A DNA stretch of 64,000 nt, taken from assembly GCF_030851345.1 (NCBI RefSeq), contig NZ_JALPNU010000021.1, positions 1-64,000 on the forward strand. The letters are read 5' to 3'. Shown here in pieces: positions 1 through 64,000 of this stretch. A model generated the notes under the pieces. The model worked only from the letters and a program-made list of their open reading frames with translations. It ran no database searches and had not been told where the DNA came from. Origin of the DNA: Marinifilum sp. D714 (GTDB lineage Bacteria; Bacteroidota; Bacteroidia; Bacteroidales; Marinifilaceae). Made by a program: the position numbers and the translations under genes. The first letter of the stretch is position 1, and each line of letters begins with the position of its first letter.

Positions 1-76
1 AGGTGAAAATGATGATTAAAAAGAAATTCTGTGGAGTGAGGCACGAACGTAACTATTATTTCTTTTCATCATTAAA

Positions 77-310
77 CCGTTATGGGTCGCCGAGTGCTTT
101 CACCTAGACTTTTTGATTCTTTTGTGGTAATGACAAAAGAATAGCCCGTCTGGCTCAAAGACAAGACAAAGAATTCATATTCGTCGCAAGAACCTCTCAG
201 ACCAAACAGCATCAACCCTTGCGACGATAATAAACTGCATCAATAACCCAGGGCGGCGGTCATTATCATTCCCTTGCCCTGGGCTGAATGATCTTTGCCT
301 TTCAGGCAAA
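77..310. repeat. Structured non-coding repeat, copy A
   Basis: First of two diverged direct copies (the other is 508-713). Shared blocks in order are CCGTTATGGGTC, a local hairpin, AGCCCGTCTGGCT, GACAAGAC, CGTCGCAA, CATCAACCCTTGCGACGAT, and CATTATCATTCCCTTGCCC followed by TGGGCTGAATGATCTTTGCC and TCAGGCAA. CGTCGCAA can pair with TTGCGACG, and CCCAGGGC with GCCCTGGG in this copy. The hairpin before AGCCCGTC uses different bases in the two copies yet still pairs (ATTCTTTT/AAAAGAAT here). This copy has an extra stretch of about 30 bp. No convincing gene lies in it. Family unknown. Confidence 0.6.
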
Positions 311-507
311 TTGCCATTTTAATGCCATTTAATATAAATAATAGGAAAACCAGATTAATGTAATGACTCGAATATAGATTCAAACCTCAATTTTTGTGAG
401 GATCGGCATCAGCTAGGTAAGTGGGGCCCCATAGGAGAGAAAGCAGCAAATAGAAATGCTGTCGAACGAAGCATGAGTGAGACTATCTATTTCTATTCGC
501 TTTTGAT

Positions 508-713
508 CCGTTATGGGTCACTGAGTAGATGCGCCGTAGATTCTTTGCAAACTTTCTCATCAATGGAGAAAAGTTTGAGCCCGTCTGGCTTGAAGACAAG
601 ACCAACAATTCATGTTCGTCGCAATAAACCAGCCAGACCATACAACATCAACCCTTGCGACGATCATTATCATTCCCTTGCCCTGGGCTGAATGATCTTT
701 GCCCTTCAGGCAA
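508..713. repeat. Structured non-coding repeat, copy B
   Basis: Second copy of the element at 77-310, in the same orientation, about 430 bp downstream. The pairing segment before AGCCCGTC is CAAACTTT with AAAGTTTG, so the stem is kept although the sequence has changed. CGTCGCAA/TTGCGACG and the terminal GCCCTTCAGGCAA block are conserved. Short open frames here look accidental. Confidence 0.6.
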
Positions 714-882
714 TTTTAATGTATCTCTTTTATATTAGTTGTTCTTTTTCTTATCTAAGGAATAAGGATAGAATTAACTTGAGTACAAATAAAAAATTAG
801 ATCTGTATTCTGAAAAACATCCTGCAAGATTTCTTTTCTACTATTCTACTTTTTTACTTTTATTTATCTTTGCCACCTAAAC

Positions 883-1722
883 ATGAAAGATATGATCCGA
901 TCAATAAAACAAGCATTTGATATAATAGACACAAAAGCAACTGGCATTCCTTATGAAGCAATCGACTATTTAAGAAATCACGAAACTTGTGATGAGTTGA
1001 ATGAAAAGCTCGTATATGCACTTAAAAACGCCTATAGCGGAAAGGCCTATTATTCAGAAAAACACAGGGTCATGTTACCAGCACCTTTGTGGTATGCAGT
1101 GGTTGCCGAGAAACATTTATCCGAAGAGCTTTTCGAGCCTTTATTAGAAATGTTTACTACTGAGGAAGACTGGGATGTAATGAACGAACAAGCAGTCTAT
1201 TTGGTCGGATTGTTGGCCAAAGCATTTCCGGGTGCTTTTCTCGAGAAAGTATTATTCTTTATTGAAGAGAACATCAGGAAAGAAAACAAAACCCCATACA
1301 TTTTCTGTTTCGAAGCAATTTACTATGCGCAGGATAATCATTTCGAGGGAATTCATGCCATGCTCGATAAAGAAAATTTCCATTGGGTAGATCACTACGT
1401 AAGAGTATTGGGTGATTTAATGCGACAAGATACGCTTGCAAAATTCAAGGAGATTCTGCCAAAGTTCGAAGGAAAGCATACTGCTATCGAATTACAGTAC
1501 TACATTGATGTAATGGAAGGGAAGATTACCGACTTTCAAAAAGGAGTAGCATTCTGCGAAATGCGCGATCCGGAGTGGAAGAATCATTACCAACATATGG
1601 AGCAGATGTTTGCGAGTGCTCAATCGCCAATACAGCAAGAGGTAAAAGTCAACCGTAACGATGCCTGTCCTTGTGGATCAGGAAAGAAGTACAAGAATTG
1701 TTGCTTGCAGAAACTGTCGTAA
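883..1722 (+). CDS. SEC-C motif protein, helical-repeat body (DUF1186-like)
   Basis: A 279-residue predicted cytoplasmic protein. The last ~22 residues (about 256-277) contain a SEC-C zinc motif, CPCGSGKKYKNCC, the metal-binding motif first known from the C-terminus of SecA. The rest is acidic and mostly helical, like the DUF1186/HEAT-type proteins that carry this motif. The family is known only as a likely protein-interaction or zinc-binding module and no reaction can be assigned. The gene stands alone and is followed 20 bp later by a strong hairpin terminator. Family call fairly sure from the C-terminus, body assignment tentative. Confidence 0.75.
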   Translation: MKDMIRSIKQAFDIIDTKATGIPYEAIDYLRNHETCDELNEKLVYALKNAYSGKAYYSEKHRVMLPAPLWYAVVAEKHLSEELFEPLLEMFTTEEDWDVMNEQAVYLVGLLAKAFPGAFLEKVLFFIEENIRKENKTPYIFCFEAIYYAQDNHFEGIHAMLDKENFHWVDHYVRVLGDLMRQDTLAKFKEILPKFEGKHTAIELQYYIDVMEGKITDFQKGVAFCEMRDPEWKNHYQHMEQMFASAQSPIQQEVKVNRNDACPCGSGKKYKNCCLQKLS

Positions 1723-1742
1723 GAAATAAATAATAGCATAAT

Positions 1743-1779
1743 AAAACGGTTTTACTACAATGTGGTAAAACCGTTTTTT
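1743..1779 (+). terminator. Rho-independent terminator of the SEC-C gene
   Basis: Stem AAAACGGTTTTAC... pairs with GTGGTAAAACCGTTTT and is followed by a T run. The flanking A run on the left means it could also work for transcripts arriving from the right (rdh operon). Confidence 0.85.
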
Positions 1780-1813
1780 AATAAACCCAAGCGCCAACTA
1801 CAAGTTTATATTT

Positions 1814-1909
1814 TTAAAATTTACTTGATATATAAAGTAGTATGGATAAAAGACAGATTGCATAAAGTGCAAATCCAGCCAATGTTTCCTTTTTAATATT
1901 TTTAAGCAT
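1814..1909 (-). CDS. Possible 31-residue membrane peptide coupled to rdhC
   Basis: Its ATG overlaps the stop of the NosR-like gene (the bases ATGCTTAA contain both start and stop), the classic arrangement for translational coupling. The predicted peptide begins MLKNIKKE and then has one uninterrupted hydrophobic helix ending in ISSKF: a basic N-terminus plus one membrane span. No family recognised. It could be a real small subunit or a chance frame. The overlap and the clean transmembrane profile favour real, the length argues for caution. Confidence 0.4.
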   Translation of the reverse strand: MLKNIKKETLAGFALYAICLLSILLYISSKF

Positions 1910-3044
1910 CTTGTTTATGTTTTTGAATTAGCTGTTTAACTTGATTTCTTCTGGCAATTACCCAATTTAAAATGCCACCTACAGGACAAAAGAATCGGCA
2001 AAAGAAATTCGAAAAGAACAAGGCTCCTATGAGTGCTGCAGGCAAAATATACCACTGAATGCCTTCGCCTTTTAAAGAGAACAACATTGCAAAGGGCTCA
2101 TAAGACGATAAACTTGGATTTTGAGATATAAAGATCAGGATCAACGACAACCAAATCAAAAAGTTTGGAGTGAATGCCAAAACTTTCCCAAGTGATTGAT
2201 CCATTTTAATATTAATTCCAGATATTTGATGCAGCAACATTTGACTGGCTCTAAAAGGACAAATGGCGGTACAATACACATTTTTACCCCAAATGATGAT
2301 TATACTTAATGTTGCAGCAACCAGCAGCCACCAGCTTAAATGAGTGTGAATATCCGGAAAGTATCCCAATAATATTCTACCAAAGTGAGTCAGCGAAAGC
2401 GAGGCATTAAATAAAAAGCCAATAAACACCAAGGCTAAAAACAGGTTGAAATATATTAGTTTCTTACTCTTAAAATAGATCGCCAAAAAGGCAATGGTAA
2501 TGATCAAGGCAACAATCCCCTCTTTGGGAGTAAGTCTCCAGCTTTTCTCAATTTGCGGAGTTTCAAGCTGAAATACCTTATGAGCAATTTGGTAGGAAGC
2601 ATCACGCGCTGCATTGGCAATGGCCAGCGAACTCACCGTTGCTCCCGATACGGCTTCTACATCCTTTTTTAATTGAAATTCATCATTCAAACTTTTCTCT
2701 TCGTATTGTTTGTAGTATTTCTTATTGGTTAGTTTTGCAACAAATGATGGTGTTTCAAAGCTTTTAATAAGCTCTGCTCCAATAATTAGTCCACTGGTAT
2801 CGCTTACAACTGCTACCTGCAATGGTCCACCATAACCTTGAGATGAACCTGTTGATAAATATCCATAAGGCTTTTCGTTTTTATAAAGGGGATATATTCC
2901 TTCCTTTGCTTCTTTCAGTTGAAGGTCTTCAGATTGAAGTATTTTTAAATGCTCAAGTTCATGGGAGTGATCGGTAAAGATGATACCATAGCAAAAAGCT
3001 ATGCCCAGACTTATCCAGGCGATCCAATTGATATATTTTTTCAT
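1902..3044 (-). CDS. rdhC: NosR/RdhC-like FMN-binding, iron-sulfur membrane protein
   Basis: A 380-residue membrane protein. An N-terminal helix is followed by a periplasmic FMN-binding domain with SGATVSS at 133-139, where Thr136 is the predicted covalent flavin attachment site. Five or six membrane helices follow, with two NapH/NosR-type CxxxCP motifs (Cys258/262 and Cys349/353). This is the architecture of PceC/RdhC and NosR. PceC-type proteins are thought to pass electrons from quinol through flavin towards the exported dehalogenase, although an assembly role has also been proposed. It is third in the order rdhA-rdhB-rdhC. There is no classical ferredoxin tail after the last CxxxCP. Alternative: an FMN-binding electron carrier for another exported reductase, but the neighbours argue for RdhC. 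Confidence 0.8.
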   Translation of the reverse strand: MKKYINWIAWISLGIAFCYGIIFTDHSHELEHLKILQSEDLQLKEAKEGIYPLYKNEKPYGYLSTGSSQGYGGPLQVAVVSDTSGLIIGAELIKSFETPSFVAKLTNKKYYKQYEEKSLNDEFQLKKDVEAVSGATVSSLAIANAARDASYQIAHKVFQLETPQIEKSWRLTPKEGIVALIITIAFLAIYFKSKKLIYFNLFLALVFIGFLFNASLSLTHFGRILLGYFPDIHTHLSWWLLVAATLSIIIIWGKNVYCTAICPFRASQMLLHQISGINIKMDQSLGKVLAFTPNFLIWLSLILIFISQNPSLSSYEPFAMLFSLKGEGIQWYILPAALIGALFFSNFFCRFFCPVGGILNWVIARRNQVKQLIQKHKQDA

Positions 3045-3232
3045 CTGTTTAAATTTATCTTCATTTGTCAGATGGTCCCGAAAGCTTTCGAGATCACAAG
3101 AAATTCAATCATTTACCTGTGTGTAAATTATATGATTGAATTTACATGTTCGGTTCATGTACTGTATTGAATCCTAATGAATGGAGATCGAAGCCATACG
3201 TATCTATGACTCCGAATCTCCTGAAACAAAAA

Positions 3233-3523
3233 CTATTTGCTTGCCGCTTTTTTTAATGCCAGTTTCCTCGATAAAAGAAGCAGAATGAGCGAAGGAATCA
3301 CGAAAACGATTAATCCCATACTTGCTGCTCTTGGCTCACCTTCAAGTATTGAACTAAAGGACCAGGCGATACCAAATATGAATAAGAAAACCCCAATGCA
3401 GATGCTTATCCATGTAGAGATATTAAATTTCAATTTTTGATTGTAATAATATATGAGTCCTGTGGCAAGAGTGGTGATTACGCCCAGGGAAAAAAACAAT
3501 ATTTCTATACCTGTAAATATCAT
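3233..3523 (-). CDS. rdhB: RdhB-like reductive dehalogenase membrane anchor
   Basis: A 96-residue protein with three predicted membrane helices. Between helices 2 and 3 it has EGEPRAASMG, resembling the conserved E-x-E..AA..G loop of RdhB/PceB anchors. In characterised systems the short three-helix B protein holds the TAT-exported catalytic subunit at the outer face of the cytoplasmic membrane. It lies 67 bp after rdhA and before the rdhC-like gene, the canonical pceABC order. Such small anchors are weakly conserved, so the call rests on length, topology, the loop motif and position together. Confidence 0.75.
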   Translation of the reverse strand: MIFTGIEILFFSLGVITTLATGLIYYYNQKLKFNISTWISICIGVFLFIFGIAWSFSSILEGEPRAASMGLIVFVIPSLILLLLSRKLALKKAASK

Positions 3524-3589
3524 GTGTTTGATTTTTTAAATGTGATTAATATGTATTGCAGTGTGAAGCAACCTGCAATACATTATGCT

Positions 3590-5083
3590 TTAATGTCCAT
3601 CGTAGCTTTTGCCTTCAGGACTGTAGAATTTCTTAATGGATTCCTTGTCTTCTACATTACCATATCCAAAGAGTATATCCATTTCACGCATCAGGTCGTG
3701 CACCGGACCAGGCATTGCTGCCGTAATGCTATCCACCAATCTGTGATGCCAAAAGTCAGGCTTGTTGTACGGACAGGATGCCATACAAATTCCGCAATCA
3801 TCTCCCAATTCACCCCATAGTTTAAAGCATTTTTTAGCATCAACATGATACTTTTTAACGCCCTTCACATTGTACCAGGCATTGTCTTTATTGTCGTGAG
3901 TTGGCTCAAATGATGGTTCTTTATCGAATGAAATGGCTTTGGTTGGACATGCATCGGCACAGCGCATGCAGTTTTTACAAAAATCCATTACGCCGAATGA
4001 CTTTGGCTTGTCGTATTCTACAAAGTCAAAATCGGTATATACCTTTGCCAGTCTAACACGAGGACCATACTTATAAGTAACTGCTTGTCCTAATCTTGAA
4101 GCTTCCCCCAATCCTGCAGCGATAGCATATGGCACACTTAATCCCATATCATTACCGGCAGAAACAGCGTTAAATCCAAGGTTTTTAAGATATACAGCCA
4201 ACTGATAAGGAACTTTTGCCATTTCCGAATAGCCAGCTCCTGCAGCGGCACTTCCTACAAAAGAAGGAGAGGTGGAAATTCCCTCGTAATCCATATTGAA
4301 AGCCAATACAATCACTGTTTTTGGCTCAAAGGGGAAGTCACTCCAGTCGTTAACAAATTTATCAGGTCCCCAATTGTGGAGTTCTTCCATTTGCTCCTTA
4401 CTAGGCGGAGCCAACAATGGTTTTCTGAATAAAGGAGACACAGGGTTCAGGAATTTACTGTAATCCCATCTTTTATCTCTTCGAGTGATTCCTACCAAAT
4501 CAGCACCAAAAAGTTTTGCTGCTCTTTTAATTTGATTGGCTGCCTCTTGTTTACTTTCGAATTGGTATTTCTCTTTTACTACATAGTCGTTATCAAATAG
4601 AGCAAATTGCACCTTATCAGTACGCTGTTCCCATGAATTTACTCCAAAGTTGGGCACTGCAGCCGGACTTGGACCTGCAGCATAATTATTCATGGCCCAG
4701 GCACCAGCTAACAGGGCTTTATCAGCTTGATTGTAACCGATTTTGTCGTTGTCGTAAGCAAAGTTCATTTTCTGAACAAAAGCTTGCCCGTCTGCAACAA
4801 TATCATCTTCTACAGTTTCACCAATTGCCCGTATTTCGTTCACGAAAAACGATCGGGCTTGCACATGATCCCAATTTCGAGGTGGAACATAGTCTGATCG
4901 TACTTCTACGGGAAAATCATCATGTGTGGTTACAATTTTATCCACAAGACGTTTGTCCAATTCTTTGGCTGCAGTTTTTTGCGGAAAAGTAGTTAAGGCA
5001 CCTGCACCAACAGCGGCTGTTATTCCTCCAATTTTAAAGAAATCTCTTCGATTTAACTTTGATGAATTTTCGTTTTTACTCAT
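3590..5083 (-). CDS. rdhA: Reductive dehalogenase catalytic subunit, TAT-exported
   Basis: A 497-residue corrinoid/iron-sulfur reductive dehalogenase. The start at 5083 is chosen because it puts a twin-arginine signal (NRRDFFKIGG, Arg12-Arg13, then a hydrophobic stretch) at the N-terminus; a longer reading begins at 5167. The body matches the PceA core: GADLVGI, then GAGYSEM, SAGNDMG, AGLGEASRLG and GPRVRLAKV. By alignment the PceA catalytic Tyr, Asn and Arg correspond to Tyr285, Asn311 and Arg344. Two 4Fe-4S sites follow: CxxCxxCxxxCP at Cys369/372/375/379, and Cys419 with CGICMASCP (430/433/437). Respiratory RdhA enzymes remove halide from organohalides in the periplasm. Natural halogenated phenols would be plausible substrates in a marine setting, but the sequence does not show the substrate. 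No corrinoid biosynthesis genes are nearby. Confidence 0.88.
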   Translation of the reverse strand: MSKNENSSKLNRRDFFKIGGITAAVGAGALTTFPQKTAAKELDKRLVDKIVTTHDDFPVEVRSDYVPPRNWDHVQARSFFVNEIRAIGETVEDDIVADGQAFVQKMNFAYDNDKIGYNQADKALLAGAWAMNNYAAGPSPAAVPNFGVNSWEQRTDKVQFALFDNDYVVKEKYQFESKQEAANQIKRAAKLFGADLVGITRRDKRWDYSKFLNPVSPLFRKPLLAPPSKEQMEELHNWGPDKFVNDWSDFPFEPKTVIVLAFNMDYEGISTSPSFVGSAAAGAGYSEMAKVPYQLAVYLKNLGFNAVSAGNDMGLSVPYAIAAGLGEASRLGQAVTYKYGPRVRLAKVYTDFDFVEYDKPKSFGVMDFCKNCMRCADACPTKAISFDKEPSFEPTHDNKDNAWYNVKGVKKYHVDAKKCFKLWGELGDDCGICMASCPYNKPDFWHHRLVDSITAAMPGPVHDLMREMDILFGYGNVEDKESIKKFYSPEGKSYDGH

Positions 5084-5143
5084 TGCGTCAATGTTTTTGT
5101 TACAGTTCAAATCTGCAGCTAAAACATTGATATTGCGACAAAA

Positions 5144-5178
5144 CCAATAATTTCGGACGTACTCCAATTTTATCGGAC
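5144..5178. promoter_or_regulatory. Direct-repeat candidate operator upstream of rdhA
   Basis: Two copies of a 15-bp word, 12 of 15 positions identical: CCAATAATTTCGGAC at 5144-5158 and CCAATTTTATCGGAC at 5164-5178. They are in the same orientation with a 20-bp period, about two helical turns, as expected for a dimeric AraC-type activator. They lie 61-95 bp upstream of the chosen rdhA start, between the AraC gene and rdhA. Confidence 0.5.
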
Positions 5179-5206
5179 CATCAATTGCCTCATTTTAAAT
5201 CGAAAA

Positions 5207-6295
5207 CTATTCGAGTTCTTTCAAGAATTGGGAGGGGGTTTGATTGGTGAATTTTTTAAAAGCAGCATTAAAGGTAGCTTTCGATTTAAATCCAGCCTCG
5301 AAGGCCAATGCCAATATGGTGTAATTCTTGTATGCTTCCAGTTTCGATAAACGCTTAAATTCCTCAACTCTGTAATTGTTGATATAATCATTAAAACTTT
5401 GATTCATTAATCCATTCATGGTTTCTGAAATCTCATGGGAAGAGATGTTACATTGCTGAGAGAAACTTGACAAGTTCAGATCTGGATCAAGATATGGCTT
5501 TTCACTTTCCATAAGCTGATTCATTTTGATTACATTCTTTTCGGCCAATTCGCGGGTAAGTTTCGATTTGTCATATTTTTTGAATCCACCTAATCCTACT
5601 TTTTCGGTGCTTAAATGCAAAGTTCTGGGTTCACTTACAATTACATAGGAAATGGCATAGCCCAAAAACATCAAAAAACTCAGGTTAATGATATCCATGG
5701 TGGCTTCGGAACCTGATACAAAGAGTGGGAGATTGGTTTTAATTTCAAGAATAACAAAATGCAAACTCATCATGAAGCAAAGCAACTTAATCAGGCCTGT
5801 TCTTTTCTTGTTGTAATTAAATATACTTAGCGACATTCCTTTGATTTGATAAAAATTCCCAATCATCTTTAAAATCAAGAAAGGATAAATCAGGGAAAGG
5901 GAAACAAGAATGTTTTTTGCAATTAGTAGATATGTACTTTTTAGCGAATTGGTATTCAGATATAAAATAAAGATGACTCCGTTTATTAAGAAAGGAAGCA
6001 GATGTAATAAACTTACTTTTGTGAATTTAAGTTTTCCATACAATACCGACATTACATAGTAATATACCACCAGAGGAGCCATAGTGGCAATAGGAACTAC
6101 GCTGTAGGGCCAATTTGAATCTAATGCGATAAATCCTTTATAAAAGAAATAGTAGTAAACGTAGTGGAATATAATATTAATGAATATAAGCTTTAAAATA
6201 AAGTTAGGCAGAGTTCTGAATTTTTTACGCAGCAATATCAGGATCAAACCAATAATTTGGGCTGAACAAAAAAGAATCAAATAGGGAATATTCAT
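5207..6295 (-). CDS. Membrane-embedded AraC-family regulator (7TM-AraC)
   Basis: A 362-residue protein. Roughly residues 1-225 form seven hydrophobic helices; the C-terminal ~110 residues are an AraC/XylS DNA-binding domain with two helix-turn-helix units, ending in FEAGFKSKATFNAAFKKFTNQTPSQF. Such proteins sense a signal in or across the inner membrane and act directly on DNA. It lies on the same strand directly upstream of rdhABC, 124 bp from rdhA, with a direct repeat in the gap, so control of the dehalogenase operon is likely but inferred. Known rdh regulators are CprK/FNR, MarR or two-component types, so this arrangement is atypical. Confidence 0.85.
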   Translation of the reverse strand: MNIPYLILFCSAQIIGLILILLRKKFRTLPNFILKLIFINIIFHYVYYYFFYKGFIALDSNWPYSVVPIATMAPLVVYYYVMSVLYGKLKFTKVSLLHLLPFLINGVIFILYLNTNSLKSTYLLIAKNILVSLSLIYPFLILKMIGNFYQIKGMSLSIFNYNKKRTGLIKLLCFMMSLHFVILEIKTNLPLFVSGSEATMDIINLSFLMFLGYAISYVIVSEPRTLHLSTEKVGLGGFKKYDKSKLTRELAEKNVIKMNQLMESEKPYLDPDLNLSSFSQQCNISSHEISETMNGLMNQSFNDYINNYRVEEFKRLSKLEAYKNYTILALAFEAGFKSKATFNAAFKKFTNQTPSQFLKELE

Positions 6296-6398
6296 ATGAG
6301 AAAATCGATAGTTTAGATTTTTCGAAATGTAAAGTATTTTTTAAAAAATCGCAAAATAGCTTGTTTCAAAGAGGACTTAAAAAGCATGGATTTAGAGC

Positions 6399-6989
6399 TT
6401 ACAACCTGACTGCCAATCCTAATGAAAATGCACTGTTTTTTGCATCAGAGTTCACTTTATCCTCATTAAATAGTTTATTAATGCCGTGGTAATACCTTGC
6501 TTGTATACAAAATTGATCATTTATTTCATATTCCATTCCTACTACAGCTCCATAGTCAAAATCTTCAAAAGTATCTCCACTAATTTCATCATTGACAACT
6601 GGTAAATACAAATCTTCAGGATCTTCGTTTGAACGAATTAAAAATCCTAGTTGTGGTCCGAATACAAACTTAAATTGTTGGAAGTTTCTTAATTTGAATT
6701 GAATCAGTAGTGGGACGGTAATATAATCCAAGTCAATTGTAACCGATTCTCCATTTACATGATCTCGAAAGCCCTGCATGGAGTAATTGATTTCTGTCTG
6801 AAGGCTTGTAATATCACTTAACCGATAGGTGAGCATTCCTCCTGCATAGGCTGCAAATTTATAATTACCTCCATTATCTTCTCCTTGGTAATTCCCTAAA
6901 TTAAATCCGCCCCTTATTCCAGCTTGAAATTCTTGAGCAATTAGTAATGTAGGCACAAGCAAAAATACCAGTACAATTAGTTTTTTCAT
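6399..6989 (-). CDS. Outer-membrane beta-barrel protein (porin family)
   Basis: A 196-residue precursor with a signal peptide (MKKLIVLVFLLVPTLLIAQ) and then alternating amphipathic strands (GIRGGFNLGNY, AYAGGMLTYRL, GLAVRL at the C-terminus). This matches the small Bacteroidota barrel family often called PorT-like or outer membrane protein beta-barrel domain. Substrate unknown. It lies about 100 bp upstream of the AraC gene on the same strand and could be cotranscribed with it, though its family is so common that the link may be fortuitous. Confidence 0.8.
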   Translation of the reverse strand: MKKLIVLVFLLVPTLLIAQEFQAGIRGGFNLGNYQGEDNGGNYKFAAYAGGMLTYRLSDITSLQTEINYSMQGFRDHVNGESVTIDLDYITVPLLIQFKLRNFQQFKFVFGPQLGFLIRSNEDPEDLYLPVVNDEISGDTFEDFDYGAVVGMEYEINDQFCIQARYYHGINKLFNEDKVNSDAKNSAFSLGLAVRL

Positions 6990-7096
6990 CTCACTATAGT
7001 TTAGTACACAACATTTCCAATTTACGATAATTTAAATGAAATGAGCATGATTCCTATTACTTATTTGTACATTTGATTTCTTAATAAATTACAATA

Positions 7097-7558
7097 ATGA
7101 ATGTACCCGATACCCTAAAAATAGATTTGTACAATAAAGCGCAAGAGCTAATTCAATCGAAAATCAAGGCAAACAATGAGTCGCTATCCGCATTAAAAGA
7201 ATCTGTTGCGAGTGAAACCAAAAGTACAGCAGGAGACAAGCATGAAACGGGTAGAGCAATGATGCATCTTGAGCAAGAAAAGGTGATGCGACAACTAACA
7301 AATAACCAAAAACTTAAAAGCATTGTCGATAGGATTAATCCTGAAATCGAAAATGAAACTGTTCAGCTAGGTTCATTGGTAATAACCAACCACATATCTT
7401 TTTACGTTTTGGCAGGTTTGGGACAAATGGAATTGAATGGACAGTACTATTTTGTCGTTTCATTTCAATCCGAATTGGTACAAGCCTTTAAAGGAAAACG
7501 TAAAGGTGATTCACTTACATTTAAAGAACAAAATTATACCATACAAGAAATCTTATAG
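7097..7558 (+). CDS. GreA/GreB-like small conserved Bacteroidota protein
   Basis: A 153-residue cytoplasmic protein. The N-terminal half is a helical hairpin containing ETKSTAGDKHETGRAM, which resembles the coiled coil of GreA-type factors; the C-terminal half is a small beta domain (VQLGSLVITN ... FKGKRKGDSL) like the GreA C-terminal domain. Relatives in Bacteroidota are often mislabelled 3-oxoacyl-ACP synthase, which the sequence does not support. A role near RNA polymerase is possible but unproven. Confidence 0.6.
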   Translation: MNVPDTLKIDLYNKAQELIQSKIKANNESLSALKESVASETKSTAGDKHETGRAMMHLEQEKVMRQLTNNQKLKSIVDRINPEIENETVQLGSLVITNHISFYVLAGLGQMELNGQYYFVVSFQSELVQAFKGKRKGDSLTFKEQNYTIQEIL

Positions 7559-7572
7559 ATATCCTTTAGGAA

Positions 7573-8625
7573 TTAGGACAGGTGATTGGCTCGTTTGATT
7601 AACTCTTTATTGATATTTTTTATCAGACCAGGACCACCATATATAAATCCAGTATAGATTTGAACCAATGAGGCTCCAGCATCTAATTTTTCCATAGCAT
7701 CTTCAACAGTCATGATACCACCCACACCAACAATTGGTATCTTTCCATTCGATTTTTTGTGAATGTATCGTATTACTTCCGTAGATTTTTGCTTTAATGG
7801 ATTTCCGCTTAAGCCACCTGCACCAATTGCTTCAATTTCTTCATCCGAATAGCTTAATCCATCTCTCGAAATGGTTGTATTTGTGGCTACAATACCAGCG
7901 ATTCTCGTTTCCGTAACGATTTCAATAATATCATCCAACTGAGCCTCATTAACATCAGGAGCAATCTTTAGCAGAATTGCTTTGGTTTTCTTTTTGATTT
8001 TATTCAATCCCATTAATTTATTCAAGAGATCTTTTAATGGTTCCTTATCCTGCAATGCCCTAAGGTTGGGAGTATTGGGAGAGCTTACATTCACTACAAA
8101 GTAATCAACGTAAGGATACAATGCTTCAAAACAGTTGATATAATCATCGCTGGCAAGTTCGTTAGGTGTGACTTTGTTTTTTCCAATGTTCCCTCCGATG
8201 ATAATATTGGTTTTCTTCTTCTTTAAACGCTTTACAGCTTCCAAAACTCCATCATTATTAAATCCCATTCTATTTACAATGGCCTTATCATTTACAAATC
8301 TGAAAAGACGGGGTTTTGGATTTCCTTCCTGAGGTTTTGGAGTAAGTGTTCCAATTTCGATAAAGCCAAATCCCATACTGCCTAGCATATCAAATGCTTC
8401 AGCATTTTTATCCAAACCTGCTGCAAGACCAACGGGGTTTGGAAATCTTAAACCAAACAATTCACGCTCCAATAATGGATCTTTTTTCGAAAAGAATAGT
8501 GATGAAATTTTTCGAAAGAGAGTAATCCTTTGAAAGAATATCAAGCATGAGAATGTAAACTTGTGTATTTTCTCAGCATCAAATTGAATTAATAGAGGAC
8601 GTATGATTAGGCGATATAAACTCAT
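7573..8625 (-). CDS. pyrD: Dihydroorotate dehydrogenase (quinone), class 2
   Basis: A 350-residue FMN enzyme that oxidises dihydroorotate to orotate in pyrimidine synthesis and passes electrons to membrane quinone. It has the N-terminal amphipathic membrane helices of class 2 (about residues 1-45) and the core motifs [23 protein letters not shown] with the catalytic-loop Ser, GGLSGNPL, and a phosphate-binding [14 protein letters not shown]. Length is normal. Convergent with the GreA-like gene, only 14 bp apart, with no obvious terminator between them. Confidence 0.95.
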
Positions 8626-8923
8626 TTTGTAATATTGTTTTGCACAAAGATAACAGGATATTTTGAAGAAAAAGAGTATTGTGTCCGATTTAAGGGGGTA
8701 GGATGTTATAATGCCTGGTAAATATTCACAAAACCAAAAATATAACTGGTTTAATAGCTGAGTTTTACTGCTGTTAATGTTACGATCAGTAATTTATTAG
8801 TAATATCAATTTTGCTTATAAAAAGCATCAAAAAAAATTTGTCATAAGTCAGAATATTCTTAAATTCGTTATACGATTTTTGTTTAGAAAAACTACTGCA
8901 TTAAATATACTAAGTATTGCATA
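8626..8923. other. Intergenic region upstream of pyrD and the CxxC protein
   Basis: About 300 bp of AT-rich sequence between divergent genes. It must hold both promoters, but I see no clear operator, RNA gene or repeat. Confidence 0.5.
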
Positions 8924-9223
8924 ATGAGTAAACTAAGAGAGATTAAGCTCAACCATTTTCAACTAAATGTTCTTTTAGATGAAGAGGAAAAAGCAGCTTA
9001 CGACTACATTGTTCAAGAGGGTACATATTGTGTGCATTGCAAAGAAATGTGTACAAAAGGTGTAGACGTAAAAGAAAACTTTCTGAATGATATGAATGAT
9101 ATCCTGATCAAAGGAACTTGCAAAAAATGTAATGGCAGAGTAAGCAGGTTTATTGAGTATGGAGAATTCGACGATTTTCGGGAAAAAGCACTTCGATTCA
9201 GAATATCCATTGGAGCTGAATAA
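8924..9223 (+). CDS. Small zinc-ribbon-like protein
   Basis: A 99-residue unknown with two CxxC pairs, CVHCKEMC near residue 36 and CKKC near residue 66, spaced like a single zinc ribbon. There is no signal peptide or membrane segment. Followed at once by a strong terminator, so it forms its own transcription unit. No function can be given. Confidence 0.65.
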   Translation: MSKLREIKLNHFQLNVLLDEEEKAAYDYIVQEGTYCVHCKEMCTKGVDVKENFLNDMNDILIKGTCKKCNGRVSRFIEYGEFDDFREKALRFRISIGAE

Positions 9224-9238
9224 ATGATTTTAATATGG

Positions 9239-9272
9239 TCCTCCTTATTGTATGATAAGGAGGATTTTTTTT
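9239..9272 (+). terminator. Rho-independent terminator
   Basis: TCCTCCTTAT pairs perfectly with ATAAGGAGGA across a 6-nt loop and is followed by eight T. It lies 15 bp after the CxxC protein. Confidence 0.9.
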
Positions 9273-9389
9273 GTTAAAAGCTTAATGTGATTTTAAAATT
9301 CAGACAAGCCTATTAGTTGTTTAATAATAGTTAAAGTGCTGAAAATCTGAATGTATACACTAAGATTAAATTGTCGAAAAAAAGAAAAA

Positions 9390-9427
9390 TATTGTATATT
9401 TAATAGTACACTATTAACAATACAATA
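9390..9427. promoter_or_regulatory. 38-bp nested palindrome overlapping the BKACE start
   Basis: Symmetric nested arms: TATTGTA (9390-9396) with TACAATA (9421-9427), and AATAGT (9402-9407) with ACTATT (9410-9415), around a 2-bp centre. Sixteen of 18 pairs match. The last base is the A of the ATG. A TATATTTA resembling a -7 element lies inside. Likely a repressor operator or an RNA hairpin hiding the start codon. No regulator gene is adjacent. Confidence 0.5.
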
Positions 9428-10290
9428 TGAAGAATGATAAGATTATTATAAATTTCTGCCCAACTGGAATGGTGCCCACCAAAAATATGACACCTTTTGT
9501 GCCGATTTCTCCTCAAGAAATTATTGAACAAACCCATGAGGCATACGAAATTGGGATTACAATAGCTCATCTTCACGCACGAGGAGAAGATGATGTACCA
9601 ACTTACAAAAAAAATGTTTATCGAGATATTTTTGAAGGAGTACGAAAATACTGTCCCGATTTGATTATTTGTGGCAGCACTTCAGGCAGGAACTTTCCAG
9701 AATTTGAAAAAAGATCAGAGGTAATTGAGCTTAAGCCTGACATGTGCTCGCTGACATTAAGTAGTCTTAATTTTGTGAAACAAGCATCAGTAAATGCTCC
9801 TGATATGGTTCAGCGCTTGGCAATTAAAATGAAGGAATATGGTGTAAGAACCGAACTGGAGTGTTTCGATTTGGGAATGATTAACTACGGTAAATATTTA
9901 ATTAAAAAGGGAATTGTTGAAGGCCCTTTTTATTGGAATTTACTATTTGGAAATATTGCTGGTTTTCAAGCAAATTTTCAACAAATAGGAACAGCCTTGT
10001 CCGAAATTCCAGAGAATCATTTTATTGGTTTAGCAGGCTTAGCAGCCGATCAGCTTAAAGTGAATGCAGCCGCAATTGCTATGGGGTATGGAGTTAGAGT
10101 AGGGCTTGAGGATAACATTTGGTGGGATGAAAGTAGGTCGCGTCATACAAGCAATGTTGAGTTGGTACAGCGAATACATTCGTTAATTACAATACACGAT
10201 AAACAGTTTTTTACTCCTAAAGAATTTGGTCAACTTGGATTTAGAAATAATGAAGTCGCAAAAGAATTTGTATCAGCTACTAGGATTTGA
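9427..10290 (+). CDS. Beta-keto acid cleavage enzyme (BKACE, DUF849)
   Basis: A 287-residue TIM-barrel zinc enzyme of the 3-keto-5-aminohexanoate cleavage (Kce) superfamily. It keeps the metal site: His48 and His50 in AHLHARGEDD, and Glu228 in VGLEDN. The family condenses a beta-keto acid with acetyl-CoA to give acetoacetate and a new acyl-CoA. The true keto acid varies among members, and no lysine-fermentation genes accompany it, so Kce itself is not claimed. It overlaps the acyltransferase gene that follows, which implies coupled translation and a shared pathway. A palindrome covers its start. Confidence 0.85.
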   Translation: MKNDKIIINFCPTGMVPTKNMTPFVPISPQEIIEQTHEAYEIGITIAHLHARGEDDVPTYKKNVYRDIFEGVRKYCPDLIICGSTSGRNFPEFEKRSEVIELKPDMCSLTLSSLNFVKQASVNAPDMVQRLAIKMKEYGVRTELECFDLGMINYGKYLIKKGIVEGPFYWNLLFGNIAGFQANFQQIGTALSEIPENHFIGLAGLAADQLKVNAAAIAMGYGVRVGLEDNIWWDESRSRHTSNVELVQRIHSLITIHDKQFFTPKEFGQLGFRNNEVAKEFVSATRI

Positions 10291-10930
10291 TCCGAATTGG
10301 GTTTGTGTTATACATGATTTACTCTATTACAATCATGAGAATGAGATTAGTCTAAAAGTTTTTCTGAATATTGAGATGCAGACTAAGCTTAATGATCACT
10401 TGATGAATATTCCTTTTCAAAAAGCAGATAAAAAAGATATTAACGGCAATTTACCACTGCTATTTGGATTGGCAAGTCCTAAAAATAAATATCCAGTCTA
10501 CCAGAGTTTTGCAGGAACTGTAGAGAGGAAGGATTACAACAATTTAATAGCAGAATCATCTATAATTAGTGTTAGCAGTCAATATGATAAAGCATTATTA
10601 ATTGATCATCAGTGTGTGATTAGTGCTCAAACCAGTATTGGTTTTGGTGTGAGTATTAAGCGAGGTGCAAAAATAGGCCATCACAATATCATTGGAGATT
10701 TTACTGATATTAATCCTGGAGTAATAACTTCAGGAAGCGTAATTATAGGAAAAGGTTGTGAAATCGGTTCAGGTGCAATTATCAAGAACAATGTAAAAAT
10801 TGGCGACAACTCATTTGTAGGAATGGGCAGTGTTGTTACTAAAAACATTCCACCCAATAGCATCGCATTTGGAAATCCATGCAAGCTAATTCGGAAGAAT
10901 GATATGTGGAATTTTGATTATACCGATTAG
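10250..10930 (+). CDS. Hexapeptide-repeat acyltransferase, PglD/NeuD-like
   Basis: A 226-residue protein. The C-terminal two thirds are left-handed beta-helix turns (IGFGVSIKRGAKIGHHNIIGDF ... IGSGAIIKNNVKIGDNSFVGMGSVV) closing with IPPNSIAFGNPCKLI, typical of acyl-CoA-dependent sugar or amino-sugar O/N-acyltransferases. The N-terminal part is diverged from the usual nucleotide-binding PglD_N domain. The start at 10250 gives a 41-bp overlap with the BKACE gene; an upstream start at 10226 is also possible. The substrate is unknown. The overlap suggests it may use the acyl-CoA made by the BKACE protein. Confidence 0.75.
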   Translation: MKSQKNLYQLLGFDPNWVCVIHDLLYYNHENEISLKVFLNIEMQTKLNDHLMNIPFQKADKKDINGNLPLLFGLASPKNKYPVYQSFAGTVERKDYNNLIAESSIISVSSQYDKALLIDHQCVISAQTSIGFGVSIKRGAKIGHHNIIGDFTDINPGVITSGSVIIGKGCEIGSGAIIKNNVKIGDNSFVGMGSVVTKNIPPNSIAFGNPCKLIRKNDMWNFDYTD

Positions 10931-10935
10931 AAATA

Positions 10936-10972
10936 AAATAGACTTTGGATGATACAAAACCAAAGTCTATTT
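10936..10972. terminator. Hairpin between convergent genes
   Basis: Perfect 13-bp stem AAATAGACTTTGG / CCAAAGTCTATTT with an 11-nt loop, between the acyltransferase and the convergent minus-strand gene. A- and T-rich arms suit termination in both directions. Confidence 0.75.
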
Positions 10973-11003
10973 CGTTTTCAATTGATATGTAAATTATGGC
11001 TGG

Positions 11004-13457
11004 TTACTGGTACTCGGATATTTTAAAAGCAGTCTTTAATTCATCTTGAAGTGATGTGATTTCTTTTTCTATTCTTTTGAATGTTGACTTATCCAGTTCG
11101 GTTAGGTTTTTAAGCAAAACTTCATTTTCAGGCCAATCATTATCTAGTATTAAATTTACTTGCCATTTAATTCTTAAATGCATCAGAAAGTTATACATGG
11201 CCTCTATTTCTTCTGCCGTCTTTTCAGGAATAACACCTAGTGCCATCAATTGATTCAAGCGCAAAAGGCTATTTGTTTCTCGAATAGAATGGTGCAAAGC
11301 ATGAATTCTTAAATAGCCAATAATTGGCTGTAAAAACCTTTTAATATCAACGGATTTCTTATCGAAGCTAGGCTTAACTCCAATTACGGTTTTTGCTAGC
11401 TGATTGTAAAAATCATGATTATGCCTCAATTCTGAATAAACATGTTCAAAAAGATTATCTACCAAAGAATTATCACCATAAATACTTCTTAAATCTAAAA
11501 AAATAGAACTATCCAATACATTTGGCATATCAGGATTGCCAATCCAATTTGAGAAGTAGTTTTTCCAAACATCAAGGGAATTACACCATTCAGGATTTCC
11601 AGCCATTAAATCACCTTTACATCGCGAGTACCCAATGGCATGCAGGTTTTCATTAATGATCTCAGAAAGTTTCAAAAAGTAGGATTTGTTCTCATCACTA
11701 TGATCAACAAAAATAATGGCATTGTCTTGATCGGCTTTTAAAGTTTGTTCAGAACGACCTTCACTGCCCATTGTGATAAAGGCAAACTTACATGGTGCAG
11801 GGCCAACTTCCTGAATTGCAAGTTCAATAATTCTGGAGCTTATGGTATCTGCTATGGAAGTGATTATGCGCGATACACTATTAATGTTCTCGGAGCTCGT
11901 AAAAACAGCTTGTATTAATATCGGTATCTTGTTATAAATGCGTTTAATACTTTCCACATTATTACAATCATTAATCTGATTGATTAAATGAGTTAGCGAG
12001 TTTTGTTGCATTTCCAAACACTGTTTGCTACTGATATTGCCTATAATATTACCATATTCATTCTCAATTAAGAGGTGGGATACATTGCTTTGTTTAAAAC
12101 GTAAAATTGCTTCATATAGCAAAGCATCATGTTTGATACTGATCACAGGGGCAGTCATAATTGTAGCTACGGTATCATCAGTACTTTTTTCACTTGCCAA
12201 TACTCTTGTTCTTAAATCAGTATCGGTAACAATTCCAATGATTTGATCACTTTCTTTAATACAAGTTAATTTACAGTTCTGATCAGTCATTAGTTTGGCA
12301 GCTTCTTTAATATTAGTATTTAATTGACAACATACATTTTTTTGAATCAGGTTGTCAATAGGTTGATTCATCAACTGTAAAGAAAGCTGAATGTCTTCTG
12401 AAATTTTATTAGCATCTAATCTTAAACGTTTTTTTTCAGTTACATTTTTGGCAACAATAATGTATCCTACTTCGCCCGATAGTCTAATTTGTGTAACAGA
12501 AACTACCACAGTTTCGCGACCAGCTTGGGCATTTACCAGTTCTGTTTCGAAAGTAGAGGTTTTCTGAGGATTCTCTATTTTACTTACCAAATCGGTCCAG
12601 CTCATTTTGAACAAGCTTGAAAAATTAGAGCCTACAATGCTTTCCCTATCGAATAACTTTGTGAATTTATTGTTGGCAAAAACTACCTTATCATCTACTA
12701 ACATTAGTGTTCCTTCAGTAGATGCATTCACAAGGCTTTTGTATTTTTGAATGGATGAAAGAAGTTGTTGTTCCGCTTTTAACCTCTTTTCCTCAATAAT
12801 TCTAGTTTGTCGGAGTACGTAAAGTAAAATAAAACCAATAAAAAGAATAATGGTGAAGGATATTTTTAATAAGGTCTTTTTTAATTGACTGATTTCCATT
12901 TCAACATCATCCAAATAAATTCCGGTACCAATTACCCAATTCCAATCCGAAAAACCTTTTACATAGGATAATTTGGGAGAAATTTTAGAGGCATCATCTT
13001 TCCATTGCCAGTAGTACTGAATAAATCCTTCACCCTCTTTTTTTACCAGATCTGCAGCATCAGCAAATAGCTTGTTCTCATGATTGTCGGAGTAATTGGA
13101 AAGGTCAGTATTGTTAAGTTCTGGACGATAGGGATGCATTATCATTTTTGGACTGTTGGTAATGATCCAGAAATAATCTTTCTGTTCGTTGCCATATCTC
13201 ATTTTACCAACATGTTCCGAAGCCTTTTCTTTTGCATCCGCCAAACTAATTTCTCCCTTGAGATAAGCCTCCTGATATTCGGATAATACACTCCAGGCAG
13301 CATTGGTTAGTTCGGAAATCATTTCTTTCTTACGATCCATCATACTGCGCTCGAATAATGGAATCAGAATCAGATAGAATGTAATAACAAACATTGAAAT
13401 TGCAATGATGGTTGGGATTACAATGCTGTATATAAATTTGTTGTTGGCTTTTTTCAT
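11004..13457 (-). CDS. Cache-PAS-CBS-nucleotidyltransferase membrane sensor
   Basis: An 817-residue protein with a composite layout: TM helix (~10-35), periplasmic single Cache domain (~40-190, with YFWI, MHPYRPELN and WVIGTGIYLDD signatures), second TM (~195-215), PAS domain (~235-345), a pair of CBS domains (~375-480), then a DUF294/GlnD-type nucleotidyltransferase with GSEGRSEQTLKADQDNAI and a C-terminal helical DUF294_C region. The catalytic GS and two Asp of the transferase fold are present. Related soluble proteins have CBS or cNMP domains before DUF294. Here the putative nucleotidyl output is wired to a periplasmic ligand sensor, often for small carboxylates in this Cache class. Target unknown. 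Confidence 0.8.
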   Translation of the reverse strand: MKKANNKFIYSIVIPTIIAISMFVITFYLILIPLFERSMMDRKKEMISELTNAAWSVLSEYQEAYLKGEISLADAKEKASEHVGKMRYGNEQKDYFWIITNSPKMIMHPYRPELNNTDLSNYSDNHENKLFADAADLVKKEGEGFIQYYWQWKDDASKISPKLSYVKGFSDWNWVIGTGIYLDDVEMEISQLKKTLLKISFTIILFIGFILLYVLRQTRIIEEKRLKAEQQLLSSIQKYKSLVNASTEGTLMLVDDKVVFANNKFTKLFDRESIVGSNFSSLFKMSWTDLVSKIENPQKTSTFETELVNAQAGRETVVVSVTQIRLSGEVGYIIVAKNVTEKKRLRLDANKISEDIQLSLQLMNQPIDNLIQKNVCCQLNTNIKEAAKLMTDQNCKLTCIKESDQIIGIVTDTDLRTRVLASEKSTDDTVATIMTAPVISIKHDALLYEAILRFKQSNVSHLLIENEYGNIIGNISSKQCLEMQQNSLTHLINQINDCNNVESIKRIYNKIPILIQAVFTSSENINSVSRIITSIADTISSRIIELAIQEVGPAPCKFAFITMGSEGRSEQTLKADQDNAIIFVDHSDENKSYFLKLSEIINENLHAIGYSRCKGDLMAGNPEWCNSLDVWKNYFSNWIGNPDMPNVLDSSIFLDLRSIYGDNSLVDNLFEHVYSELRHNHDFYNQLAKTVIGVKPSFDKKSVDIKRFLQPIIGYLRIHALHHSIRETNSLLRLNQLMALGVIPEKTAEEIEAMYNFLMHLRIKWQVNLILDNDWPENEVLLKNLTELDKSTFKRIEKEITSLQDELKTAFKISEYQ

Positions 13458-13834
13458 GAATTAAGGAGTTTGAAAAGGAGTAGAAAAAATCTACTAATTG
13501 AACTCAGGTAAATATAGTAAAACTTATTAGTCGGATTCATACAATGTATGATTAAAGCTGACTGCTTCATGAAAACCAATAAAGTAATTCTACAATTCAC
13601 AATACTGGCTCTGAGTTTATAAAATACCATTTTTAATCTATGGTTGAAAACATGAGTTATTAATGAGGGAATGTATATTGTGAATGTGGATCACTCGCAT
13701 TCAAATACTTGTAATATCAATAGAAAGCTTGGGTTTAAATAGAAAGAATATTAAATAGTAAAACACAGGCAGTGTACTCTTGCTTTTTAACAAAAAATGA
13801 TTTGTTTTGTAGTGCAAATTAAAAATTACATACC
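13458..13834. other. Intergenic region between divergent genes
   Basis: 377 bp, AT-rich. Promoters for the Cache sensor and the TPR membrane protein must lie here. I see no RNA gene, repeat or well-formed operator. Confidence 0.5.
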
Positions 13835-14350
13835 ATGTTGAATAATATTCTAAGATTGATTATTGCTGGAATTCTACTGTTGGGTTCAATCTTTCTATTC
13901 ATAAATTCTTTTATAGGATTAGGAGTGTTGGCAGTATTGTTGTCCGGATTATTTGTCCTTACACATTTTAAGAATGAGAAAAACCTAATCGCCTTTTATT
14001 TTTTAAGGAAAAATAAGTTTGAATCAGCGGGAAAAGTTTTAGCAGGAGTAAAGCACCCAGAAAGAATGATCAAAAGTCAGGAGGCATATTATTACTATTT
14101 AACTGGATTGATTCATTCGCAAGAGCATAAAAACAACCAGGCGGAAAAGCAGTTTAAAAAAGCCTTGAATACTGGCCTAAGAATGAAAACAGATAAGGCA
14201 GTGGCGAATTTAAACTTGTCAGGAATTTACCTTTCAAGAAGAAATAAAAAACTGTCTAAATATTACTTGCAGGAAGCCAAGAATTTAGACAAACAAAAAA
14301 TGCTTTCAGCTCAAATTAAAGAGATTGAACACATGATGAAGAGAATATAA
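13835..14350 (+). CDS. Membrane-anchored TPR-like protein
   Basis: A 171-residue protein with two N-terminal hydrophobic helices (about 5-45), followed by a cytoplasmic region with TPR-like helix pairs (YYYLTGLIHSQEHKNNQAEKQFKKAL, ANLNLSGIYLSRRNKKLSKYYLQEA). Probably a small scaffold at the membrane. No specific role can be assigned. Confidence 0.65.
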   Translation: MLNNILRLIIAGILLLGSIFLFINSFIGLGVLAVLLSGLFVLTHFKNEKNLIAFYFLRKNKFESAGKVLAGVKHPERMIKSQEAYYYYLTGLIHSQEHKNNQAEKQFKKALNTGLRMKTDKAVANLNLSGIYLSRRNKKLSKYYLQEAKNLDKQKMLSAQIKEIEHMMKRI

Positions 14351-14373
14351 AGCTGTTCTAATTGATAAAACTT

Positions 14374-14403
14374 AACCTGACATATTCTTTGTCAGGTTTT
14401 TTT
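14374..14403 (+). terminator. Rho-independent terminator
   Basis: AACCTGACA pairs with TGTCAGGTT across a 7-nt loop and is followed by a T run. It ends the TPR-like gene. Confidence 0.85.
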
Positions 14404-14406
14404 GTA

Positions 14407-14796
14407 CTAAAAAACTTTAGCTAGAACAATATCAAATATCAGTACAGAACCTCCTGGAATGGCTCCATAATCAGTATTTCCATAGGCCAAATGCGATGGG
14501 ATGATTAAAATTCCTTCTCCACCTTCTTTAAAATAGGATAATCCTTCTTTCCAACCTTCGATAACTACCGATAGGTTAATTTCCAGATTTTCACTTTTAT
14601 CGAAAATATTGCCACTGGTTAAGTAACCAATATAAGCAATTGAGACATTGCTCTCAGGAGTGGGGCTTTTACCTTCTCCCTTGTTTACGATTACATAGTG
14701 CAAACCTGATTCTGTTCTTTGCGTATCAAGCTGATGTTTTGAGATATATGCCTGAATCTCTTTTTCGTTAAGTTGCTTAAATTTGTTTTTCTTCAT
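14407..14796 (-). CDS. FKBP-type peptidyl-prolyl cis-trans isomerase
   Basis: A 129-residue protein with a short N-terminal helix and one FKBP domain (~25-128): TESGLHYVIVNKGEGKSPTPESNVSIAYIGYL, EGWKEGLSYFKEGGEGILIIPSHLAYG and PGGSVLIFDIVLAKV. It speeds proline isomerisation during folding. No signal peptide or lipobox, so probably cytoplasmic. The ATG at 14796 is preferred over an in-frame TTG at 14823. The aromatic pocket is only partly conserved (GNIFDKS in place of the usual G..FDSS). Confidence 0.88.
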   Translation of the reverse strand: MKKNKFKQLNEKEIQAYISKHQLDTQRTESGLHYVIVNKGEGKSPTPESNVSIAYIGYLTSGNIFDKSENLEINLSVVIEGWKEGLSYFKEGGEGILIIPSHLAYGNTDYGAIPGGSVLIFDIVLAKVF

Positions 14797-14840
14797 GATA
14801 ATAGTACTATCTTGCAACAACAAAATTAGATATTAAAATC

Positions 14841-15026
14841 ATGCATCCTATTTTTTGTTTTATTGGAGGAGCAATTCGTTTTGCAATTCTGTATATACAA
14901 TCTTTAATTTTAGGAAAGGAGAGACCCAAGTACATGATGGTTTGTCAGAACAAATCAAATGCATGGTTTGGCTTTCTGCTTATTATTCCTTTGTTGCTTT
15001 TGTATTTGCTGATAAACCAGTGGTGA
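14841..15026 (+). CDS. Small two-helix membrane protein
   Basis: A 61-residue predicted inner-membrane protein: hydrophobic helix (MHPIFCFIGGAIRFAILYIQSL), a short basic loop (LGKERPKY), and a second hydrophobic helix near the C-terminus. It starts 45 bp from the divergent FKBP start and converges with yjjW. The balanced topology suggests a real gene. Unknown function. Confidence 0.5.
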   Translation: MHPIFCFIGGAIRFAILYIQSLILGKERPKYMMVCQNKSNAWFGFLLIIPLLLLYLLINQW

Positions 15027-15035
15027 GATATGATA

Positions 15036-15893
15036 TCATATTTCAAGAATATCTATATCAGCTTGCACAAAAATATTTTTGGCAAAATTCATTTCTTCAG
15101 TGTTTGCTTCTCTTAAAAAAGAAAACTCTTTTCTGATGCCATGATTTCGCATCTTAATTAAAGTTTTTCCAACATTAGGAGATACCGATTTCATTAGCCT
15201 GGCAATTTCTCGCAATTCACTTTCGTCATTATTGTAATTGGGAGTCAAAACAAAACGAAGTTCCTTCAGCTTGTTTTTATCGTTTAAGTATTCAATTGAT
15301 TTTAAGACCTTCTCGTTAGAATAGCCTGTTATTTGCTTGTGTGTTTTAGCAGAATATGCCTTGATATCCAGCATTACGCCATCAATTAAGGGGAGGAGAG
15401 ACTCCCATTCTTCCTGCTCGATATTCCCGTTGGAATCAATTAAAATGGATAAATGTTTTAAGTCGTAATGCAATTTGATTTCTTGAAATAACAAGCCTAA
15501 GAATGGAGCATGAAGCATTACTTCCCCACCTGATACGGTAATACCCGAAATAAAATCCTTTACTTCAAGAATTTCAGAAATAATATCCTCAACCGACATT
15601 TGTTTGTAAAAAGGGCTACTGTTTTCAGGACAAACATTAAGACATTCATCACAACGCGTGCAAGTGTTCTCGTTGTGGATGATTCGTTTGTTTTTAGAAT
15701 CAATTTGCAAACTGTTTGTGGGACATGTATCAACACAAGTGCCACACAAATTGCACAATCCTATGGTGTGGGAATTGTGGCAATACATACAGTTTAAATT
15801 GCATTCCTGAAAGAAAATAACCATGCGATTACCTGGTCCATCAATCACACTCGATTTGATTATTCCACTAATATTTGCTTGCAACTTGCTCAT
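15036..15893 (-). CDS. yjjW: Glycyl-radical enzyme activase, YjjW type
   Basis: A 285-residue radical-SAM enzyme. CNLNCMYC (Cys31/35/38) binds the SAM cluster, and an inserted ferredoxin-like segment (~47-90) carries two further CxxCxxCxxxC sites (CNLCGTCVDTCP and CTRCDECLNVCP). These activases abstract hydrogen from the conserved glycine of their partner, which lies immediately upstream and overlaps by 26 bp. Length and layout fit YjjW/PflA-like activases. Oxygen-sensitive, so expected to work under anoxia. Confidence 0.9.
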   Translation of the reverse strand: MSKLQANISGIIKSSVIDGPGNRMVIFFQECNLNCMYCHNSHTIGLCNLCGTCVDTCPTNSLQIDSKNKRIIHNENTCTRCDECLNVCPENSSPFYKQMSVEDIISEILEVKDFISGITVSGGEVMLHAPFLGLLFQEIKLHYDLKHLSILIDSNGNIEQEEWESLLPLIDGVMLDIKAYSAKTHKQITGYSNEKVLKSIEYLNDKNKLKELRFVLTPNYNNDESELREIARLMKSVSPNVGKTLIKMRNHGIRKEFSFLREANTEEMNFAKNIFVQADIDILEI

Positions 15894-17409
15894 TGGAAAT
15901 TACTCTTTTCGAAACACGATTGTCTACATTGGCATTGTCCATAGAATTGGCCGCAAACAGAGCACTGCCATATCTTGATCCTTCTTCTCGGAACTCTTTT
16001 AAATCGCTTCTTCGAACCAAATATCCGGTAATACGGATAAACTCACCATTCGATAAATTAAAGGTAAACATTCTCATCCCTTTTTTAAATGCACCTTTGA
16101 TAATATCCACAATTGCCGAAGGATTTCTTTTCACTGTTTCATCAAAGTGGAAAATATCACTAATTCCACCATTAAACAGGTGATGATGTGGAGCTACTGT
16201 GTTAATATGTGTATAGATATCAGGCTCACTTCCAATTGGAATTCGAGCTCCAGCACTTTCCTCTATATCAATATCGATACCTGATTGAGCATGAAAAAAA
16301 GCTTTGCCATTATTTCCTTTGCAGTAAGGAAGCTCCCTTGCATCCACAATTTTCTTCATTTCTTCCAAAATAAGATGTGCAAGCTGATTGGCTTCTTTAT
16401 CTTTTCCATAGCTAAGTTCCTTACCACTGCGTTTCATCAATTGGTTTACACATTCGGCAAGACCATAAAAACCAAACATAGCTGAGAAGTTATCCAGGGA
16501 AATAATTCCTTCTTTGGCAAGAAAATCTGTATCGTAATACTTAACACATTCTACCAGGTATTTGCTTCTTGCTTCGATAACATCCAATGTCATCTCACAA
16601 TATTTTTTCAATGTACCAGATATGAAACTTTCAGCATTACCACTGTGTAAATCCGTTATCTTTTTAAGATTTAAACGAATAAGAGTATGAGAACCACCAC
16701 CTACAGGCAAAGAGTTGTAACAACTCACTACACCATATTCTCCTTTAAAATCAGAAGTAGTCATTTTGTGATTGGCAATATGTGGTTTTGCTACTTCAAA
16801 TACGGTTTTGTTGGCCTCAAGCAGAAGTTCATCGGATGTAATTTCCGGATCGTATTTTAATGTAAGGTTCGGAACAACCTGTTTTAATTCCCGTTCAATT
16901 CTTAAAATTACTCTGGCAATTGCATTGTCTTCTGGTCCTATGTTGATATGAACAAAAGCATCAGGAAGCGTTCGGTCGATGAATCTCCAAAACAGTTTCA
17001 ACTTATTGTAGATCTCTTCTTCTGATAAATCACCAACATAATCAAGTAATAATGTATCGATATTACCAAGGTATACTGAATATCCAGTAATAGAAGGAAC
17101 CTGAATATAGAGTATCGATAGAAAATTAATCGCCTCATCGAAATTTGTAGGAGGTTCTAACTCAAGATAGTTTACTCCATTTTTTAAGGCGTAGGCATAA
17201 TCAGGTAGAACATATCTCGGACGATAAGGAGCATTACCTTCAAATAGGTCACAAATAATTTTCTCGTTTAAGGCTTCAGTTGCTTCTTTGGAGATGACAG
17301 GATAATCTTGTGTGCTTTCTGCAATGTAAGCCAAATGATGCTTTTTTTGTCGATAATCTAAATTACCATCGGTAAGAACTTGTAATACTCTATCTTTAAT
17401 TTCTTCCAT
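15868..17409 (-). CDS. yjjI: YjjI-family glycyl-radical enzyme
   Basis: A 513-residue protein, close to the ~516 residues of E. coli YjjI. The glycyl-radical loop RITGYLVR sits near the C-terminus with Gly462 as predicted radical site. The ATG at 17409 is preferred to an in-frame TTG at 17430. YjjI is a short, divergent relative of pyruvate formate-lyase whose reaction is not established. The downstream activase overlaps it, so the two form one operon. The conserved carboxy-terminal region and many Cys/His residues look intact. Confidence 0.9.
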   Translation of the reverse strand: MEEIKDRVLQVLTDGNLDYRQKKHHLAYIAESTQDYPVISKEATEALNEKIICDLFEGNAPYRPRYVLPDYAYALKNGVNYLELEPPTNFDEAINFLSILYIQVPSITGYSVYLGNIDTLLLDYVGDLSEEEIYNKLKLFWRFIDRTLPDAFVHINIGPEDNAIARVILRIERELKQVVPNLTLKYDPEITSDELLLEANKTVFEVAKPHIANHKMTTSDFKGEYGVVSCYNSLPVGGGSHTLIRLNLKKITDLHSGNAESFISGTLKKYCEMTLDVIEARSKYLVECVKYYDTDFLAKEGIISLDNFSAMFGFYGLAECVNQLMKRSGKELSYGKDKEANQLAHLILEEMKKIVDARELPYCKGNNGKAFFHAQSGIDIDIEESAGARIPIGSEPDIYTHINTVAPHHHLFNGGISDIFHFDETVKRNPSAIVDIIKGAFKKGMRMFTFNLSNGEFIRITGYLVRRSDLKEFREEGSRYGSALFAANSMDNANVDNRVSKRVISNEQVASKY

Positions 17410-17583
17410 TCTTCTACTTTCTACATTCAATTCAATCCAACGGATTTTAATGCCTCAAAAATATACAAAAGAATGTAGGGCAATACAAGAAATCAGAAAA
17501 TATATTAAGAATGAATATTTTGTTTGGTTCACCAATTAAGTTTTTACTATTTTGCAGCTAAGAAATCAATTAGGATAGCTTAA

Positions 17584-18195
17584 ATGGAGGATGAAAAGAT
17601 TATTGAGGAATTAAGTAGTCAAATTAATCGAAACTTGAAACAAGTAAGAAAAGTGACGTGGTTAATTAAAGGTTACCAGCTAAATGATCATGGTCATGTA
17701 ACACACTTGAATATTGCCAAGTGTAATTTAAAAGGGAAGTGGCCTTCTGCTTTATTTAAATTAACACATTTACAAGTTTTGGATATTCAGGAAAATCAAT
17801 TGGAATCTATTCCCGAAGAAATTAAAGAACTTAGGAACTTATCATGCCTTGATATTCGCAACAATCAGATTCAAGAATTACCTCAATCAATAACTACTTT
17901 ACCAGTGCTTCAAAAGTTATACCTTGGAAATAATCTATTTACCAAAGTTCCTGAATTGATTCAATATTGTGCTACATTAAAACTAATCGATTTTACTGAT
18001 AATTTGTTATCCGAAGGCATAGAGTATATTTTAAAATCTACATCAATAAGCAATATATATCTAAGAAATAACCGTATAAGATACTTTCCTTTCCACCTAC
18101 TTAAACCCAATAGAATTACTGAGTTAAATGTAATGGAAAATAATATTGAAAACCCACAGGAGAATTTATCAAGGGTGAAAAATTTTTTGTTTTAA
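17584..18195 (+). CDS. Leucine-rich-repeat protein
   Basis: A 203-residue protein, probably cytoplasmic, with about five LRR units of the LxxLxLxxNxLxxLP type (LQVLDIQENQLESIPEEI, LSCLDIRNNQIQELPQSI, LQKLYLGNNLFTKVPELI) between roughly residues 40 and 185. LRRs bind other proteins. There is no signal peptide, enzymatic domain or adjacent partner to indicate the target. Confidence 0.8.
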   Translation: MEDEKIIEELSSQINRNLKQVRKVTWLIKGYQLNDHGHVTHLNIAKCNLKGKWPSALFKLTHLQVLDIQENQLESIPEEIKELRNLSCLDIRNNQIQELPQSITTLPVLQKLYLGNNLFTKVPELIQYCATLKLIDFTDNLLSEGIEYILKSTSISNIYLRNNRIRYFPFHLLKPNRITELNVMENNIENPQENLSRVKNFLF

Positions 18196-18201
18196 TAAAA
18201 A

Positions 18202-18236
18202 AAAGGTGACTACAGAGTAAAAAAACAGCCACCTTT
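18202..18236 (-). terminator. Terminator of the minus-strand lipoprotein gene
   Basis: On the minus strand AAAGGTGGCT pairs with AGTCACCTTT (one G-T pair) and is followed by eight T. It begins 6 bp after the lipoprotein stop. Confidence 0.75.
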
Positions 18237-18242
18237 CAATTA

Positions 18243-18767
18243 CTATCTGGGTTTTAGGATTTTATAATTTACTTTCACAACTTCATTTCTGAAAGGCATA
18301 TCATACAAGTTGTAATGATCATCGATATATGGATCATATTCAGGATGAAATTCATCATCGTGTAATGGATATTTACGAATAAAACCTGGGAAACCAGTTG
18401 ATGGATTTAAATCAAACCAGTATACATCCCGAGGGTTCAAATGAATGTATATACGAAAGTCATGCTCATAAACATCGGGGCGGTAAATATAACCGCGCTC
18501 ATTTAGCGAATGGATATCTGCTCGATCCCAATGGGCAACAATTCCATTTACTTCAACCCATCCATTTTCCAGTTGAACAGGCCTACTATTTTTATCCCTG
18601 ATAAAAACCTGTACTTCCTTATTGTTATTGTAATCCTGTGCGATTCGTACAGAAACTTTTAATAGCGATGGATCAGTCAATTCAATATCGCTAAGGGCAG
18701 ATTTGCTGCATGATTGCATGCTCAATAAACCTAGGAGAAATAATAGTGTATATATTCGTGCTTTCAT
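18243..18767 (-). CDS. Predicted lipoprotein of unknown function
   Basis: A 174-residue precursor starting MKARIYTLLFLLGLLSMQSC; the lipobox LSMQSC predicts lipidation. The ATG at 18767 is chosen because it places this signal at the N-terminus (an upstream start at 18803 adds 12 residues). The mature part is beta-rich, with many His, Asp and Tyr residues near the C-terminus (HDDEFHPEYDPYIDDHYNLYD). No family recognised. Confidence 0.7.
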   Translation of the reverse strand: MKARIYTLLFLLGLLSMQSCSKSALSDIELTDPSLLKVSVRIAQDYNNNKEVQVFIRDKNSRPVQLENGWVEVNGIVAHWDRADIHSLNERGYIYRPDVYEHDFRIYIHLNPRDVYWFDLNPSTGFPGFIRKYPLHDDEFHPEYDPYIDDHYNLYDMPFRNEVVKVNYKILKPR

Positions 18768-18963
18768 ATTTTTATAGTATTGATTTACTACTATGACAGC
18801 CATCTAAACTAATACACGTATTAAAAAGATGATTTTTTGGCAAGAAATTGAAAAAATTAAATCTATTACCTGCCTTTTGCTAAATATTTTAATTATCCTA
18901 TAGATAAAATTGTTTTCATGCTAGGTATAAATCTATATATTTGACCTGTATAATACTTGCCTT

Positions 18964-20826
18964 ATGAAAAGCTTTCTACTTACTATACTTCTTTTAATAT
19001 TATTTTTTTCAAACTGCAATGCTAATTCTACTATACAAACAAATAGGCTTGATAGTTTGGAAACAAAACTTATCAGTACTTCAGGACAAGCAAAGCTAGA
19101 TGTATTATTGAAACTTTGTGAAAGCCTGGTGGAAAAAGATTCTGAGAAATGTATTCTTTACAGTAGGCAGGCCCTTGATTTGGCTAGAGAATTGAGACAA
19201 GCTGATAATGAAATTGAGGCATTAATATATTTGGGGCGCGAACACTCTAATTTGGGAAATTATTTTGAAGGTCTTCAGACATTTAAGAAAGCCCAAAAAA
19301 TTGCTATTGAAAATGACTTGGATTATTCTTTAGTAAATGCATTGAACGAAATAGGAATTACTTATTTTCATATAGGAAACTATAAAGAAGCTCAGACCTA
19401 TTATTTCAAAGCCCTCGAAAAGGCTGAATTAATAGGGTATAAAGAAAGGGTAATAGTCTTGCAGAATAATATTGCAATTATCTATTCCATTTATAAAGAT
19501 CACGATAAAGCTCTGGAATTATTTACTAACTTGTTGCATATCTACGAAAATGAAAATGATTCAATTCAGATTGCACTTACTTCAGTTAACATTTCTAATA
19601 TATACGATGAATTAGGCAAATACGAAGAGGGATTACAATATTTAAATAAAGCCATCCCTATTTTTATTTCTTCGGGAAATAAACTGAAACTTTCGTCTAC
19701 CTTAAATAATCGAGGAAGTATTTATTTTAAAGTAGGGAAAGTTGATAAGGCATTGAATGATTATAGGGATGCATTAAAAATTGCAGAACAGAATAATTTT
19801 GAAAGTGGCATTATTTCCTCATCTATAAATTTAGGACAATATTTCCTATATAATAAGAGAAATGAAAAAGCAATCGAGTTCTATGAAAAAGCACTAAAAA
19901 TATCACTTGAAAACCATGATAAAGCACGTGTAATGGAATGTTATGAAGGACTTGCCAATGCATACGAATTATCAGGGAATTATAAAATGGCATTGAGTAA
20001 TACACGACTTTATATCTCATACAAGGATGAAATATATAATGAGAAAACTCAGAAGCAAATTAGTGAGATTCAAATAAAGTACGAAACTGAAAAAAAAGAG
20101 AATGAGATTGAGTTTTTACAAGCTCGTATAAAAACACAAAAGAGAAATCTTCTTATTATTCTGGGTGGTTTACTTGTTATCAGCGTGCTGATATTGAGAC
20201 TTCTGAGGTTAAAGCAGACTAGTCTGGAACGGAAAAACCTTCTTTTAGAACAAGAAAAACAAATGGATCAGCTTGCCCTGCAAAAAATGGAAGCTGAAAC
20301 AAGAGAAAAGGAACAGGAGAACTTACGATTGAACGAAGAGATGATGGCCAATGAGGAGATTAACAGGTTGAAGCAACTCAAGTACAAAACAGAATTGAAA
20401 CACAAAGAGCGAGAGTTAGCAGCCAATGCTTTGCACATGGTAAGTAAAAACGAAACGCTGAATAGTTTTAAAAAACTTGCAGAAGATGCATTACTGGCTC
20501 AAAATGCTGAAGTAAAAATAGCTTTAAGAAAGCTGATTCAAGAAATAGAAAGTAATATTCACTTAGACCAGGATTGGGATAAGTTTAAAATGCACTTCGA
20601 GGAAGTGCATCAGGGATTTTTTAAGAGTTTGTTGGAGAGGCATGCCGATTTGAACACAAATGAGTTAAGGTTTTGCGCCTATCTGAGGTTGAATTTGGAT
20701 GCCAAAGAAATTGCCAGAATCTTAAATATTTCTGTTAATGCTATTGAGAAACGTCGATATAGATTGAGAAAAAAGCTAAGTTTAGAGTCAACTGATAGCT
20801 TATTTGAATATATAAATCGATTCTAA
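18964..20826 (+). CDS. TPR sensor with C-terminal LuxR-type HTH
   Basis: A 620-residue protein: signal peptide (~1-20), seven or so periplasmic TPR units (~55-345), one TM helix (~392-412), a long cytoplasmic coiled coil (~415-500), and a LuxR-like helix-turn-helix at the C-terminus (LDAKEIARILNISVNAIEKRRYRLRKKL). This layout is common in Bacteroidota one-component regulators that read a periplasmic state and bind DNA directly. It precedes the ECF-sigma/SusCD locus on the same strand and may influence it. The ligand is unknown. Confidence 0.82.
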   Translation: MKSFLLTILLLILFFSNCNANSTIQTNRLDSLETKLISTSGQAKLDVLLKLCESLVEKDSEKCILYSRQALDLARELRQADNEIEALIYLGREHSNLGNYFEGLQTFKKAQKIAIENDLDYSLVNALNEIGITYFHIGNYKEAQTYYFKALEKAELIGYKERVIVLQNNIAIIYSIYKDHDKALELFTNLLHIYENENDSIQIALTSVNISNIYDELGKYEEGLQYLNKAIPIFISSGNKLKLSSTLNNRGSIYFKVGKVDKALNDYRDALKIAEQNNFESGIISSSINLGQYFLYNKRNEKAIEFYEKALKISLENHDKARVMECYEGLANAYELSGNYKMALSNTRLYISYKDEIYNEKTQKQISEIQIKYETEKKENEIEFLQARIKTQKRNLLIILGGLLVISVLILRLLRLKQTSLERKNLLLEQEKQMDQLALQKMEAETREKEQENLRLNEEMMANEEINRLKQLKYKTELKHKERELAANALHMVSKNETLNSFKKLAEDALLAQNAEVKIALRKLIQEIESNIHLDQDWDKFKMHFEEVHQGFFKSLLERHADLNTNELRFCAYLRLNLDAKEIARILNISVNAIEKRRYRLRKKLSLESTDSLFEYINRF

Positions 20827-20937
20827 TTTCATGTTAAAAGTAAGTTCTAAATGTCCACTGCATGGCAAATAAGAATGTGATGATCTATATACTGAAACTT
20901 GATCAATAAACACCATTAAAATTCCACTTTTTAACTA

Positions 20938-20987
20938 GCGACCCCTTTTGTCTGGGTATGCAATAAGCTTGCGACCCCTTTTGTCTG
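20938..20987 (+). promoter_or_regulatory. 17-bp perfect direct repeat upstream of ECF sigma gene
   Basis: GCGACCCCTTTTGTCTG occurs at 20938-20954 and again at 20971-20987, a 33-bp period. It lies 119-168 bp before the sigma-factor start and after the TPR-LuxR gene. A regulator site is plausible; a small duplication is the alternative. Confidence 0.45.
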
Positions 20988-21105
20988 TGTTGTAGGTTAG
21001 GTGTTTACGCAATTGTTGAGATAATTTTAAACGCAAGAATTTGAAGTCTCCCAAAGCTTCTGAATTCTTTGAAAAATTATTAACCAACAATAAATACCAG
21101 CCAGA

Positions 21106-21624
21106 GTGAAAAGGAAGACAAAAGAATTCCGACAGTTTTTTGAAAGTTTTTACCCAATGCTGTGTTTGTTTGCTCAAAAGTATGTACAAGATTCGGATGT
21201 AGCAGCAGATATGGTTCAAGAATCTTTCATTAAGCTTTGGAAAGGAAAGGATGATTTTAAGAATCAAAATGCGGTTAAAGCTTTCTTGTATACTGTAACA
21301 AGAAACAATTGTCTGAATTATCTAAAACACAATAAAATTGTTTTGGACCACAGTTTACAGGCTATGGAGAAAGACTTATTTTATAGAGATCATATTATAG
21401 AACAGGAAACCTATAAAGCGATTCATGATGCCATAGAAGTTTTACCATCACAAGGAAAGCGCGTAGTTGAAATGAGCATGAGAGGGATAAAAAATCCTGA
21501 AATTGCTGAGCGATTAAGCATTTCAGTAAACACGGTAAAATCTGTAAAGGCCAATGCATATCGTTTACTTCGATTAAGATTACAGGATGTTGTTGTTATC
21601 CTGATGATTTTACTGTCTCTATAA
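21106..21624 (+). CDS. ECF RNA polymerase sigma factor (Bacteroidota SusCD type)
   Basis: A 172-residue sigma-70 factor with region 2 (AADMVQESFIKLWKG, about 30-80) and region 4 (PSQGKRVVEMSMRGIKNPEIAERLSISVNTVKSVKANA, about 113-160). The only usable start is GTG at 21106, since an in-frame stop lies 15 bp upstream. Translation may therefore be weak, which would suit a regulator. Such factors direct polymerase to the adjacent TonB-receptor operon when released by the FecR-type anti-sigma factor encoded next. Confidence 0.92.
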   Translation: MKRKTKEFRQFFESFYPMLCLFAQKYVQDSDVAADMVQESFIKLWKGKDDFKNQNAVKAFLYTVTRNNCLNYLKHNKIVLDHSLQAMEKDLFYRDHIIEQETYKAIHDAIEVLPSQGKRVVEMSMRGIKNPEIAERLSISVNTVKSVKANAYRLLRLRLQDVVVILMILLSL

Positions 21625-21765
21625 TGACATTATTGCACATACAATGGGTTAAATAATTAGAAAATGTTAGGGCTTATAGGAGCTCTGGCATTTTTTTTTG
21701 CAAAAAAAATAATTGATACCCACCCACTTTTATTTCTGGATTGTTTTAGCACTAAATATTTTTAA

Positions 21766-22950
21766 ATGGATAAAATTGACAACAACATAAGAATATCTCA
21801 ATTGATTGCTCGAGAGGTGAATTATGAACTCACCAGAGAAGAGAAACTTGAGTTAGACAATTGGTTGAATGAAAGCAAAGAAAATCTTGATTTGTATTAT
21901 AGCATTCGCAATCGTGAAAAATTTTTGGATTGGGATCAACGCTTACATCAAATAAATATTGTAGAGGGATGGAATAGATTCGAATCTACCATTAAACCAC
22001 GTAGAAACATTGACGCTTTTAAAACGGTTTTAAGATATGCGGCGGTTATTCTGATTCCTCTGTTTTTATCTGGTATTGGATACTATATATATACTGACCT
22101 TTCCCACTTGCCTGAACAGTATGCAAAAGTGAATAGTTCTAAACAATCGAAATCAAAGGCAAGATTAATTCTAGCAGATGGTAGCAAAGTAAACCTTGAA
22201 AATGAAGAAAATGTTGATTTGAAAGAGAAAGATGGAACCTTGATTGAAAGAAATGCAGGAAGTCTGAAATATCAGAATAGAGCAAATGCGAAATCAAACG
22301 TCCTTTATAATACTGTAGAAATTCCCAATGGAGCCAATTATCAGCTTTGTTTGACCGATGGAACCACAGTTTATTTGAATTCGATGAGTGCATTGAAATT
22401 TCCTACCAAATTTTCTGGTAAAACAAGGGAAGTGCAATTAACCGGAGAGGCCTACTTCGAGGTAGCCAAAGATAGGGAACATCCATTTTTAGTGAATGTG
22501 TCAGGAACAAGAATAGAGGTCTTGGGAACTTCCTTCAATGTAAAAGCTTACAGTGATGAAAGTGAAATTGTTACCACTTTGGTTGAAGGGAATGTAAAGG
22601 TAAATGCTTCTGTGAGTGGAAAATCTACATTACTTAAACCTGGACAACAGGCTGTAGTTGATGATAAAATGAGAGAAATACTTGTTCAGGATGTTGATGT
22701 AGATCTGTTTACATCATGGAAGGAAGGTATCTTTTTGTTTAAGGCAAAGAGACTTGAAGACATCATGAATGAATTGACTCGTTGGTACGATTTAAAAGTT
22801 TTTTACATGAATCCAGTAGTAAAAGATCTTCGTTTTGGAGGTCATTTTAACAAGGATGAAGAAATTGAATCCATTATGGAAATGTTTGAATTAACCAGAA
22901 AAATAAATGTAGAAGTAAATGGAAGAACCATTCTAATTAGTGCAAAATAA
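21766..22950 (+). CDS. FecR-family anti-sigma factor
   Basis: A 394-residue protein: cytoplasmic N-terminal anti-sigma segment (~1-85), one TM helix (~87-107), periplasmic FecR domain (~125-290, with VEIPNGANYQLCLTDGTTVYLNS and EVQLTGEAYFEVAKD), and a C-terminal DUF4974/STN-like domain. It should hold the ECF factor at the membrane and release it when the STN domain of the following SusC reports substrate. It lies 141 bp after the sigma gene. Confidence 0.92.
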   Translation: MDKIDNNIRISQLIAREVNYELTREEKLELDNWLNESKENLDLYYSIRNREKFLDWDQRLHQINIVEGWNRFESTIKPRRNIDAFKTVLRYAAVILIPLFLSGIGYYIYTDLSHLPEQYAKVNSSKQSKSKARLILADGSKVNLENEENVDLKEKDGTLIERNAGSLKYQNRANAKSNVLYNTVEIPNGANYQLCLTDGTTVYLNSMSALKFPTKFSGKTREVQLTGEAYFEVAKDREHPFLVNVSGTRIEVLGTSFNVKAYSDESEIVTTLVEGNVKVNASVSGKSTLLKPGQQAVVDDKMREILVQDVDVDLFTSWKEGIFLFKAKRLEDIMNELTRWYDLKVFYMNPVVKDLRFGGHFNKDEEIESIMEMFELTRKINVEVNGRTILISAK

Positions 22951-23039
22951 AACAGGAAATGCTGTAACATTTCCTGCGTCAGATATTTCTGCTGTAACAG
23001 AAATAAAAATTTAAGTGTAACCTAAATTAACACAAAGTT

Positions 23040-26000
23040 ATGAAAAAATGTTGGAACGATGGCTTTCGAATCCGAAAGTTGTTTAAAATGTTGTTATTTA
23101 TGAAGATACTAGCCTTGTTTTTACTGGCCAGTGTGATGAGCGTATCGGCAAATACCTTAGCGCAGGATGCCAGAGTTACCCTTAACTTGAATGGGGCAGA
23201 CCTTGAGCAGGTACTGTGGGAGATTCACGAACAAACAGGCCTGATCTTCCTTTACAGCTCGGAAGATGTTGAGGGAGTAAACGATGTATCCGTTGAAGCA
23301 AAGGATGAAACAGTTAAATCTGTACTGAAACATTGCTTAAAAGACAGTGAACTTGAATATGAATTCAAGAAAGAAGCAATTACACTTCGAAAGAGTGTAA
23401 AGCAGGGCCAACCATCGGGAGAGGCTCAACAAGAGAAGACAAGAAAGATTTCCGGAGTGGTCGTAGATGATCAAGGGCTTTCTCTACCTGGAGTGTCTGT
23501 TTTGTTAAAAGGAACAACAACAGGAGTTTCCACTAATTTCGATGGGGAGTTTACATTGGAAATCCCTGCCACAGGAAAATCTACATTACTTTTTTCTTTT
23601 ATTGGAATGCAATCTCAGGAGGTGATTGTAACCAATCAAACGAATCTGAATATTATAATGACAACCGACTCAGAGCAATTGGGAGAGGTAGTTGTTGTAT
23701 CAGATGGTTTTCGTAAGGTCGATCGTCGTTTGTTTACCGGTTCTGCTGCAACGGTAAAGGCTGAAGAGGCCAAAGTAGCTGGTGTTGTTGATGTAGGGCA
23801 AATGCTGGAAGGTAAGGCTGCTGGTGTATCTGTACAAACCGTATCCGGAACCTTTGGTGCTGCACCTAAAATTCGCGTTCGTGGTGCCTCTTCCATTTAT
23901 GGAGATCAGAAACCTCTTTGGGTTGTGGATAATGTAGTATTGGAAGATGTTGTAGATGTTTCTCCTGATGATCTATCATCTGGTGATGCTGCTACGCTAA
24001 TTAGTTCTGCGGTTGCTGGATTGAACTCTGATGATATTGAAAAATTTGAGATTTTGAAGGATGCTTCGGCTACTGCATTGTATGGTGCACGAGCGATGAA
24101 TGGAGTAATCGTTATTACCACCAAGCGCGGGAAAAAAGGTGCTACTTCCGTTTCATATTCGGGAGAATTTACAATGAGATTAAAGCCATCTTATTCAAAC
24201 TATAATATCATGAATTCTCGTGAGCAGATGTCTGTTTATCGTGAATTGGAAGCGAAGGGCTGGTTGAACCATGCGGAGATCTCGCGTCAGAAAAATGGTG
24301 GGATTTACAAGAAGATGTACGATTTAATCAATACCTACGATCCGACAACTGGTTTTGGTCTGCAAAATACCCCTGAAGCACGAGCTAAGTTCTTACAGAA
24401 ATACGAAATGACCAATACCGATTGGTTTGACGAGTTGTTTACCAATAATATAACTCAAAATCACTCAGTTAGTTTAAGAGGTGGTAATGATAAGAGTGCT
24501 TTCTATTTCTCAACAAGTTATTACGGAGATAAGGGATGGTCGATTGCTGATGAAGTAGATCGATACACAGTGAATGCCAATGCCTCTGTACAACTAAATG
24601 AAAAATTGAAGATTGGTTTTATCACGGCAGGTTCGTTTCGTCAGCAAAAAGCTCCTGGTACCGTGAGTCGTACAGAAGATCCGATAAATGGTGAATACAG
24701 CCGTGATTTTGATATCAATCCATTCTCTTACGCATTGAACACCAGTAGAGTGTTGCGTCCATATGATGACAATGGAAACCTGGAATACTATCGTATGAAT
24801 TATGCCGATTTCAACATCATCAATGAGATGAAAAACAACTATCTGGATATTGATATGTTGGATTTGAAATTGCAGGCAAATATCGATTATGAATTGGTAA
24901 AGGGACTGGATCTGAATTTTGTTGGTTCGTTAAGATATGTGAAATCTACCCAGGAGCACAAAATTTTAGAAAATTCAAATATGGCATCGGCATACAGAGC
25001 AGCTGATACCTATGAGATTGCTAAGAACAACAAGTTCTTGTTTAAAGATTTAGAAACTCCAAACTCATTACCTAAAGTTGTTCTTCCTAAGGGAGGGTTC
25101 TATAATAAGCGTGACAATAGCTTGTTGAACTATTACTTTAGAGGAACTGCCAATTGGAACAAGATCTTTGATGAGATTCATATTGTGAATGTGATGGGTG
25201 GTACGGAGATTAAATCTTCCAACAGACAAAATAGCTTCTTCGATGGCATTGGTTACCAGTGGGAAAGAGGTGGTATACCTTACATTGATCCTGACTTTGT
25301 AAGACATCAGTTGCAGAACGGAAAATCTTACTATGGTATGCAAGAGTATCGTGACCGTTTCGCAGCATTCTTTGCGACAGGAAGTTATTCTTATGCTGGT
25401 AAATACACGATCAATGGTACCTTCCGTTACGATGGTTCAAACCAGTTGGGGAAATCTACTTCAGCTCGTTGGTTGCCTACCTGGAATGTGAGTGGATCCT
25501 GGAATGCACATGAGGAGGATTTCTTAAACGATTCCAATACAATTTCTCATCTGTCATTTAGAGCTACTTACGGGTTGACAGCAAGTATGGGAGCTGCAAA
25601 CAACTCATCATTGGTATTGATGAATCAGGTGACGGACCGTCCTTACATTTCAGAGCAGGAATCTCAAATGTACATTGATGGCCTGGAGAATTCAGAGCTG
25701 ACATGGGAAAAGCAGTATGAAACCAATGTGGGGATGGATTTAGGTTTGTTCCGTAACAGAATTAACCTGAGTGTGGATGCATACCAACGTAAAGGTTTTG
25801 ATTTGATTGCTTACATCAAAACTTCTGGTATTGGTGGTGAATTCTGGAAATTTGCCAACTATGCCGATATGGAATCTCATGGTATTGAGTTTACGCTAAC
25901 CACACACAATGTAAAGACTGATGATTTCAAATGGAAAACCAACTTGACTTTTGCTTACAACAAGAACGAGATTACGAAGTTGAAATCTTTCCAGAATATT

Positions 26001-26702
26001 TACAACCTGGTGAAAGATGTTGGAGGACCATTGGAGGGATATCCGGTGAGAAGTTTGTTCTCGATTAAATACAAGGGACTGAATAGTGAAGGTTTACCTA
26101 CATTTATTAACGAAAAAGGTGAAACTACAGTTAGTGATTTGGATTTTCAGTCAAACGACATCGATCATCTCAAGTATGAAGGATCTATTGATCCAAAAGT
26201 TACAGGTGGTTTAGGTAATGTTTTCACTTATAAAAACTGGAAGTTGAATGTATTCATGACCTACCAATTTGGAAATAAGGTAAGATTACGTCCTCAGTTC
26301 AAAGCGAAATATTCAGATCTGGATGCAATGCCTAAGGAGTTTTACGACCGTTGGATGCTAAAGGGTGATGAAGAGATTACCGATATTCCAACCATATTAT
26401 CGCAGCGTCAGTACAATGTAAACTATAGCAAGGCTTACAATGGATACAATTTATCTACAGCACGTGTTGCTGATGGTTCTTTTGTAAGAATGAAAGAGAT
26501 CTCTCTTGCTTACAGCCTGCCTAAAAAATTCTTATCAGGTATTGGATTTAACAGTGCTTCCCTGAAGTTGCAAGGATCGAATTTATTCCTAATACATTCT
26601 GATGATAAGCTGAATGGACAAGATCCTGAGTTTATGGGTTCAGGAGGTGTAGCAATGCCGGTTCCTAAGCAATATACCTTATCGGTAAAACTTGGTTTTT
26701 AA
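23040..26702 (+). CDS. SusC-like TonB-dependent transducer with STN domain
   Basis: A 1220-residue outer-membrane protein: signal peptide with an N-terminal extension (~1-42), STN signalling domain (~43-118), carboxypeptidase-like beta domain (~135-215, ISGVVVDDQGLSLPGVSVLLKGTTTGV), TonB plug (~235-350) and a 22-strand barrel ending KQYTLSVKLGF. It imports a bulky ligand captured with SusD, using TonB energy, and signals to FecR. The STN domain with adjacent sigma/anti-sigma genes shows FecA-style trans-envelope regulation. Confidence 0.93.
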   Translation: MKKCWNDGFRIRKLFKMLLFMKILALFLLASVMSVSANTLAQDARVTLNLNGADLEQVLWEIHEQTGLIFLYSSEDVEGVNDVSVEAKDETVKSVLKHCLKDSELEYEFKKEAITLRKSVKQGQPSGEAQQEKTRKISGVVVDDQGLSLPGVSVLLKGTTTGVSTNFDGEFTLEIPATGKSTLLFSFIGMQSQEVIVTNQTNLNIIMTTDSEQLGEVVVVSDGFRKVDRRLFTGSAATVKAEEAKVAGVVDVGQMLEGKAAGVSVQTVSGTFGAAPKIRVRGASSIYGDQKPLWVVDNVVLEDVVDVSPDDLSSGDAATLISSAVAGLNSDDIEKFEILKDASATALYGARAMNGVIVITTKRGKKGATSVSYSGEFTMRLKPSYSNYNIMNSREQMSVYRELEAKGWLNHAEISRQKNGGIYKKMYDLINTYDPTTGFGLQNTPEARAKFLQKYEMTNTDWFDELFTNNITQNHSVSLRGGNDKSAFYFSTSYYGDKGWSIADEVDRYTVNANASVQLNEKLKIGFITAGSFRQQKAPGTVSRTEDPINGEYSRDFDINPFSYALNTSRVLRPYDDNGNLEYYRMNYADFNIINEMKNNYLDIDMLDLKLQANIDYELVKGLDLNFVGSLRYVKSTQEHKILENSNMASAYRAADTYEIAKNNKFLFKDLETPNSLPKVVLPKGGFYNKRDNSLLNYYFRGTANWNKIFDEIHIVNVMGGTEIKSSNRQNSFFDGIGYQWERGGIPYIDPDFVRHQLQNGKSYYGMQEYRDRFAAFFATGSYSYAGKYTINGTFRYDGSNQLGKSTSARWLPTWNVSGSWNAHEEDFLNDSNTISHLSFRATYGLTASMGAANNSSLVLMNQVTDRPYISEQESQMYIDGLENSELTWEKQYETNVGMDLGLFRNRINLSVDAYQRKGFDLIAYIKTSGIGGEFWKFANYADMESHGIEFTLTTHNVKTDDFKWKTNLTFAYNKNEITKLKSFQNIYNLVKDVGGPLEGYPVRSLFSIKYKGLNSEGLPTFINEKGETTVSDLDFQSNDIDHLKYEGSIDPKVTGGLGNVFTYKNWKLNVFMTYQFGNKVRLRPQFKAKYSDLDAMPKEFYDRWMLKGDEEITDIPTILSQRQYNVNYSKAYNGYNLSTARVADGSFVRMKEISLAYSLPKKFLSGIGFNSASLKLQGSNLFLIHSDDKLNGQDPEFMGSGGVAMPVPKQYTLSVKLGF

Positions 26703-26733
26703 ATAGTGAAGAAGATCGATAAAAAATAAGACA

Positions 26734-28245
26734 ATGAAGAAAATTAAAAATATAGCCTTAGTCTTTTTGGGGATGACCATGTTGTCTTCATGTAATGACT
26801 ACTTAGATGAAACACCTGATAACAGGACTGTTTTGGATTCACCTGAAGCGGTGAGCGAATTGTTGGTATCAGCTTACCCTGAAGCTTTCTATCATGGATT
26901 TGCTGAAGTAATGTCTGATAATGCAGGAGATAAGGGAGTTGGACAATATGTTGCAGAATATATACCCAATGGAGATGCTTACTACTGGGAGGATACAGCT
27001 TCCGATTCGTACGATACGCCTACCTTTTATTGGAATGCTTGTTATGCTGCAATTGCTGCAGCCAATCACGCTTTAGATGCGATTGAAAAGGTTTCGGATA
27101 AAGAAAATTATACCGCCCAAAAGGGAGAGGCCCTGGCAGCACGTGCCTATGCACATTTTATGTTGGTGAATTTGTTTGGAAAGCACTACAATCCTGCTAC
27201 TGCAGAGAGCGATTTGGGAGTGCCTTTTGTTGAAGAACCAGAGAAAGTAGTATTTAAAGATTACAAAAGAGCTTCAGTAAAAGAGGTATATGACAAAATT
27301 GAGACTGATATTGAGGAAGCAGCCAAGCTGATTAGAGATGATAGTTATGCTGTTGGTAAATATCACTTTACACAGGCGGCGCTTCATGCATTTGCATCAC
27401 GTTTCTATTTGTTCAAAGGCGACTGGGATAAAGTAATTGAGCATTCAGATATTGTTCTGGGTAGTGATCCATCAAGTAAATTGAGAGACTGGAACGGAAA
27501 ATATCTTACCTATGAAGCAAGTGAACTTTGGGCGCAGTATACAAAGGCTGAAGAAGCTTCTAATATCATGTTGGCCAGAGGTTATACCAATTGGGGGAAT
27601 GGTGCTGTTGTATTCCGCTATTCTCTTTCGGCTCCTAAGATTGGTGAGTTGTTTGGGAAAGACCCAATCACAGATGAAATGCGTTTCGAAATGACGATTG
27701 GCGACAAAGTTTTGTATGCCGCGAGTTCACAGCAGCTAGGATTTATCCCGAAATTTAAAGGCAGAATTGAAAGTCATGACAACAATCCTGATCAGGGATA
27801 TGCTAATATGGTTGCACCGCTTTTTACCACAGAAGAAGTTCTGTTTAACAGGGCTGAAGCCTACCTGATGAAAAAAGATTATGCTGCTGTATTAACGGAT
27901 TTGGACAGCTATCTTCAAAAAAGGGTTAGATCATATAATCCGGAAAACAAAGTTGATTTGGAGAAAATACAGAAGGAATATGAAATGGCTGATGGACCTG
28001 AATTGGCTCCTTACTACACAGTTGAAGAGGGACAGAAATACTACTTATGGTATTTGTTGGATTTGCGTCGTCGTGAGTTTGTTCATGAAGGAATCAGATG
28101 GTTCGATGTGAAGCGATTCAATTTTGAAATTACTCATGATATTATTGATGGTGGCTCGATTACCTTACCGAAGGATGATAATCGCAGAGTGATTCAAATT
28201 CCTGAACAAGCGATCGCTATTGGTTTGCAAGCAAACCCTAGATAA
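26734..28245 (+). CDS. SusD-like (RagB) surface lipoprotein
   Basis: A 503-residue lipoprotein with lipobox in MLSSC near residue 20. It has the SusD_2/RagB helical TPR scaffold and the typical C-terminal segment YLWYLLDLRRREFVHEGIRWFDVKRF. It lies 31 bp after susC and forms the lid of the SusCD complex. The ligand may be peptide rather than glycan, because no CAZyme is encoded nearby and a metallopeptidase follows. Confidence 0.92.
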   Translation: MKKIKNIALVFLGMTMLSSCNDYLDETPDNRTVLDSPEAVSELLVSAYPEAFYHGFAEVMSDNAGDKGVGQYVAEYIPNGDAYYWEDTASDSYDTPTFYWNACYAAIAAANHALDAIEKVSDKENYTAQKGEALAARAYAHFMLVNLFGKHYNPATAESDLGVPFVEEPEKVVFKDYKRASVKEVYDKIETDIEEAAKLIRDDSYAVGKYHFTQAALHAFASRFYLFKGDWDKVIEHSDIVLGSDPSSKLRDWNGKYLTYEASELWAQYTKAEEASNIMLARGYTNWGNGAVVFRYSLSAPKIGELFGKDPITDEMRFEMTIGDKVLYAASSQQLGFIPKFKGRIESHDNNPDQGYANMVAPLFTTEEVLFNRAEAYLMKKDYAAVLTDLDSYLQKRVRSYNPENKVDLEKIQKEYEMADGPELAPYYTVEEGQKYYLWYLLDLRRREFVHEGIRWFDVKRFNFEITHDIIDGGSITLPKDDNRRVIQIPEQAIAIGLQANPR

Positions 28246-28267
28246 ACAAGGAAAGAAATGAGTTATT

Positions 28268-28303
28268 TTCTCCTTACGGAGTTATTGGAACTAAAAAGGA
28301 GAA
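28268..28303 (+). promoter_or_regulatory. Intercistronic hairpin after SusD
   Basis: TTCTCCTT pairs with AAGGAGAA across a 20-nt loop in the 83-bp gap before the metallopeptidase gene. No T run. Possibly an RNA processing or stability element that sets relative expression within the operon. Confidence 0.35.
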
Positions 28304-28328
28304 TGATTAATAAAATAAAATTTAAGAG

Positions 28329-29237
28329 ATGAAAAAATATATATGTTTTCTAATGCTGGGACTCCTGTTTTTAGGGGCGTGTAGCAGTGATGATGATTTG
28401 GGAGAATCATTAATTGATACCTCTACGCCAGAACTGAACGAAGTGGATGAATGGATCAGAGAAAATTATACCTATCCCTATAATGTAGAAGTGAAATACA
28501 AGTGGGACAATTCAGAGTTGGACAACACAAAAATTCTAACACCTACTGAGTTGGAGCGTGTGATTCCTTTCCTTGAAAAAATGAAGGAAATTTGGGTCGA
28601 TCCTTATGCAAAGAATGGGGGAGAAGATTTTATGAGAGCTTATATTCCCAAGCAGATGGTATTGGTAGGAAGCCACAATTATGAAGATAATGGGGGTATC
28701 GTATTGGGTCAGGCCGAAGGGGGAAGAAAGATCACCATTTTCGACTTGAACTACATTGACTTTGATTTGTCAGGCTTAAACAGGTGGGAGAAACGTAGTG
28801 CAATGGAACCTATTCTTCGCGTTTTTAAAACCATGCACCACGAGTTTGGTCATATTCTTCATCAGACAATAGCTTATCCTGTGGAATACAAGAAACTAAC
28901 TACAGGTTATACATCTAACTGGATGAATTTTAGTAATTCTGAAGCAAGAGGAATGGGATTTATTACAGCTTATTCTCTGTTAAACCCTGATGAAGATTTT
29001 GTGGAGATGTTATCAGAATTCCTAACCCGCAGTAACGAGGATTGGAATGAGTTGATTGATAAGATCAAAGTATACGATGAAAACTATTATACAGATGAAG
29101 ATGCATCGAAATTAGCCAGAGCTAAGATCCGTGAGAAAGAGAAAATGATTGCGGATTACATGTTGCAGATTTGGAAGATTGATATCTATAAACTGCAGGC
29201 TGATATTGCCGTAGTTTTGGACGGGTTGAGTAATTAA
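28329..29237 (+). CDS. Putative zinc metallopeptidase lipoprotein
   Basis: A 302-residue lipoprotein (lipobox LGAC near residue 18). HEFGH at 171-175 with further conserved residues (HHEFGHILHQ, NSEARGMGF) matches the putative zinc-binding metallopeptidase family found in SusCD operons. His171, Glu172 and His175 would form the zinc and catalytic site. Likely surface-exposed. It could trim peptide ligands for the SusCD pair. Peptidase activity is inferred from the motif only. Confidence 0.82.
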   Translation: MKKYICFLMLGLLFLGACSSDDDLGESLIDTSTPELNEVDEWIRENYTYPYNVEVKYKWDNSELDNTKILTPTELERVIPFLEKMKEIWVDPYAKNGGEDFMRAYIPKQMVLVGSHNYEDNGGIVLGQAEGGRKITIFDLNYIDFDLSGLNRWEKRSAMEPILRVFKTMHHEFGHILHQTIAYPVEYKKLTTGYTSNWMNFSNSEARGMGFITAYSLLNPDEDFVEMLSEFLTRSNEDWNELIDKIKVYDENYYTDEDASKLARAKIREKEKMIADYMLQIWKIDIYKLQADIAVVLDGLSN

Positions 29238-29258
29238 TTCATAGAAAACAAGAGTGTT

Positions 29259-30587
29259 ATGAAAAAAAGATATATAAATATAATATGTTCCATGCTTGTT
29301 TTGTTTACGGCATGTGACAACGATTTTGAAAGTGAGTTTGAGCTTGCGCCAGACGAAAGGGCTGCTATAGCTGTTAATGAGTTTAAAGATGCTTTAACCT
29401 CATCAGAACATGGATGGCTTACCCATTACTATCCTAATCCAACAAAATTAGGATCATTTGCCTTTCATTTTAAATTTGATGAGACAGGTACCGTAAATAT
29501 GAATTGGGATTTTTCAGATTTCCCTGATGAATCGGAATATTCAGTAAAGATGTTTGAAAAGCCAGTTTTGATTTTCGACACCTATAGCAAATTTTCAAAG
29601 ATGACTGATCCGGAAATTGGAGAACCAGGAAAAGGATTTGGTGGTGAACTGGAGTTTAGCATGAACAAGAAATCAGCTGATGGAGATACCCTGTATCTTG
29701 CAGAGAGAGTAAGTGGAGATCCAATGGTATTGGTTAAAGCTACAGCGGAAACACCTGCTCAACTAAGAGAATACGCCAAGCACACTAAACATCTTGAGAG
29801 AGCTAATGAACAGGTAGTGGTACCTTTTTACTTCAACTTATCTGTTGAAGGTTGGGATACCAAAGTAAATATGGTATATAGCGGAGATAAGCTTATTGCT
29901 TTTCTTAACTATGTAGATAATGGAGAAGTAAAGCACGAGCTGATGCCAATCAACTTTACTCATGAAGGTTTTGAATTTCATCATCCAGTAGTGTTGAACG
30001 GTATTGGTGCTAGATCTTTTAAATATGATGAAGCAAAAAATCAGTTCGATGTAACGGATGCTGGTGTCATAGGTGTATTTAAGTATGAAGCAGATTGTCC
30101 TGCTCACTTTGATGGGATGACCGATAAGTTTTTTGGCCCCAAAACATTTGGTGGTGATGCAAAAATTGTTAGTCCTAAATTAGCCAATTTGATTGATGGT
30201 GTTTATCCTGATGCGGCATTCAGTTATTTTTCTACATCTACCTATGTGGCTTCCTGGTTTCCTTGTACATCCAATTTAAATTTTGAAGATTGGAATTCTC
30301 TTAAGTTTAAAGTTAACTATAACAAGAAAACTGAGGATGTTGTTGAGATGGAATTTCTTGGTTATGAAACAGGTTGGTCTGCACCATTTGATGATCTGGA
30401 ATATATTGAAGGATTAATGTCTACTGAGAAAGGTCAGGCTATTAAAGATATAGTGGCAAGCCCTAAGGGATGGACTATTGTTCCTGTTGAATTAAAGGAG
30501 TATGGGTCATCTTATTACCTGGTAAGTAATGAGGATCCAGAGATGTACATGTGCTTTGGATTAACTTATGATGATGACGAAGATTAA
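29259..30587 (+). CDS. DUF4302-type lipoprotein
   Basis: A 442-residue lipoprotein (lipobox FTAC near residue 19). The N-terminal region (ELAPDERAAIAVNEFKDALTSSEHGWLTHYYP) is typical of DUF4302, a family seen with SusCD and zinc metallopeptidase genes in Bacteroidales. Beta-rich body, acidic C-terminus. Probably a surface ligand-binding partner of the SusCD pair. It lies 21 bp after the metallopeptidase gene and is the last member of the operon. Confidence 0.78.
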   Translation: MKKRYINIICSMLVLFTACDNDFESEFELAPDERAAIAVNEFKDALTSSEHGWLTHYYPNPTKLGSFAFHFKFDETGTVNMNWDFSDFPDESEYSVKMFEKPVLIFDTYSKFSKMTDPEIGEPGKGFGGELEFSMNKKSADGDTLYLAERVSGDPMVLVKATAETPAQLREYAKHTKHLERANEQVVVPFYFNLSVEGWDTKVNMVYSGDKLIAFLNYVDNGEVKHELMPINFTHEGFEFHHPVVLNGIGARSFKYDEAKNQFDVTDAGVIGVFKYEADCPAHFDGMTDKFFGPKTFGGDAKIVSPKLANLIDGVYPDAAFSYFSTSTYVASWFPCTSNLNFEDWNSLKFKVNYNKKTEDVVEMEFLGYETGWSAPFDDLEYIEGLMSTEKGQAIKDIVASPKGWTIVPVELKEYGSSYYLVSNEDPEMYMCFGLTYDDDED

Positions 30588-30600
30588 TTAGACTTTTGAA

Positions 30601-30646
30601 TACCCTTCCGCTTATGTATTTAATCCTATTACAAGCGGAGGGGGTA
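30601..30646 (+). terminator. Hairpin at the end of the first SusCD operon
   Basis: TACCCTTCCGCTT pairs with AAGCGGAGGGGGTA (one small irregularity) across a 19-nt loop, 13 bp after the DUF4302 stop. The following T run is weak, so termination is likely but not certain. Confidence 0.55.
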
Positions 30647-30671
30647 TTATTAATCACATTAAAAAATAAAA

Positions 30672-30914
30672 ATGTTCGACACAAGTTTCGGATTAAAAAC
30701 CTGGATATACCCTGGGTTGATCTGGGGAGTGATTATGTTTGTTGGCGTTACGATGTTTGTGGTTGAAACCAGTGATGAGCTGATAACATGGAAACAATTG
30801 TATACCCTTCCTATTTATTTAATTGGCGGTTTAGTATTTCAATATTTGCAATTTAAGCGTTTAAACAAAAAAGGAAGACGAGAAATTGGGCAGAAAACTG
30901 ATGCCAGAGGATAA
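30672..30914 (+). CDS. Small two-helix membrane protein
   Basis: An 80-residue protein with two membrane helices (about 10-31 and 44-60) and a basic C-terminal tail (FKRLNKKGRREIGQK), consistent with an inner-membrane protein. It follows the SusCD operon hairpin, so it may be read separately. Function unknown. Confidence 0.65.
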   Translation: MFDTSFGLKTWIYPGLIWGVIMFVGVTMFVVETSDELITWKQLYTLPIYLIGGLVFQYLQFKRLNKKGRREIGQKTDARG

Positions 30915-30963
30915 TTACTTACATGTTGATTTTATTGGTAGTCAACACAAACTAAATTTTTAA

Positions 30964-31338
30964 TTGAAAAGATATAAAAAGATACAATACAAATGGATAA
31001 ATGGACGAAGTTCCATTGAACACATTATATGCAAAGAAACTTACCGAAATTTAGAGGATTATATCTTAAACTTCTGTCATTTGGTTGAGCTGGTTGAATG
31101 CCTTCAGCCTAAATTTGTGGTATTGAATTTTCATGATTCTAATCTATTTCCCAATGAAGAGCTTACAAATTTTATGAGTAGGTGCTTTTTTAGACCTCTT
31201 ATAAATTCAGGAGTAACTGAAATATTAATCGTGATTGATGGAGAGGAAAGAAATAAGTATTGTAATGTTAAAATTCCTAGCGGTAAAATAGAGATGTTTC
31301 GCTCCAAAGAGGAACTAAACTCTTTCCTAACAGATTAA
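30964..31338 (+). CDS. Small protein, possibly SpoIIAA/STAS-like
   Basis: A 124-residue cytoplasmic protein read from a TTG at 30964; no ATG lies near the N-terminus. The middle (FVVLNFHDSNLFPNEELTNFM ... VTEILIVIDGEE) alternates beta strands and helices as in SpoIIAA-like/STAS folds, but this is a weak resemblance. Unknown role. Confidence 0.5.
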   Translation: MKRYKKIQYKWINGRSSIEHIICKETYRNLEDYILNFCHLVELVECLQPKFVVLNFHDSNLFPNEELTNFMSRCFFRPLINSGVTEILIVIDGEERNKYCNVKIPSGKIEMFRSKEELNSFLTD

Positions 31339-31484
31339 TTCCAGTAGATTAGATATAGGGTGTTACGTTATGTAAAAAAAAATAGATCTTCGGAAATATG
31401 ATCGAAAGTAATGAAAAGAAGTAGACTGTATTCTTTCTTGTAGGATGAAAAATTTACTTTTAGATGTTGTTTTAGTGGGTGGTT

Positions 31485-31542
31485 AGAGGGCTTTCTCCAA
31501 TATTCATACACATCCTTAAAAAAACCGATGGGAAAGCCCTCT
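31485..31542. repeat. Long-loop inverted repeat H1
   Basis: AGAGGGCTTTC (31485-31495) pairs perfectly with GAAAGCCCTCT (31532-31542) across a 36-nt loop. Read on the minus strand it resembles the plus strand of the second element at 31965-32034, including TGTGTA in the loop. Confidence 0.6.
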
Positions 31543-31964
31543 CACATTCTCACAAATCTAACTATTATTTTATATATCATCTCAAGAAGTACTAAATGCT
31601 CCTTGAGTTTGTTCAAAAAGACCATCAAGATTGTAATTCGCGGTGATACAGAGAATTATCTGAATGCAATAATTCAACTGGTTCTCATTTCAAAACTTAC
31701 CAGCTGTACATGGCATTTCCCAATAAAATGTCCTTAATAAGCACTTAAATCATATTAAATTTATTTCAATAAATGCAGAGAGGATATGCTACATTATCTC
31801 TTTGTATGGGTAAAAAGCACACATTATTCTAGTAAGAGCTAAATTTTCTTGATGTATTCAGACATCAAGTTTGCATTAGCATTTTAGCCTTAAAATTTGT
31901 AACTTATTAATTCTTTGCAACGAAGGCTATTTATATGTGTGTAAAATTAGGGTTAGTCTTCATT

Positions 31965-32034
31965 AGAGCGATTTCATTAATAGGTGTTTAGAATGAGTGT
32001 GTAAGAGATTAGATGTGTTTGATGAAATCGCTCT
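31965..32034. repeat. Long-loop inverted repeat H2
   Basis: AGAGCGATTTCAT (31965-31977) pairs perfectly with ATGAAATCGCTCT (32022-32034) across a 44-nt loop. The plus strand continues TTCCTTTTTA, so it may terminate a transcript. The stem is AGAG-nnn-TTTC in both H1 and H2, with the variable bases changed in compensation. Confidence 0.6.
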
Positions 32035-32084
32035 TTCCTTTTTATTTGAATTTTTCCAGTTAATTTCAGCATTTCTGAACTCAA

Positions 32085-33740
32085 CTAATGATCCAAATCA
32101 AGAGACAACCTATTGTATTTAAACTTGTTGTCAACCAGATACTTTATGACTTCTATACCAAGCTGAATCCAACCCATAGGTCCTTTTGCAATTTTAATGG
32201 CAATGGAAATAACCTCACCTAAAAATTCAGATACTTCTTTAAGTGCATTGGTAATCCACCTGTTTTTGCGGATGTGTTCCTCAATTAATTCCTTGTCTGT
32301 TCCAATAACTGTGGTTAAACTGTCGAAGTTAAAATCGTAATCGGTGATCAGTTGGCTGTTGGTATTTTGGGTTTTTACAATCCTTTTTGAAAAGAAAAAG
32401 GATAATGCTGTTTTGGCCATATGAAATGCCTTTTTTAACTCTCGTACTAAGATCTTAATTCCATTTTTAAACCATTTAAACAGGTTTTTTATCGATTGTA
32501 TAACCCATTTAATGCCATCTTTTATAAAATTACTAATGCGTTTGAAAAATCGACCAATGGAACGAAGTAATCTTTTACCTCCTCTTGTTTTGGATTTTCG
32601 ATTCGAAGGAGATTCAAATTCAGCTTTTATTTGCTGATCAATCACTTTTAATACCTCTTTTTTATCTTCTTCGTCTTCCAGTTGATTAATAATGGTGCTA
32701 AATTCCTCTGATATGGTTTCCATTTTCTTATCACTTTCCATCCTGACAAGTACAGGAAGCAGTGCTTTAAACAGATAGTTAACATTTAAAACCCATCTGT
32801 CGTTTCCCAAGCGCATTAGCAAATCACTCATTTTATACCCTTGCTTTCCACCATAGCTTTCGTGTATATAAGAAATAAGAGAATGAATACCAGTAATGCT
32901 TAAAGGACCAAGATCATTATCGAGCTTGCCTTGATAATTACCCAATAACCACAATCTAATTTGTACCAAACGAGTCATAAGCTGATGCAATTGATCGTTT
33001 TGAAAGCTATCGAATGCAACTTTCTTTTTTTGAACCAAGTTTAAAGTGTTTTGGCTCTCTTGTGGAATAAATGACAACCTTGATTCGAATCTTTTTTTGT
33101 TACTTGTAAACCTAACACCTTGATCCTTTAATTTTTTGTAAGAGTTTTTAAAATAGATAAGGTGTCGATAGTCAGAGTTAGGGTAGAAATCTTGTTTTGC
33201 AATTGCCAAGGAAAGATTCTCTATATTACCCAATAGTTCAATGATTTGTTCATGATCTGAAATGTTACACCATGATCCTAATAGGTTAAGATGCTTTGTG
33301 AGATCATCGGATAATTGATTGGTTATACTTTTATTGAATATGGAAAGAATTCCCAATCGCCAGTTAAGAATTCTGGATAGAATAGGGTTTTGACTAATTT
33401 TTTTTATTGGGTAATGATGAAGTTCAAATTCACCTTCCAAAGAGGATATTTCATGCAGAAAGTCAAGTTCCTCTTCAGAAAGCAATTGGCTTTTAAATGT
33501 GCCAAAACGATCTATACCTTTATGGAAATCCTGCTTGTACAATTCATATTCTTGTCTGAATAAAGAAATGCCTTCCTCTAATTGCTCAAAGCTGGCAGTT
33601 TGTTTTCCACTGTTGCGATCGAGTTCAATGTAACCCAAATTATCCAGAACTTCCTCACACTCTAGCTTATGAATGGCAGTGAAATTTACCTCTGTTTCAG
33701 GTTTCAAAAACTCATTCTTAAAAATTTCTTGTATAGACAT
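32085..33740 (-). CDS. Unknown protein with cationic amphipathic C-terminal helices
   Basis: A 551-residue protein, last gene of a four-gene minus-strand operon, 3 bp after its neighbour. Residues ~1-375 are polar and helical. From ~383 to ~455 the sequence is strikingly basic and amphipathic (GKRLLRSIGRFFKRISNFIK, then WVIQSIKNLFKWFKNGIKIL), like membrane-active helices. After a short acidic linker a second hydrophobic helical segment follows (EFLGEVISIAIKIAKGPMGW). No signal peptide and no known catalytic motif. It could attack, remodel or line a membrane, or act as a structural rod such as a tape-measure protein. I do not recognise the family. Confidence 0.7.
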   Translation of the reverse strand: MSIQEIFKNEFLKPETEVNFTAIHKLECEEVLDNLGYIELDRNSGKQTASFEQLEEGISLFRQEYELYKQDFHKGIDRFGTFKSQLLSEEELDFLHEISSLEGEFELHHYPIKKISQNPILSRILNWRLGILSIFNKSITNQLSDDLTKHLNLLGSWCNISDHEQIIELLGNIENLSLAIAKQDFYPNSDYRHLIYFKNSYKKLKDQGVRFTSNKKRFESRLSFIPQESQNTLNLVQKKKVAFDSFQNDQLHQLMTRLVQIRLWLLGNYQGKLDNDLGPLSITGIHSLISYIHESYGGKQGYKMSDLLMRLGNDRWVLNVNYLFKALLPVLVRMESDKKMETISEEFSTIINQLEDEEDKKEVLKVIDQQIKAEFESPSNRKSKTRGGKRLLRSIGRFFKRISNFIKDGIKWVIQSIKNLFKWFKNGIKILVRELKKAFHMAKTALSFFFSKRIVKTQNTNSQLITDYDFNFDSLTTVIGTDKELIEEHIRKNRWITNALKEVSEFLGEVISIAIKIAKGPMGWIQLGIEVIKYLVDNKFKYNRLSLDLDH

Positions 33741-33743
33741 GAT

Positions 33744-33986
33744 CTAGGATTTATTCAGCTTCTTTCTCATGAATTGTAGAAAATTCACAAATTGCTTTTG
33801 AATACTAACAGTATATTTTCCATACCCTGATGCATCAGAATCCTGATCTTCATTGGCTTCTAAATAAGGATTAATTTCTTGGGCATTTTGTGCCTTTAAT
33901 TCGTCCCAGATGCTTGAAGCTTGAAAAGAGTTTTCCTTAAGATTAATCTTAAGGGTACAGAAAATATACTTGACTTTTTGTTTCAC
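33744..33986 (-). CDS. Small unknown protein of the four-gene operon
   Basis: An 80-residue protein starting with GTG (no in-frame ATG), 21 bp after the preceding gene and 3 bp before the large one. Basic ends and an acidic middle (LEANEDQDSDASGYG). No motif recognised. The tight spacing indicates cotranscription and perhaps a direct complex with the 551-residue protein. Confidence 0.6.
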   Translation of the reverse strand: MKQKVKYIFCTLKINLKENSFQASSIWDELKAQNAQEINPYLEANEDQDSDASGYGKYTVSIQKQFVNFLQFMRKKLNKS

Positions 33987-34007
33987 AGTTTCAGATGATA
34001 AAACTTA

Positions 34008-34340
34008 TTATTTGATTACATCTTTAAGCGTATTGTAAATGGTATTGAAAAGAGTTTTGCGGGTTTCCAGGGCAGAATCAACCAGGATACTATGATCTTC
34101 TACCAGAGCAGTAAGTTCTTCTTTGCTGTTTACAAAATTTACAGCATCTCCATCCAGTTCAAAGCGCGTATAGGCTACCAAATCAGATTGAGCAAGGTTT
34201 TTTCGAATGGCTTCGAATACATTTTCATTTGATCCCTTGGTAAGATCAAATTTGTTATCATTTGCATTGGTTAAAGTTGCAACTTCAAGGGTTGCGACAT
34301 CATTAATTGCCTTTTTTATAGGCTCTACATTGATACTCAT
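34008..34340 (-). CDS. Small unknown protein, paralogue of its operon neighbour
   Basis: A 110-residue, mostly helical, acidic cytoplasmic protein. The segment RFELDGDAVNFVNSKEEL ... ALETRKTLFNTIYNTL aligns with KVELGGDAVQVLSKENQQ ... SKNRKAVWDFISRSL in the first gene of the operon, so the two are diverged tandem duplicates. Family unknown to me. Similar sizes suggest interacting or alternating subunits. Confidence 0.65.
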   Translation of the reverse strand: MSINVEPIKKAINDVATLEVATLTNANDNKFDLTKGSNENVFEAIRKNLAQSDLVAYTRFELDGDAVNFVNSKEELTALVEDHSILVDSALETRKTLFNTIYNTLKDVIK

Positions 34341-34365
34341 AATAGTTTGTGTTTAATTAGTAATA

Positions 34366-34623
34366 TTATAGGAGCGATCTGCTGATAAAATCCCAAACTG
34401 CTTTGCGGTTTTTACTTGAACAGATCAATAATTCGTTGTGTAGTTGTGTGAATTGTTGATTTTCTTTCGATAATACCTGAACGGCATCACCACCTAATTC
34501 AACCTTCCCATAGGATAGAAGCTTTGCGGATGAACTATCAAAATCACTTTTTTCAATGATAGCTACTTCGTTGCTGTTGAGGTCTTGTATCAGTTCCTTA
34601 ACAGCCTTTTTAAATTCTGACAT
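34366..34623 (-). CDS. Small unknown protein, first gene of the operon
   Basis: An 85-residue protein beginning MSEFKKAVKELIQDLNSNEV. It shares the ELxGDAVxxxxSKE core and the C-terminal basic helix with its 110-residue neighbour, 25 bp downstream. First gene of the operon 34623 to 32085. No known motif or localisation signal. Confidence 0.65.
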   Translation of the reverse strand: MSEFKKAVKELIQDLNSNEVAIIEKSDFDSSSAKLLSYGKVELGGDAVQVLSKENQQFTQLHNELLICSSKNRKAVWDFISRSLL

Positions 34624-35018
34624 ACTAAGATATAACGCTTAAGTAAATTTAATGAGTCGATTATTGTAATAGCTTTTAATTACTCTCTTGTTCAATTCAA
34701 TAAAACTCAAGAGTAATCAATTAATTTTCATAAAAAGTTACAACTAAAAATACAAAAGACAAAAATAATTTTAACTTAATTCATGTTAGGAGAGATGTAA
34801 TACATAAAAGAGCCTTATAACGAGGTATTAAGGTGTGATGCGGGAGACAGGCTTACAATAGAATAAATGGTTACTTTTAATTTTGCTTAATAGTTTTGTG
34901 AATCATTACAATTCTCTGGAGTGAAAGTAAAAGACTTAATGTAGACTAAATAAAAGTTAGTTTAGGCTGTGAAGATTATTTTTATTTCTATTTTTGCCAT
35001 CCTTATTATAAAAAGTAA
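34624..35018. promoter_or_regulatory. Divergent promoter region of the unknown operon and TonB receptor
   Basis: 395 bp, very AT-rich. An inverted repeat, ATTACTCTCTTG (34679-34690) with CAAGAGTAAT (34708-34717), lies 56 bp upstream of the unknown operon and could be an operator or leader hairpin. I looked for cobalamin-riboswitch features before the BtuB-like gene and found none. Confidence 0.4.
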
Positions 35019-37070
35019 ATGAAAGTATTAAAACAAAGCCAATGGGCTCGCACGTTAACATTCCGACGCTGGGGTGGTAAAAACTATTCTTTATTTCAGG
35101 CAATTAGCAAGCAGGTGAAAATTACAGTTCTACTTGTGGCTTACTTAATTGTTATCAGTCCTGAAATTGTTTTTGCTCAAAACCAGTCATCGGAGGTAAG
35201 CATGCAGTACGACCTTGATGAGATCAAAGTCAGTGCCCAAAGATCGCCTGTTACCTACTCGCAGGTGGCGCGGATTGTATCCGTAATCGAGAGAGAGGAA
35301 ATTGAGGCTGCCCCTGTGCAGAGTATTCAGGAACTATTGGAATATGCTCTTAGTGTTGATGTCAGACAAAGAGGTGTTCATGGTGTTCAGGCCGATATTT
35401 CGGTTCGTGGAGGTTCCTTCGATCAAACCTTAATTCTTTTAAATGGCATCAATATCTCCGATCCACAAACCGGACATCACAACTTCAATCTTCCGGTAAG
35501 TTTAAAAAACATTTCAAGAGTGGAAATCCTGCAAGGACCTGCAGCACGTGTATATGGCCCAAATGCATTTTCGGGAGCCATTAATATCATTACCGGAGAA
35601 AATAAGAATCATGAATTGAATGTTGATCTTGTTTATGGAGATTACAATTTGTCGGATTTGAATGCAAACTATGCGTTTAGTACCGGAAAACTACAACATT
35701 TTGTAGCTGCAAATCGAAAATCTTCCGATGGATACATAGACAATACCGATTTCGAAACGCATAACATTTTTTACCATACACAGCTTGAAAGTGATCCTGG
35801 AAAGTTGGATGTGCAATTGGGCTACACACAAAAAGGATTTGGAGCCAATAGTTTCTATACGCCCAAATTTCCAAATCAGTACGAAAAAACCAAAACAACA
35901 TTTGCATCCCTGCAATACGAAACAGGAAAGAAACTACACTTTAAACCTTCATTATACTGGCGCCGTCATCAGGATCGTTTCGAATTGTTTCGCGATAATC
36001 CGGCAAGTTGGTATACCACACACAACTATCACCTAACCGATGTATTAGGGGCAGGTTTAAATACATGGTTCAGTTCCAGTTTGGGAAAAACTTCCTTTGG
36101 AGCTGAATTTCGATCAGAAAACATTTGGAGCAATGTGTTGGGAGAAGAAATGGATGAGCCCATTAAAGTTCCAGGAGAAAGTGGTCAGTATTTTACCCGA
36201 TCTCACTCCAGATCACATATTTCCTATTTTGCCGAGCATTCCTTATACCTAAACAAGTGGAGTATCTCGGTAGGAGCCATGTTCAACTGGATATCCGATC
36301 TGGATTTTGATTGGAAGGTTTATCCAGGTATTGATGTGGCTTATCAGATTAGCGATGATTTGAAAGTTTACTCGTCGGTAAACTCTTCTATGCGCATGCC
36401 TACATTTACCGATTTGTACTACAATGGTCCTAGCAATATCGGTAATCCCGATTTAAAGCCAGAAAAGTCATTGACTTTCGAAGGAGGTTTTAAATTCAAT
36501 AACAAAAGCTTAAAAACACATATCAATACTTTTTACCGAAATGGTAAGGATTTAATCGATTGGGTAAGAGAAAATGAGGAAGAGAAGTGGAAAACACAAA
36601 ATCTAATAGAGGTAAACTCATTTGGAATTGAGACCGGACTTGATATTTCACCAGAGAGATTATTTGGGAAATCGATCTTCCTTAAAAAAGTGAAGCTGAA
36701 TTACTCTTACATTAAACTGGATAAGGGAAGTGATGAGTATTTTTCCAACTATGTATTGGATAACCTGAAGCATAAATTCGATTTAACGGTGAATCATGGC
36801 ATATGGAATAAGCTGTCGGCCAATTGGCAATTGAGTTACCAGGACCGAAATGGCAGCTATATGAATTTCGAGAATGGTGAATACACTGGCGAAGTGGCTT
36901 ACGATCCTTTCTGGTTGCTGAATTTAAAATTGCAATGGCAGCACAAGAATTTGAAATTATATTCAAGTATAACCAATCTGTTGGATGAAAAATACAATGA
37001 TATAGGTAACCTACAGCAACCTGGTCGTTGGTTTATATTCGGACTACATTACAAACTGAAATTCAATTAA
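35019..37070 (+). CDS. TonB-dependent receptor, BtuB-like
   Basis: A 683-residue outer-membrane receptor. After a basic N-terminal extension and signal region (~1-53) comes a TonB-box-like DEIKVSAQR, a plug domain (~70-190: QSIQELLEYALSVDVRQRG, ISVRGGSFDQTLILLNGI, VEILQGPAARVYGPNAFSGAINIIT) and a 22-strand barrel ending RWFIFGLHYKLKF. Size and plug fit small-ligand receptors of the vitamin B12/siderophore group rather than SusC. The ligand is not proven. Corrinoid would fit the RdhA upstream, but no riboswitch or BtuFCD genes accompany it. Single-gene unit with its own terminator. Confidence 0.85.
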   Translation: MKVLKQSQWARTLTFRRWGGKNYSLFQAISKQVKITVLLVAYLIVISPEIVFAQNQSSEVSMQYDLDEIKVSAQRSPVTYSQVARIVSVIEREEIEAAPVQSIQELLEYALSVDVRQRGVHGVQADISVRGGSFDQTLILLNGINISDPQTGHHNFNLPVSLKNISRVEILQGPAARVYGPNAFSGAINIITGENKNHELNVDLVYGDYNLSDLNANYAFSTGKLQHFVAANRKSSDGYIDNTDFETHNIFYHTQLESDPGKLDVQLGYTQKGFGANSFYTPKFPNQYEKTKTTFASLQYETGKKLHFKPSLYWRRHQDRFELFRDNPASWYTTHNYHLTDVLGAGLNTWFSSSLGKTSFGAEFRSENIWSNVLGEEMDEPIKVPGESGQYFTRSHSRSHISYFAEHSLYLNKWSISVGAMFNWISDLDFDWKVYPGIDVAYQISDDLKVYSSVNSSMRMPTFTDLYYNGPSNIGNPDLKPEKSLTFEGGFKFNNKSLKTHINTFYRNGKDLIDWVRENEEEKWKTQNLIEVNSFGIETGLDISPERLFGKSIFLKKVKLNYSYIKLDKGSDEYFSNYVLDNLKHKFDLTVNHGIWNKLSANWQLSYQDRNGSYMNFENGEYTGEVAYDPFWLLNLKLQWQHKNLKLYSSITNLLDEKYNDIGNLQQPGRWFIFGLHYKLKFN

Positions 37071-37105
37071 GATATTATTTTTGTAATCCACATTAATTTA
37101 CAGGT

Positions 37106-37134
37106 AAATCCTCCTTTTAAGGGGGATTTTTTTT
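37106..37134 (+). terminator. Rho-independent terminator of the TonB receptor gene
   Basis: AAATCCTCC pairs with GGGGGATTT (one T-G pair) across a 6-nt loop, then eight T. A nearly identical hairpin occurs at 53904-53932. Confidence 0.85.
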
Positions 37135-37639
37135 GTCCTCATATTCAACGTGCTGTTAGATGAGTTAGCAATAAAAGTTTAACAAGTAGATTCAAGGCAT
37201 TGCTTTGGACTTACCATCATTTCATGAAGCAATGGCAAAGACAGCATAAATACGGTATTTACTTAATAGGAAAATGTACTTTGAGAAAGAAGAGTAAGTC
37301 GGTTTTGTGAATCAAAATAGCGTGATAAGATAATAACATGAGTTTTCTATCAATAATGTAATCATTTGGTCAGTTAATACTTTTTTTTGGTCATATTGTG
37401 CAAGTGGAAAACCTTTGTTTTTGCTTGTTTTACGCAAGTGTTAAGATTGGGATTGGTAGTCTCGATTTTATACTTTGATCAGATATTACTAGTTGATTTT
37501 GGCCTATGTGCATTTGAAACTGGAAGTAAAAGAGTCAAATTTTTTAAATTTAGATGCGTTGCAAGAGTGGTATAAACAATGTGGGAGATTGGGTGCCACT
37601 CTTGTTTTTTCTATCTTTGAATTTTAGGAAAAAATTGGG
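37135..37639. other. 505-bp intergenic region before the PUL regulator
   Basis: Mostly unstructured AT-rich DNA. Near its right end CAAGAGTGG (37562-37570) pairs with CCACTCTTG (37596-37604) across a 25-nt loop, followed by six T: an intrinsic terminator only ~30 bp before the regulator start. It could end a small RNA or act as a leader attenuator. No convincing CDS. Confidence 0.5.
37562..37610 (+). terminator. Terminator or attenuator just upstream of PUL regulator
   Basis: Nine-base perfect stem CAAGAGTGG/CCACTCTTG with a 25-nt loop and TTTTTT at 37605-37610. The regulator ATG follows at 37640. Its position suggests conditional termination in the leader or the end of an unannotated small transcript. 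Confidence 0.5.
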
Positions 37640-40282
37640 ATGCTTAGAAGTATTTTAACTTGTTTTTTTATTTTACCTATAGTCTGTAGTTTTCAACTTC
37701 AGGCGACAAATTATTTTCAAAAGTTAAGCAAATTTACTACCGAACATGGTATTGTCAACAACACCATCTATTCTATTTTCCAGGATTCGACTGGAGGAAT
37801 GTGGTTTGGAACTTTAGAAGGATTAAGTTCTTATAATGGACTTGTATTTTCTTCCTATCCAATGACAGATTCTGAAATGGGATATCCCATTACTCTAATC
37901 GATCAACTTAGTAAAGATCAACTCCTCTTGGGAACAAGTAATGGCAGCTATTTATTTTCAATCTCAAACAAGGAGTATCAGAAAATTGATATCCCCGGAG
38001 ATTTTTCAATGCTTACCGCTCTATTTAAAATTCATAACCGGAGTTATCTCAGTACAAAATCAGGAATTTATGAATGGGATGATCAGAACAGGATTGGCAT
38101 GAAACGATTTGATCATTCGATTACTTGCAAACAGCTTTTTCCTAATGGGGATTTACTGTTGGGAACCGCAGGGAGCGGAGTTTGGCAAGCAGAATTGAAT
38201 TCGGATTCCTTATTGGTACTAAATAAAAGCTATCCGGAACTTCAACATGAATCTGTGAAGGCGATTTCATTTTTGAAAGAGGGAGAGCCTGTAATACTTA
38301 CCGAAAATGCGCTATGGATGATGCAAGAAGAAAAGCTGGTACCTGTAATAGAAGGCTCCTTTTCCTCTATGAATATCTCACAACACAATGAAATACTTTT
38401 GGGAACTTTTGGTGAATTCATTCAACAGATATACAAAGAAGGAGATAGGTATACCTTAAAGGATTACATTAACAGGGACAATGAGATTTTCAATGACTTT
38501 TACGATGCTCAAATTAATGTGCTGTTTAAGGATCATTCCGGATCAGTATGGATAGGCACCAATCGAGCAGGACTGGATAGAATAGATAGAAAAAAGATAA
38601 CCTACAAAAAATACGAAAGTGATATTCAGGATCGTGAGCCTGAAGCAGGTTATATCAATGCACTCTTTCAGAATGAGAAGGGGAGAGTTTGGGTAGGAAC
38701 TTCAGGCAAAGGCTTGTACTATCTGGATCGGGAAAAGCAGTGCTTAACACCGACGCCTATTTTTCCCGGGAATTTGAATGATTTGTATGTAGAAGCCATC
38801 TTGCAACACAAAGACAAGCTCTATGTGGGAACAAGACATATGGGTATCATTACCGCATCGGTAGTAGCAGGTGAAAATACACAGGTCGTTGCATCAGGAC
38901 AATTGTTCTCCAAAGAAGCAGGCCTGGCAAAAAATGACTACATCTATGCCTTAAAGCACTATAATGAAAAATTATATATCTGTTCTTCTAAAGGGACATT
39001 TGTATACGGATTTGATAATAATAACTTTTCGAAGTTAGATTCAGTATCTTCCATTAATTTTGCCCTCGATTCCTTGGATAATCAGTGGATTCTATCCTAT
39101 AGAATGGAACTTTATTTCAATCAACAAAAATTGGAGTTTGGGACTGAAGTTTCAGATTTTCATATTGGTAATAATGGTGAAGTTTGGCTTGCTACAGGCA
39201 AAGGAGTGGCATTTTTACCAAATGTGAATGCAAAGCCTTTATTTTACAATCCAGCAAAGAAGGTGATTGAGTTTACCTCTATACGAAGGGATAAAGATGG
39301 GTATTTTTGGTTAGGATCCCGAATGGGTATTTATCGATTCGATCCGCAATCTAAACTTTTTGCGAGTTATCAAATCACAGGAGGATCAAAAGCGAATAGT
39401 TTTAACCATGCTAAGTTATTGGAAGGTCTGGAAGGTGAATTTTATTGGGGAAGTAACGATGGAGTGGTTTCAATTAATCCGCAGGCATGCAGTTATCTTC
39501 CCAAACCAATGTTTGAAGTAGAGCAGGGAAAAAAAGAAGAAGCATCCATATTTAATGTCTACAACTTCTCCTATAATCATCAAGAGGAAAATGGACTCGC
39601 TTATCGGTTCTTTCATCCCGATTCAAGTTGGAATTACTTGCCTGGAGACAAGGCTGTATTGGATTTTTCCCATCTGGACAGAGGTTCATATCAATTGGAT
39701 ATTGCCGCAATCAATGCAGATGGAATCATGAATGACAAGTTTAAATCATTCCATTTCCAGATCAAGCGTTCCCTGAATGCTACGCTAAGCCTGTGGGGAA
39801 TTATTCTGATTGCATTGGCAGGTATTGTTTTCTGGTATTGGAAGGGAAGAAAAGCAGACTTGGCTTCAATAGTTGAGGAAAAAGAACAGCCTGAAACACC
39901 GGAAGATAAAGTTTACAGGGAATGGACTCAGGATGAGTTCATGCAAAGGGCTCTAATCGTTATTGAAGAGAATCTTTCGGATAATTCTTTTGGTGTGAAT
40001 GAGCTTTATCTGGCAATACAAATGAGCAAATCGAACTTCTACCGCAAGTTGAAGAAATTTACTGATTTGTCGCCCAATGAATTGATTCGTTTCGTTCGTT
40101 TGAGAAAATCTGCACAATTATTAATTGAGGCGAAACAAAGTGTCAACGAAATCGCCTACGAGGTGGGATTCAATTCGCCTTCTTATTTTACTCGTTGCTT
40201 TAAACAACAGTTTGGCATCGCCCCATCGGAATATAAAGAGCATTACAACACGCTTTGCTGTGCACCCGAAAAAGCACTTTAG
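37640..40282 (+). CDS. One-component PUL regulator: propeller, Y_Y_Y, TM, AraC HTH
   Basis: An 880-residue protein: signal peptide (~1-22), two seven-bladed periplasmic propellers built from Reg_prop repeats (e.g. GTLEGLSSYNG, SGSVWIGTNRAGLDRI, GRVWVGTSGKGLYYL), a Y_Y_Y domain (~640-705), one TM helix (~712-732), a short linker, and a C-terminal AraC domain (~775-870, VNEIAYEVGFNSPSYFTRCFKQQFG). It looks like a hybrid two-component system, but the histidine-kinase and receiver domains are absent: TM and HTH are joined by ~45 residues. It probably binds an oligosaccharide in the periplasm and activates the following susC-susD-hydrolase operon directly. Confidence 0.88.
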   Translation: MLRSILTCFFILPIVCSFQLQATNYFQKLSKFTTEHGIVNNTIYSIFQDSTGGMWFGTLEGLSSYNGLVFSSYPMTDSEMGYPITLIDQLSKDQLLLGTSNGSYLFSISNKEYQKIDIPGDFSMLTALFKIHNRSYLSTKSGIYEWDDQNRIGMKRFDHSITCKQLFPNGDLLLGTAGSGVWQAELNSDSLLVLNKSYPELQHESVKAISFLKEGEPVILTENALWMMQEEKLVPVIEGSFSSMNISQHNEILLGTFGEFIQQIYKEGDRYTLKDYINRDNEIFNDFYDAQINVLFKDHSGSVWIGTNRAGLDRIDRKKITYKKYESDIQDREPEAGYINALFQNEKGRVWVGTSGKGLYYLDREKQCLTPTPIFPGNLNDLYVEAILQHKDKLYVGTRHMGIITASVVAGENTQVVASGQLFSKEAGLAKNDYIYALKHYNEKLYICSSKGTFVYGFDNNNFSKLDSVSSINFALDSLDNQWILSYRMELYFNQQKLEFGTEVSDFHIGNNGEVWLATGKGVAFLPNVNAKPLFYNPAKKVIEFTSIRRDKDGYFWLGSRMGIYRFDPQSKLFASYQITGGSKANSFNHAKLLEGLEGEFYWGSNDGVVSINPQACSYLPKPMFEVEQGKKEEASIFNVYNFSYNHQEENGLAYRFFHPDSSWNYLPGDKAVLDFSHLDRGSYQLDIAAINADGIMNDKFKSFHFQIKRSLNATLSLWGIILIALAGIVFWYWKGRKADLASIVEEKEQPETPEDKVYREWTQDEFMQRALIVIEENLSDNSFGVNELYLAIQMSKSNFYRKLKKFTDLSPNELIRFVRLRKSAQLLIEAKQSVNEIAYEVGFNSPSYFTRCFKQQFGIAPSEYKEHYNTLCCAPEKAL

Positions 40283-40555
40283 TGCGCTGAATTTATCTAA
40301 TTTTTCATTTTTGAATTCCTCTTGCTTAAAATCCTTTGATTTTAAGCCAAAATGGTCATTCCGTACAGATTTTTGGTCAGCTTTTACAAGCTGTAATGCC
40401 CTGTTTTCAGTTGTTTTGGACAAGTCAAAGTTTGACTTTACTGCTTGTTTGAATCGTTCAGGTAGAATGAAATTTACAAGCTTAATATTCCAGGGATGCT
40501 CCCACCTTCCCTTGTGAAAAACAATTGTATTAATATTTAATCTAACCAAAAATTT
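40283..40555 (+). promoter_or_regulatory. PUL promoter region with 17-bp palindrome
   Basis: 273 bp between regulator and susC. AAGTCAAA-G-TTTGACTT at 40422-40438 is a perfect palindrome, 118 bp upstream of susC, a candidate binding site for the adjacent regulator. AraC proteins usually prefer direct repeats, so this is tentative. Confidence 0.4.
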
Positions 40556-43500
40556 ATGAAAGAAATCACAGGAAGTTTAGCAAGGCAAGGCACTTTGCTA
40601 AAGAAAAGTTTTTCATGGATTGCAGGCTTGTGTTGTAGTGCATCATTACTTACGGTCACTCCGGCATTTGCTTCATCCAGTTATGAAGAAGCAGTTCTAG
40701 TTGCAGAGCAAAATCAGGAAAAACTGGTGGAAGGAAAGGTGGTAGATAAGAATGGTGAGGCTCTAATTGGCGTAAACATCCTTATAAAAGGAACTACAAC
40801 AGGAACAATTACTGATTTTGATGGGAACTACAAACTGAATGTATCGGAGGATGCAGTGCTTGTATTCACTTTCATTGGGTATCTCAATCAGGAGCTTGCA
40901 GTGGCAAATCAAACTACCATTAATGTAACGCTTGAAGAGGATGTAATGGGATTAGACGAAATAGTGGTGGTAGGATATGGAACCCAAAAGAAAGCCAATC
41001 TTACCGGTTCTGTATCTGCCGTGAAAGGAGACGAAATGGTAAAGAAACCTATGACGGATGCCAGACAAGCCCTTCAGGGAGTTTCAACTGGTGTTACCAT
41101 TGTAGATCGTGGTGGAGCTCCGGGTGAGGAAGACTTGAATATCAATATTCGTGGTATCGGATCCTTATCGGCAAGTACACATCCATTGATTTTAGTTGAT
41201 GGGATTGAGATGTCGATGAGTGATGTGAATCCAAATGATATCGAAAGTGTATCCATACTAAAAGATGCTGCATCTTCATCTATTTATGGTGCTAAAGCTG
41301 CCAATGGGGTAATTCTTATTACCACGAAACGAGGCAAAGAAGGTGGATATAAAGTAGATTACAATGGATACTATGGATGGCAAACCCCTGCAACCTTGCC
41401 TGAATTGGTTGGCGCAGAAGATTATCTGAACTTGGTTAATGAAGCCTTGGTAAATGCTGGTATGAACCCGAAATACTCGCAGGAGTACATTCAGAAAACG
41501 GTTGAAGGAAATGATCCGATAAATTATCCATATGTGAATTTGTTTGAAGAGCTTTTTGAAACCGCTCCAGTTTTTAACCAATCTGTTCGAATTAGCGGTG
41601 GGAATGAGAAATCTAAAATTGCATTATCTCTAAATCACATGAAGCAGAACGGGATGTTGAAGAATGTGGAATCAGAGCGCTTTGGTTTTCGATTGAATAC
41701 CGACTTTCAGGTGAAAGATAACTTCAAAGTAAGAGCTGATGTTTCCTTTAACCGAAGAGACAATGAAAGGCCAAACAGAATGAATAGTGCCATAGGTGCA
41801 ATTGTAGGTACTTCACCAGTTACTGTACTGAAACATCCCAATGGTGTTTATGGATTAAACAAGGACAATACCAACGCTTTGGCATGTTTGGAAGTAGGAG
41901 GAATGAATGAAGAAAACAAAGAGGCTCTTAACTTGAAAATTGGTGCTGATTTGGAGGTCTTGAGTGGATTAACCCTGCGATCGGATCTTTCCTATAAAAG
42001 CATTAATAACAGGTATAAGAATTATACTGCAGCCTATGATTTCAGGAATCCTGAAAATCCTGATGAAATAGTTCACAGGTGGACACCAAGTAAGTTGGTA
42101 GACGGACGTTGGAATCAGCAGGAAATTAACTTTAAAGCTTTGTTGGATTATAACAAAACTTTTGGTGATCATTCTTTCCATGTACTAACAGGTATTGATG
42201 TAACCGAAAACAAAGCTTACGTAATTAAAGGTGAAAGAACCAATATCTACAGCGATGATTATGTGGAGCTAAACACTGGTGATGCCGAAGGTCAAACCAA
42301 CAAAGGATACCAGGAAGATTGGGCATTACTTTCTTACCTGGGAAGAGTAAACTATACCTACAAAGGCAAATATTTACTGGAAGGAAACATCCGTTACGAT
42401 GGTTCATCTCGTTTTGCGAAAGGAAACAAGTGGGGTGTTTTTCCATCCTTCTCAGCAGGATGGAGAATGTCTGAAGAAGATTTTATGATCTCCCTAGACT
42501 TTGTTGATAATCTAAAGTTGAGAGGGAGTTGGGGACAGTTAGGAAATCAGAATATTGGTTACTATAAATTTACCTCTACAGTCTATGCCGATTTCCCATA
42601 CAATTTTAATGATACAGAAGTAAACGGTTATTCCCAGTGGTACTATGCAAATACTGATATTACCTGGGAAACCACTGAAATGATTGATTTTGGCTTTGAT
42701 TTGACCTTATTCAATAACAAGCTGGAAGTTGTTGCCGACTGGTATCAGAAAGACACTAAAGATGTATTGCTGGTACTTCCAATTTCTTACCTGACTGGTT
42801 TAGGGGCATCGGAAACCAATGCCGGGAAAGTTCGCAATACCGGATGGGAGCTTTCTGTTACGCACCGAAATAATATCAATGATTTTAACTACTCGCTAGG
42901 TTTCAATATCTCTGATGTGAAAAATGAGTTGGTAGATTTTGCAGGGAACGAACCTTCCATAAGCGGATGGACCATATTGAAAGAAGGAGAATCTGTGAAT
43001 GCGTTTTACGGATATGAATCAGATGGTTTGTTCCAGACGCAGGAAGAGATTGACAATCATGCGACCCAACCAAATCAATCGCAGCTAAAGCCTGGTGATA
43101 TTAAATTGGTAGATCAAAATGGTGATGGTGAAATTAACGATGAAGACCGCAAGGTAATAGGTTCTTCTATACCAAGATACAGCGTCGGATTAAACCTGTA
43201 TATGGAGTACAAAGGATTTGATTGCTCTGCCTTTATGCAAGGAGTCATGAAAGCTGAAAATTATTTCTATGGAGCTCCAAACGAAGGACCAGCTTATGAG
43301 ATTTTCACAACCAAAAGAGTGCTGGATCGCTGGACGCCTGATAATCCAGATGCATCCTTCCCAAGATTAGAAGCTGCTTCGAACAAAAACAACTATTTGT
43401 ATAATGATTTCTGGCTTAGAGATGCTTCTTACCTAAGACTGAAGAACCTTCAAATTGGTTATTCTCTTCCTAAATCTGTTTTGGAGAAATGGAAAATCGA

Positions 43501-43645
43501 TAAGATGAGATTCTACATTGGAGGAACCAATCTGTTCACGATAACAGATGTGGAATCTGGATTGGATCCTGAAACCTACGATGGAAGACCAAATTATTAT
43601 CCTCCGGTATCAACTTACACAATGGGAGTACAACTTCGTTTCTAG
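40556..43645 (+). CDS. SusC-like TonB-dependent transporter of the PUL
   Basis: A 1029-residue outer-membrane transporter: signal region (~1-42), carboxypeptidase-like domain (~57-135, VEGKVVDKNGEALIGVNILIKGTTTG), TonB box region (LDEIVVVGYGTQKKANLTGSVS), plug (~150-260) and large barrel ending STYTMGVQLRF. It lacks the STN domain, in keeping with control by the upstream AraC-type protein instead of sigma/anti-sigma signalling. Predicted to import alpha-galactoside-containing oligosaccharides with SusD. Confidence 0.93.
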   Translation: MKEITGSLARQGTLLKKSFSWIAGLCCSASLLTVTPAFASSSYEEAVLVAEQNQEKLVEGKVVDKNGEALIGVNILIKGTTTGTITDFDGNYKLNVSEDAVLVFTFIGYLNQELAVANQTTINVTLEEDVMGLDEIVVVGYGTQKKANLTGSVSAVKGDEMVKKPMTDARQALQGVSTGVTIVDRGGAPGEEDLNINIRGIGSLSASTHPLILVDGIEMSMSDVNPNDIESVSILKDAASSSIYGAKAANGVILITTKRGKEGGYKVDYNGYYGWQTPATLPELVGAEDYLNLVNEALVNAGMNPKYSQEYIQKTVEGNDPINYPYVNLFEELFETAPVFNQSVRISGGNEKSKIALSLNHMKQNGMLKNVESERFGFRLNTDFQVKDNFKVRADVSFNRRDNERPNRMNSAIGAIVGTSPVTVLKHPNGVYGLNKDNTNALACLEVGGMNEENKEALNLKIGADLEVLSGLTLRSDLSYKSINNRYKNYTAAYDFRNPENPDEIVHRWTPSKLVDGRWNQQEINFKALLDYNKTFGDHSFHVLTGIDVTENKAYVIKGERTNIYSDDYVELNTGDAEGQTNKGYQEDWALLSYLGRVNYTYKGKYLLEGNIRYDGSSRFAKGNKWGVFPSFSAGWRMSEEDFMISLDFVDNLKLRGSWGQLGNQNIGYYKFTSTVYADFPYNFNDTEVNGYSQWYYANTDITWETTEMIDFGFDLTLFNNKLEVVADWYQKDTKDVLLVLPISYLTGLGASETNAGKVRNTGWELSVTHRNNINDFNYSLGFNISDVKNELVDFAGNEPSISGWTILKEGESVNAFYGYESDGLFQTQEEIDNHATQPNQSQLKPGDIKLVDQNGDGEINDEDRKVIGSSIPRYSVGLNLYMEYKGFDCSAFMQGVMKAENYFYGAPNEGPAYEIFTTKRVLDRWTPDNPDASFPRLEAASNKNNYLYNDFWLRDASYLRLKNLQIGYSLPKSVLEKWKIDKMRFYIGGTNLFTITDVESGLDPETYDGRPNYYPPVSTYTMGVQLRF

Positions 43646-43686
43646 ATGTGCTTTATTGATTCGTTTAACTTGAAAAATATTAACAG

Positions 43687-45321
43687 ATGAAAAAAAATAT
43701 AATAGGTCTGGCTTGTGCATTACTATTTGTATTAGCGGGCTGTAGCGAAGATTTCCTGGAGCGTTCACCTAGCGATCAGGTATCATCAACAAACTTCTTT
43801 ACGCAAGAGAAAGATTTGGTTTATGCGGTGAATGCGGTTTATGCATCAATAGGCTTTAACAGCTGGGAAACAACTTATGGATACTCGACAGATTTGTTGC
43901 GCATTGAAAACTTAACCGATAATGCTCTGGATCATCATTCATGGAATGCCGGATATCGTCTGGCAGACGGAACTGCTTCGGCATACGATTGGTATGTGGA
44001 ACATCGTTGGAGAGAGCGATACAGAGGAATTCAAAGAGCGAATAGAATATTTGAAGGTGCTGATGGTGTAACGGACATAAATGCTGAGAAAAAGGCACGA
44101 TTATTAGCAGAAGCAAAATTTCTTAGAGCCTATTTCTATTTTGATTTGGTTTATCTATTTGGTGATGTACCATTTATAACAAATAGTGTAACCCCTGATG
44201 AAGCTGCTGAAAGTACAAGAACAGCAAAGCAAACAATTCTTGATGCGATGGTTACTGATCTTACTGCAGCCGCAACAGATTTACCGACCTCTTATTCCAG
44301 CGATAATCTTGGTCGGGCAACCAAAGGTGCTGCATTATCATTAAAAGCCCGCATCTTGCTTTACCAGGAAAAATGGGGAGAAGCAGCCGCTGCTGCCAAA
44401 GAAGTTATGGATTTGACTGTTTATACCATATATCCTAGTTATCAGGAAATGTTTACCTATGAAGGGATTAATAATTCAGAGGTGATTTTCGACTTGCAGG
44501 AAATGCACGAGAAGCAATGGAATTTCACTTTGCAGAATTATGGGCCTAACTCTGTAGGAGGTTGGAGTAGTGGTTGTCCTTTGCAATCATTGGTTGATAC
44601 TTATGAATGTACTGATGGTAAAACCATTGATGTATCCCCATTATTCGATGCAAACAATCCATACGCAAACCGTGATCCTCGTTTGACTCATTCCATTCTT
44701 TACCCTGGTCATGACTGGCGTGGTGGTGTTTTCAATTCCATTCCGGGAGCAACTTATCCTGGAAAAGAAATTATTGCAGGCGATGATTTGACCGATGGAA
44801 CAGGAGGACAATGGAACAAGACAGCAACAGGCTACAACTGGCTGAAATACATCTCTGAAGATGATATTGACAATGGTGATTATTGGAATGGAGCCATACA
44901 TTTTATTTTGATTCGATATGCGGAAGTATTATTAACCTATGCTGAAGCGAAAATAGAGAATGATGATATCGATCAGTCAGTTTATGATGCAATCAACGAA
45001 GTGCGTCAGCGCCCTGATGTAAATATGCCTTTGATTACAACTGGTAAATCCAAAGAAGAACTTCGTACAATTGTGCGTCGTGAGCGCAGAGTAGAGTTAG
45101 CTTTTGAAGGTTTGCGCCTTTTGGATATTCGTAGATGGAAAATCGCTGAAAATGTAATGCCGGGAGTACCAAATGGACTTACATACACCGATCCAAACTC
45201 AGGGGAAGAGGTGACCCTTTCATGGGGAGAACGCACCTTTAACCCCAATAAACACTATCTGTGGCCTATTCCACAAGCCGAAATAGATATTTCACATTTA
45301 GAACAAAACCCTGGATGGTAA
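43687..45321 (+). CDS. SusD-like (RagB) lipoprotein of the PUL
   Basis: A 544-residue surface lipoprotein, lipobox LAGC near residue 19. SusD helical core with typical segments AKFLRAYFYFDLVYLFGDVPFIT and ELRTIVRRERRVELAFEGLRLLDIRRW, and the ending HYLWPIPQAEIDISHLEQNPGW. Encoded 41 bp after susC. It caps the transporter and binds the glycan. Confidence 0.93.
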   Translation: MKKNIIGLACALLFVLAGCSEDFLERSPSDQVSSTNFFTQEKDLVYAVNAVYASIGFNSWETTYGYSTDLLRIENLTDNALDHHSWNAGYRLADGTASAYDWYVEHRWRERYRGIQRANRIFEGADGVTDINAEKKARLLAEAKFLRAYFYFDLVYLFGDVPFITNSVTPDEAAESTRTAKQTILDAMVTDLTAAATDLPTSYSSDNLGRATKGAALSLKARILLYQEKWGEAAAAAKEVMDLTVYTIYPSYQEMFTYEGINNSEVIFDLQEMHEKQWNFTLQNYGPNSVGGWSSGCPLQSLVDTYECTDGKTIDVSPLFDANNPYANRDPRLTHSILYPGHDWRGGVFNSIPGATYPGKEIIAGDDLTDGTGGQWNKTATGYNWLKYISEDDIDNGDYWNGAIHFILIRYAEVLLTYAEAKIENDDIDQSVYDAINEVRQRPDVNMPLITTGKSKEELRTIVRRERRVELAFEGLRLLDIRRWKIAENVMPGVPNGLTYTDPNSGEEVTLSWGERTFNPNKHYLWPIPQAEIDISHLEQNPGW

Positions 45322-45329
45322 AACCATTT

Positions 45330-45355
45330 ATTCCCGGAGGAATTCCTCCGGGAAT
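45330..45355 (+). terminator. Perfect palindrome after susD
   Basis: ATTCCCGGAGG-AATT-CCTCCGGGAAT, an 11-bp GC-rich stem with a 4-nt loop, 8 bp after the susD stop. No T run follows (GTTTAAAC instead). It probably slows or partly ends transcription, or protects the susCD message, so that hydrolase genes are expressed less. Confidence 0.65.
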
Positions 45356-45422
45356 GTTTAAACAAATACTTAGCCCTAAAATGATTGAGAGAATAGAACT
45401 GGTTTTTAACAAGTAAAGAGTG

Positions 45423-45539
45423 TGACTTGGGAATTATAGAATATGATTCCAAGTCATGAAATGTAAAGCTGATATGAAACGTACAGGAGAAAATAACTCA
45501 CTTATGAGGATGATTATTTATAAATGGTAAGTTTCATAT
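45423..45539 (+). promoter_or_regulatory. Structured leader before the hydrolase genes
   Basis: Two inverted repeats in the susD-hydrolase gap: TGACTTGGGAAT (45423-45434) with ATTCCAAGTCA (45446-45456), and ATATGAAAC (45472-45480) with GTTTCATAT (45531-45539, 50-nt loop). Either may be an operator for a second promoter or a processed leader. Confidence 0.4.
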
Positions 45540-45565
45540 GGCAACTGTAGACAAATTATAATCAA

Positions 45566-47947
45566 ATGAAAAGAACAATTGTAGCAATGGTCTTCTGGTG
45601 CCTCATTCAAAATGCAATGGGGCAGGAAAAGGTCTTTCCGGGGGCTGATGAACAAACTCCATCAAAGGCCCAGTATTTTTCCTGGATCAACAATACCAAC
45701 GAGGGAGCAACTGAAGAGCATACCTTAATTAATCTGGAATTTTTCCAATGGCTTCAGGATGAGTATGGGATGATTTTGGATATTTATGCTTTTGATGCAG
45801 GAGCCATTGATGGAAAACGCTTTTATGGAAGCATCTATTCAGACCGCTTTAAAGAGCAGTTTCCCAATGGATTTGACCCTATGTATAAAAAGGCGAAGGC
45901 CATGGGAACCCGACTGGGAGTGTGGGGAGGACCCGATGGTTTTGGAGAGAGTGAAGAGGAAAAACAGGCACGTATCAATCAGATGGTAAGACTTTGTAAA
46001 GATTATGAATTTGCCCTCTTTAAATTTGATGCGGTATGTGGGCCATTGCGTCCTGAAAAAGAAGGTGCATTTATAAAGATGATGCAGGAGTGTCGCACTT
46101 ACAGTCCCGACTTGATTCTTTTGAATCACCGATTGGGATTGAACAAAGGAAAACCATATGCAACAACCTTTTTATGGGGAGGACAGGAAACTTATATTGA
46201 TGTGTTTACATCCAATACCACCACAGCTCCTCACCACAGGGCAGGAGCATTGGAAAGAGGATTGGTTCCAGGTTTGAAAAGATTGACTGAGGATCATGGG
46301 GTTTGTATTTCCTCCTGTCTGGATTATTGGGATGACGATTTGATTCTTCAGGCTTTTAATCGTAGTATGATATTGGCGCCGGAGATTTATGGCAACCCAT
46401 GGTTGTTGAAAGATGAGGAATTTGCGAAGCTGGCAAGAATTTACAATCTGCATCGCAAGTATGGTGAAATTCTGGTTCATGGAATGGTATTGCCTGAAGA
46501 GAAGTATGGAAAATCTGCAGTGTCAAGGGGTGATAAGGTTACAAGGTTGCTTACCTTAAGAAATTTGACTTGGGAGCCTATTATTTACAAGATACAATTA
46601 GATCAGGAGATTGGATTGAATGTAGAAAGCAAAATTGAAGTACGCCAGTTCCATCCTACAGAAAAAATATTAGGCTCTTATCAGGCTGGGAGTGAAGTTG
46701 AAGTTAAGGTTGATCCATTTCGCTCATGCTTAATTTTGGCAACAGCCAAACCATGTAATGAACCTGGAGTAATAGGTGCTGAGTATGAGGTGGTACGAAA
46801 TATTCCTGGAAAATCGACTCTTATCAAACTATTGGGAATGCCTGGGACCAATTCGAAAATTCAGCTTGTGAATGCTGAGAATTACAGTACAGCAACTCTT
46901 AATGGAAAATCAGTTTCCCCATTACTCAAAGGAAAGTCGCTTAAGCTTAAATTTGAGGGAGAAGCCTTGAAGCAGGAAGCTCACCGAAAATTGGCTGATT
47001 TAGCAGAGGTTGATATTCCACAGGACGCACAAGCACTTTACGAGGCAACCTGTTATGCGGCCGACAACAATGCACTGGAGGTTCGATCACTGGAGAGATC
47101 AGGAGCAAGCAATATCCTTCAGGTTCAAAAGGCTCGAGATGCTTTCTTTAATCAATCCGTTTTTGTAGAAAGAGGAGTGTGGGATAAGAACCTGTTTGAT
47201 GGCGATAACGAGACAGGGTTTTGGCCTAGCAGAAAATACAATATCGACCAGAAAGTGGAAGGAGGATGTTTTCGTCTTGATTTGGGTGAAATTACTGATG
47301 TCGGCCAGTTAATTATTAGGGTTCCCGATGATTTTTCGCTGCAACCATTATTGAAAGATGAAGGAAATTACGCTGAAGTTTCTACTGATCTGAAAAGCTG
47401 GAAGACGATTACTTACTATGCAGGGGAAGAAATGAGAATTGATATCAACGGATCGGTTCGCTACATCAGATTGTGGGAGCAGCCAGGACGAATTGTGGAA
47501 GTTGAAGCCTGGAAGGATGGACAGATGTTGGATAGAAGCAAATGGAGCGCATCCAATCTGTTTGCACATACAAACAGGAAAAAAGCCCAAAAGGCATGGA
47601 GTGCAAAATTCAATCTGGATGAAATTCCTGAGGGGAGCTACTTGTCAATTGCTATTGAAGGGAAGCATGGAACAGAAGGGGCCTATGCTGCTGCAAAAAT
47701 AGATGGTAAACTGGTGGGATGTCCCGATAGAAGCGTTTCTTTTCCATCCAATACATGGGAATTTGTAAACGCTAAAAGAGATAGCAATTACACCTATTAC
47801 CTTCCATTAAATAAAAGCATGAAAGGAAAAGAGATTGAAGTGTTTGTTATCGGCTTCGACAAGGAAAATCTCGATTTCAAACCGGAAGTATGGATTTCTG
47901 CCTACCCAACACCATATCAAAATCAAATCTTAGAACTAACCAAATAA
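45566..47947 (+). CDS. Clan GH-D-like glycoside hydrolase with discoidin-like domain
   Basis: A 793-residue precursor with a signal peptide ending near residue 19. Residues ~35-330 look like a TIM barrel of the GH27/GH36 type: DIYAFDAGAID, MGTRLGVWGGPDGFG, and FALFKFDAV, where Asp155 in the KxD motif is the likely nucleophile. A beta-sandwich follows (~330-420), then a long insert and an F5/8-type (CBM32-like) region (~525-660, FDGDNETGFWPSRKYNID and SVRYIRLWEQPGRIVEVEAW), then a further beta domain. It is in a PUL with a retaining GH97, so alpha-galactosidase or a similar activity is plausible. I cannot place it in a named family with confidence. Confidence 0.65.
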   Translation: MKRTIVAMVFWCLIQNAMGQEKVFPGADEQTPSKAQYFSWINNTNEGATEEHTLINLEFFQWLQDEYGMILDIYAFDAGAIDGKRFYGSIYSDRFKEQFPNGFDPMYKKAKAMGTRLGVWGGPDGFGESEEEKQARINQMVRLCKDYEFALFKFDAVCGPLRPEKEGAFIKMMQECRTYSPDLILLNHRLGLNKGKPYATTFLWGGQETYIDVFTSNTTTAPHHRAGALERGLVPGLKRLTEDHGVCISSCLDYWDDDLILQAFNRSMILAPEIYGNPWLLKDEEFAKLARIYNLHRKYGEILVHGMVLPEEKYGKSAVSRGDKVTRLLTLRNLTWEPIIYKIQLDQEIGLNVESKIEVRQFHPTEKILGSYQAGSEVEVKVDPFRSCLILATAKPCNEPGVIGAEYEVVRNIPGKSTLIKLLGMPGTNSKIQLVNAENYSTATLNGKSVSPLLKGKSLKLKFEGEALKQEAHRKLADLAEVDIPQDAQALYEATCYAADNNALEVRSLERSGASNILQVQKARDAFFNQSVFVERGVWDKNLFDGDNETGFWPSRKYNIDQKVEGGCFRLDLGEITDVGQLIIRVPDDFSLQPLLKDEGNYAEVSTDLKSWKTITYYAGEEMRIDINGSVRYIRLWEQPGRIVEVEAWKDGQMLDRSKWSASNLFAHTNRKKAQKAWSAKFNLDEIPEGSYLSIAIEGKHGTEGAYAAAKIDGKLVGCPDRSVSFPSNTWEFVNAKRDSNYTYYLPLNKSMKGKEIEVFVIGFDKENLDFKPEVWISAYPTPYQNQILELTK

Positions 47948-47956
47948 ACGTGAATC

Positions 47957-49906
47957 ATGACTAAAAAAATAATTTGCTTTTTTAGCCTTTGCCTGTGCAT
48001 AAGTGCGGTATTTGCAAAGGACTATCAATTGCAATCGCCAGATAAGAAAACAAGCATACGGATTCAAACGGGAGAGGACTTAACTTTTTCAGTGCAATAC
48101 AGGAAAATTCCTCTGCTTAATCCTACGGTAATTGCTCTCGAATTGGAGGGGATCATCCTGGGCAAAGAGCCGAAAGTAATCCAAAAGAACACCAATTCCC
48201 TAAACAGAGAGATTAAGCCGGAAGTATGTGAAAAGAGTGAACTGATTCAGGAAAATTTCAACGAACTGAAACTGACTTTCGAAAAAGGATTTGATGTGGT
48301 TTTCAGGGCTTACAACAATGGTGTTGCCTATCGATTTGGCACTCACTTGCCGGGTGAAATAACTGTGAAATCAGAAAAGGGAAATTTTAATTTTCCGGAA
48401 AACAATTTGGTGTACTGGCCAAAGGAAAGAAGCTTCCATTCCAACAATCAGGTCTATTATGAATTTACTTCTCTGGGAGAGCTATCCTTAAAGGATCTGG
48501 GCAGTTTGCCGGTATTAATGGATACAGGAAAAGGTGTGAAGCTTGTGATTGGGGAAACTGATCTGGAAGATTATCCGGGAATGTGGTTCAATGGAGCAGA
48601 AGGGAATACTCTGGTTTCTACTTTTCCTGCTTACCCAAATAAAACAGAACAGGTGGGCGATAGAGATGTATTCGTTAGGGATAGAAAGGATTACATAGCC
48701 AAAACCAAGGGAAGCAGAACATTTCCTTGGCGCTACGTTGCCATAGCTGAAAAAGATGGAGATTTAATAACCAATCAACTTTCCTGGTTGCTGGCTGATC
48801 CTTGCGAAATTAAAGATCCTTCCTGGATTAAACCTGGAAAAGTGGCCTGGGATTGGTGGAATGCCAATAATGTGTATGGCGTTGATTTTCGTGCCGGAAT
48901 TAATACCGAAACCTACAAGTATTATATCGATTTTGCTGCTGATTATGGCTTGGAATACATCATTCTGGATGAAGGTTGGTATGAGCTGGGAAATTTACTA
49001 AAGATCGTTCCTGAAATGGATATGGAGGAACTTACCAGCTATGCAAAAAAGAAAGGAGTAGGACTCATTCTTTGGGTGGTATGGAAAACATTAGACGACC
49101 AGTTGGAGCCTGCCTTGGATCAGTTCCAAAAATGGGGAATCAAAGGCATCAAGGTGGATTTTATGGATAAGGATGACCAATGGATGGTAAACTACTATCA
49201 CAAGATTGCCAAAGAATCGGCAAAGAGAGAGATTCTCGTGGATTTCCACGGTTCATACAAGCCAGCAGGTTTGAGAAGAAAATACCCGAATGTGCTTACC
49301 CGCGAAGGAGTAAATGGAGGAGAGCAGTACAAATGGAGCCTTAGACAAACTCCCGAGCATAACCTGATTACCCCTTTTTCACGAATGGTGGCTGGCCCAA
49401 TGGATTATACGCCAGGAGCAATGAACAATGCTCAAAAGAAAAATTACAAACCAATATTCGATCGTCCTATGAGCATGGGAACACGTTGCCACCAGTTGGC
49501 CATGTATGTTGCTTACGAGAGTCCATTGCAAATGCTTTGTGATAATCCATCAAATTACCGAAAAGAACCAGAGTGCATGAAGTTTTTGTCCGCTGTACCT
49601 GCAGTTTGGGATGAAACCAAAGTATTGGATGCAAAAATATCCGACTACCTGCTTCTTGCCAGAAGAAAAGGAAAAGAGTGGTATTTGGGTGCCATGACCG
49701 ATTGGGATGCACGTATACTGCAATTTGATCTTTCTTTCTTACCAAAGGGAAAAAAATACAAAATGACCATTTATCAGGACGGGATCAATGCAGACAGAAA
49801 TGCCACAGATTTTAAAATGAAAGAAATTATTGTAGACAATACTTTTCAATATGAGTTGAAAATGGCTCCCGGTGGAGGAATGGCTGCCATGATTCAGCCG
49901 CTTTAA
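47957..49906 (+). CDS. Retaining GH97 glycosidase, alpha-galactosidase type
   Basis: A 649-residue precursor (signal peptide 1-20). N-terminal GH97 beta-sandwich (~25-280), catalytic barrel (~290-560) and a C-terminal beta domain. The segment GIKVDFMDKDDQ supplies the Asp nucleophile (Asp401), and EGVNGGEQ the acid/base (Glu456 by spacing to the characterised Bacteroides enzyme). HGSYKPAGLRRKYPNV is also the pattern of the retaining branch. The inverting SusB branch instead has glutamates and an NAHEATRPTG-like segment. Probably periplasmic, releasing alpha-galactose from oligosaccharides. It lies 9 bp after the other hydrolase, so the pair is cotranscribed. Confidence 0.9.
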   Translation: MTKKIICFFSLCLCISAVFAKDYQLQSPDKKTSIRIQTGEDLTFSVQYRKIPLLNPTVIALELEGIILGKEPKVIQKNTNSLNREIKPEVCEKSELIQENFNELKLTFEKGFDVVFRAYNNGVAYRFGTHLPGEITVKSEKGNFNFPENNLVYWPKERSFHSNNQVYYEFTSLGELSLKDLGSLPVLMDTGKGVKLVIGETDLEDYPGMWFNGAEGNTLVSTFPAYPNKTEQVGDRDVFVRDRKDYIAKTKGSRTFPWRYVAIAEKDGDLITNQLSWLLADPCEIKDPSWIKPGKVAWDWWNANNVYGVDFRAGINTETYKYYIDFAADYGLEYIILDEGWYELGNLLKIVPEMDMEELTSYAKKKGVGLILWVVWKTLDDQLEPALDQFQKWGIKGIKVDFMDKDDQWMVNYYHKIAKESAKREILVDFHGSYKPAGLRRKYPNVLTREGVNGGEQYKWSLRQTPEHNLITPFSRMVAGPMDYTPGAMNNAQKKNYKPIFDRPMSMGTRCHQLAMYVAYESPLQMLCDNPSNYRKEPECMKFLSAVPAVWDETKVLDAKISDYLLLARRKGKEWYLGAMTDWDARILQFDLSFLPKGKKYKMTIYQDGINADRNATDFKMKEIIVDNTFQYELKMAPGGGMAAMIQPL

Positions 49907-50265
49907 TTGATAAAATAAAAAACTCACAATGCCTACTTCATGGATGAATCATAAATTTTCATTTGAGGTTTTAAACAACGCTCGCTTGTAAGAATAATTG
50001 TTTAATTAAGGAGGTGCAGGAATGTACCTCCCTTTGCCATTAAAGGGAATTACAATCTAGTTAATCTTTATCACTTGATGATCTAAAATGTTTAATGAGA
50101 ATTCAATTTAAAGTTTGTAGGATTTAAAAGTTGGTTGTGTTATTGTCAGTTGTTAAGGGGTTTATGTAGAAAAAATATTAATGACATTTCATTAATCGAA
50201 AGAAATAGTTTTGTTTCTAAATTATATTGTTAATTTTATAGGTGACTACTATAAAATTGAATCTT
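49907..50265. other. Intergenic region after the PUL
   Basis: About 360 bp. It contains a short hairpin GGAGGT/ACCTCC at 50010-50031 that may end the PUL transcript weakly. Otherwise nothing recognisable. Confidence 0.4.
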
Positions 50266-51561
50266 ATGGCAAAAAAGAGGAAAAAAGCAAAACCCCAGGT
50301 TAAAAGGAAGCAAAACAACTCACCTTATCAGAATAGCCTACTCAGAAAGAAATATTTAAAAATTATTGAGGCAGTTTGCGAAAAAATGAATTGTGCCGAT
50401 TCATTCAAGTTGCTCAGCAAGGAAGAAAAAATAAGAGCTTTTGGATGTTCAGTTTTTGTTCTAAAATTAAAAACCAATAAGAAACAGCACTATACATCGG
50501 ATTGTATAAAGTTCTTTGATGACTTTGTAAACGATTTCTTCTCAAATCCAATGAATTGTGTGTGGAAAAGCAAAGTAATTGAACTTACAAATTATGAACT
50601 TCTTGTGGCAAATTATTTTATTACCTCATTTAATAAGGATTACCCCGAACGCTATGAATTTTTAATGGATGCCTTTCAGCCCATGGTAGAATACATCGGT
50701 GATTTTGAAAGTCATTTTGGAAAGATGATTCAACACTATGCTTTTGTAGCCAATGCCACCAATATCTTCGACTATAATGTGTACATTTTAAAATTGAATG
50801 TAAAGGTTAAAGAATATCCCACGCTGAGAATGAATTGGGAATCATCTTTAGAAAGTATTGCTCCAAGAGAAAGTTCCTATGAGGAAGAGGGAAGGAATAG
50901 AGCTGTTTTTCAACTCGGATACGTAAACAATGGTTTTGAAATGAATTGGACTTTTGTACGAACCAAAGATTTGAAAGGCTTGTACAAGGGCAAAAAGAAA
51001 TACCTTCCAGTGTGTATTCAACGACATGCCTACCATAGAATTTTAAGCAGGCTTAAACCTTTATTCGATACCGAAGTGGTTTGGGCTATGAATTACAACC
51101 TGAGACATGATTTACACATTGAATTTTACAATGGACGCATTTTAATTCCTTTTTACTATTTCGAAACCAAGTGTGGATATTTTTTTGCCACTATAAATAA
51201 GAATCGACTTATTATTAAAACCTTCCTGTTTTTAACTCACCATTCAACACCCGAGGGCGATAAATTGGGGGAACTATCCGGACTTAGTAAGGAAGAAATT
51301 TCCTATTGGAAAATAGATACCCTACAAAATTTTATTGATACCAATTTAAGAGAGAATGAGCAGATGATAGAATTATTTGAAAAAGCTGACTTAAGTCATT
51401 TATTCGATATGCAGATTAACCACGGACATGAATCAGATGGGAAGGATTACAACTGGAATGCCTTATCACAATACATCAAACGTGGCAAAACCGAAATGTT
51501 CGACGAAGGGACTGAAGAGGTTAGGGAGCTTTTGGTAGAAGATGCGAATGAGATAGAATAA
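50266..51561 (+). CDS. Unknown protein with basic N-terminus
   Basis: A 431-residue protein from ATG 50266 (an in-frame GTG at 50242 is less likely). It begins with a very basic stretch (MAKKRKKAKPQVKRKQ) that could bind nucleic acid, followed by a mixed alpha/beta body without signal peptide or membrane helix and an acidic C-terminus. I recognise no family or catalytic motif. It stands alone next to the RAYT gene. Confidence 0.6.
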   Translation: MAKKRKKAKPQVKRKQNNSPYQNSLLRKKYLKIIEAVCEKMNCADSFKLLSKEEKIRAFGCSVFVLKLKTNKKQHYTSDCIKFFDDFVNDFFSNPMNCVWKSKVIELTNYELLVANYFITSFNKDYPERYEFLMDAFQPMVEYIGDFESHFGKMIQHYAFVANATNIFDYNVYILKLNVKVKEYPTLRMNWESSLESIAPRESSYEEEGRNRAVFQLGYVNNGFEMNWTFVRTKDLKGLYKGKKKYLPVCIQRHAYHRILSRLKPLFDTEVVWAMNYNLRHDLHIEFYNGRILIPFYYFETKCGYFFATINKNRLIIKTFLFLTHHSTPEGDKLGELSGLSKEEISYWKIDTLQNFIDTNLRENEQMIELFEKADLSHLFDMQINHGHESDGKDYNWNALSQYIKRGKTEMFDEGTEEVRELLVEDANEIE

Positions 51562-51679
51562 ATTCTGTTCTATTGATTTCTCTCAACCTTTCGGATTCAT
51601 TCGAATGTAATATCAGGCTGGTGGGTTTGCAGAATGATTTCAATTATCTTCCAAAATTTCATTAATCTATATTAGACAG

Positions 51680-51699
51680 AGACGCAAGGCCTTGTGTCT
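51680..51699. repeat. REP-like palindrome A at the RAYT start
   Basis: AGACGCAAGGCCTTGTGTCT, a 20-bp near-palindrome of the same pattern as two copies inside the gene. The only usable start codon of the transposase, GTG at 51694-51696, lies in its right arm. Confidence 0.65.
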
Positions 51700-52281
51700 G
51701 TACAAGATAAATTCCCAAATAAATACCGCATAGCCAGCGCCCGATTGAAGGATTGGGATTATGGTTGCAATGCCATTTATTTTGTGACCATTTGCACCCA
51801 TAAACGGGAACATTACTTTGGTGAAATCATCGATGGCAAAATGCAATTGAATGCGATAAAGGAAATGGTGCAGAAAGAATGGATAAAAACACCCGAATTA
51901 AGGCCAGATATGAATTTGGAATTGGGCGAATTTGTGGTAATGCCCAATCATTTTCATGCCATCATCACCATCGGCAAAAACAAATACAATACACGTATAG
52001 ACGCGATGCCTCGCGTCTATACGTTTGATCAAACCAAAAATAACAAAGACGCCAGGCATGGCGTCTCTACCTTTGGGGCGCAATCGAAAAATTTGGCATC
52101 CATTATTCGTGGGTTCAAATCATCGGTAACGGTAATGGCTCGCAAAACAAATCCCAAATTCGCATGGCAATCCCGATTTCACGATCACATCATCCGCGAT
52201 TTTGATTCCTACCACCGAATAGAACAATACATCCAGAATAATCCTGCCAGATGGAAAGAGGATGAATATACATCACCATGA
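51694..52281 (+). CDS. REP-associated tyrosine transposase (RAYT, Y1/IS200-like)
   Basis: A 195-residue Y1-type HUH nuclease. Conserved parts are NKYRIASARLKDWDYG and YFVTICTHKREHYFG, the HUH motif in MPNHFHAIITI, IIRGFKSSVT, and QSRFHDHIIRDFDSYHRIEQYIQNNPARW, which holds the likely catalytic Tyr. RAYTs cut and join DNA at REP hairpins. Start must be GTG at 51694, because an in-frame stop lies 21 bp upstream. Between the HUH motif and the next conserved block the frame reads through two REP-like palindromes, giving a low-complexity insert (RIDAMPRVYTF and KDARHGVST). The frame is intact, so the protein may still work. Confidence 0.88.
   Translation: MSVQDKFPNKYRIASARLKDWDYGCNAIYFVTICTHKREHYFGEIIDGKMQLNAIKEMVQKEWIKTPELRPDMNLELGEFVVMPNHFHAIITIGKNKYNTRIDAMPRVYTFDQTKNNKDARHGVSTFGAQSKNLASIIRGFKSSVTVMARKTNPKFAWQSRFHDHIIRDFDSYHRIEQYIQNNPARWKEDEYTSP
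51993..52024. repeat. REP-like palindrome B within the RAYT frame
   Basis: Perfect 14-bp arms ACGTATAGACGCGA / TCGCGTCTATACGT around TGCC. Core AGACGCGATGCCTCGCGTCT matches the copies at 51680 and 52047 in length and pattern. Confidence 0.8.
52047..52066. repeat. REP-like palindrome C within the RAYT frame
   Basis: AGACGCCAGGCATGGCGTCT: 8-bp perfect arms around GGCA. Third member of the 20-bp family with consensus AGACGC-n-A-K-GC-M-T-n-GCGTCT; the two n positions pair differently in each copy. Confidence 0.75.
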
Positions 52282-52378
52282 TTAGACTGGTGGTTTTACG
52301 GATGATTGTCATAAAAACGCTGAATTGTTAGTGTTTATGCGTGTTTTAAATTGATCTTATTGCAAAAAAAATGGCTTC

Positions 52379-52665
52379 ATCCGCCAGAGTTCGGACTCGT
52401 CAAAAAAATAAATGACCTGTTCCGCGAGCGGACGGGCTTCCCAAAAAGTTTTTTGAGTAGTTCCGCCAACGGACGAGCTTCTCAAAAAAATAAACGATCA
52501 CTTCCGCCAGCGTGCGGGCTTGTCAAAAAAATAAATAACCTGTTCCGCGAGCGGACGAGCTTCCCAAAAAAATTTTTGAGTAGTTCCGCCAGCGGACGAA
52601 CCTCCCAAAAAAATAAATGATTCGATCCGCCAGCGTACGGGCCTTCCAAAAAGTAAAAATTGTTG
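52379..52665. repeat. Tandem array of seven 41-bp units with higher-order period
   Basis: Units start at 52379, 52420, 52461, 52502, 52543, 52584 and 52625. Each begins (T/A)TCCGCCAGCGGACGGGCTT or a variant and continues CCCAAAAAAATAAATGA. Units 1 and 4, 2 and 5, and 3 and 6 are most alike, so a 123-bp block was duplicated. The GC-rich half is itself palindromic (TCCGC..GCGGA). Not CRISPR: there are no unique spacers. It lies ~100 bp after the RAYT gene. Confidence 0.85.
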
Positions 52666-52997
52666 TTTCTAAAATATAGGGATGTCTTCTGGGCGTATGA
52701 CATTAGCATCCATTTGTTCATGCATGCCCTTTTTAAAAAAAGCTATGGAATTGGTCTGTTTTGGCAATATGCCTGAGAAATTGCAGAATTATCAAATACT
52801 GACAATAATAAAATTTTTTATTTGTGATATTGCAGGGTAATGTGCTTGGTAATTCTGGCAAATGCGGAGTGATCAAATGTTTAATGTGATGATGTGAGGT
52901 GTGAAAAATGAATAAAAACTTTGTGTGTTTTACAGAATAATATAAATTTATATTCGTTAAGATGATGTTGTTGGTTCATCAATAAAAATCTTTTCGT
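52666..52997. other. Intergenic region after the repeat array
   Basis: About 330 bp of AT-rich sequence leading to the DUF6261 gene. No repeat, RNA or regulatory site that I can support. Confidence 0.4.
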
Positions 52998-53747
52998 ATG
53001 ATAATAAAATTAATTTTTAGCATGCTGCGCTTAAATGAGTTTTTAAGTTATTGCGGCGAAATCATTGCCTTTCTAAAAGCAATGGATAAGGAAGGTTTAC
53101 AAATCAATACCATTATTGATGGTTTTGACTCTAACTATGAAAAAGCAATTGAGGTTGCCAATCGTAATCGGTCCAGTAAGTATACCGAGTTGTTGAAAGA
53201 GAAGGATCATCGCAGAGATGAATCTTATATTGCCTTTCGCAACATGATTGAGGCCTGCACGCATCGCAAATCAGCTGAGATAGCCGAAATCGCGGAAAAC
53301 CTGTGTGTACTGCTTCGCTCACACGACTGGTCTTTACAGCGATTGGGCAGGGCAGAGCAATCGGCTAAATTGGCAAGTTTGGCAAAAGAGTTATCGTCAG
53401 CCGAAAATACCCAAGCGCTTGCAAGCTTATCTGCAACAGAGTGGTATCAGGATTTACTTGATGATAATGCAGCCTTTTTACAATTGCAGGAAGACAAAAC
53501 CAAAGCCCAGGCTGCTGAAGAGGATTACGACTCTTTAGAAGTGTACAAGGAGCTACAGGTTACATGTGAGCAATTGTTTGAAAGCATTGAGGTGTTGAAT
53601 CGTATTGCTCCAAACGAAAAGTACACGAAAATGATCAATTTCATTAACGATTGTACACAGCGTTATCAGGCCATAGCGAAAACTCGCTCAACCAAAAATG
53701 AAAAAGCAAAAGAAGTAAGTGAAGAAACCGAAGAACAAGAGGCATAA
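52998..53747 (+). CDS. DUF6261-type helical protein
   Basis: A 249-residue, almost entirely helical cytoplasmic protein, acidic at the C-terminus (EKAKEVSEETEEQEA). Size, helical content and pattern (LSATEWYQDLLDDNAAFLQLQ) resemble the Bacteroidota-specific DUF6261 family, which often lies near RAYT genes or repeats. Function unknown. Start ATG 52998; 53022 is an alternative. Confidence 0.65.
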   Translation: MIIKLIFSMLRLNEFLSYCGEIIAFLKAMDKEGLQINTIIDGFDSNYEKAIEVANRNRSSKYTELLKEKDHRRDESYIAFRNMIEACTHRKSAEIAEIAENLCVLLRSHDWSLQRLGRAEQSAKLASLAKELSSAENTQALASLSATEWYQDLLDDNAAFLQLQEDKTKAQAAEEDYDSLEVYKELQVTCEQLFESIEVLNRIAPNEKYTKMINFINDCTQRYQAIAKTRSTKNEKAKEVSEETEEQEA

Positions 53748-53903
53748 ATAAAAAAAGCAGAGGCTCCACAAATTCTCGAGTTAAACCGACGAAAGTTTTA
53801 AAAGGGAATTAAGGGCCTCAGCTTACCAACAAAAATAAGAGCATTTTGTTAGTATTTATCTATCCTCGAAAACTTTTATACCAACAACATTTTATAACGG
53901 GTT

Positions 53904-53932
53904 AATCCTCCTTTTTTAAGGGGGATTTTTTT
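53904..53932 (+). terminator. Rho-independent terminator
   Basis: AATCCTCC pairs with GGGGGATT (one T-G pair), followed by a T run. It lies ~155 bp after the DUF6261 gene and is nearly identical to the hairpin at 37106. Confidence 0.75.
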
Positions 53933-54009
53933 GTGGGATCATCTTCTCAGCCTGATCATTTGTATGCGGAGGAGCTCCAATTAGGGTAGAGGTATAGGCT
54001 TTTAATAAA

Positions 54010-54032
54010 AAAGCCCCCAAATTGGAGGCTTT
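54010..54032 (-). terminator. Terminator of mnmE
   Basis: On the minus strand AAAGCCTCC pairs with GGGGGCTTT around AATTT and is followed by a T run. It lies ~25 bp beyond the mnmE stop. Confidence 0.8.
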
Positions 54033-54055
54033 CTAAATGATATATTTGGATTGGT

Positions 54056-55453
54056 TTATTTACCGATACAAAAGTTTTTGAATATATTTCCCAGAACTTC
54101 ATCTGTTGAGATGTCACCAGTGATTTCACCAAGGAAATGAAGGCATTCACGGATGTCTTGTGCCAGGAAGTCGGTTGGGATCTGTGTTTGCAGTCCGTCA
54201 TTTACACGATCGATGCTGCCCAAGGCGTTTTTAAGGGCTTCAAAGTGGCGAATGTTGGTTACAATCACATCCTGCTCGTTTACCTTGCTCATGTTCACCG
54301 ATTTTAGCAGTTCGGCGGTAAGCGCATCGATATTTTGCTTCTGCTTGGCTGAAATGAACAACAATTTGTCTTCGGTTTGCATGCCAATTAAGTTTTTGGC
54401 AATCTCCTGAGGGTTTTCAATCAAATCAATCTTGTTAATACAAACCACAAGGTGCTGGGAATCGCGATCAATGGTTTTGTTCACGCTGGCAAGCGATTCG
54501 TTAATGCGATCCATATCGCGGTCGGCATCAACCAATAGCATTACAATTTGTGCCTGCTTCATTTTGCTGTAGGTACGCTCAATCCCCATGCTCTCGATAC
54601 GATCCTTGGTAGTTCTGATACCCGCTGTATCGATAAAACGGAAGGTAATTCCGCCCAAATTGATGGTGTCTTCAATCACATCGCGGGTTGTCCCCTCAAT
54701 ATCCGATACAATGGCTCTGTCTTCGTTCAAAAGGGCATTCAGCAGGGTAGATTTCCCAACATTGGTATTTCCTACAATGGCTACAGGAACTCCATTCTTA
54801 ATCACATTCCCCAGCTCGAAGGAATCCACCAATTTCTGAATCAGGCTTTGAATTTCGTTTACCAGATTGGTCAATTGTGTTCTGTCGGCAAATTCAACAT
54901 CTTCCTCGCTAAAATCAAGCTCCAGCTCAATTAAAGAGATGAAATTGAGCAATCGCTCACGCAAACCGGCAATCTCGCTCGAAAAGCCACCACGCATTTG
55001 CTGTAAGGCCACTTTATGGGCAGCAGCAGAGTTGGAAGCAATTAAATCGGCAACCGCCTCGGCCTGCGAAAGGTCCATTTTACCGTTTAGAAAGGCACGC
55101 TGGGTAAACTCACCCGGATTGGCTGTACGAGCTCCATTCTTGATTAAAGTCTGCAAAATGCGGTGCTGAATAAAAGGTGCACCATGACAAGCGATTTCAA
55201 CCGAATTTTCGCCGGTGTAAGAGTGTGGAGCTTTGAACAGGCTTACCAGCACTTCATCAATCACCTCACCTTCATCCTGAATGGTTCCAAAATGTACGGT
55301 GTTGGCTTTTTGTTCACTTATTTTTTTGCTTTTAACAGGCGTAAAAACTTTCTCGCAAATGTCGAGAGCATGTTCTCCCGAAAGGCGCACAATGGCAATG
55401 GCTCCATTACCCGGAGCAGTTGATATTGCGCATATGGTAGATTGATCGATCAT
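54056..55453 (-). CDS. mnmE: tRNA modification GTPase MnmE
   Basis: A 465-residue GTPase which, with MnmG, forms 5-carboxymethylaminomethyluridine at the wobble position of certain tRNAs. N-terminal tetrahydrofolate-binding domain (~1-120), helical domain split around the G domain, with G1 GNTNVGKST at 228-236, DTAG and NKID, and the invariant C-terminal CIGK. The ATG at 55453 (MIDQSTICAIST) fits the family start; an upstream in-frame start would add 11 residues. Confidence 0.96.
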   Translation of the reverse strand: MIDQSTICAISTAPGNGAIAIVRLSGEHALDICEKVFTPVKSKKISEQKANTVHFGTIQDEGEVIDEVLVSLFKAPHSYTGENSVEIACHGAPFIQHRILQTLIKNGARTANPGEFTQRAFLNGKMDLSQAEAVADLIASNSAAAHKVALQQMRGGFSSEIAGLRERLLNFISLIELELDFSEEDVEFADRTQLTNLVNEIQSLIQKLVDSFELGNVIKNGVPVAIVGNTNVGKSTLLNALLNEDRAIVSDIEGTTRDVIEDTINLGGITFRFIDTAGIRTTKDRIESMGIERTYSKMKQAQIVMLLVDADRDMDRINESLASVNKTIDRDSQHLVVCINKIDLIENPQEIAKNLIGMQTEDKLLFISAKQKQNIDALTAELLKSVNMSKVNEQDVIVTNIRHFEALKNALGSIDRVNDGLQTQIPTDFLAQDIRECLHFLGEITGDISTDEVLGNIFKNFCIGK

Positions 55454-55693
55454 AAACAAATCATTTAAATATTGAATACAGGCCATATTGCCCGTTCCAG
55501 ATTTAGAATCAACAAAGATAGTTGAGAATTATGAATTATAAATGCTGAATGATGAATTATCAATTGTGAATTTTAAAAATGGGATTTGGGATCTTGGGTT
55601 TTGAGATTTGATTTTCAAATATCCCTACATTTTGGTATTGCTAAAGCATCATATTTTCGATTGATTTGTGTAATTAATCTAAATAAGAACAGT

Positions 55694-56029
55694 ATGATAT
55701 ACAACAGAACGTCTAATGGCTGTTTATTTAAATGTGATTCCTGCCAGTCTATTCATATGGAATTCAATAATATGAACATCAATTTTTCGACCAAGGATAA
55801 ATATTATCAGTTTGCGGAATATCTTCACGATATTAATATTGCGGCGGTGGTAAAGCAGAATGCTCATTCCCCTTATCAAAGAAAAATTATAATTCCCATT
55901 GGGGGCGGTAGCTGTAATTTCATGTTGCATCCTGGTGAATTAGAGGATTTAAAAAGACTTTGTTTATTGCATCTCGATACAAATATCCTCAACATGTCGA
56001 AACTTGAGATCGATTTTAGTCTAAACTAA
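55694..56029 (+). CDS. Small conserved Bacteroidota protein (DUF6686-like)
   Basis: A 111-residue protein from ATG 55694; the frame is open upstream, but that part looks untranslated. It has an N-terminal CLFKCDSC, then HMEFNNMNINF and KIIIPIGGGSCNFMLHPGEL. The CxxC and strand-rich layout resemble DUF6686, which has no known function. Possibly metal-binding. Confidence 0.6.
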   Translation: MIYNRTSNGCLFKCDSCQSIHMEFNNMNINFSTKDKYYQFAEYLHDINIAAVVKQNAHSPYQRKIIIPIGGGSCNFMLHPGELEDLKRLCLLHLDTNILNMSKLEIDFSLN

Positions 56030-56075
56030 ATAAGTTTCCTACTTTTGCTTCTCATTTATTAAATACCTTAAATTA

Positions 56076-56426
56076 ATGAAGAACATTACAGGACGTTGGT
56101 CGTTTAACGAAGATTTTGGCTTTGGTACCGATGAAGGTTTTGCCGAATTTACCCAAGAAGGAAAGAAGATTACAGGAGTAGTAGTTTATACCGAACGAAT
56201 TGAAGGAGAAACTCCTTTTCGTGTTCAGCAAGATGTAGAAGGTAATTTCGATGGCACCAACTTTAGCGTAACTGGGACAAAAGTGGAGCTTTTGGATTGT
56301 GAAAAACAGTTTGAGTATCATTTGGATACCTGGGAAGGAGTCTTGAATTCTCAGAACCAAATTGTGGGTCACAGCTACGATCACCATGAGTGTTATGGTG
56401 TTTTTGTGATGAAGCCAATTGAGTAA
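56076..56426 (+). CDS. Small beta-rich protein of unknown function
   Basis: A 116-residue predicted cytoplasmic protein made of repeated beta strands (GRWSFNEDFGFGTDEGFAEF, GKKITGVVVYTERIEGETPF, WEGVLNSQNQIVGHSYD), reminiscent of a lipocalin-like barrel. It follows the DUF6686-like gene by 46 bp and may share its transcript. Confidence 0.6.
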   Translation: MKNITGRWSFNEDFGFGTDEGFAEFTQEGKKITGVVVYTERIEGETPFRVQQDVEGNFDGTNFSVTGTKVELLDCEKQFEYHLDTWEGVLNSQNQIVGHSYDHHECYGVFVMKPIE

Positions 56427-56531
56427 TTAAAGTGAAATTTTTTTTGTAAAAAATCTACGTTTGAAAATCAGGATGTTGTAGCTGAATCTTGCATTTTTAA
56501 AGGGATTGGTGAGATTTTTTATCGAAAAGAA

Positions 56532-56564
56532 TTTTGTGGGAAAAGAAAAAAACCTCATATTTGC
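56532..56564 (+). promoter_or_regulatory. Bacteroidota-type promoter of tRNA-Leu copy 1
   Basis: TTTTGTG at 56532-56538 as -33 element and CATATTTGC at 56556-56564 as -7 element, 17 bp apart. The second tRNA-Leu gene has the same elements at the same spacing (63755-63787). Confidence 0.65.
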
Positions 56565-56581
56565 ACCGCAATCAACGAAAC

Positions 56582-56663
56582 GCGGATGTGGCGTAATTGG
56601 TAGCCGCGCTAGACTTAGGATCTAGTGCCGAGAGGCGTGGGGGTTCGAGTCCCTTCATCCGCA
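56582..56663 (+). tRNA. tRNA-Leu (anticodon UAG), copy 1
   Basis: An 82-nt class II tRNA. Acceptor GCGGATG pairs with CATCCGC. The anticodon arm CTAGA-CTTAGGA-TCTAG gives anticodon TAG, reading CUA and other CUN leucine codons. The variable arm is GCC-GAGA-GGC, the T arm GGGGGTTCGAGTCCC. CCA is not encoded. Confidence 0.95.
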
Positions 56664-56668
56664 CAGAA

Positions 56669-56697
56669 AAGGATCAACGAAAGTTGGTCCTTTTTTT
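56669..56697 (+). terminator. Terminator of tRNA-Leu copy 1
   Basis: AAGGATCAAC-GAAA-GTTGGTCCTT (one T-G pair) followed by seven T, 6 bp after the tRNA. Confidence 0.88.
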
Positions 56698-56778
56698 ATA
56701 CCCATGATTTTGATGGGATGTTTTAAGCTTCTTTATTTACTGATGAGTGTGTAAGGAAAAAACCTTCAAATTGGTTTT

Positions 56779-56806
56779 GTAAATACGGCACTAATGCCGT
56801 ATTTAC
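56779..56806. repeat. Perfect palindrome
   Basis: GTAAATACGGCA-CTAA-TGCCGTATTTAC, 12-bp arms, without a T run. It lies in the 240-bp gap between tRNA-Leu and the VTT gene. Possibly a REP-like element or an operator. Confidence 0.5.
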
Positions 56807-56940
56807 GAAGAAGTCTTATATTTTAAAAGCAAACTTTTTCGATAACCCTAAATCCCCTAAAAGGGACTTTTGCTTGTACACTTTTTATAGTTTGCTGCTC
56901 ATTATTAATTGATAATTGTTCATTTCTTATTGTTCCCTGA

Positions 56941-57564
56941 TTAGCTCATTAATCTAAATATCGCGATAGCAAACAAGTAGAATCTTAAAAAGCGGAATAA
57001 GCCATAGAACAAGTACTTTTTAAAGCTAAATCTGATAATTCCGGAAGCAATGCTTACAATAGAGAAAGGAATTGGGAGTAATGCCCCTACAATAATTAGA
57101 AATCCTCCCCATTTTCGGATGTTTTGGATGTGTTTGCCAATTTTTACTTCAATCCAGTTCTTCAGGCTAGGGATGCGTAGCACCAATCGCCCAATGGCAT
57201 AGGAAACACAACCGCCCAAATAGGATAGAAGCGCCAATATCGATAGATATACAATAGGGCTAGGAAGGGTTTTAACCCACGCAATGAACAGTTCCGGAGG
57301 AATAAGACCCAGAAATGATTCGGAGACAAAGAATACACTTAACAGGCCAATGGTAGGCAAATCCTTAGTTGTTGTATAGAAAAGGTTCTCAAAATCGAGC
57401 ACATAGTATTCCAGAAAGAACAACAAACCTACAATCAGAAGTAGGGGTAAAATTGCCTTCTTTAAATTCGAAATGATAAAATTATAAAATCCGGTGTATG
57501 AATAGTATTGGTGTAAGAGCACAAGTCTTGGTTTACGGCTCTTCTTGCTTGATTGTAATTTCAT
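56941..57564 (-). CDS. VTT/DedA-type membrane protein
   Basis: A 207-residue inner-membrane protein with about five hydrophobic helices and the VTT/SNARE-associated pattern (FFVSESFLGLIPPELFIAW, then LGGCVSYAIGRLVL and GALLPIPFSIVSIASGIIRFSFKKYL). Proteins of this superfamily move or scramble lipids such as undecaprenyl phosphate or phospholipids. The ATG at 57564 is preferred. The exact lipid is unknown. Confidence 0.8.
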   Translation of the reverse strand: MKLQSSKKSRKPRLVLLHQYYSYTGFYNFIISNLKKAILPLLLIVGLLFFLEYYVLDFENLFYTTTKDLPTIGLLSVFFVSESFLGLIPPELFIAWVKTLPSPIVYLSILALLSYLGGCVSYAIGRLVLRIPSLKNWIEVKIGKHIQNIRKWGGFLIIVGALLPIPFSIVSIASGIIRFSFKKYLFYGLFRFLRFYLFAIAIFRLMS

Positions 57565-57674
57565 AAAACAACTATAATTCTCGCAGCAATGCAAGATTTA
57601 AAAATTAAACATGAACTACCTAACTCATTGAATGGATGAGCTACAAATGGTAATGGATAAGATAAAATATTGGT

Positions 57675-57968
57675 TTACAGCTGGGGTGGCGGCGTTGTCA
57701 ACTGAAAGATTTTGGTATCAGATATCTGACAATCTTGAAAATGCTCCTGTAGAATTAGGTTCGCGAAAAATGTATAATTACATTTCGAAAATTCATCTAT
57801 ATCTTCGCTGTCCATCTCTTCCAGATCGGAAGAAGTATCCTGTGAATCGGAATTATTCTCTACATTATGGGAAAGAGAAGTCTCCTGCTGAATGTCAATT
57901 GAATTCAGCATAGTAGCCAGTACCAGTAGTAAACTCACCAGCAAAACAAATATTGGTTTCTCTTTCAT
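57675..57968 (-). CDS. Small secreted or membrane-anchored acidic protein
   Basis: A 97-residue protein: a signal-like helix (MKEKPIFVLLVSLLLVLATML), then a very acidic linker (SDSQDTSSDLEEMDSEDIDEF), and a C-terminal Cys pair (SKCNYT ... FQDCQ) ending in QLTTPPPQL. The ATG at 57968 places the signal at the N-terminus. It is favoured over the overlapping plus-strand frame because of this ordered layout. Function unknown. Confidence 0.5.
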   Translation of the reverse strand: MKEKPIFVLLVSLLLVLATMLNSIDIQQETSLSHNVENNSDSQDTSSDLEEMDSEDIDEFSKCNYTFFANLILQEHFQDCQISDTKIFQLTTPPPQL

Positions 57969-58048
57969 TTTCGATAACATGATAGGCAAAAGTATTAAAA
58001 ATAGACACACAACAAACCTTATTGAAAAGAAAATTATGAAACTTTAAC

Positions 58049-58064
58049 AAGTAGGGAAAACCCC
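58049..58064 (+). promoter_or_regulatory. 16-bp motif upstream of the usp genes
   Basis: AAGTAGGGAAAACCCC, containing GGG-n4-CCC dyad symmetry, 71 bp before the usp start at 58136. The identical 16 bases occur at 62129-62144 upstream of nhaA. Candidate site for the NarL-type regulator encoded between them. Confidence 0.55.
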
Positions 58065-58135
58065 CATACGATTTAGGATTGCACCTGTTTTATTCCTTTG
58101 CACACTGCCATACTTTTGTATCAAAACAAAATGCT

Positions 58136-58942
58136 ATGGAGAACAGGAACAAAGATCACAACAGAATATTGATTCTGGCAGATTTCTCAGAAGGAAATCA
58201 GGCAGCAGTAGATTTTGCTATGAATTATCTTTCTACAGAGGATTCAAAGATATATTTTATTCAAACCTGGCAAAAACCCTCATACGGTGCATCAATGGTA
58301 AGGGATTTGGCTCCTATCTTAAAAGATATTTCTGATCGGGAATTGAAAGCTTTAAAATCAGATACAGTCAAGAATTATCATTTGGATGCTGCAGATATAG
58401 AGTTGTTATCGTACGAAGGTGAATTGACTGATTTTTTTAATACCGAAATGTATAAACAGTATTCATGGCAGGTAGTGTTTGCTTTAAATGATTTTTACAA
58501 CGATTTACAGCGCAATCCGAGGTTTAAAAATATCCTTACTTCGGTAAAACAACCTCTTTATGTGTTACAGAATTGTAAGTCAGCAGGAAGTGTAAAAAAT
58601 ATATGTATTAGCAATTCAAATTCAGAAAATTCTGAAGCAATACTTGGTCCATTACAAAAAATCTGTACGAATCAGAAATGTAATGTTCATGTTGGATTAG
58701 ACCTAAACGATATTTCGGTTCATGATAAAGCGAAGTTGGTGAAATTGTATTCATCTGCTTGCTACGATGCTACAATTAGGTTTGAGAATCTAACAAAAGA
58801 CCATAAGCCAGACCTAACCGTAGAGGATTGTATATTATGGATATACAATGAGAAGAAAACAGAATTCGAAGAGAAAAATCTTTTTAGCTATTTCGACAAA
58901 TGGTTTGTGAAGAGTAAGGGAATAACTGTTGGTAATTTTTAA
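58136..58942 (+). CDS. Universal-stress-protein-like protein
   Basis: A 268-residue protein starting MENRNKDHNRILILADFSEGNQAAVDFAMNYL, the alpha/beta entry of the USP fold. The second half is a degenerate repeat of the domain (KNICISNSNSENSEAILGPL). The usual ATP-binding G-2x-G-9x-G(S/T) motif is not evident, so it may sense rather than bind ATP. It is followed 11 bp later by a fuller USP gene. Confidence 0.7.
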   Translation: MENRNKDHNRILILADFSEGNQAAVDFAMNYLSTEDSKIYFIQTWQKPSYGASMVRDLAPILKDISDRELKALKSDTVKNYHLDAADIELLSYEGELTDFFNTEMYKQYSWQVVFALNDFYNDLQRNPRFKNILTSVKQPLYVLQNCKSAGSVKNICISNSNSENSEAILGPLQKICTNQKCNVHVGLDLNDISVHDKAKLVKLYSSACYDATIRFENLTKDHKPDLTVEDCILWIYNEKKTEFEEKNLFSYFDKWFVKSKGITVGNF

Positions 58943-58953
58943 AGGGGGTGAGG

Positions 58954-59892
58954 ATGAAAACAAATAGATTTAATCGGATATTGGTACCTGTGAGCTTGGC
59001 TGTTGAAAGTACTACAGCTTTTAAACAAGCATTGTATTTCAGGAAAAAGTTTGGAGCTGAAATCACTTTGTTGCATGTGGTTCAGAAGATGGGGGGCTTA
59101 TCTAATGTGTTTCAGCCTAATCTTAAAAACAGCCTTCAGGGAAGAGGGATGGTGCGCTTAATTCGTTTTGCTAAAATGCATTTCAGGGGAAGAATACCAG
59201 ACGATGTGAATCTTAGAGTGGAAGTGGGCAATCATGTCCAAACAATCAAAAATATAATCGATTCAGAGCCTTTCGATTTGGTCATTCTAAACAGAAGCAA
59301 TCGAATTGATGGCTTGTCGGAAAGATACAATAGCAATAGTGTGAATCAGATCATACGCGAGTCAAGATGCCCAATTATAAGTGTAAATGATAGATGGACG
59401 GGAAGTGGCATAAGAAGCATATTGGTTCCGGTTGATATCTCAAGGAAATCGAGAGATTTGGTGAACTGGTCGATAAAGCTGGGGACAGTATTCAATGCAA
59501 AAATCAAATTGCTGGCTGCATTAACGGTTAATATAGAACTTAAAAGAAGCTTGGCATATAAGAAAACCATAATTATGAAGCATCTTATCGAACGTGAAGG
59601 GGTACAGTGTTCGGTGGATATTGTGGAGAAGGAGAATCACGCCAGAAACGATGTTTTGATTGAAGGAGCAAGAAAAACATCGGCGGATATCCTATTGGTT
59701 CAAGGAACTCAGGAATTAATGTTTAGCAACTCGCCAAGCGAAAAGCTATTGAGTGATTTCTTGCAAAGTTCGAGCAGGCCAATTTTTAGTTTGGCGGTAA
59801 AAGACGAAGGATTTGTTTCCAGTTTGTTAATGATGAACAACAAACGGGTAGAACTCACGGATAGAATATCCAATAGAGTATTTAAGTGGTGA
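58954..59892 (+). CDS. Tandem universal stress protein
   Basis: A 312-residue protein of two USP domains: RFNRILVPVSLAVESTTAFKQALYF ... DLVILNRSN ... IIRESRCPIISV (~5-145) and IRSILVPVDISRKSRDLVNWSIKLG ... ADILLVQGTQE ... SRPIFSL (~150-285). USPs bind nucleotides and support survival under energy or oxidative stress. The ATG at 58954 is chosen because a strong AGGGGGTGAGG precedes it, a Shine-Dalgarno-like site unusual in this genome. Same operon as the previous gene. Confidence 0.88.
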   Translation: MKTNRFNRILVPVSLAVESTTAFKQALYFRKKFGAEITLLHVVQKMGGLSNVFQPNLKNSLQGRGMVRLIRFAKMHFRGRIPDDVNLRVEVGNHVQTIKNIIDSEPFDLVILNRSNRIDGLSERYNSNSVNQIIRESRCPIISVNDRWTGSGIRSILVPVDISRKSRDLVNWSIKLGTVFNAKIKLLAALTVNIELKRSLAYKKTIIMKHLIEREGVQCSVDIVEKENHARNDVLIEGARKTSADILLVQGTQELMFSNSPSEKLLSDFLQSSSRPIFSLAVKDEGFVSSLLMMNNKRVELTDRISNRVFKW

Positions 59893-59988
59893 TTACAAAT
59901 ATACAATTTACAAACCAACCAAGGCAGATCAGAAGAGAAAATCATAATTTATAATTGATTATTAGGGGATATACGAATGATTTTCTTC

Positions 59989-60048
59989 GGAAAGCTTCCA
60001 ATAGAATATTGAAATAATGGAACCATAGTTAGTTTTTGGAAGCTTTCC
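59989..60048. repeat. Long-loop inverted repeat H3
   Basis: GGAAAGCTTCCA (59989-60000) pairs perfectly with TGGAAGCTTTCC (60037-60048) across a 36-nt loop, in the gap between the usp operon and the sensor kinase. No T run, so a plain terminator is doubtful. Confidence 0.55.
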
Positions 60049-60154
60049 ATTCTGATCAGTTGGAAAAAATGTGGCGATTACTGCTAACCAATTATTCATT
60101 ACAATAAAATATTTAGTAGATTTGATTTAAATGTAACTCTGGATATTATTTTCA

Positions 60155-61408
60155 ATGAATAGAAGGTTTTTTGTAAAGCAAAAGATTGCCCTGATTTTAA
60201 TTGGTTTTAGTCTTGTGGCTATAGCTGCTATTTTATATGTTTTAGATCGTAGTTCTGATCTGGATAATGAGCATATTGCTTTGGTTGAGAATTCAGAAAA
60301 GATAGAAACCAAGGTGTATGATATTCGTATCAAGTATGGCGATTACCAGGAGGATGCAAATTCTGCATTATCCTTCGCTATCGATTCACTATTTACCAAA
60401 GTTTATCAGAATATCGAAAACATTCAAAATATTGCTTCCAGAAAGTTTGAATTTAACACAAGCGAGAATAGCAATTTCATGATCGCACTAATGGAAGTAA
60501 AGAGCACCATTCTTGATTTTGATTCAATAGTTAGAAATGATCAGGTTCCATCTCAAGATAAAAATCTCAAACAAAGTGTTAGTGCATTTGCCAAAACTTT
60601 CGCGGATTATGAGAAAGCCTTGCATCTTTACATTTATCAAACCAATCAAAAGTTTAAGCGAAATATCTTTATCCTACTCGCTTTTATCTTGATCCTTCTT
60701 TTAGGTAGTTTGTTTTTGGTGATTCGTTTAATGAATTCTTTAACCAATGCTCATTTGCAATTGGTGCGCAATACTATGACTGTTGAGCAGCGTGAAAGAA
60801 AAAGAATCGCAAGGGAACTGCATGATGGATTGGGTGCCTTACTATCAAGCATTGGCTTGTATGGCAAAATGTTGGGCAAAGAGTTAACAGAGAATAAAAC
60901 TTCTTTGGATAAGGTGCAGCAAATCAATCAGCTGTCTAAGCAAGCGCTTGTTACGGTATCTGAAGTGATTAATAACTTGAATCCTTCTGTTTTAAACAGG
61001 TACAATCTTCAGGAATCTTTGCAGCGTTTAGTAGATAAAATCAATAACCTTGATAATGTAGATGTTACTTTGCAGATGGACGAGTTTAAGGGTAAGCCTC
61101 TTCAAAGTACACAGGTTGTGATTTACAGAATATGTAGTGAATTGATAAATAACACCTTAAAGCATGCTAAGGCCACCGATATACAAATAAAATTATCCGG
61201 AGAAGGTATCTTGGTGCTACGCTACTCTGATAATGGTGTTGGCTTTGATTTTGATAGAATGAAAGCCAAAGATGGAAAAGGCATGGGCTTACAGAATATA
61301 ATTGAGCGAGTTGAATCCATTAATGGAAGCTATAATGTTCAAACTTCACAGAACAAAGGCTTTAAGATAAAAATTCAATTTACACTGAGTAAATCAAAAC
61401 AAAAATAG
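60155..61408 (+). CDS. Sensor histidine kinase, NarX/LiaS type
   Basis: A 417-residue membrane kinase: TM1 (~8-30), periplasmic helical sensor (~30-168), TM2 (~170-190), HisKA_3 dimerisation domain with RKRIARELHDGLGALL (His223 is the predicted phospho-site) and HATPase domain (NNTLKHA, DNGVGFD, GKGMGLQNI). It phosphorylates the response regulator encoded directly after its stop. The signal is unknown; neighbours suggest stress or ion balance. Confidence 0.92.
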   Translation: MNRRFFVKQKIALILIGFSLVAIAAILYVLDRSSDLDNEHIALVENSEKIETKVYDIRIKYGDYQEDANSALSFAIDSLFTKVYQNIENIQNIASRKFEFNTSENSNFMIALMEVKSTILDFDSIVRNDQVPSQDKNLKQSVSAFAKTFADYEKALHLYIYQTNQKFKRNIFILLAFILILLLGSLFLVIRLMNSLTNAHLQLVRNTMTVEQRERKRIARELHDGLGALLSSIGLYGKMLGKELTENKTSLDKVQQINQLSKQALVTVSEVINNLNPSVLNRYNLQESLQRLVDKINNLDNVDVTLQMDEFKGKPLQSTQVVIYRICSELINNTLKHAKATDIQIKLSGEGILVLRYSDNGVGFDFDRMKAKDGKGMGLQNIIERVESINGSYNVQTSQNKGFKIKIQFTLSKSKQK

Positions 61409-62062
61409 ATGGATAAAATAAAAGTAATATTAGTTGACGATCATAAGATATTTAGAGACGGATTTCGTATGCTTTTACAGTCTTTTTCGTTTGTGGAAGT
61501 TATTGCTGAAGCATCAAATGGAAATGAGTTTCTTTCATTGATTGAAGATCATTCGGCCGATATTATATTTATGGACATCAATATGCCACAACTAGATGGT
61601 GTAGAGGCTAGTCAAAAAGCTCTCGAAAAGTATCCTGATTTAAAAATTATAGCCTTAACCACATTTCTTGATGATGATTACCTGGAACAAATGCTGATGG
61701 CTGGGGTAGAAGGTTATATGCTGAAAAGTGCCGAAATAGAAGAGTTTGAAAAGGCAATTGTGAAGGTGTATGAAGGAGGAAATTACTTTTCTGATGAAAT
61801 TGTAAGTCTCTTGTCGGATAAACTCAATATGCTTCGCAAAAAGAGAAAAAAGAAAGATGATTTGCCTGAATTTACGGATAGAGAAAAAGAGGTATTGGAA
61901 TTGATTTGCAAAGGATATGGTAACAAGCAAATTGCAGAGGCAACATTTTTAAGTATAAAGACCATAGAGAAGCATAAAAGTAGTTTGTTCCAGAAAACAG
62001 GAACCTACAATACGGTTAATTTGGTGATTTATGCATTTAAGCACCAAATCATTAAATTTTAG
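61409..62062 (+). CDS. NarL/FixJ-family response regulator
   Basis: A 217-residue regulator: receiver domain (~4-120; acidic VDDHK and MDINMPQLDG, Asp56 predicted phospho-acceptor, conserved Thr and Lys) and LuxR-type HTH (~148-210, LTDREKEVLELICKGYGNKQIAEATFLSIKTIEKHKSSLF-like pattern in this region). It begins at the base after the kinase stop, so the two are translated together. Likely targets are the flanking usp and nhaA genes, which share a 16-bp upstream motif. Confidence 0.93.
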   Translation: MDKIKVILVDDHKIFRDGFRMLLQSFSFVEVIAEASNGNEFLSLIEDHSADIIFMDINMPQLDGVEASQKALEKYPDLKIIALTTFLDDDYLEQMLMAGVEGYMLKSAEIEEFEKAIVKVYEGGNYFSDEIVSLLSDKLNMLRKKRKKKDDLPEFTDREKEVLELICKGYGNKQIAEATFLSIKTIEKHKSSLFQKTGTYNTVNLVIYAFKHQIIKF

Positions 62063-62128
62063 ACTTTACTATGTTTTTTATTTAGAACAATTTTTTGTCT
62101 AAATTGTTATTCCTTCAGCTTAGATGCG

Positions 62129-62144
62129 AAGTAGGGAAAACCCC
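62129..62144 (+). promoter_or_regulatory. 16-bp motif upstream of nhaA
   Basis: AAGTAGGGAAAACCCC, identical to 58049-58064, 119 bp before nhaA and 66 bp after the response-regulator gene. Confidence 0.55.
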
Positions 62145-62263
62145 ATTGTACATCGCACTTCTGATTAATATTTTCGCAATATATTTGATTGGTTAACCAG
62201 ATGCTAACGTCATAGTTTTAGAGATAAAAACCACAGACTGTTAGCATTAAATTTTAGGGAAAG

Positions 62264-63595
62264 ATGATTCAATTTTTAAAAAAGCAAAAATTATTTCATA
62301 GGATTAAAGATCCTTTGGTTGAATTCGTTCGATTAGAAGCGTTTAGTGGTATTGTTTTAATGTTTTTTACCGTTATGGCTTTGGTATTGGCCAATTCTGC
62401 CATAGGAGAATCTTTTATTGCTTATTGGAGCAATTATTTTGGAGTTCAATTCGGAGACTGGAGTCTAAAAAAGTCTTTCCTTCATTGGATTAATGATGGT
62501 TTAATGGCAGTTTTCTTTTTTGTGGTTGGATTAGAAATCAAACGAGAACTATTGACCGGTGGATTATCTTCCATAAAAAAAGCGAGTTTGCCAATTTTTG
62601 CAGCCATTGGTGGTATGTTAATTCCAGCATTAATATATGTAAGTTTTAATACACAGGGGTCAGGAACACATGGATGGGGAGTTCCAATGGCAACAGATAT
62701 AGCGTTTGCGTTAGGTATTCTAATTCTACTGGGTAAACGAATTCCAATTTCGCTTAAATTACTACTTACTTCCATAGCCATTGTAGATGACATTGGCGCA
62801 GTAATGGTCATTGCATTATATTATACAAACGAAATAGATTGGATATACCTTTTATATGGTGGAGGAATTTATGCCATACTTTGGACTCTAAACAGTTTAA
62901 AAGTAAGAAATATATCAGTTTACTTGATATTTGGAGTATTCCTTTGGTATGTGCTTTTAAAATCGGGTGTGCATGCTACCTTGGCAGGAATTTTATTGGC
63001 TCTTACCATACCAGCGCGAGCAAGTAAAAATCTGTTCCAATTTATTGGTTCAAATCAGGAACTTTTGGAGGATTTGGAGACAAAAACATCTAAGCTTTCA
63101 AAGAAACCAGATGAGAAATTTATACAATCCTCGGTTAGTTCTATCGAAAGTATCTGTATAAAGGTAATTTCCCCACTGCAAAGATTGGAACATATGCTCC
63201 ATCCATGGGTAGCCTACTTAATTGTTCCTCTGTTTGCTTTTGCAAATGCTGGGGTAATTATAAATACAGAATTAACCGATAGAATATTTGAACCAATATC
63301 CATTGGAATTATTACAGGGCTTTTTGTAGGTAAACCATTGGGAATATTCTTGTTTTCATGGCTTGGAGTTAAAATGAAGCTAGCTCAAAAACCAAATGAA
63401 ATATGTTGGTCACAGATATTGGGGATTGGTTTCTTGGGAGGAATAGGTTTCACCATGTCATTTTTTGTATCTCAATTGGCATTTACGGATTCTGAAGTTC
63501 TGAGCTTAGCCAAATTTGCGGTATTAATTGCATCTCTTTTCTCAGGAATAACAGGATTTTTAATACTGAAACTGTTTTGTAAAAATCAACAATAG
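62264..63595 (+). CDS. nhaA: Na+/H+ antiporter NhaA
   Basis: A 443-residue inner-membrane antiporter with about 12 helices. The ion-binding Asp pair is Asp175-Asp176 in VDDIGAVMVIALYY. Other family marks are FFFVVGLEIKREL, PMATDIAFALGIL, the late FANAGVII, and FVGKPLGIFLFSWL. It exports Na+ for H+, useful in saline habitats and in alkaline stress. It is somewhat longer than E. coli NhaA because of an inserted polar loop (~265-300). Confidence 0.95.
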   Translation: MIQFLKKQKLFHRIKDPLVEFVRLEAFSGIVLMFFTVMALVLANSAIGESFIAYWSNYFGVQFGDWSLKKSFLHWINDGLMAVFFFVVGLEIKRELLTGGLSSIKKASLPIFAAIGGMLIPALIYVSFNTQGSGTHGWGVPMATDIAFALGILILLGKRIPISLKLLLTSIAIVDDIGAVMVIALYYTNEIDWIYLLYGGGIYAILWTLNSLKVRNISVYLIFGVFLWYVLLKSGVHATLAGILLALTIPARASKNLFQFIGSNQELLEDLETKTSKLSKKPDEKFIQSSVSSIESICIKVISPLQRLEHMLHPWVAYLIVPLFAFANAGVIINTELTDRIFEPISIGIITGLFVGKPLGIFLFSWLGVKMKLAQKPNEICWSQILGIGFLGGIGFTMSFFVSQLAFTDSEVLSLAKFAVLIASLFSGITGFLILKLFCKNQQ

Positions 63596-63626
63596 TTTTT
63601 TCATAAGTTTTCATTGTTTAATTGAC

Positions 63627-63655
63627 AGCCGAAGTTCACACTTCGGCTTTTTTTT
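63627..63655 (+). terminator. Terminator of nhaA
   Basis: AGCCGAAG-TTCACA-CTTCGGCT followed by eight T, ~30 bp after nhaA. Confidence 0.9.
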
Positions 63656-63754
63656 GAAAAAAAATATCATCATATAATTTACTTGTTTATCAGACAGTTT
63701 AGTGTTGAATAGCCCTAAAACAGGGGAGTGTGGCGATATTTTTTAATCAGAATG

Positions 63755-63787
63755 TTTTGTAGTAAAGAAAAAATCCACCATATTTGC
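63755..63787 (+). promoter_or_regulatory. Bacteroidota-type promoter of tRNA-Leu copy 2
   Basis: TTTTGTA at 63755-63761 and CATATTTGC at 63779-63787, 17 bp apart, as in the first copy. Confidence 0.65.
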
Positions 63788-63805
63788 ATCGCAATCAAAC
63801 GCAAC

Positions 63806-63887
63806 GCGGATGTGGCGTAATTGGTAGCCGCGCTAGACTTAGGATCTAGTGCCTTCGGGCGTGGGGGTTCGAGTCCCTTCATCCGCA
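63806..63887 (+). tRNA. tRNA-Leu (anticodon UAG), copy 2
   Basis: 82 nt, identical to copy 1 except in the variable arm, GCC-TTCG-GGC instead of GCC-GAGA-GGC. Anticodon TAG in CTTAGGA. Same orientation as copy 1, 7.2 kb apart. Confidence 0.95.
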
Positions 63888-63890
63888 CTT

Positions 63891-63923
63891 AAAAAGGATC
63901 AACTGGTGTTGATCCTTTTTTTT
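63891..63923 (+). terminator. Terminator of tRNA-Leu copy 2
   Basis: AAAAAGGATCAAC-TGGT-GTTGATCCTTTTT followed by further T; the stem is related to that after copy 1 but fully paired and with a different loop. The last ~75 bp of the window hold nothing else I can support. Confidence 0.88.
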
Positions 63924-64000
63924 GTATATATTCTAAAAACACTTTGCTGCTCATTCTGGATCAAGATGAAAACTGGATCAAGTGGAAAAGTTGTGGGGAG

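Follow-up and report, generated by a model that had tools for sequence, protein, structure and literature searches.

Marinifilum sp. D714 carries what is probably an inducible, respiratory reductive-dehalogenase operon under the control of an AraC-family protein. The genes lie on the minus strand of a 64,000-nucleotide stretch of contig NZ_JALPNU010000021.1 (the window). Judging from its sequence, the intact set should permit a marine bacterium of the Bacteroidota to breathe halogenated chemicals. The enzyme itself is not new, because a 2026 paper proposes Marinifilum as organohalide respirers (PMC12908670) and the gene it describes is very probably an ortholog; a respiratory reductive dehalogenase (RDase) of the genus is thus already in print (PMC12908670, PMC12090745). 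An earlier note on this DNA had pointed out that such respiration is best known in Chloroflexota, Firmicutes and Proteobacteria; with these publications its occurrence in Bacteroidota ceases to surprise. The newer part of the locus is the putative regulator with its likely operator, which are found in the closest relatives and are undescribed in the literature searched.

Organization of the locus

A complete rdhABC set in A-B-C order with a 7TM-AraC gene upstream had been noticed from the sequence, and all of its features lie at the positions first given. They are, in order of transcription:

5207..6295, minus strand: putative 7TM-AraC regulator, 362 aa; helices at about residues 3-221, AraC/XylS DNA-binding domain at about 280-359
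5144..5178, minus strand: candidate operator, tandem direct repeat GTCCGATAAAATTGG / GTCCGAAATTATTGG, halves 20 bp apart
3590..5083, minus strand: rdhA, predicted respiratory-type reductive dehalogenase catalytic subunit, 497 aa; Tat motif RRDFFK, two 4Fe-4S motifs
3233..3523, minus strand: rdhB, predicted three-helix membrane anchor, 96 aa; Glu61 and Glu63 in an EGEP loop
3183..3221, minus strand: predicted stem-loop directly 3' of rdhB, from the folding of five Marinifilum-type sequences
1902..3044, minus strand: rdhC, NosR/RnfG-like membrane flavoprotein, 380 aa; flavinylation motif SGATVS, Cys motifs CTAICP and CRFFCP
1814..1909, minus strand: 31-codon ORF encoding a single hydrophobic helix and sharing 8 nt with the 3' end of rdhC

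The length of RdhA is counted from a conserved ATG; the ORF as listed begins at a TTG at 5167. The neighboring genes scanned do not include pceT. Searching plasmids with RdhA gave matches in 14 of 72,556 records, and since all were partial (none covering 80%) and below 60% identity, no plasmid home of the rdh cassette is seen.

Sequence and predicted fold of RdhA

RdhA scores 208.6 bits against TIGR02486, the NCBIfam reductive-dehalogenase model (cut-off 160.35). The motifs of these enzymes have been defined as RRXFXK for Tat, and CXXCXXCXXXCP and CXXCXXXCP for Fe-S (PMC6797604). RdhA has RRDFFK, CKNCMRCADACP and CGICMASCP, in agreement with each definition, and both of the 4Fe-4S sites claimed for it are therefore present. 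A TAT signal had also been claimed. Its motif is there, but the Pfam TAT_signal model reaches only 16.4 bits, under the cut-off of 22.7. The PceA-like catalytic residues are confirmed as Tyr285, Asn311 and Arg344, which align with Tyr337, Asn363 and Arg396 of DhPceA and with Tyr246, Asn272 and Arg305 of SmPceA. Among 50 aligned RdhA sequences the tyrosine and asparagine are invariant, and the arginine nearly so.

The Pfam family PF13486 ('Dehalogenase') gives 12 bits with RdhA, below its cut-off of 24.3. A 391-residue piece of the proven enzyme DhPceA likewise falls short, with 19 bits, so this failure is not defining for RdhA; only L117 passes (117.3 bits) among five relatives tried. As a genome probe PF13486 found no match in this genome or in 14 controls, and it was replaced by TIGR02486.

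The closest solved sequence is PceA of Desulfitobacterium hafniense (8q4h), with E = 5.7e-76, compared with 3.1e-5 for the best QueG. An AlphaFold model of RdhA (pLDDT 87.1) superimposes on 8q4h PceA with Z = 39.9 and 36% identity over 391 aligned residues. PceA chains match the model with Z = 34.3-39.9, while QueG chains reach just 13.3-13.9. The structural check for a corrinoid enzyme thus gives a predicted PceA fold in which the catalytic residues are properly placed. It is highly improbable that RdhA is instead a QueG-like or other non-dehalogenating corrinoid protein. The QueG model TIGR00276 does match it weakly (31.1 bits, cut-off 200), but a distinct QueG-like gene is present in the genome (L003, identified by a TIGR02486 match and its sequence), and its product sits apart from RdhA, its branch measuring 5.2. 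The fold of RdhA, its PDB matches and its distances in the tree all favor PceA. The grouping with QueG that the earlier note had named as fatal to its proposal is not observed. We dropped the QueG reading on profile scores, PDB matches, tree and fold, and set aside a catabolic reading on the same evidence. In the RdhA tree 16 of 61 inner branches are open, including the backbone around the clade of this RdhA, and NpRdhA, SmPceA and QueG form long rows; for these reasons we name no sister among the characterized RDases.

Six corrinoid contacts are listed for DhPceA, one of which (Asn68) lies outside the compared piece. Two of the remaining five are identical in RdhA (Lys399 and His461), and His395, Asn454 and Ser479 differ. 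SmPceA retains just Lys399 of these five, so the positions vary. At the quinone site four of the nine residues listed for DhPceA are identical (Lys489, His495, Asp515 and Tyr520, corresponding to RdhA Lys441, His447, Asp469 and Tyr474) and five differ, with Arg499 replaced by Ser. The protonatable residues proposed for menaquinol oxidation by PceA2B2 are retained in RdhA and RdhB. RdhA is 93-98% identical across five named Marinifilum genomes, and dN/dS is 0.013-0.031 in three comparisons within the genus, one of which is near saturation. It is highly likely that RdhA and RdhB make up a respiratory enzyme, which we read as a menaquinol:organohalide oxidoreductase; homology points to its export, quinone coupling and dehalogenation.

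RdhB, RdhC and the intergenic elements

Hydropathy places three segments in RdhB (residues 6-24, 35-53 and 66-84). Together with the motif LEGEPRAASMG these bear out its description as an EGEP-bearing three-helix anchor. The EXE motif, E61-G-E63, falls between helices 2 and 3, and its glutamates have the same numbers as those of PceB. The hallmarks of RdhC are a [S/T]G[A/S]TX[S/T] flavin motif, two CX3CP motifs and multiple TM helices (PMC5928378). All are found here, as SGATVS, CTAICP, CRFFCP and several helices, and FMN_bind scores 47.8 bits (cut-off 22), as expected of the covalent-flavin NosR-like protein that had been proposed. The 31-codon ORF has homologs 3' of rdhC in L035, L043 and L045-L048, none 3' of rdhC in L049, L050 and L051, and no Pfam family match.

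The stem-loop at 3183-3221 is kept in all five Marinifilum-type sequences folded (including the window; four are different). It has 16 pairs, with one compensatory change and one pair broken in one sequence. The rdhB-rdhC gap is 188 nt in the window, 171 nt in L043 and 188 nt in L045. As it is only 74 nt in L046 and L047, we assign no role to the extra part. A palindrome between rdhB and rdhC, TCGAAAGCTTTCGGGA, was rejected as a repeat family, its exact form occurring just once in the genome.

The AraC-family protein and a candidate operator

The protein encoded upstream of rdhA scores 50.8 bits with HTH_18 (cut-off 33.6) and 34 with HTH_AraC (cut-off 26.6); its second NCBIfam match is 'Btr', far under the cut-off. 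In the predicted model seven helices precede the HTH domain, at a pLDDT of only 70. A hydropathy scan finds six distinct segments at a strict threshold and seven at a lax one. The 50 entries listed in a structure search were all GPCRs, nearly all matching over about model residues 1-230. Their Z values of 12.4-14.5 should be read in the light of the low pLDDT, and of the tendency of mostly helical models to score as high as Z = 14 even where no clear relative exists.

In eight other loci, L043-L049 and G275 (L035), the gene immediately 5' of rdhA encodes a clear ortholog (46-97% identity), and L050 has a 32% homolog in that place. The flanks of this AraC-rdh unit differ between genera. The comparison covered 80 loci retrieved by RdhA and is thus biased toward AraC found adjoining it. 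No ortholog is present in L051, despite an RdhA roughly as close as that of L049, nor in the 71 other loci outside L043-L050, so the AraC protein is not general to this enzyme type. An unbiased search of the order with the AraC protein, covering 393 genomes, yielded two matches above 117 bits. Both adjoin this type of operon, and the two genomes that carry it are the only ones of the set with a clear ortholog.

Factors of the AraC/XylS family bind direct repeats arranged in tandem with a spacing of about two helical turns. Such a repeat lies in the AraC-rdhA gap, where the conserved ACGTCC of its second half begins 77 nt 5' of the rdhA ATG. An offset of -20/-21 is the best over five loci, with a mean of 10.2/16 compared with 6.8 for the best non-overlapping offset. 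Taken locus by locus, shuffling leaves the repeat clear only in L049 (2/300 as good), with 22/300 in the window, and the best repeat of L045, L048 or L035 sits elsewhere. The element is unmatched within two mismatches in L050. A second near-copy of its core in the genome is inside a reading frame. We consider the 20-bp tandem repeat a likely candidate for an AraC operator.

The earlier suggestion that this protein is linked to the rdh genes gains support from synteny and the candidate operator, and on these grounds it seems reasonably likely that the 7TM-AraC protein controls rdhABC. More tentatively, it may be a one-component organohalide receptor, whose GPCR-like seven-helix domain would bind halogenated aromatics in the bilayer and switch rdhABC through the repeat. 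In the literature searched we found no description of such a membrane one-component class for organohalide respiration, and a search with narrow terms for membrane-bound or 7TM AraC proteins was empty; one that paired AraC with organohalides and rdhA listed a single paper, on Sulfurospirillum.

Alternative explanations

The RdhABC proteins could be functional while the AraC protein has some other target or is a mere passenger, with the rdh genes answering another signal. Other Bacteroidota rdh loci have other neighbors, of the MarR family (L041, L042) or TetR family (L081), L051 manages without the AraC ortholog, and the order contains AraC proteins with long matches of about 30% identity and no rdh operon. 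Moreover, the stress regulators HrcA or SigW have been suggested for other marine RDase genes (PMC12090745). Yet the pairing of the AraC and rdh genes is seen in genomes whose flanks differ. In the comparisons made, purifying selection acts strongly on both, and of the gap that separates them only the element is conserved. We regard this explanation as unlikely.

It is quite unlikely that the enzyme is non-respiratory, detoxifying halogenated compounds or reducing a different substrate, with RdhC as donor in place of the quinol site. The downstream gene for a covalent-flavin protein and the five altered quinone-site residues, Arg499 among them, would fit such a role, and the available text of PMC12908670 and PMC12090745 names no Marinifilum isolate growing by organohalide respiration. 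However, catabolic NpRdhA is cytoplasmic (PMC10624902), whereas RdhA has a Tat motif and keeps Lys441, His447, Asp469 and Tyr474, and RdhB keeps both glutamates.

Comparison with known systems

The A-B-C order is common to this operon and that of PceA2B2 of D. hafniense TCE1 (8q4h), as are the catalytic Tyr/Asn/Arg, the protonatable His/Asp/Tyr of the quinone site and the RdhB glutamate numbers. The Marinifilum operon differs in its phylum, in several corrinoid and quinone contacts and in being preceded by an AraC gene.

A Marinifilaceae rdhA was induced ~1650-fold by 2,6-dibromophenol, as measured in a consortium on the gene of another species (PMC12908670). This gene, bin.4-RDase of a MAG from Aarhus Bay, has an RdhB beside it as in Marinifilum D714, and an upstream regulator annotated closest to 'Btr', an AraC-type name (PMC12908670). 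It is very probably the ortholog, as judged by the 40 bases of the published primers: these align best at nt 734 and 845 of the Marinifilum rdhA with 15/20 and 14/20 bases identical, and with L048 the values are 19/20 and 16/20. According to the same paper, neither pceA nor tceA has a significant BLAST homolog within its MAGs, and among the words of its main text 'AraC', '7TM', 'operator' and 'promoter' do not appear, with 'transmembrane' in one reference only (PMC12908670).

The same genus also has putative RDases of a hybrid type, with TM helices at the N-terminus (PMC6797604), and a protein of this appearance is also encoded in the genome (C50, 457 aa, L002/L040). Unlike RdhA the hybrid lacks the Tat motif and a separate RdhB, and it falls in a different clade. 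Two organohalide-responsive rdh regulators are the CRP-FNR-type CprK (PMC2610375) and a Sulfurospirillum two-component system (PMC7755780); the putative Marinifilum regulator, in contrast, belongs to the AraC family and consists of one membrane protein.

Proposed mechanism and significance

The explanation is based directly on sequence, gene order, conservation and predicted fold; the genome also encodes TatC, two ApbE, CobQ and MenA. RdhA would be exported by Tat with its corrinoid and two 4Fe-4S clusters and dock onto RdhB at the outer face of the cytoplasmic membrane. Menaquinol would be oxidized at their interface as in PceA2B2, at Lys441, His447, Asp469 and Tyr474 of RdhA and Glu61 and Glu63 of RdhB. 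The two clusters would relay electrons to cob(I)alamin, which would remove halide from the organohalide, with Tyr285 as probable proton donor stabilized by Arg344. The substrates are most likely natural marine bromophenols, because the published ortholog responds to 2,6-dibromophenol. RdhC may act as an accessory covalent-flavin protein, in a role that is uncertain. The helices of the 7TM-AraC protein would sense a signal, probably an organohalide or other membrane-soluble compound, and its AraC domain would activate rdhABC by binding the repeat at 5144-5178.

If this is true, rdh genes would have a new input route in the form of an AraC domain fused to a membrane receptor, a protein that would have to act on DNA without leaving the membrane. 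With the putative regulator and operator, the way in which natural organohalides are sensed by marine bacteria can be put to a defined test. Marine Bacteroidota of the genus Marinifilum can be cultured, and since intact rdhABC genes are shared across the genus, its isolates allow organohalide respiration beyond the classic phyla to be tested directly.

Organization of the rdh operon

An rdhABC operon preceded by a gene for a 7TM-AraC regulator, as described in the earlier note, is present on the (-) strand in A-B-C order. The features are as follows.

1814-6295 (-): operon, transcribed in the order 7TM-AraC, rdhA, rdhB, rdhC, 31-codon ORF; AraC 362 aa, RdhA 497 aa, RdhB 96 aa, RdhC 380 aa
5207-6295 (-): 7TM-AraC gene
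5144-5178 (-): candidate operator
Directly 3' of rdhB (-): stem-loop, found by folding
1814-1909 (-): 31-codon ORF

The operon is confirmed as real; it is intact and evolves under selection. AraC and rdhA are 123 nt apart, rdhA and rdhB 66 nt, and rdhB and rdhC 188 nt; the 3' end of rdhC is overlapped by the 31-codon ORF. The ATG at 5083 gives the 497-aa RdhA, a length shared by five Marinifilum orthologs; an alternative TTG start at 5167 in the ORF listing falls within the candidate operator. For AraC dN/dS is 0.022-0.025 in two comparisons, a third being saturated. The 31-codon ORF, encoding one hydrophobic helix, gives 0.12-0.18 in two comparisons, figures that rest on few changes. It has homologs in six other loci, including Marinifilum, L048 and L035 (in genome G275), and a Pfam search gave no match to it.

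The stem-loop is kept in five folded Marinifilum-type sequences, two of which are identical to each other. Its 16 pairs show one compensatory and two one-sided changes, and one pair is broken in one sequence; the region folds otherwise in L048 and L035. In Desulfitobacterium the transcript level of pceAB is above that of pceC (PMC10624902), and by analogy the stem-loop may set rdhAB transcription above that of rdhC here too. The rdhB-rdhC gap (3045-3232) spans 188 nt here, as in L045, and 171 nt in L043 (M. flexuosum), compared with 74 nt in L046 and L047, and folding indicates that the extra part can form a second strong hairpin. On the other side of the operon, an outer-membrane beta-barrel gene (6399-6989, (-)) separates the AraC gene from one that has a sub-threshold GreA/GreB match; the beta-barrel gene is absent from the corresponding place in M. 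flexuosum.

RdhA and its partners

RdhA passes the reductive-dehalogenase model TIGR02486. By sequence the closest solved structures are Desulfitobacterium hafniense PceA (DhPceA; 8q4h, E = 5.7e-76) and 4uqu (1.4e-45), with the catabolic NpRdhA (1.6e-18) and then QueG (3.1e-5) more distant. The AlphaFold model (50-row alignment A2, pLDDT 87.1) gives Z = 39.9 for 8q4h, 34.3-35.1 for S. multivorans PceA entries, 29.4-30.0 for NpRdhA and 13.3-13.9 for QueG. In a 64-row tree RdhA is well separated from QueG, from the hybrids and from NpRdhA; it pairs with M. flexuosum (100/84), then joins N1E240 (100/100), a Carboxylicivirga MAG (100/99) and G275 (100/100), the deeper forks being open. A grouping with QueG-like proteins is thus contradicted by tree and fold alike. 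At 12 bits RdhA is below the PF13486 cut-off, but so are L048, L049, L060 and L079 and even a piece of DhPceA 391 residues long (19 bits); L117 passes.

The PceA-like Tyr/Asn/Arg set noted earlier aligns with DhPceA, where Tyr337, Asn363 and Arg396 correspond to Tyr285, Asn311 and Arg344. Corrinoid contacts Lys399 (Lys347) and His461 (His413) are retained, while His395, Asn454 and Ser479 become Val, Val and Gly; Asn68 falls outside the compared piece. At the quinone site Lys489, His495, Asp515 and Tyr520 are retained as Lys441, His447, Asp469 and Tyr474, and the changes are Ser486 to Pro, Trp487 to Tyr, Ala498 to Asp, Arg499 to Ser and Ala511 to Met. Proton transfer has been proposed via His495, Asp515 and Tyr520 of DhPceA with Glu61 and Glu63 of PceB (PMC10624902), and all five residues are retained in the RdhA and RdhB of the window. 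On sequence and model, the best reading of RdhA is that of a menaquinol:organohalide oxidoreductase.

RdhB has an EGEP loop and three helices, in agreement with the proposed anchor. Gly14, Trp54, Glu61 and Gly70 are invariant among 25 aligned RdhB sequences; Glu63 varies. RdhC carries all the family-defining motifs in the accessible text of PMC5928378, in keeping with its description as a NosR-like covalent-flavin protein; that text already lists RdhC in Bacteroidetes.

Gene fusions occur at other loci. L038:8660-10360 (-), which appears to coincide with L054:3015-4715 (+), encodes a natural 567-aa RdhB-RdhA fusion. Its three helices and EGVP loop are followed by a Tat-like RRNFLG and by a complete RdhA that is related to the RdhA of the window; RdhC comes behind the fusion. 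The hybrid type known from the literature has no Tat motif and differs in this from the fusion. In three deltaproteobacterial MAGs, 506-508-aa proteins matching RdhB and RdhC (L058:8872-10395, L059:2009-3529, L061:7655-9172) are likely RdhB-RdhC fusions, each with a separate RdhB adjoining.

Relatives and host genome

RdhA adds one more member to a family already in print for Marinifilum. In the accessible part of PMC12908670, all six Marinifilum genomes examined, including bin.4, encode respiratory RDases, Marinifilum and Ancylomarina are proposed as candidate organohalide respirers, the regulator upstream of bin.4-RDase is closest to Btr, and 2,6-dibromophenol induces bin.4-RDase 1.65 x 10^3-fold after 30 min. 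The accessible texts of two earlier papers report that Marinifilum has RDase genes and that some RDases of Bacteroidota are transcribed (PMC12090745), and describe a hybrid-type RDase in three Marinifilum species (PMC6797604). The primers B4RD-734F/B4RD-864R from the same part of PMC12908670 match the window rdhA best at nt 734 (15/20) and 845 (14/20), and three other Marinifilum at those positions (17-18/20 and 15-16/20). L048 matches best of all (19/20 at 722, 16/20 at 833); L049 is out of register (12/20 each). From these 40 bases we infer that bin.4-RDase is an ortholog of the window RdhA.

Over its full length RdhA shares 98% identity with M. flexuosum, M. sp. D737 and M. fragile. Identity is 97% with M. 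breve, 93% with Marinifilum sp. N1E240 and 83% with the MAG of an uncultured Carboxylicivirga. Within the order, 28 of 393 genomes pass TIGR02486 in a profile search; the match starts near the model start only in G347, G275, G335 and the window's genome, and at position 61 or later in the rest. None of the four other same-family genomes in this sample passes. The window's genome also carries a QueG-like gene (contig C40) and, on contig C50, a hybrid-type TM-RdhA (L040:7666-9036, (-), 457 aa, no Tat motif) with 143 bits to TIGR02486, under the cut-off. The latter is of the type in the accessible text of PMC6797604 and is flanked by seemingly unrelated genes. Profile searches for four families all gave matches over cut-off: TatC (225 bits), CobQ (487), MenA (273) and two ApbE flavin transferases (293 and 283).

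Elsewhere in the window lies a YjjI-like glycyl radical enzyme (15036-17430, (-); PF11230, 673.7 bits) with an adjoining radical-SAM protein, probably its activase. A short IS200/REP-type (Y1) transposase-like protein (51694-52281, (+)) scores 21.7 in Pfam against a cut-off of 23, and another, judged by eye, lies directly beside the rdh cassette of G275 (L035:5220-5780, (+)).

The predicted 7TM-AraC regulator

Immediately upstream of rdhA, and on its strand, L043-L049 and G275 have clear AraC orthologs (46-97% identity over almost the entire length), and L050 has a 32% homolog in that place. In a set of 80 loci the remaining 72 lack a match at E = 1e-3 in their fetched flanks, among them L051, whose RdhA is about as close as that of L049. 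At other rdh loci of Bacteroidota the neighbors are of the MarR family (L041, L042) or the TetR family (L081). Since the 80 loci had been collected by RdhA, an AraC search of the 393 genomes is the less biased test. With up to five candidates scored per genome, AraC itself scores 773 bits and the G275 ortholog 462; no other genome goes above 117, and the best paralog in the window's own genome reaches 66. On these scores the ortholog group is specific to this type of rdh operon; matches of about 30% identity indicate that the architecture is spread more widely.

Compared with the window, L049 has 49% identity in AraC and 46% in RdhA, and L048 has 46% and 83%. The genes flanking the cassette in L043, L048, L049, L050 and L035 are unlike one another, which suggests that araC and rdh move together as one cassette.

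A 9-row model of AraC (pLDDT 70.0) has seven long helices followed by an HTH domain. The 50 PDB entries shown are GPCRs with Z = 12.4-14.5; chance can give such values for helical models, so a GPCR-like arrangement of the membrane part is no more than hinted at.

A candidate operator

In seven aligned loci the AraC-rdhA gap contains ACGTCC with an A/T-rich tail, at a distance of 77-84 nt from the ATG of rdhA. A degenerate pattern was derived from five of these sequences, which therefore match it without mismatch by construction; L050 does not match it even when two mismatches are allowed. The window and L049 share the 16-mer ACGTCCGAAATTATTG exactly, despite less than 50% identity of AraC and RdhA. 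Its 17-mer form has a single exact copy in the 4.77-Mb genome, and the only other site with up to two mismatches falls inside a reading frame.

Over five loci, two from one genus, a second copy of the core fits best at -20/-21, with a mean of 10.2/16 matches, compared with 6.8 for the best non-overlapping offset. In single loci the repeat is matched by 2 (L049), 22 (window), 69 (L047) and 95 (L043) of 300 shuffles, which counts against the candidate operator. For L045, L048, L035 and L050, where the best repeat is weaker or at another position, the counts are 33, 125, 212 and 106 of 300, and four control gaps without an AraC ortholog give 61-249 of 300.

As far as our literature searches and a word search of PMC12908670 show, an operon-specific 7TM-AraC with a candidate operator has not been described as such. 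Together they make the regulation of rdhABC directly testable.
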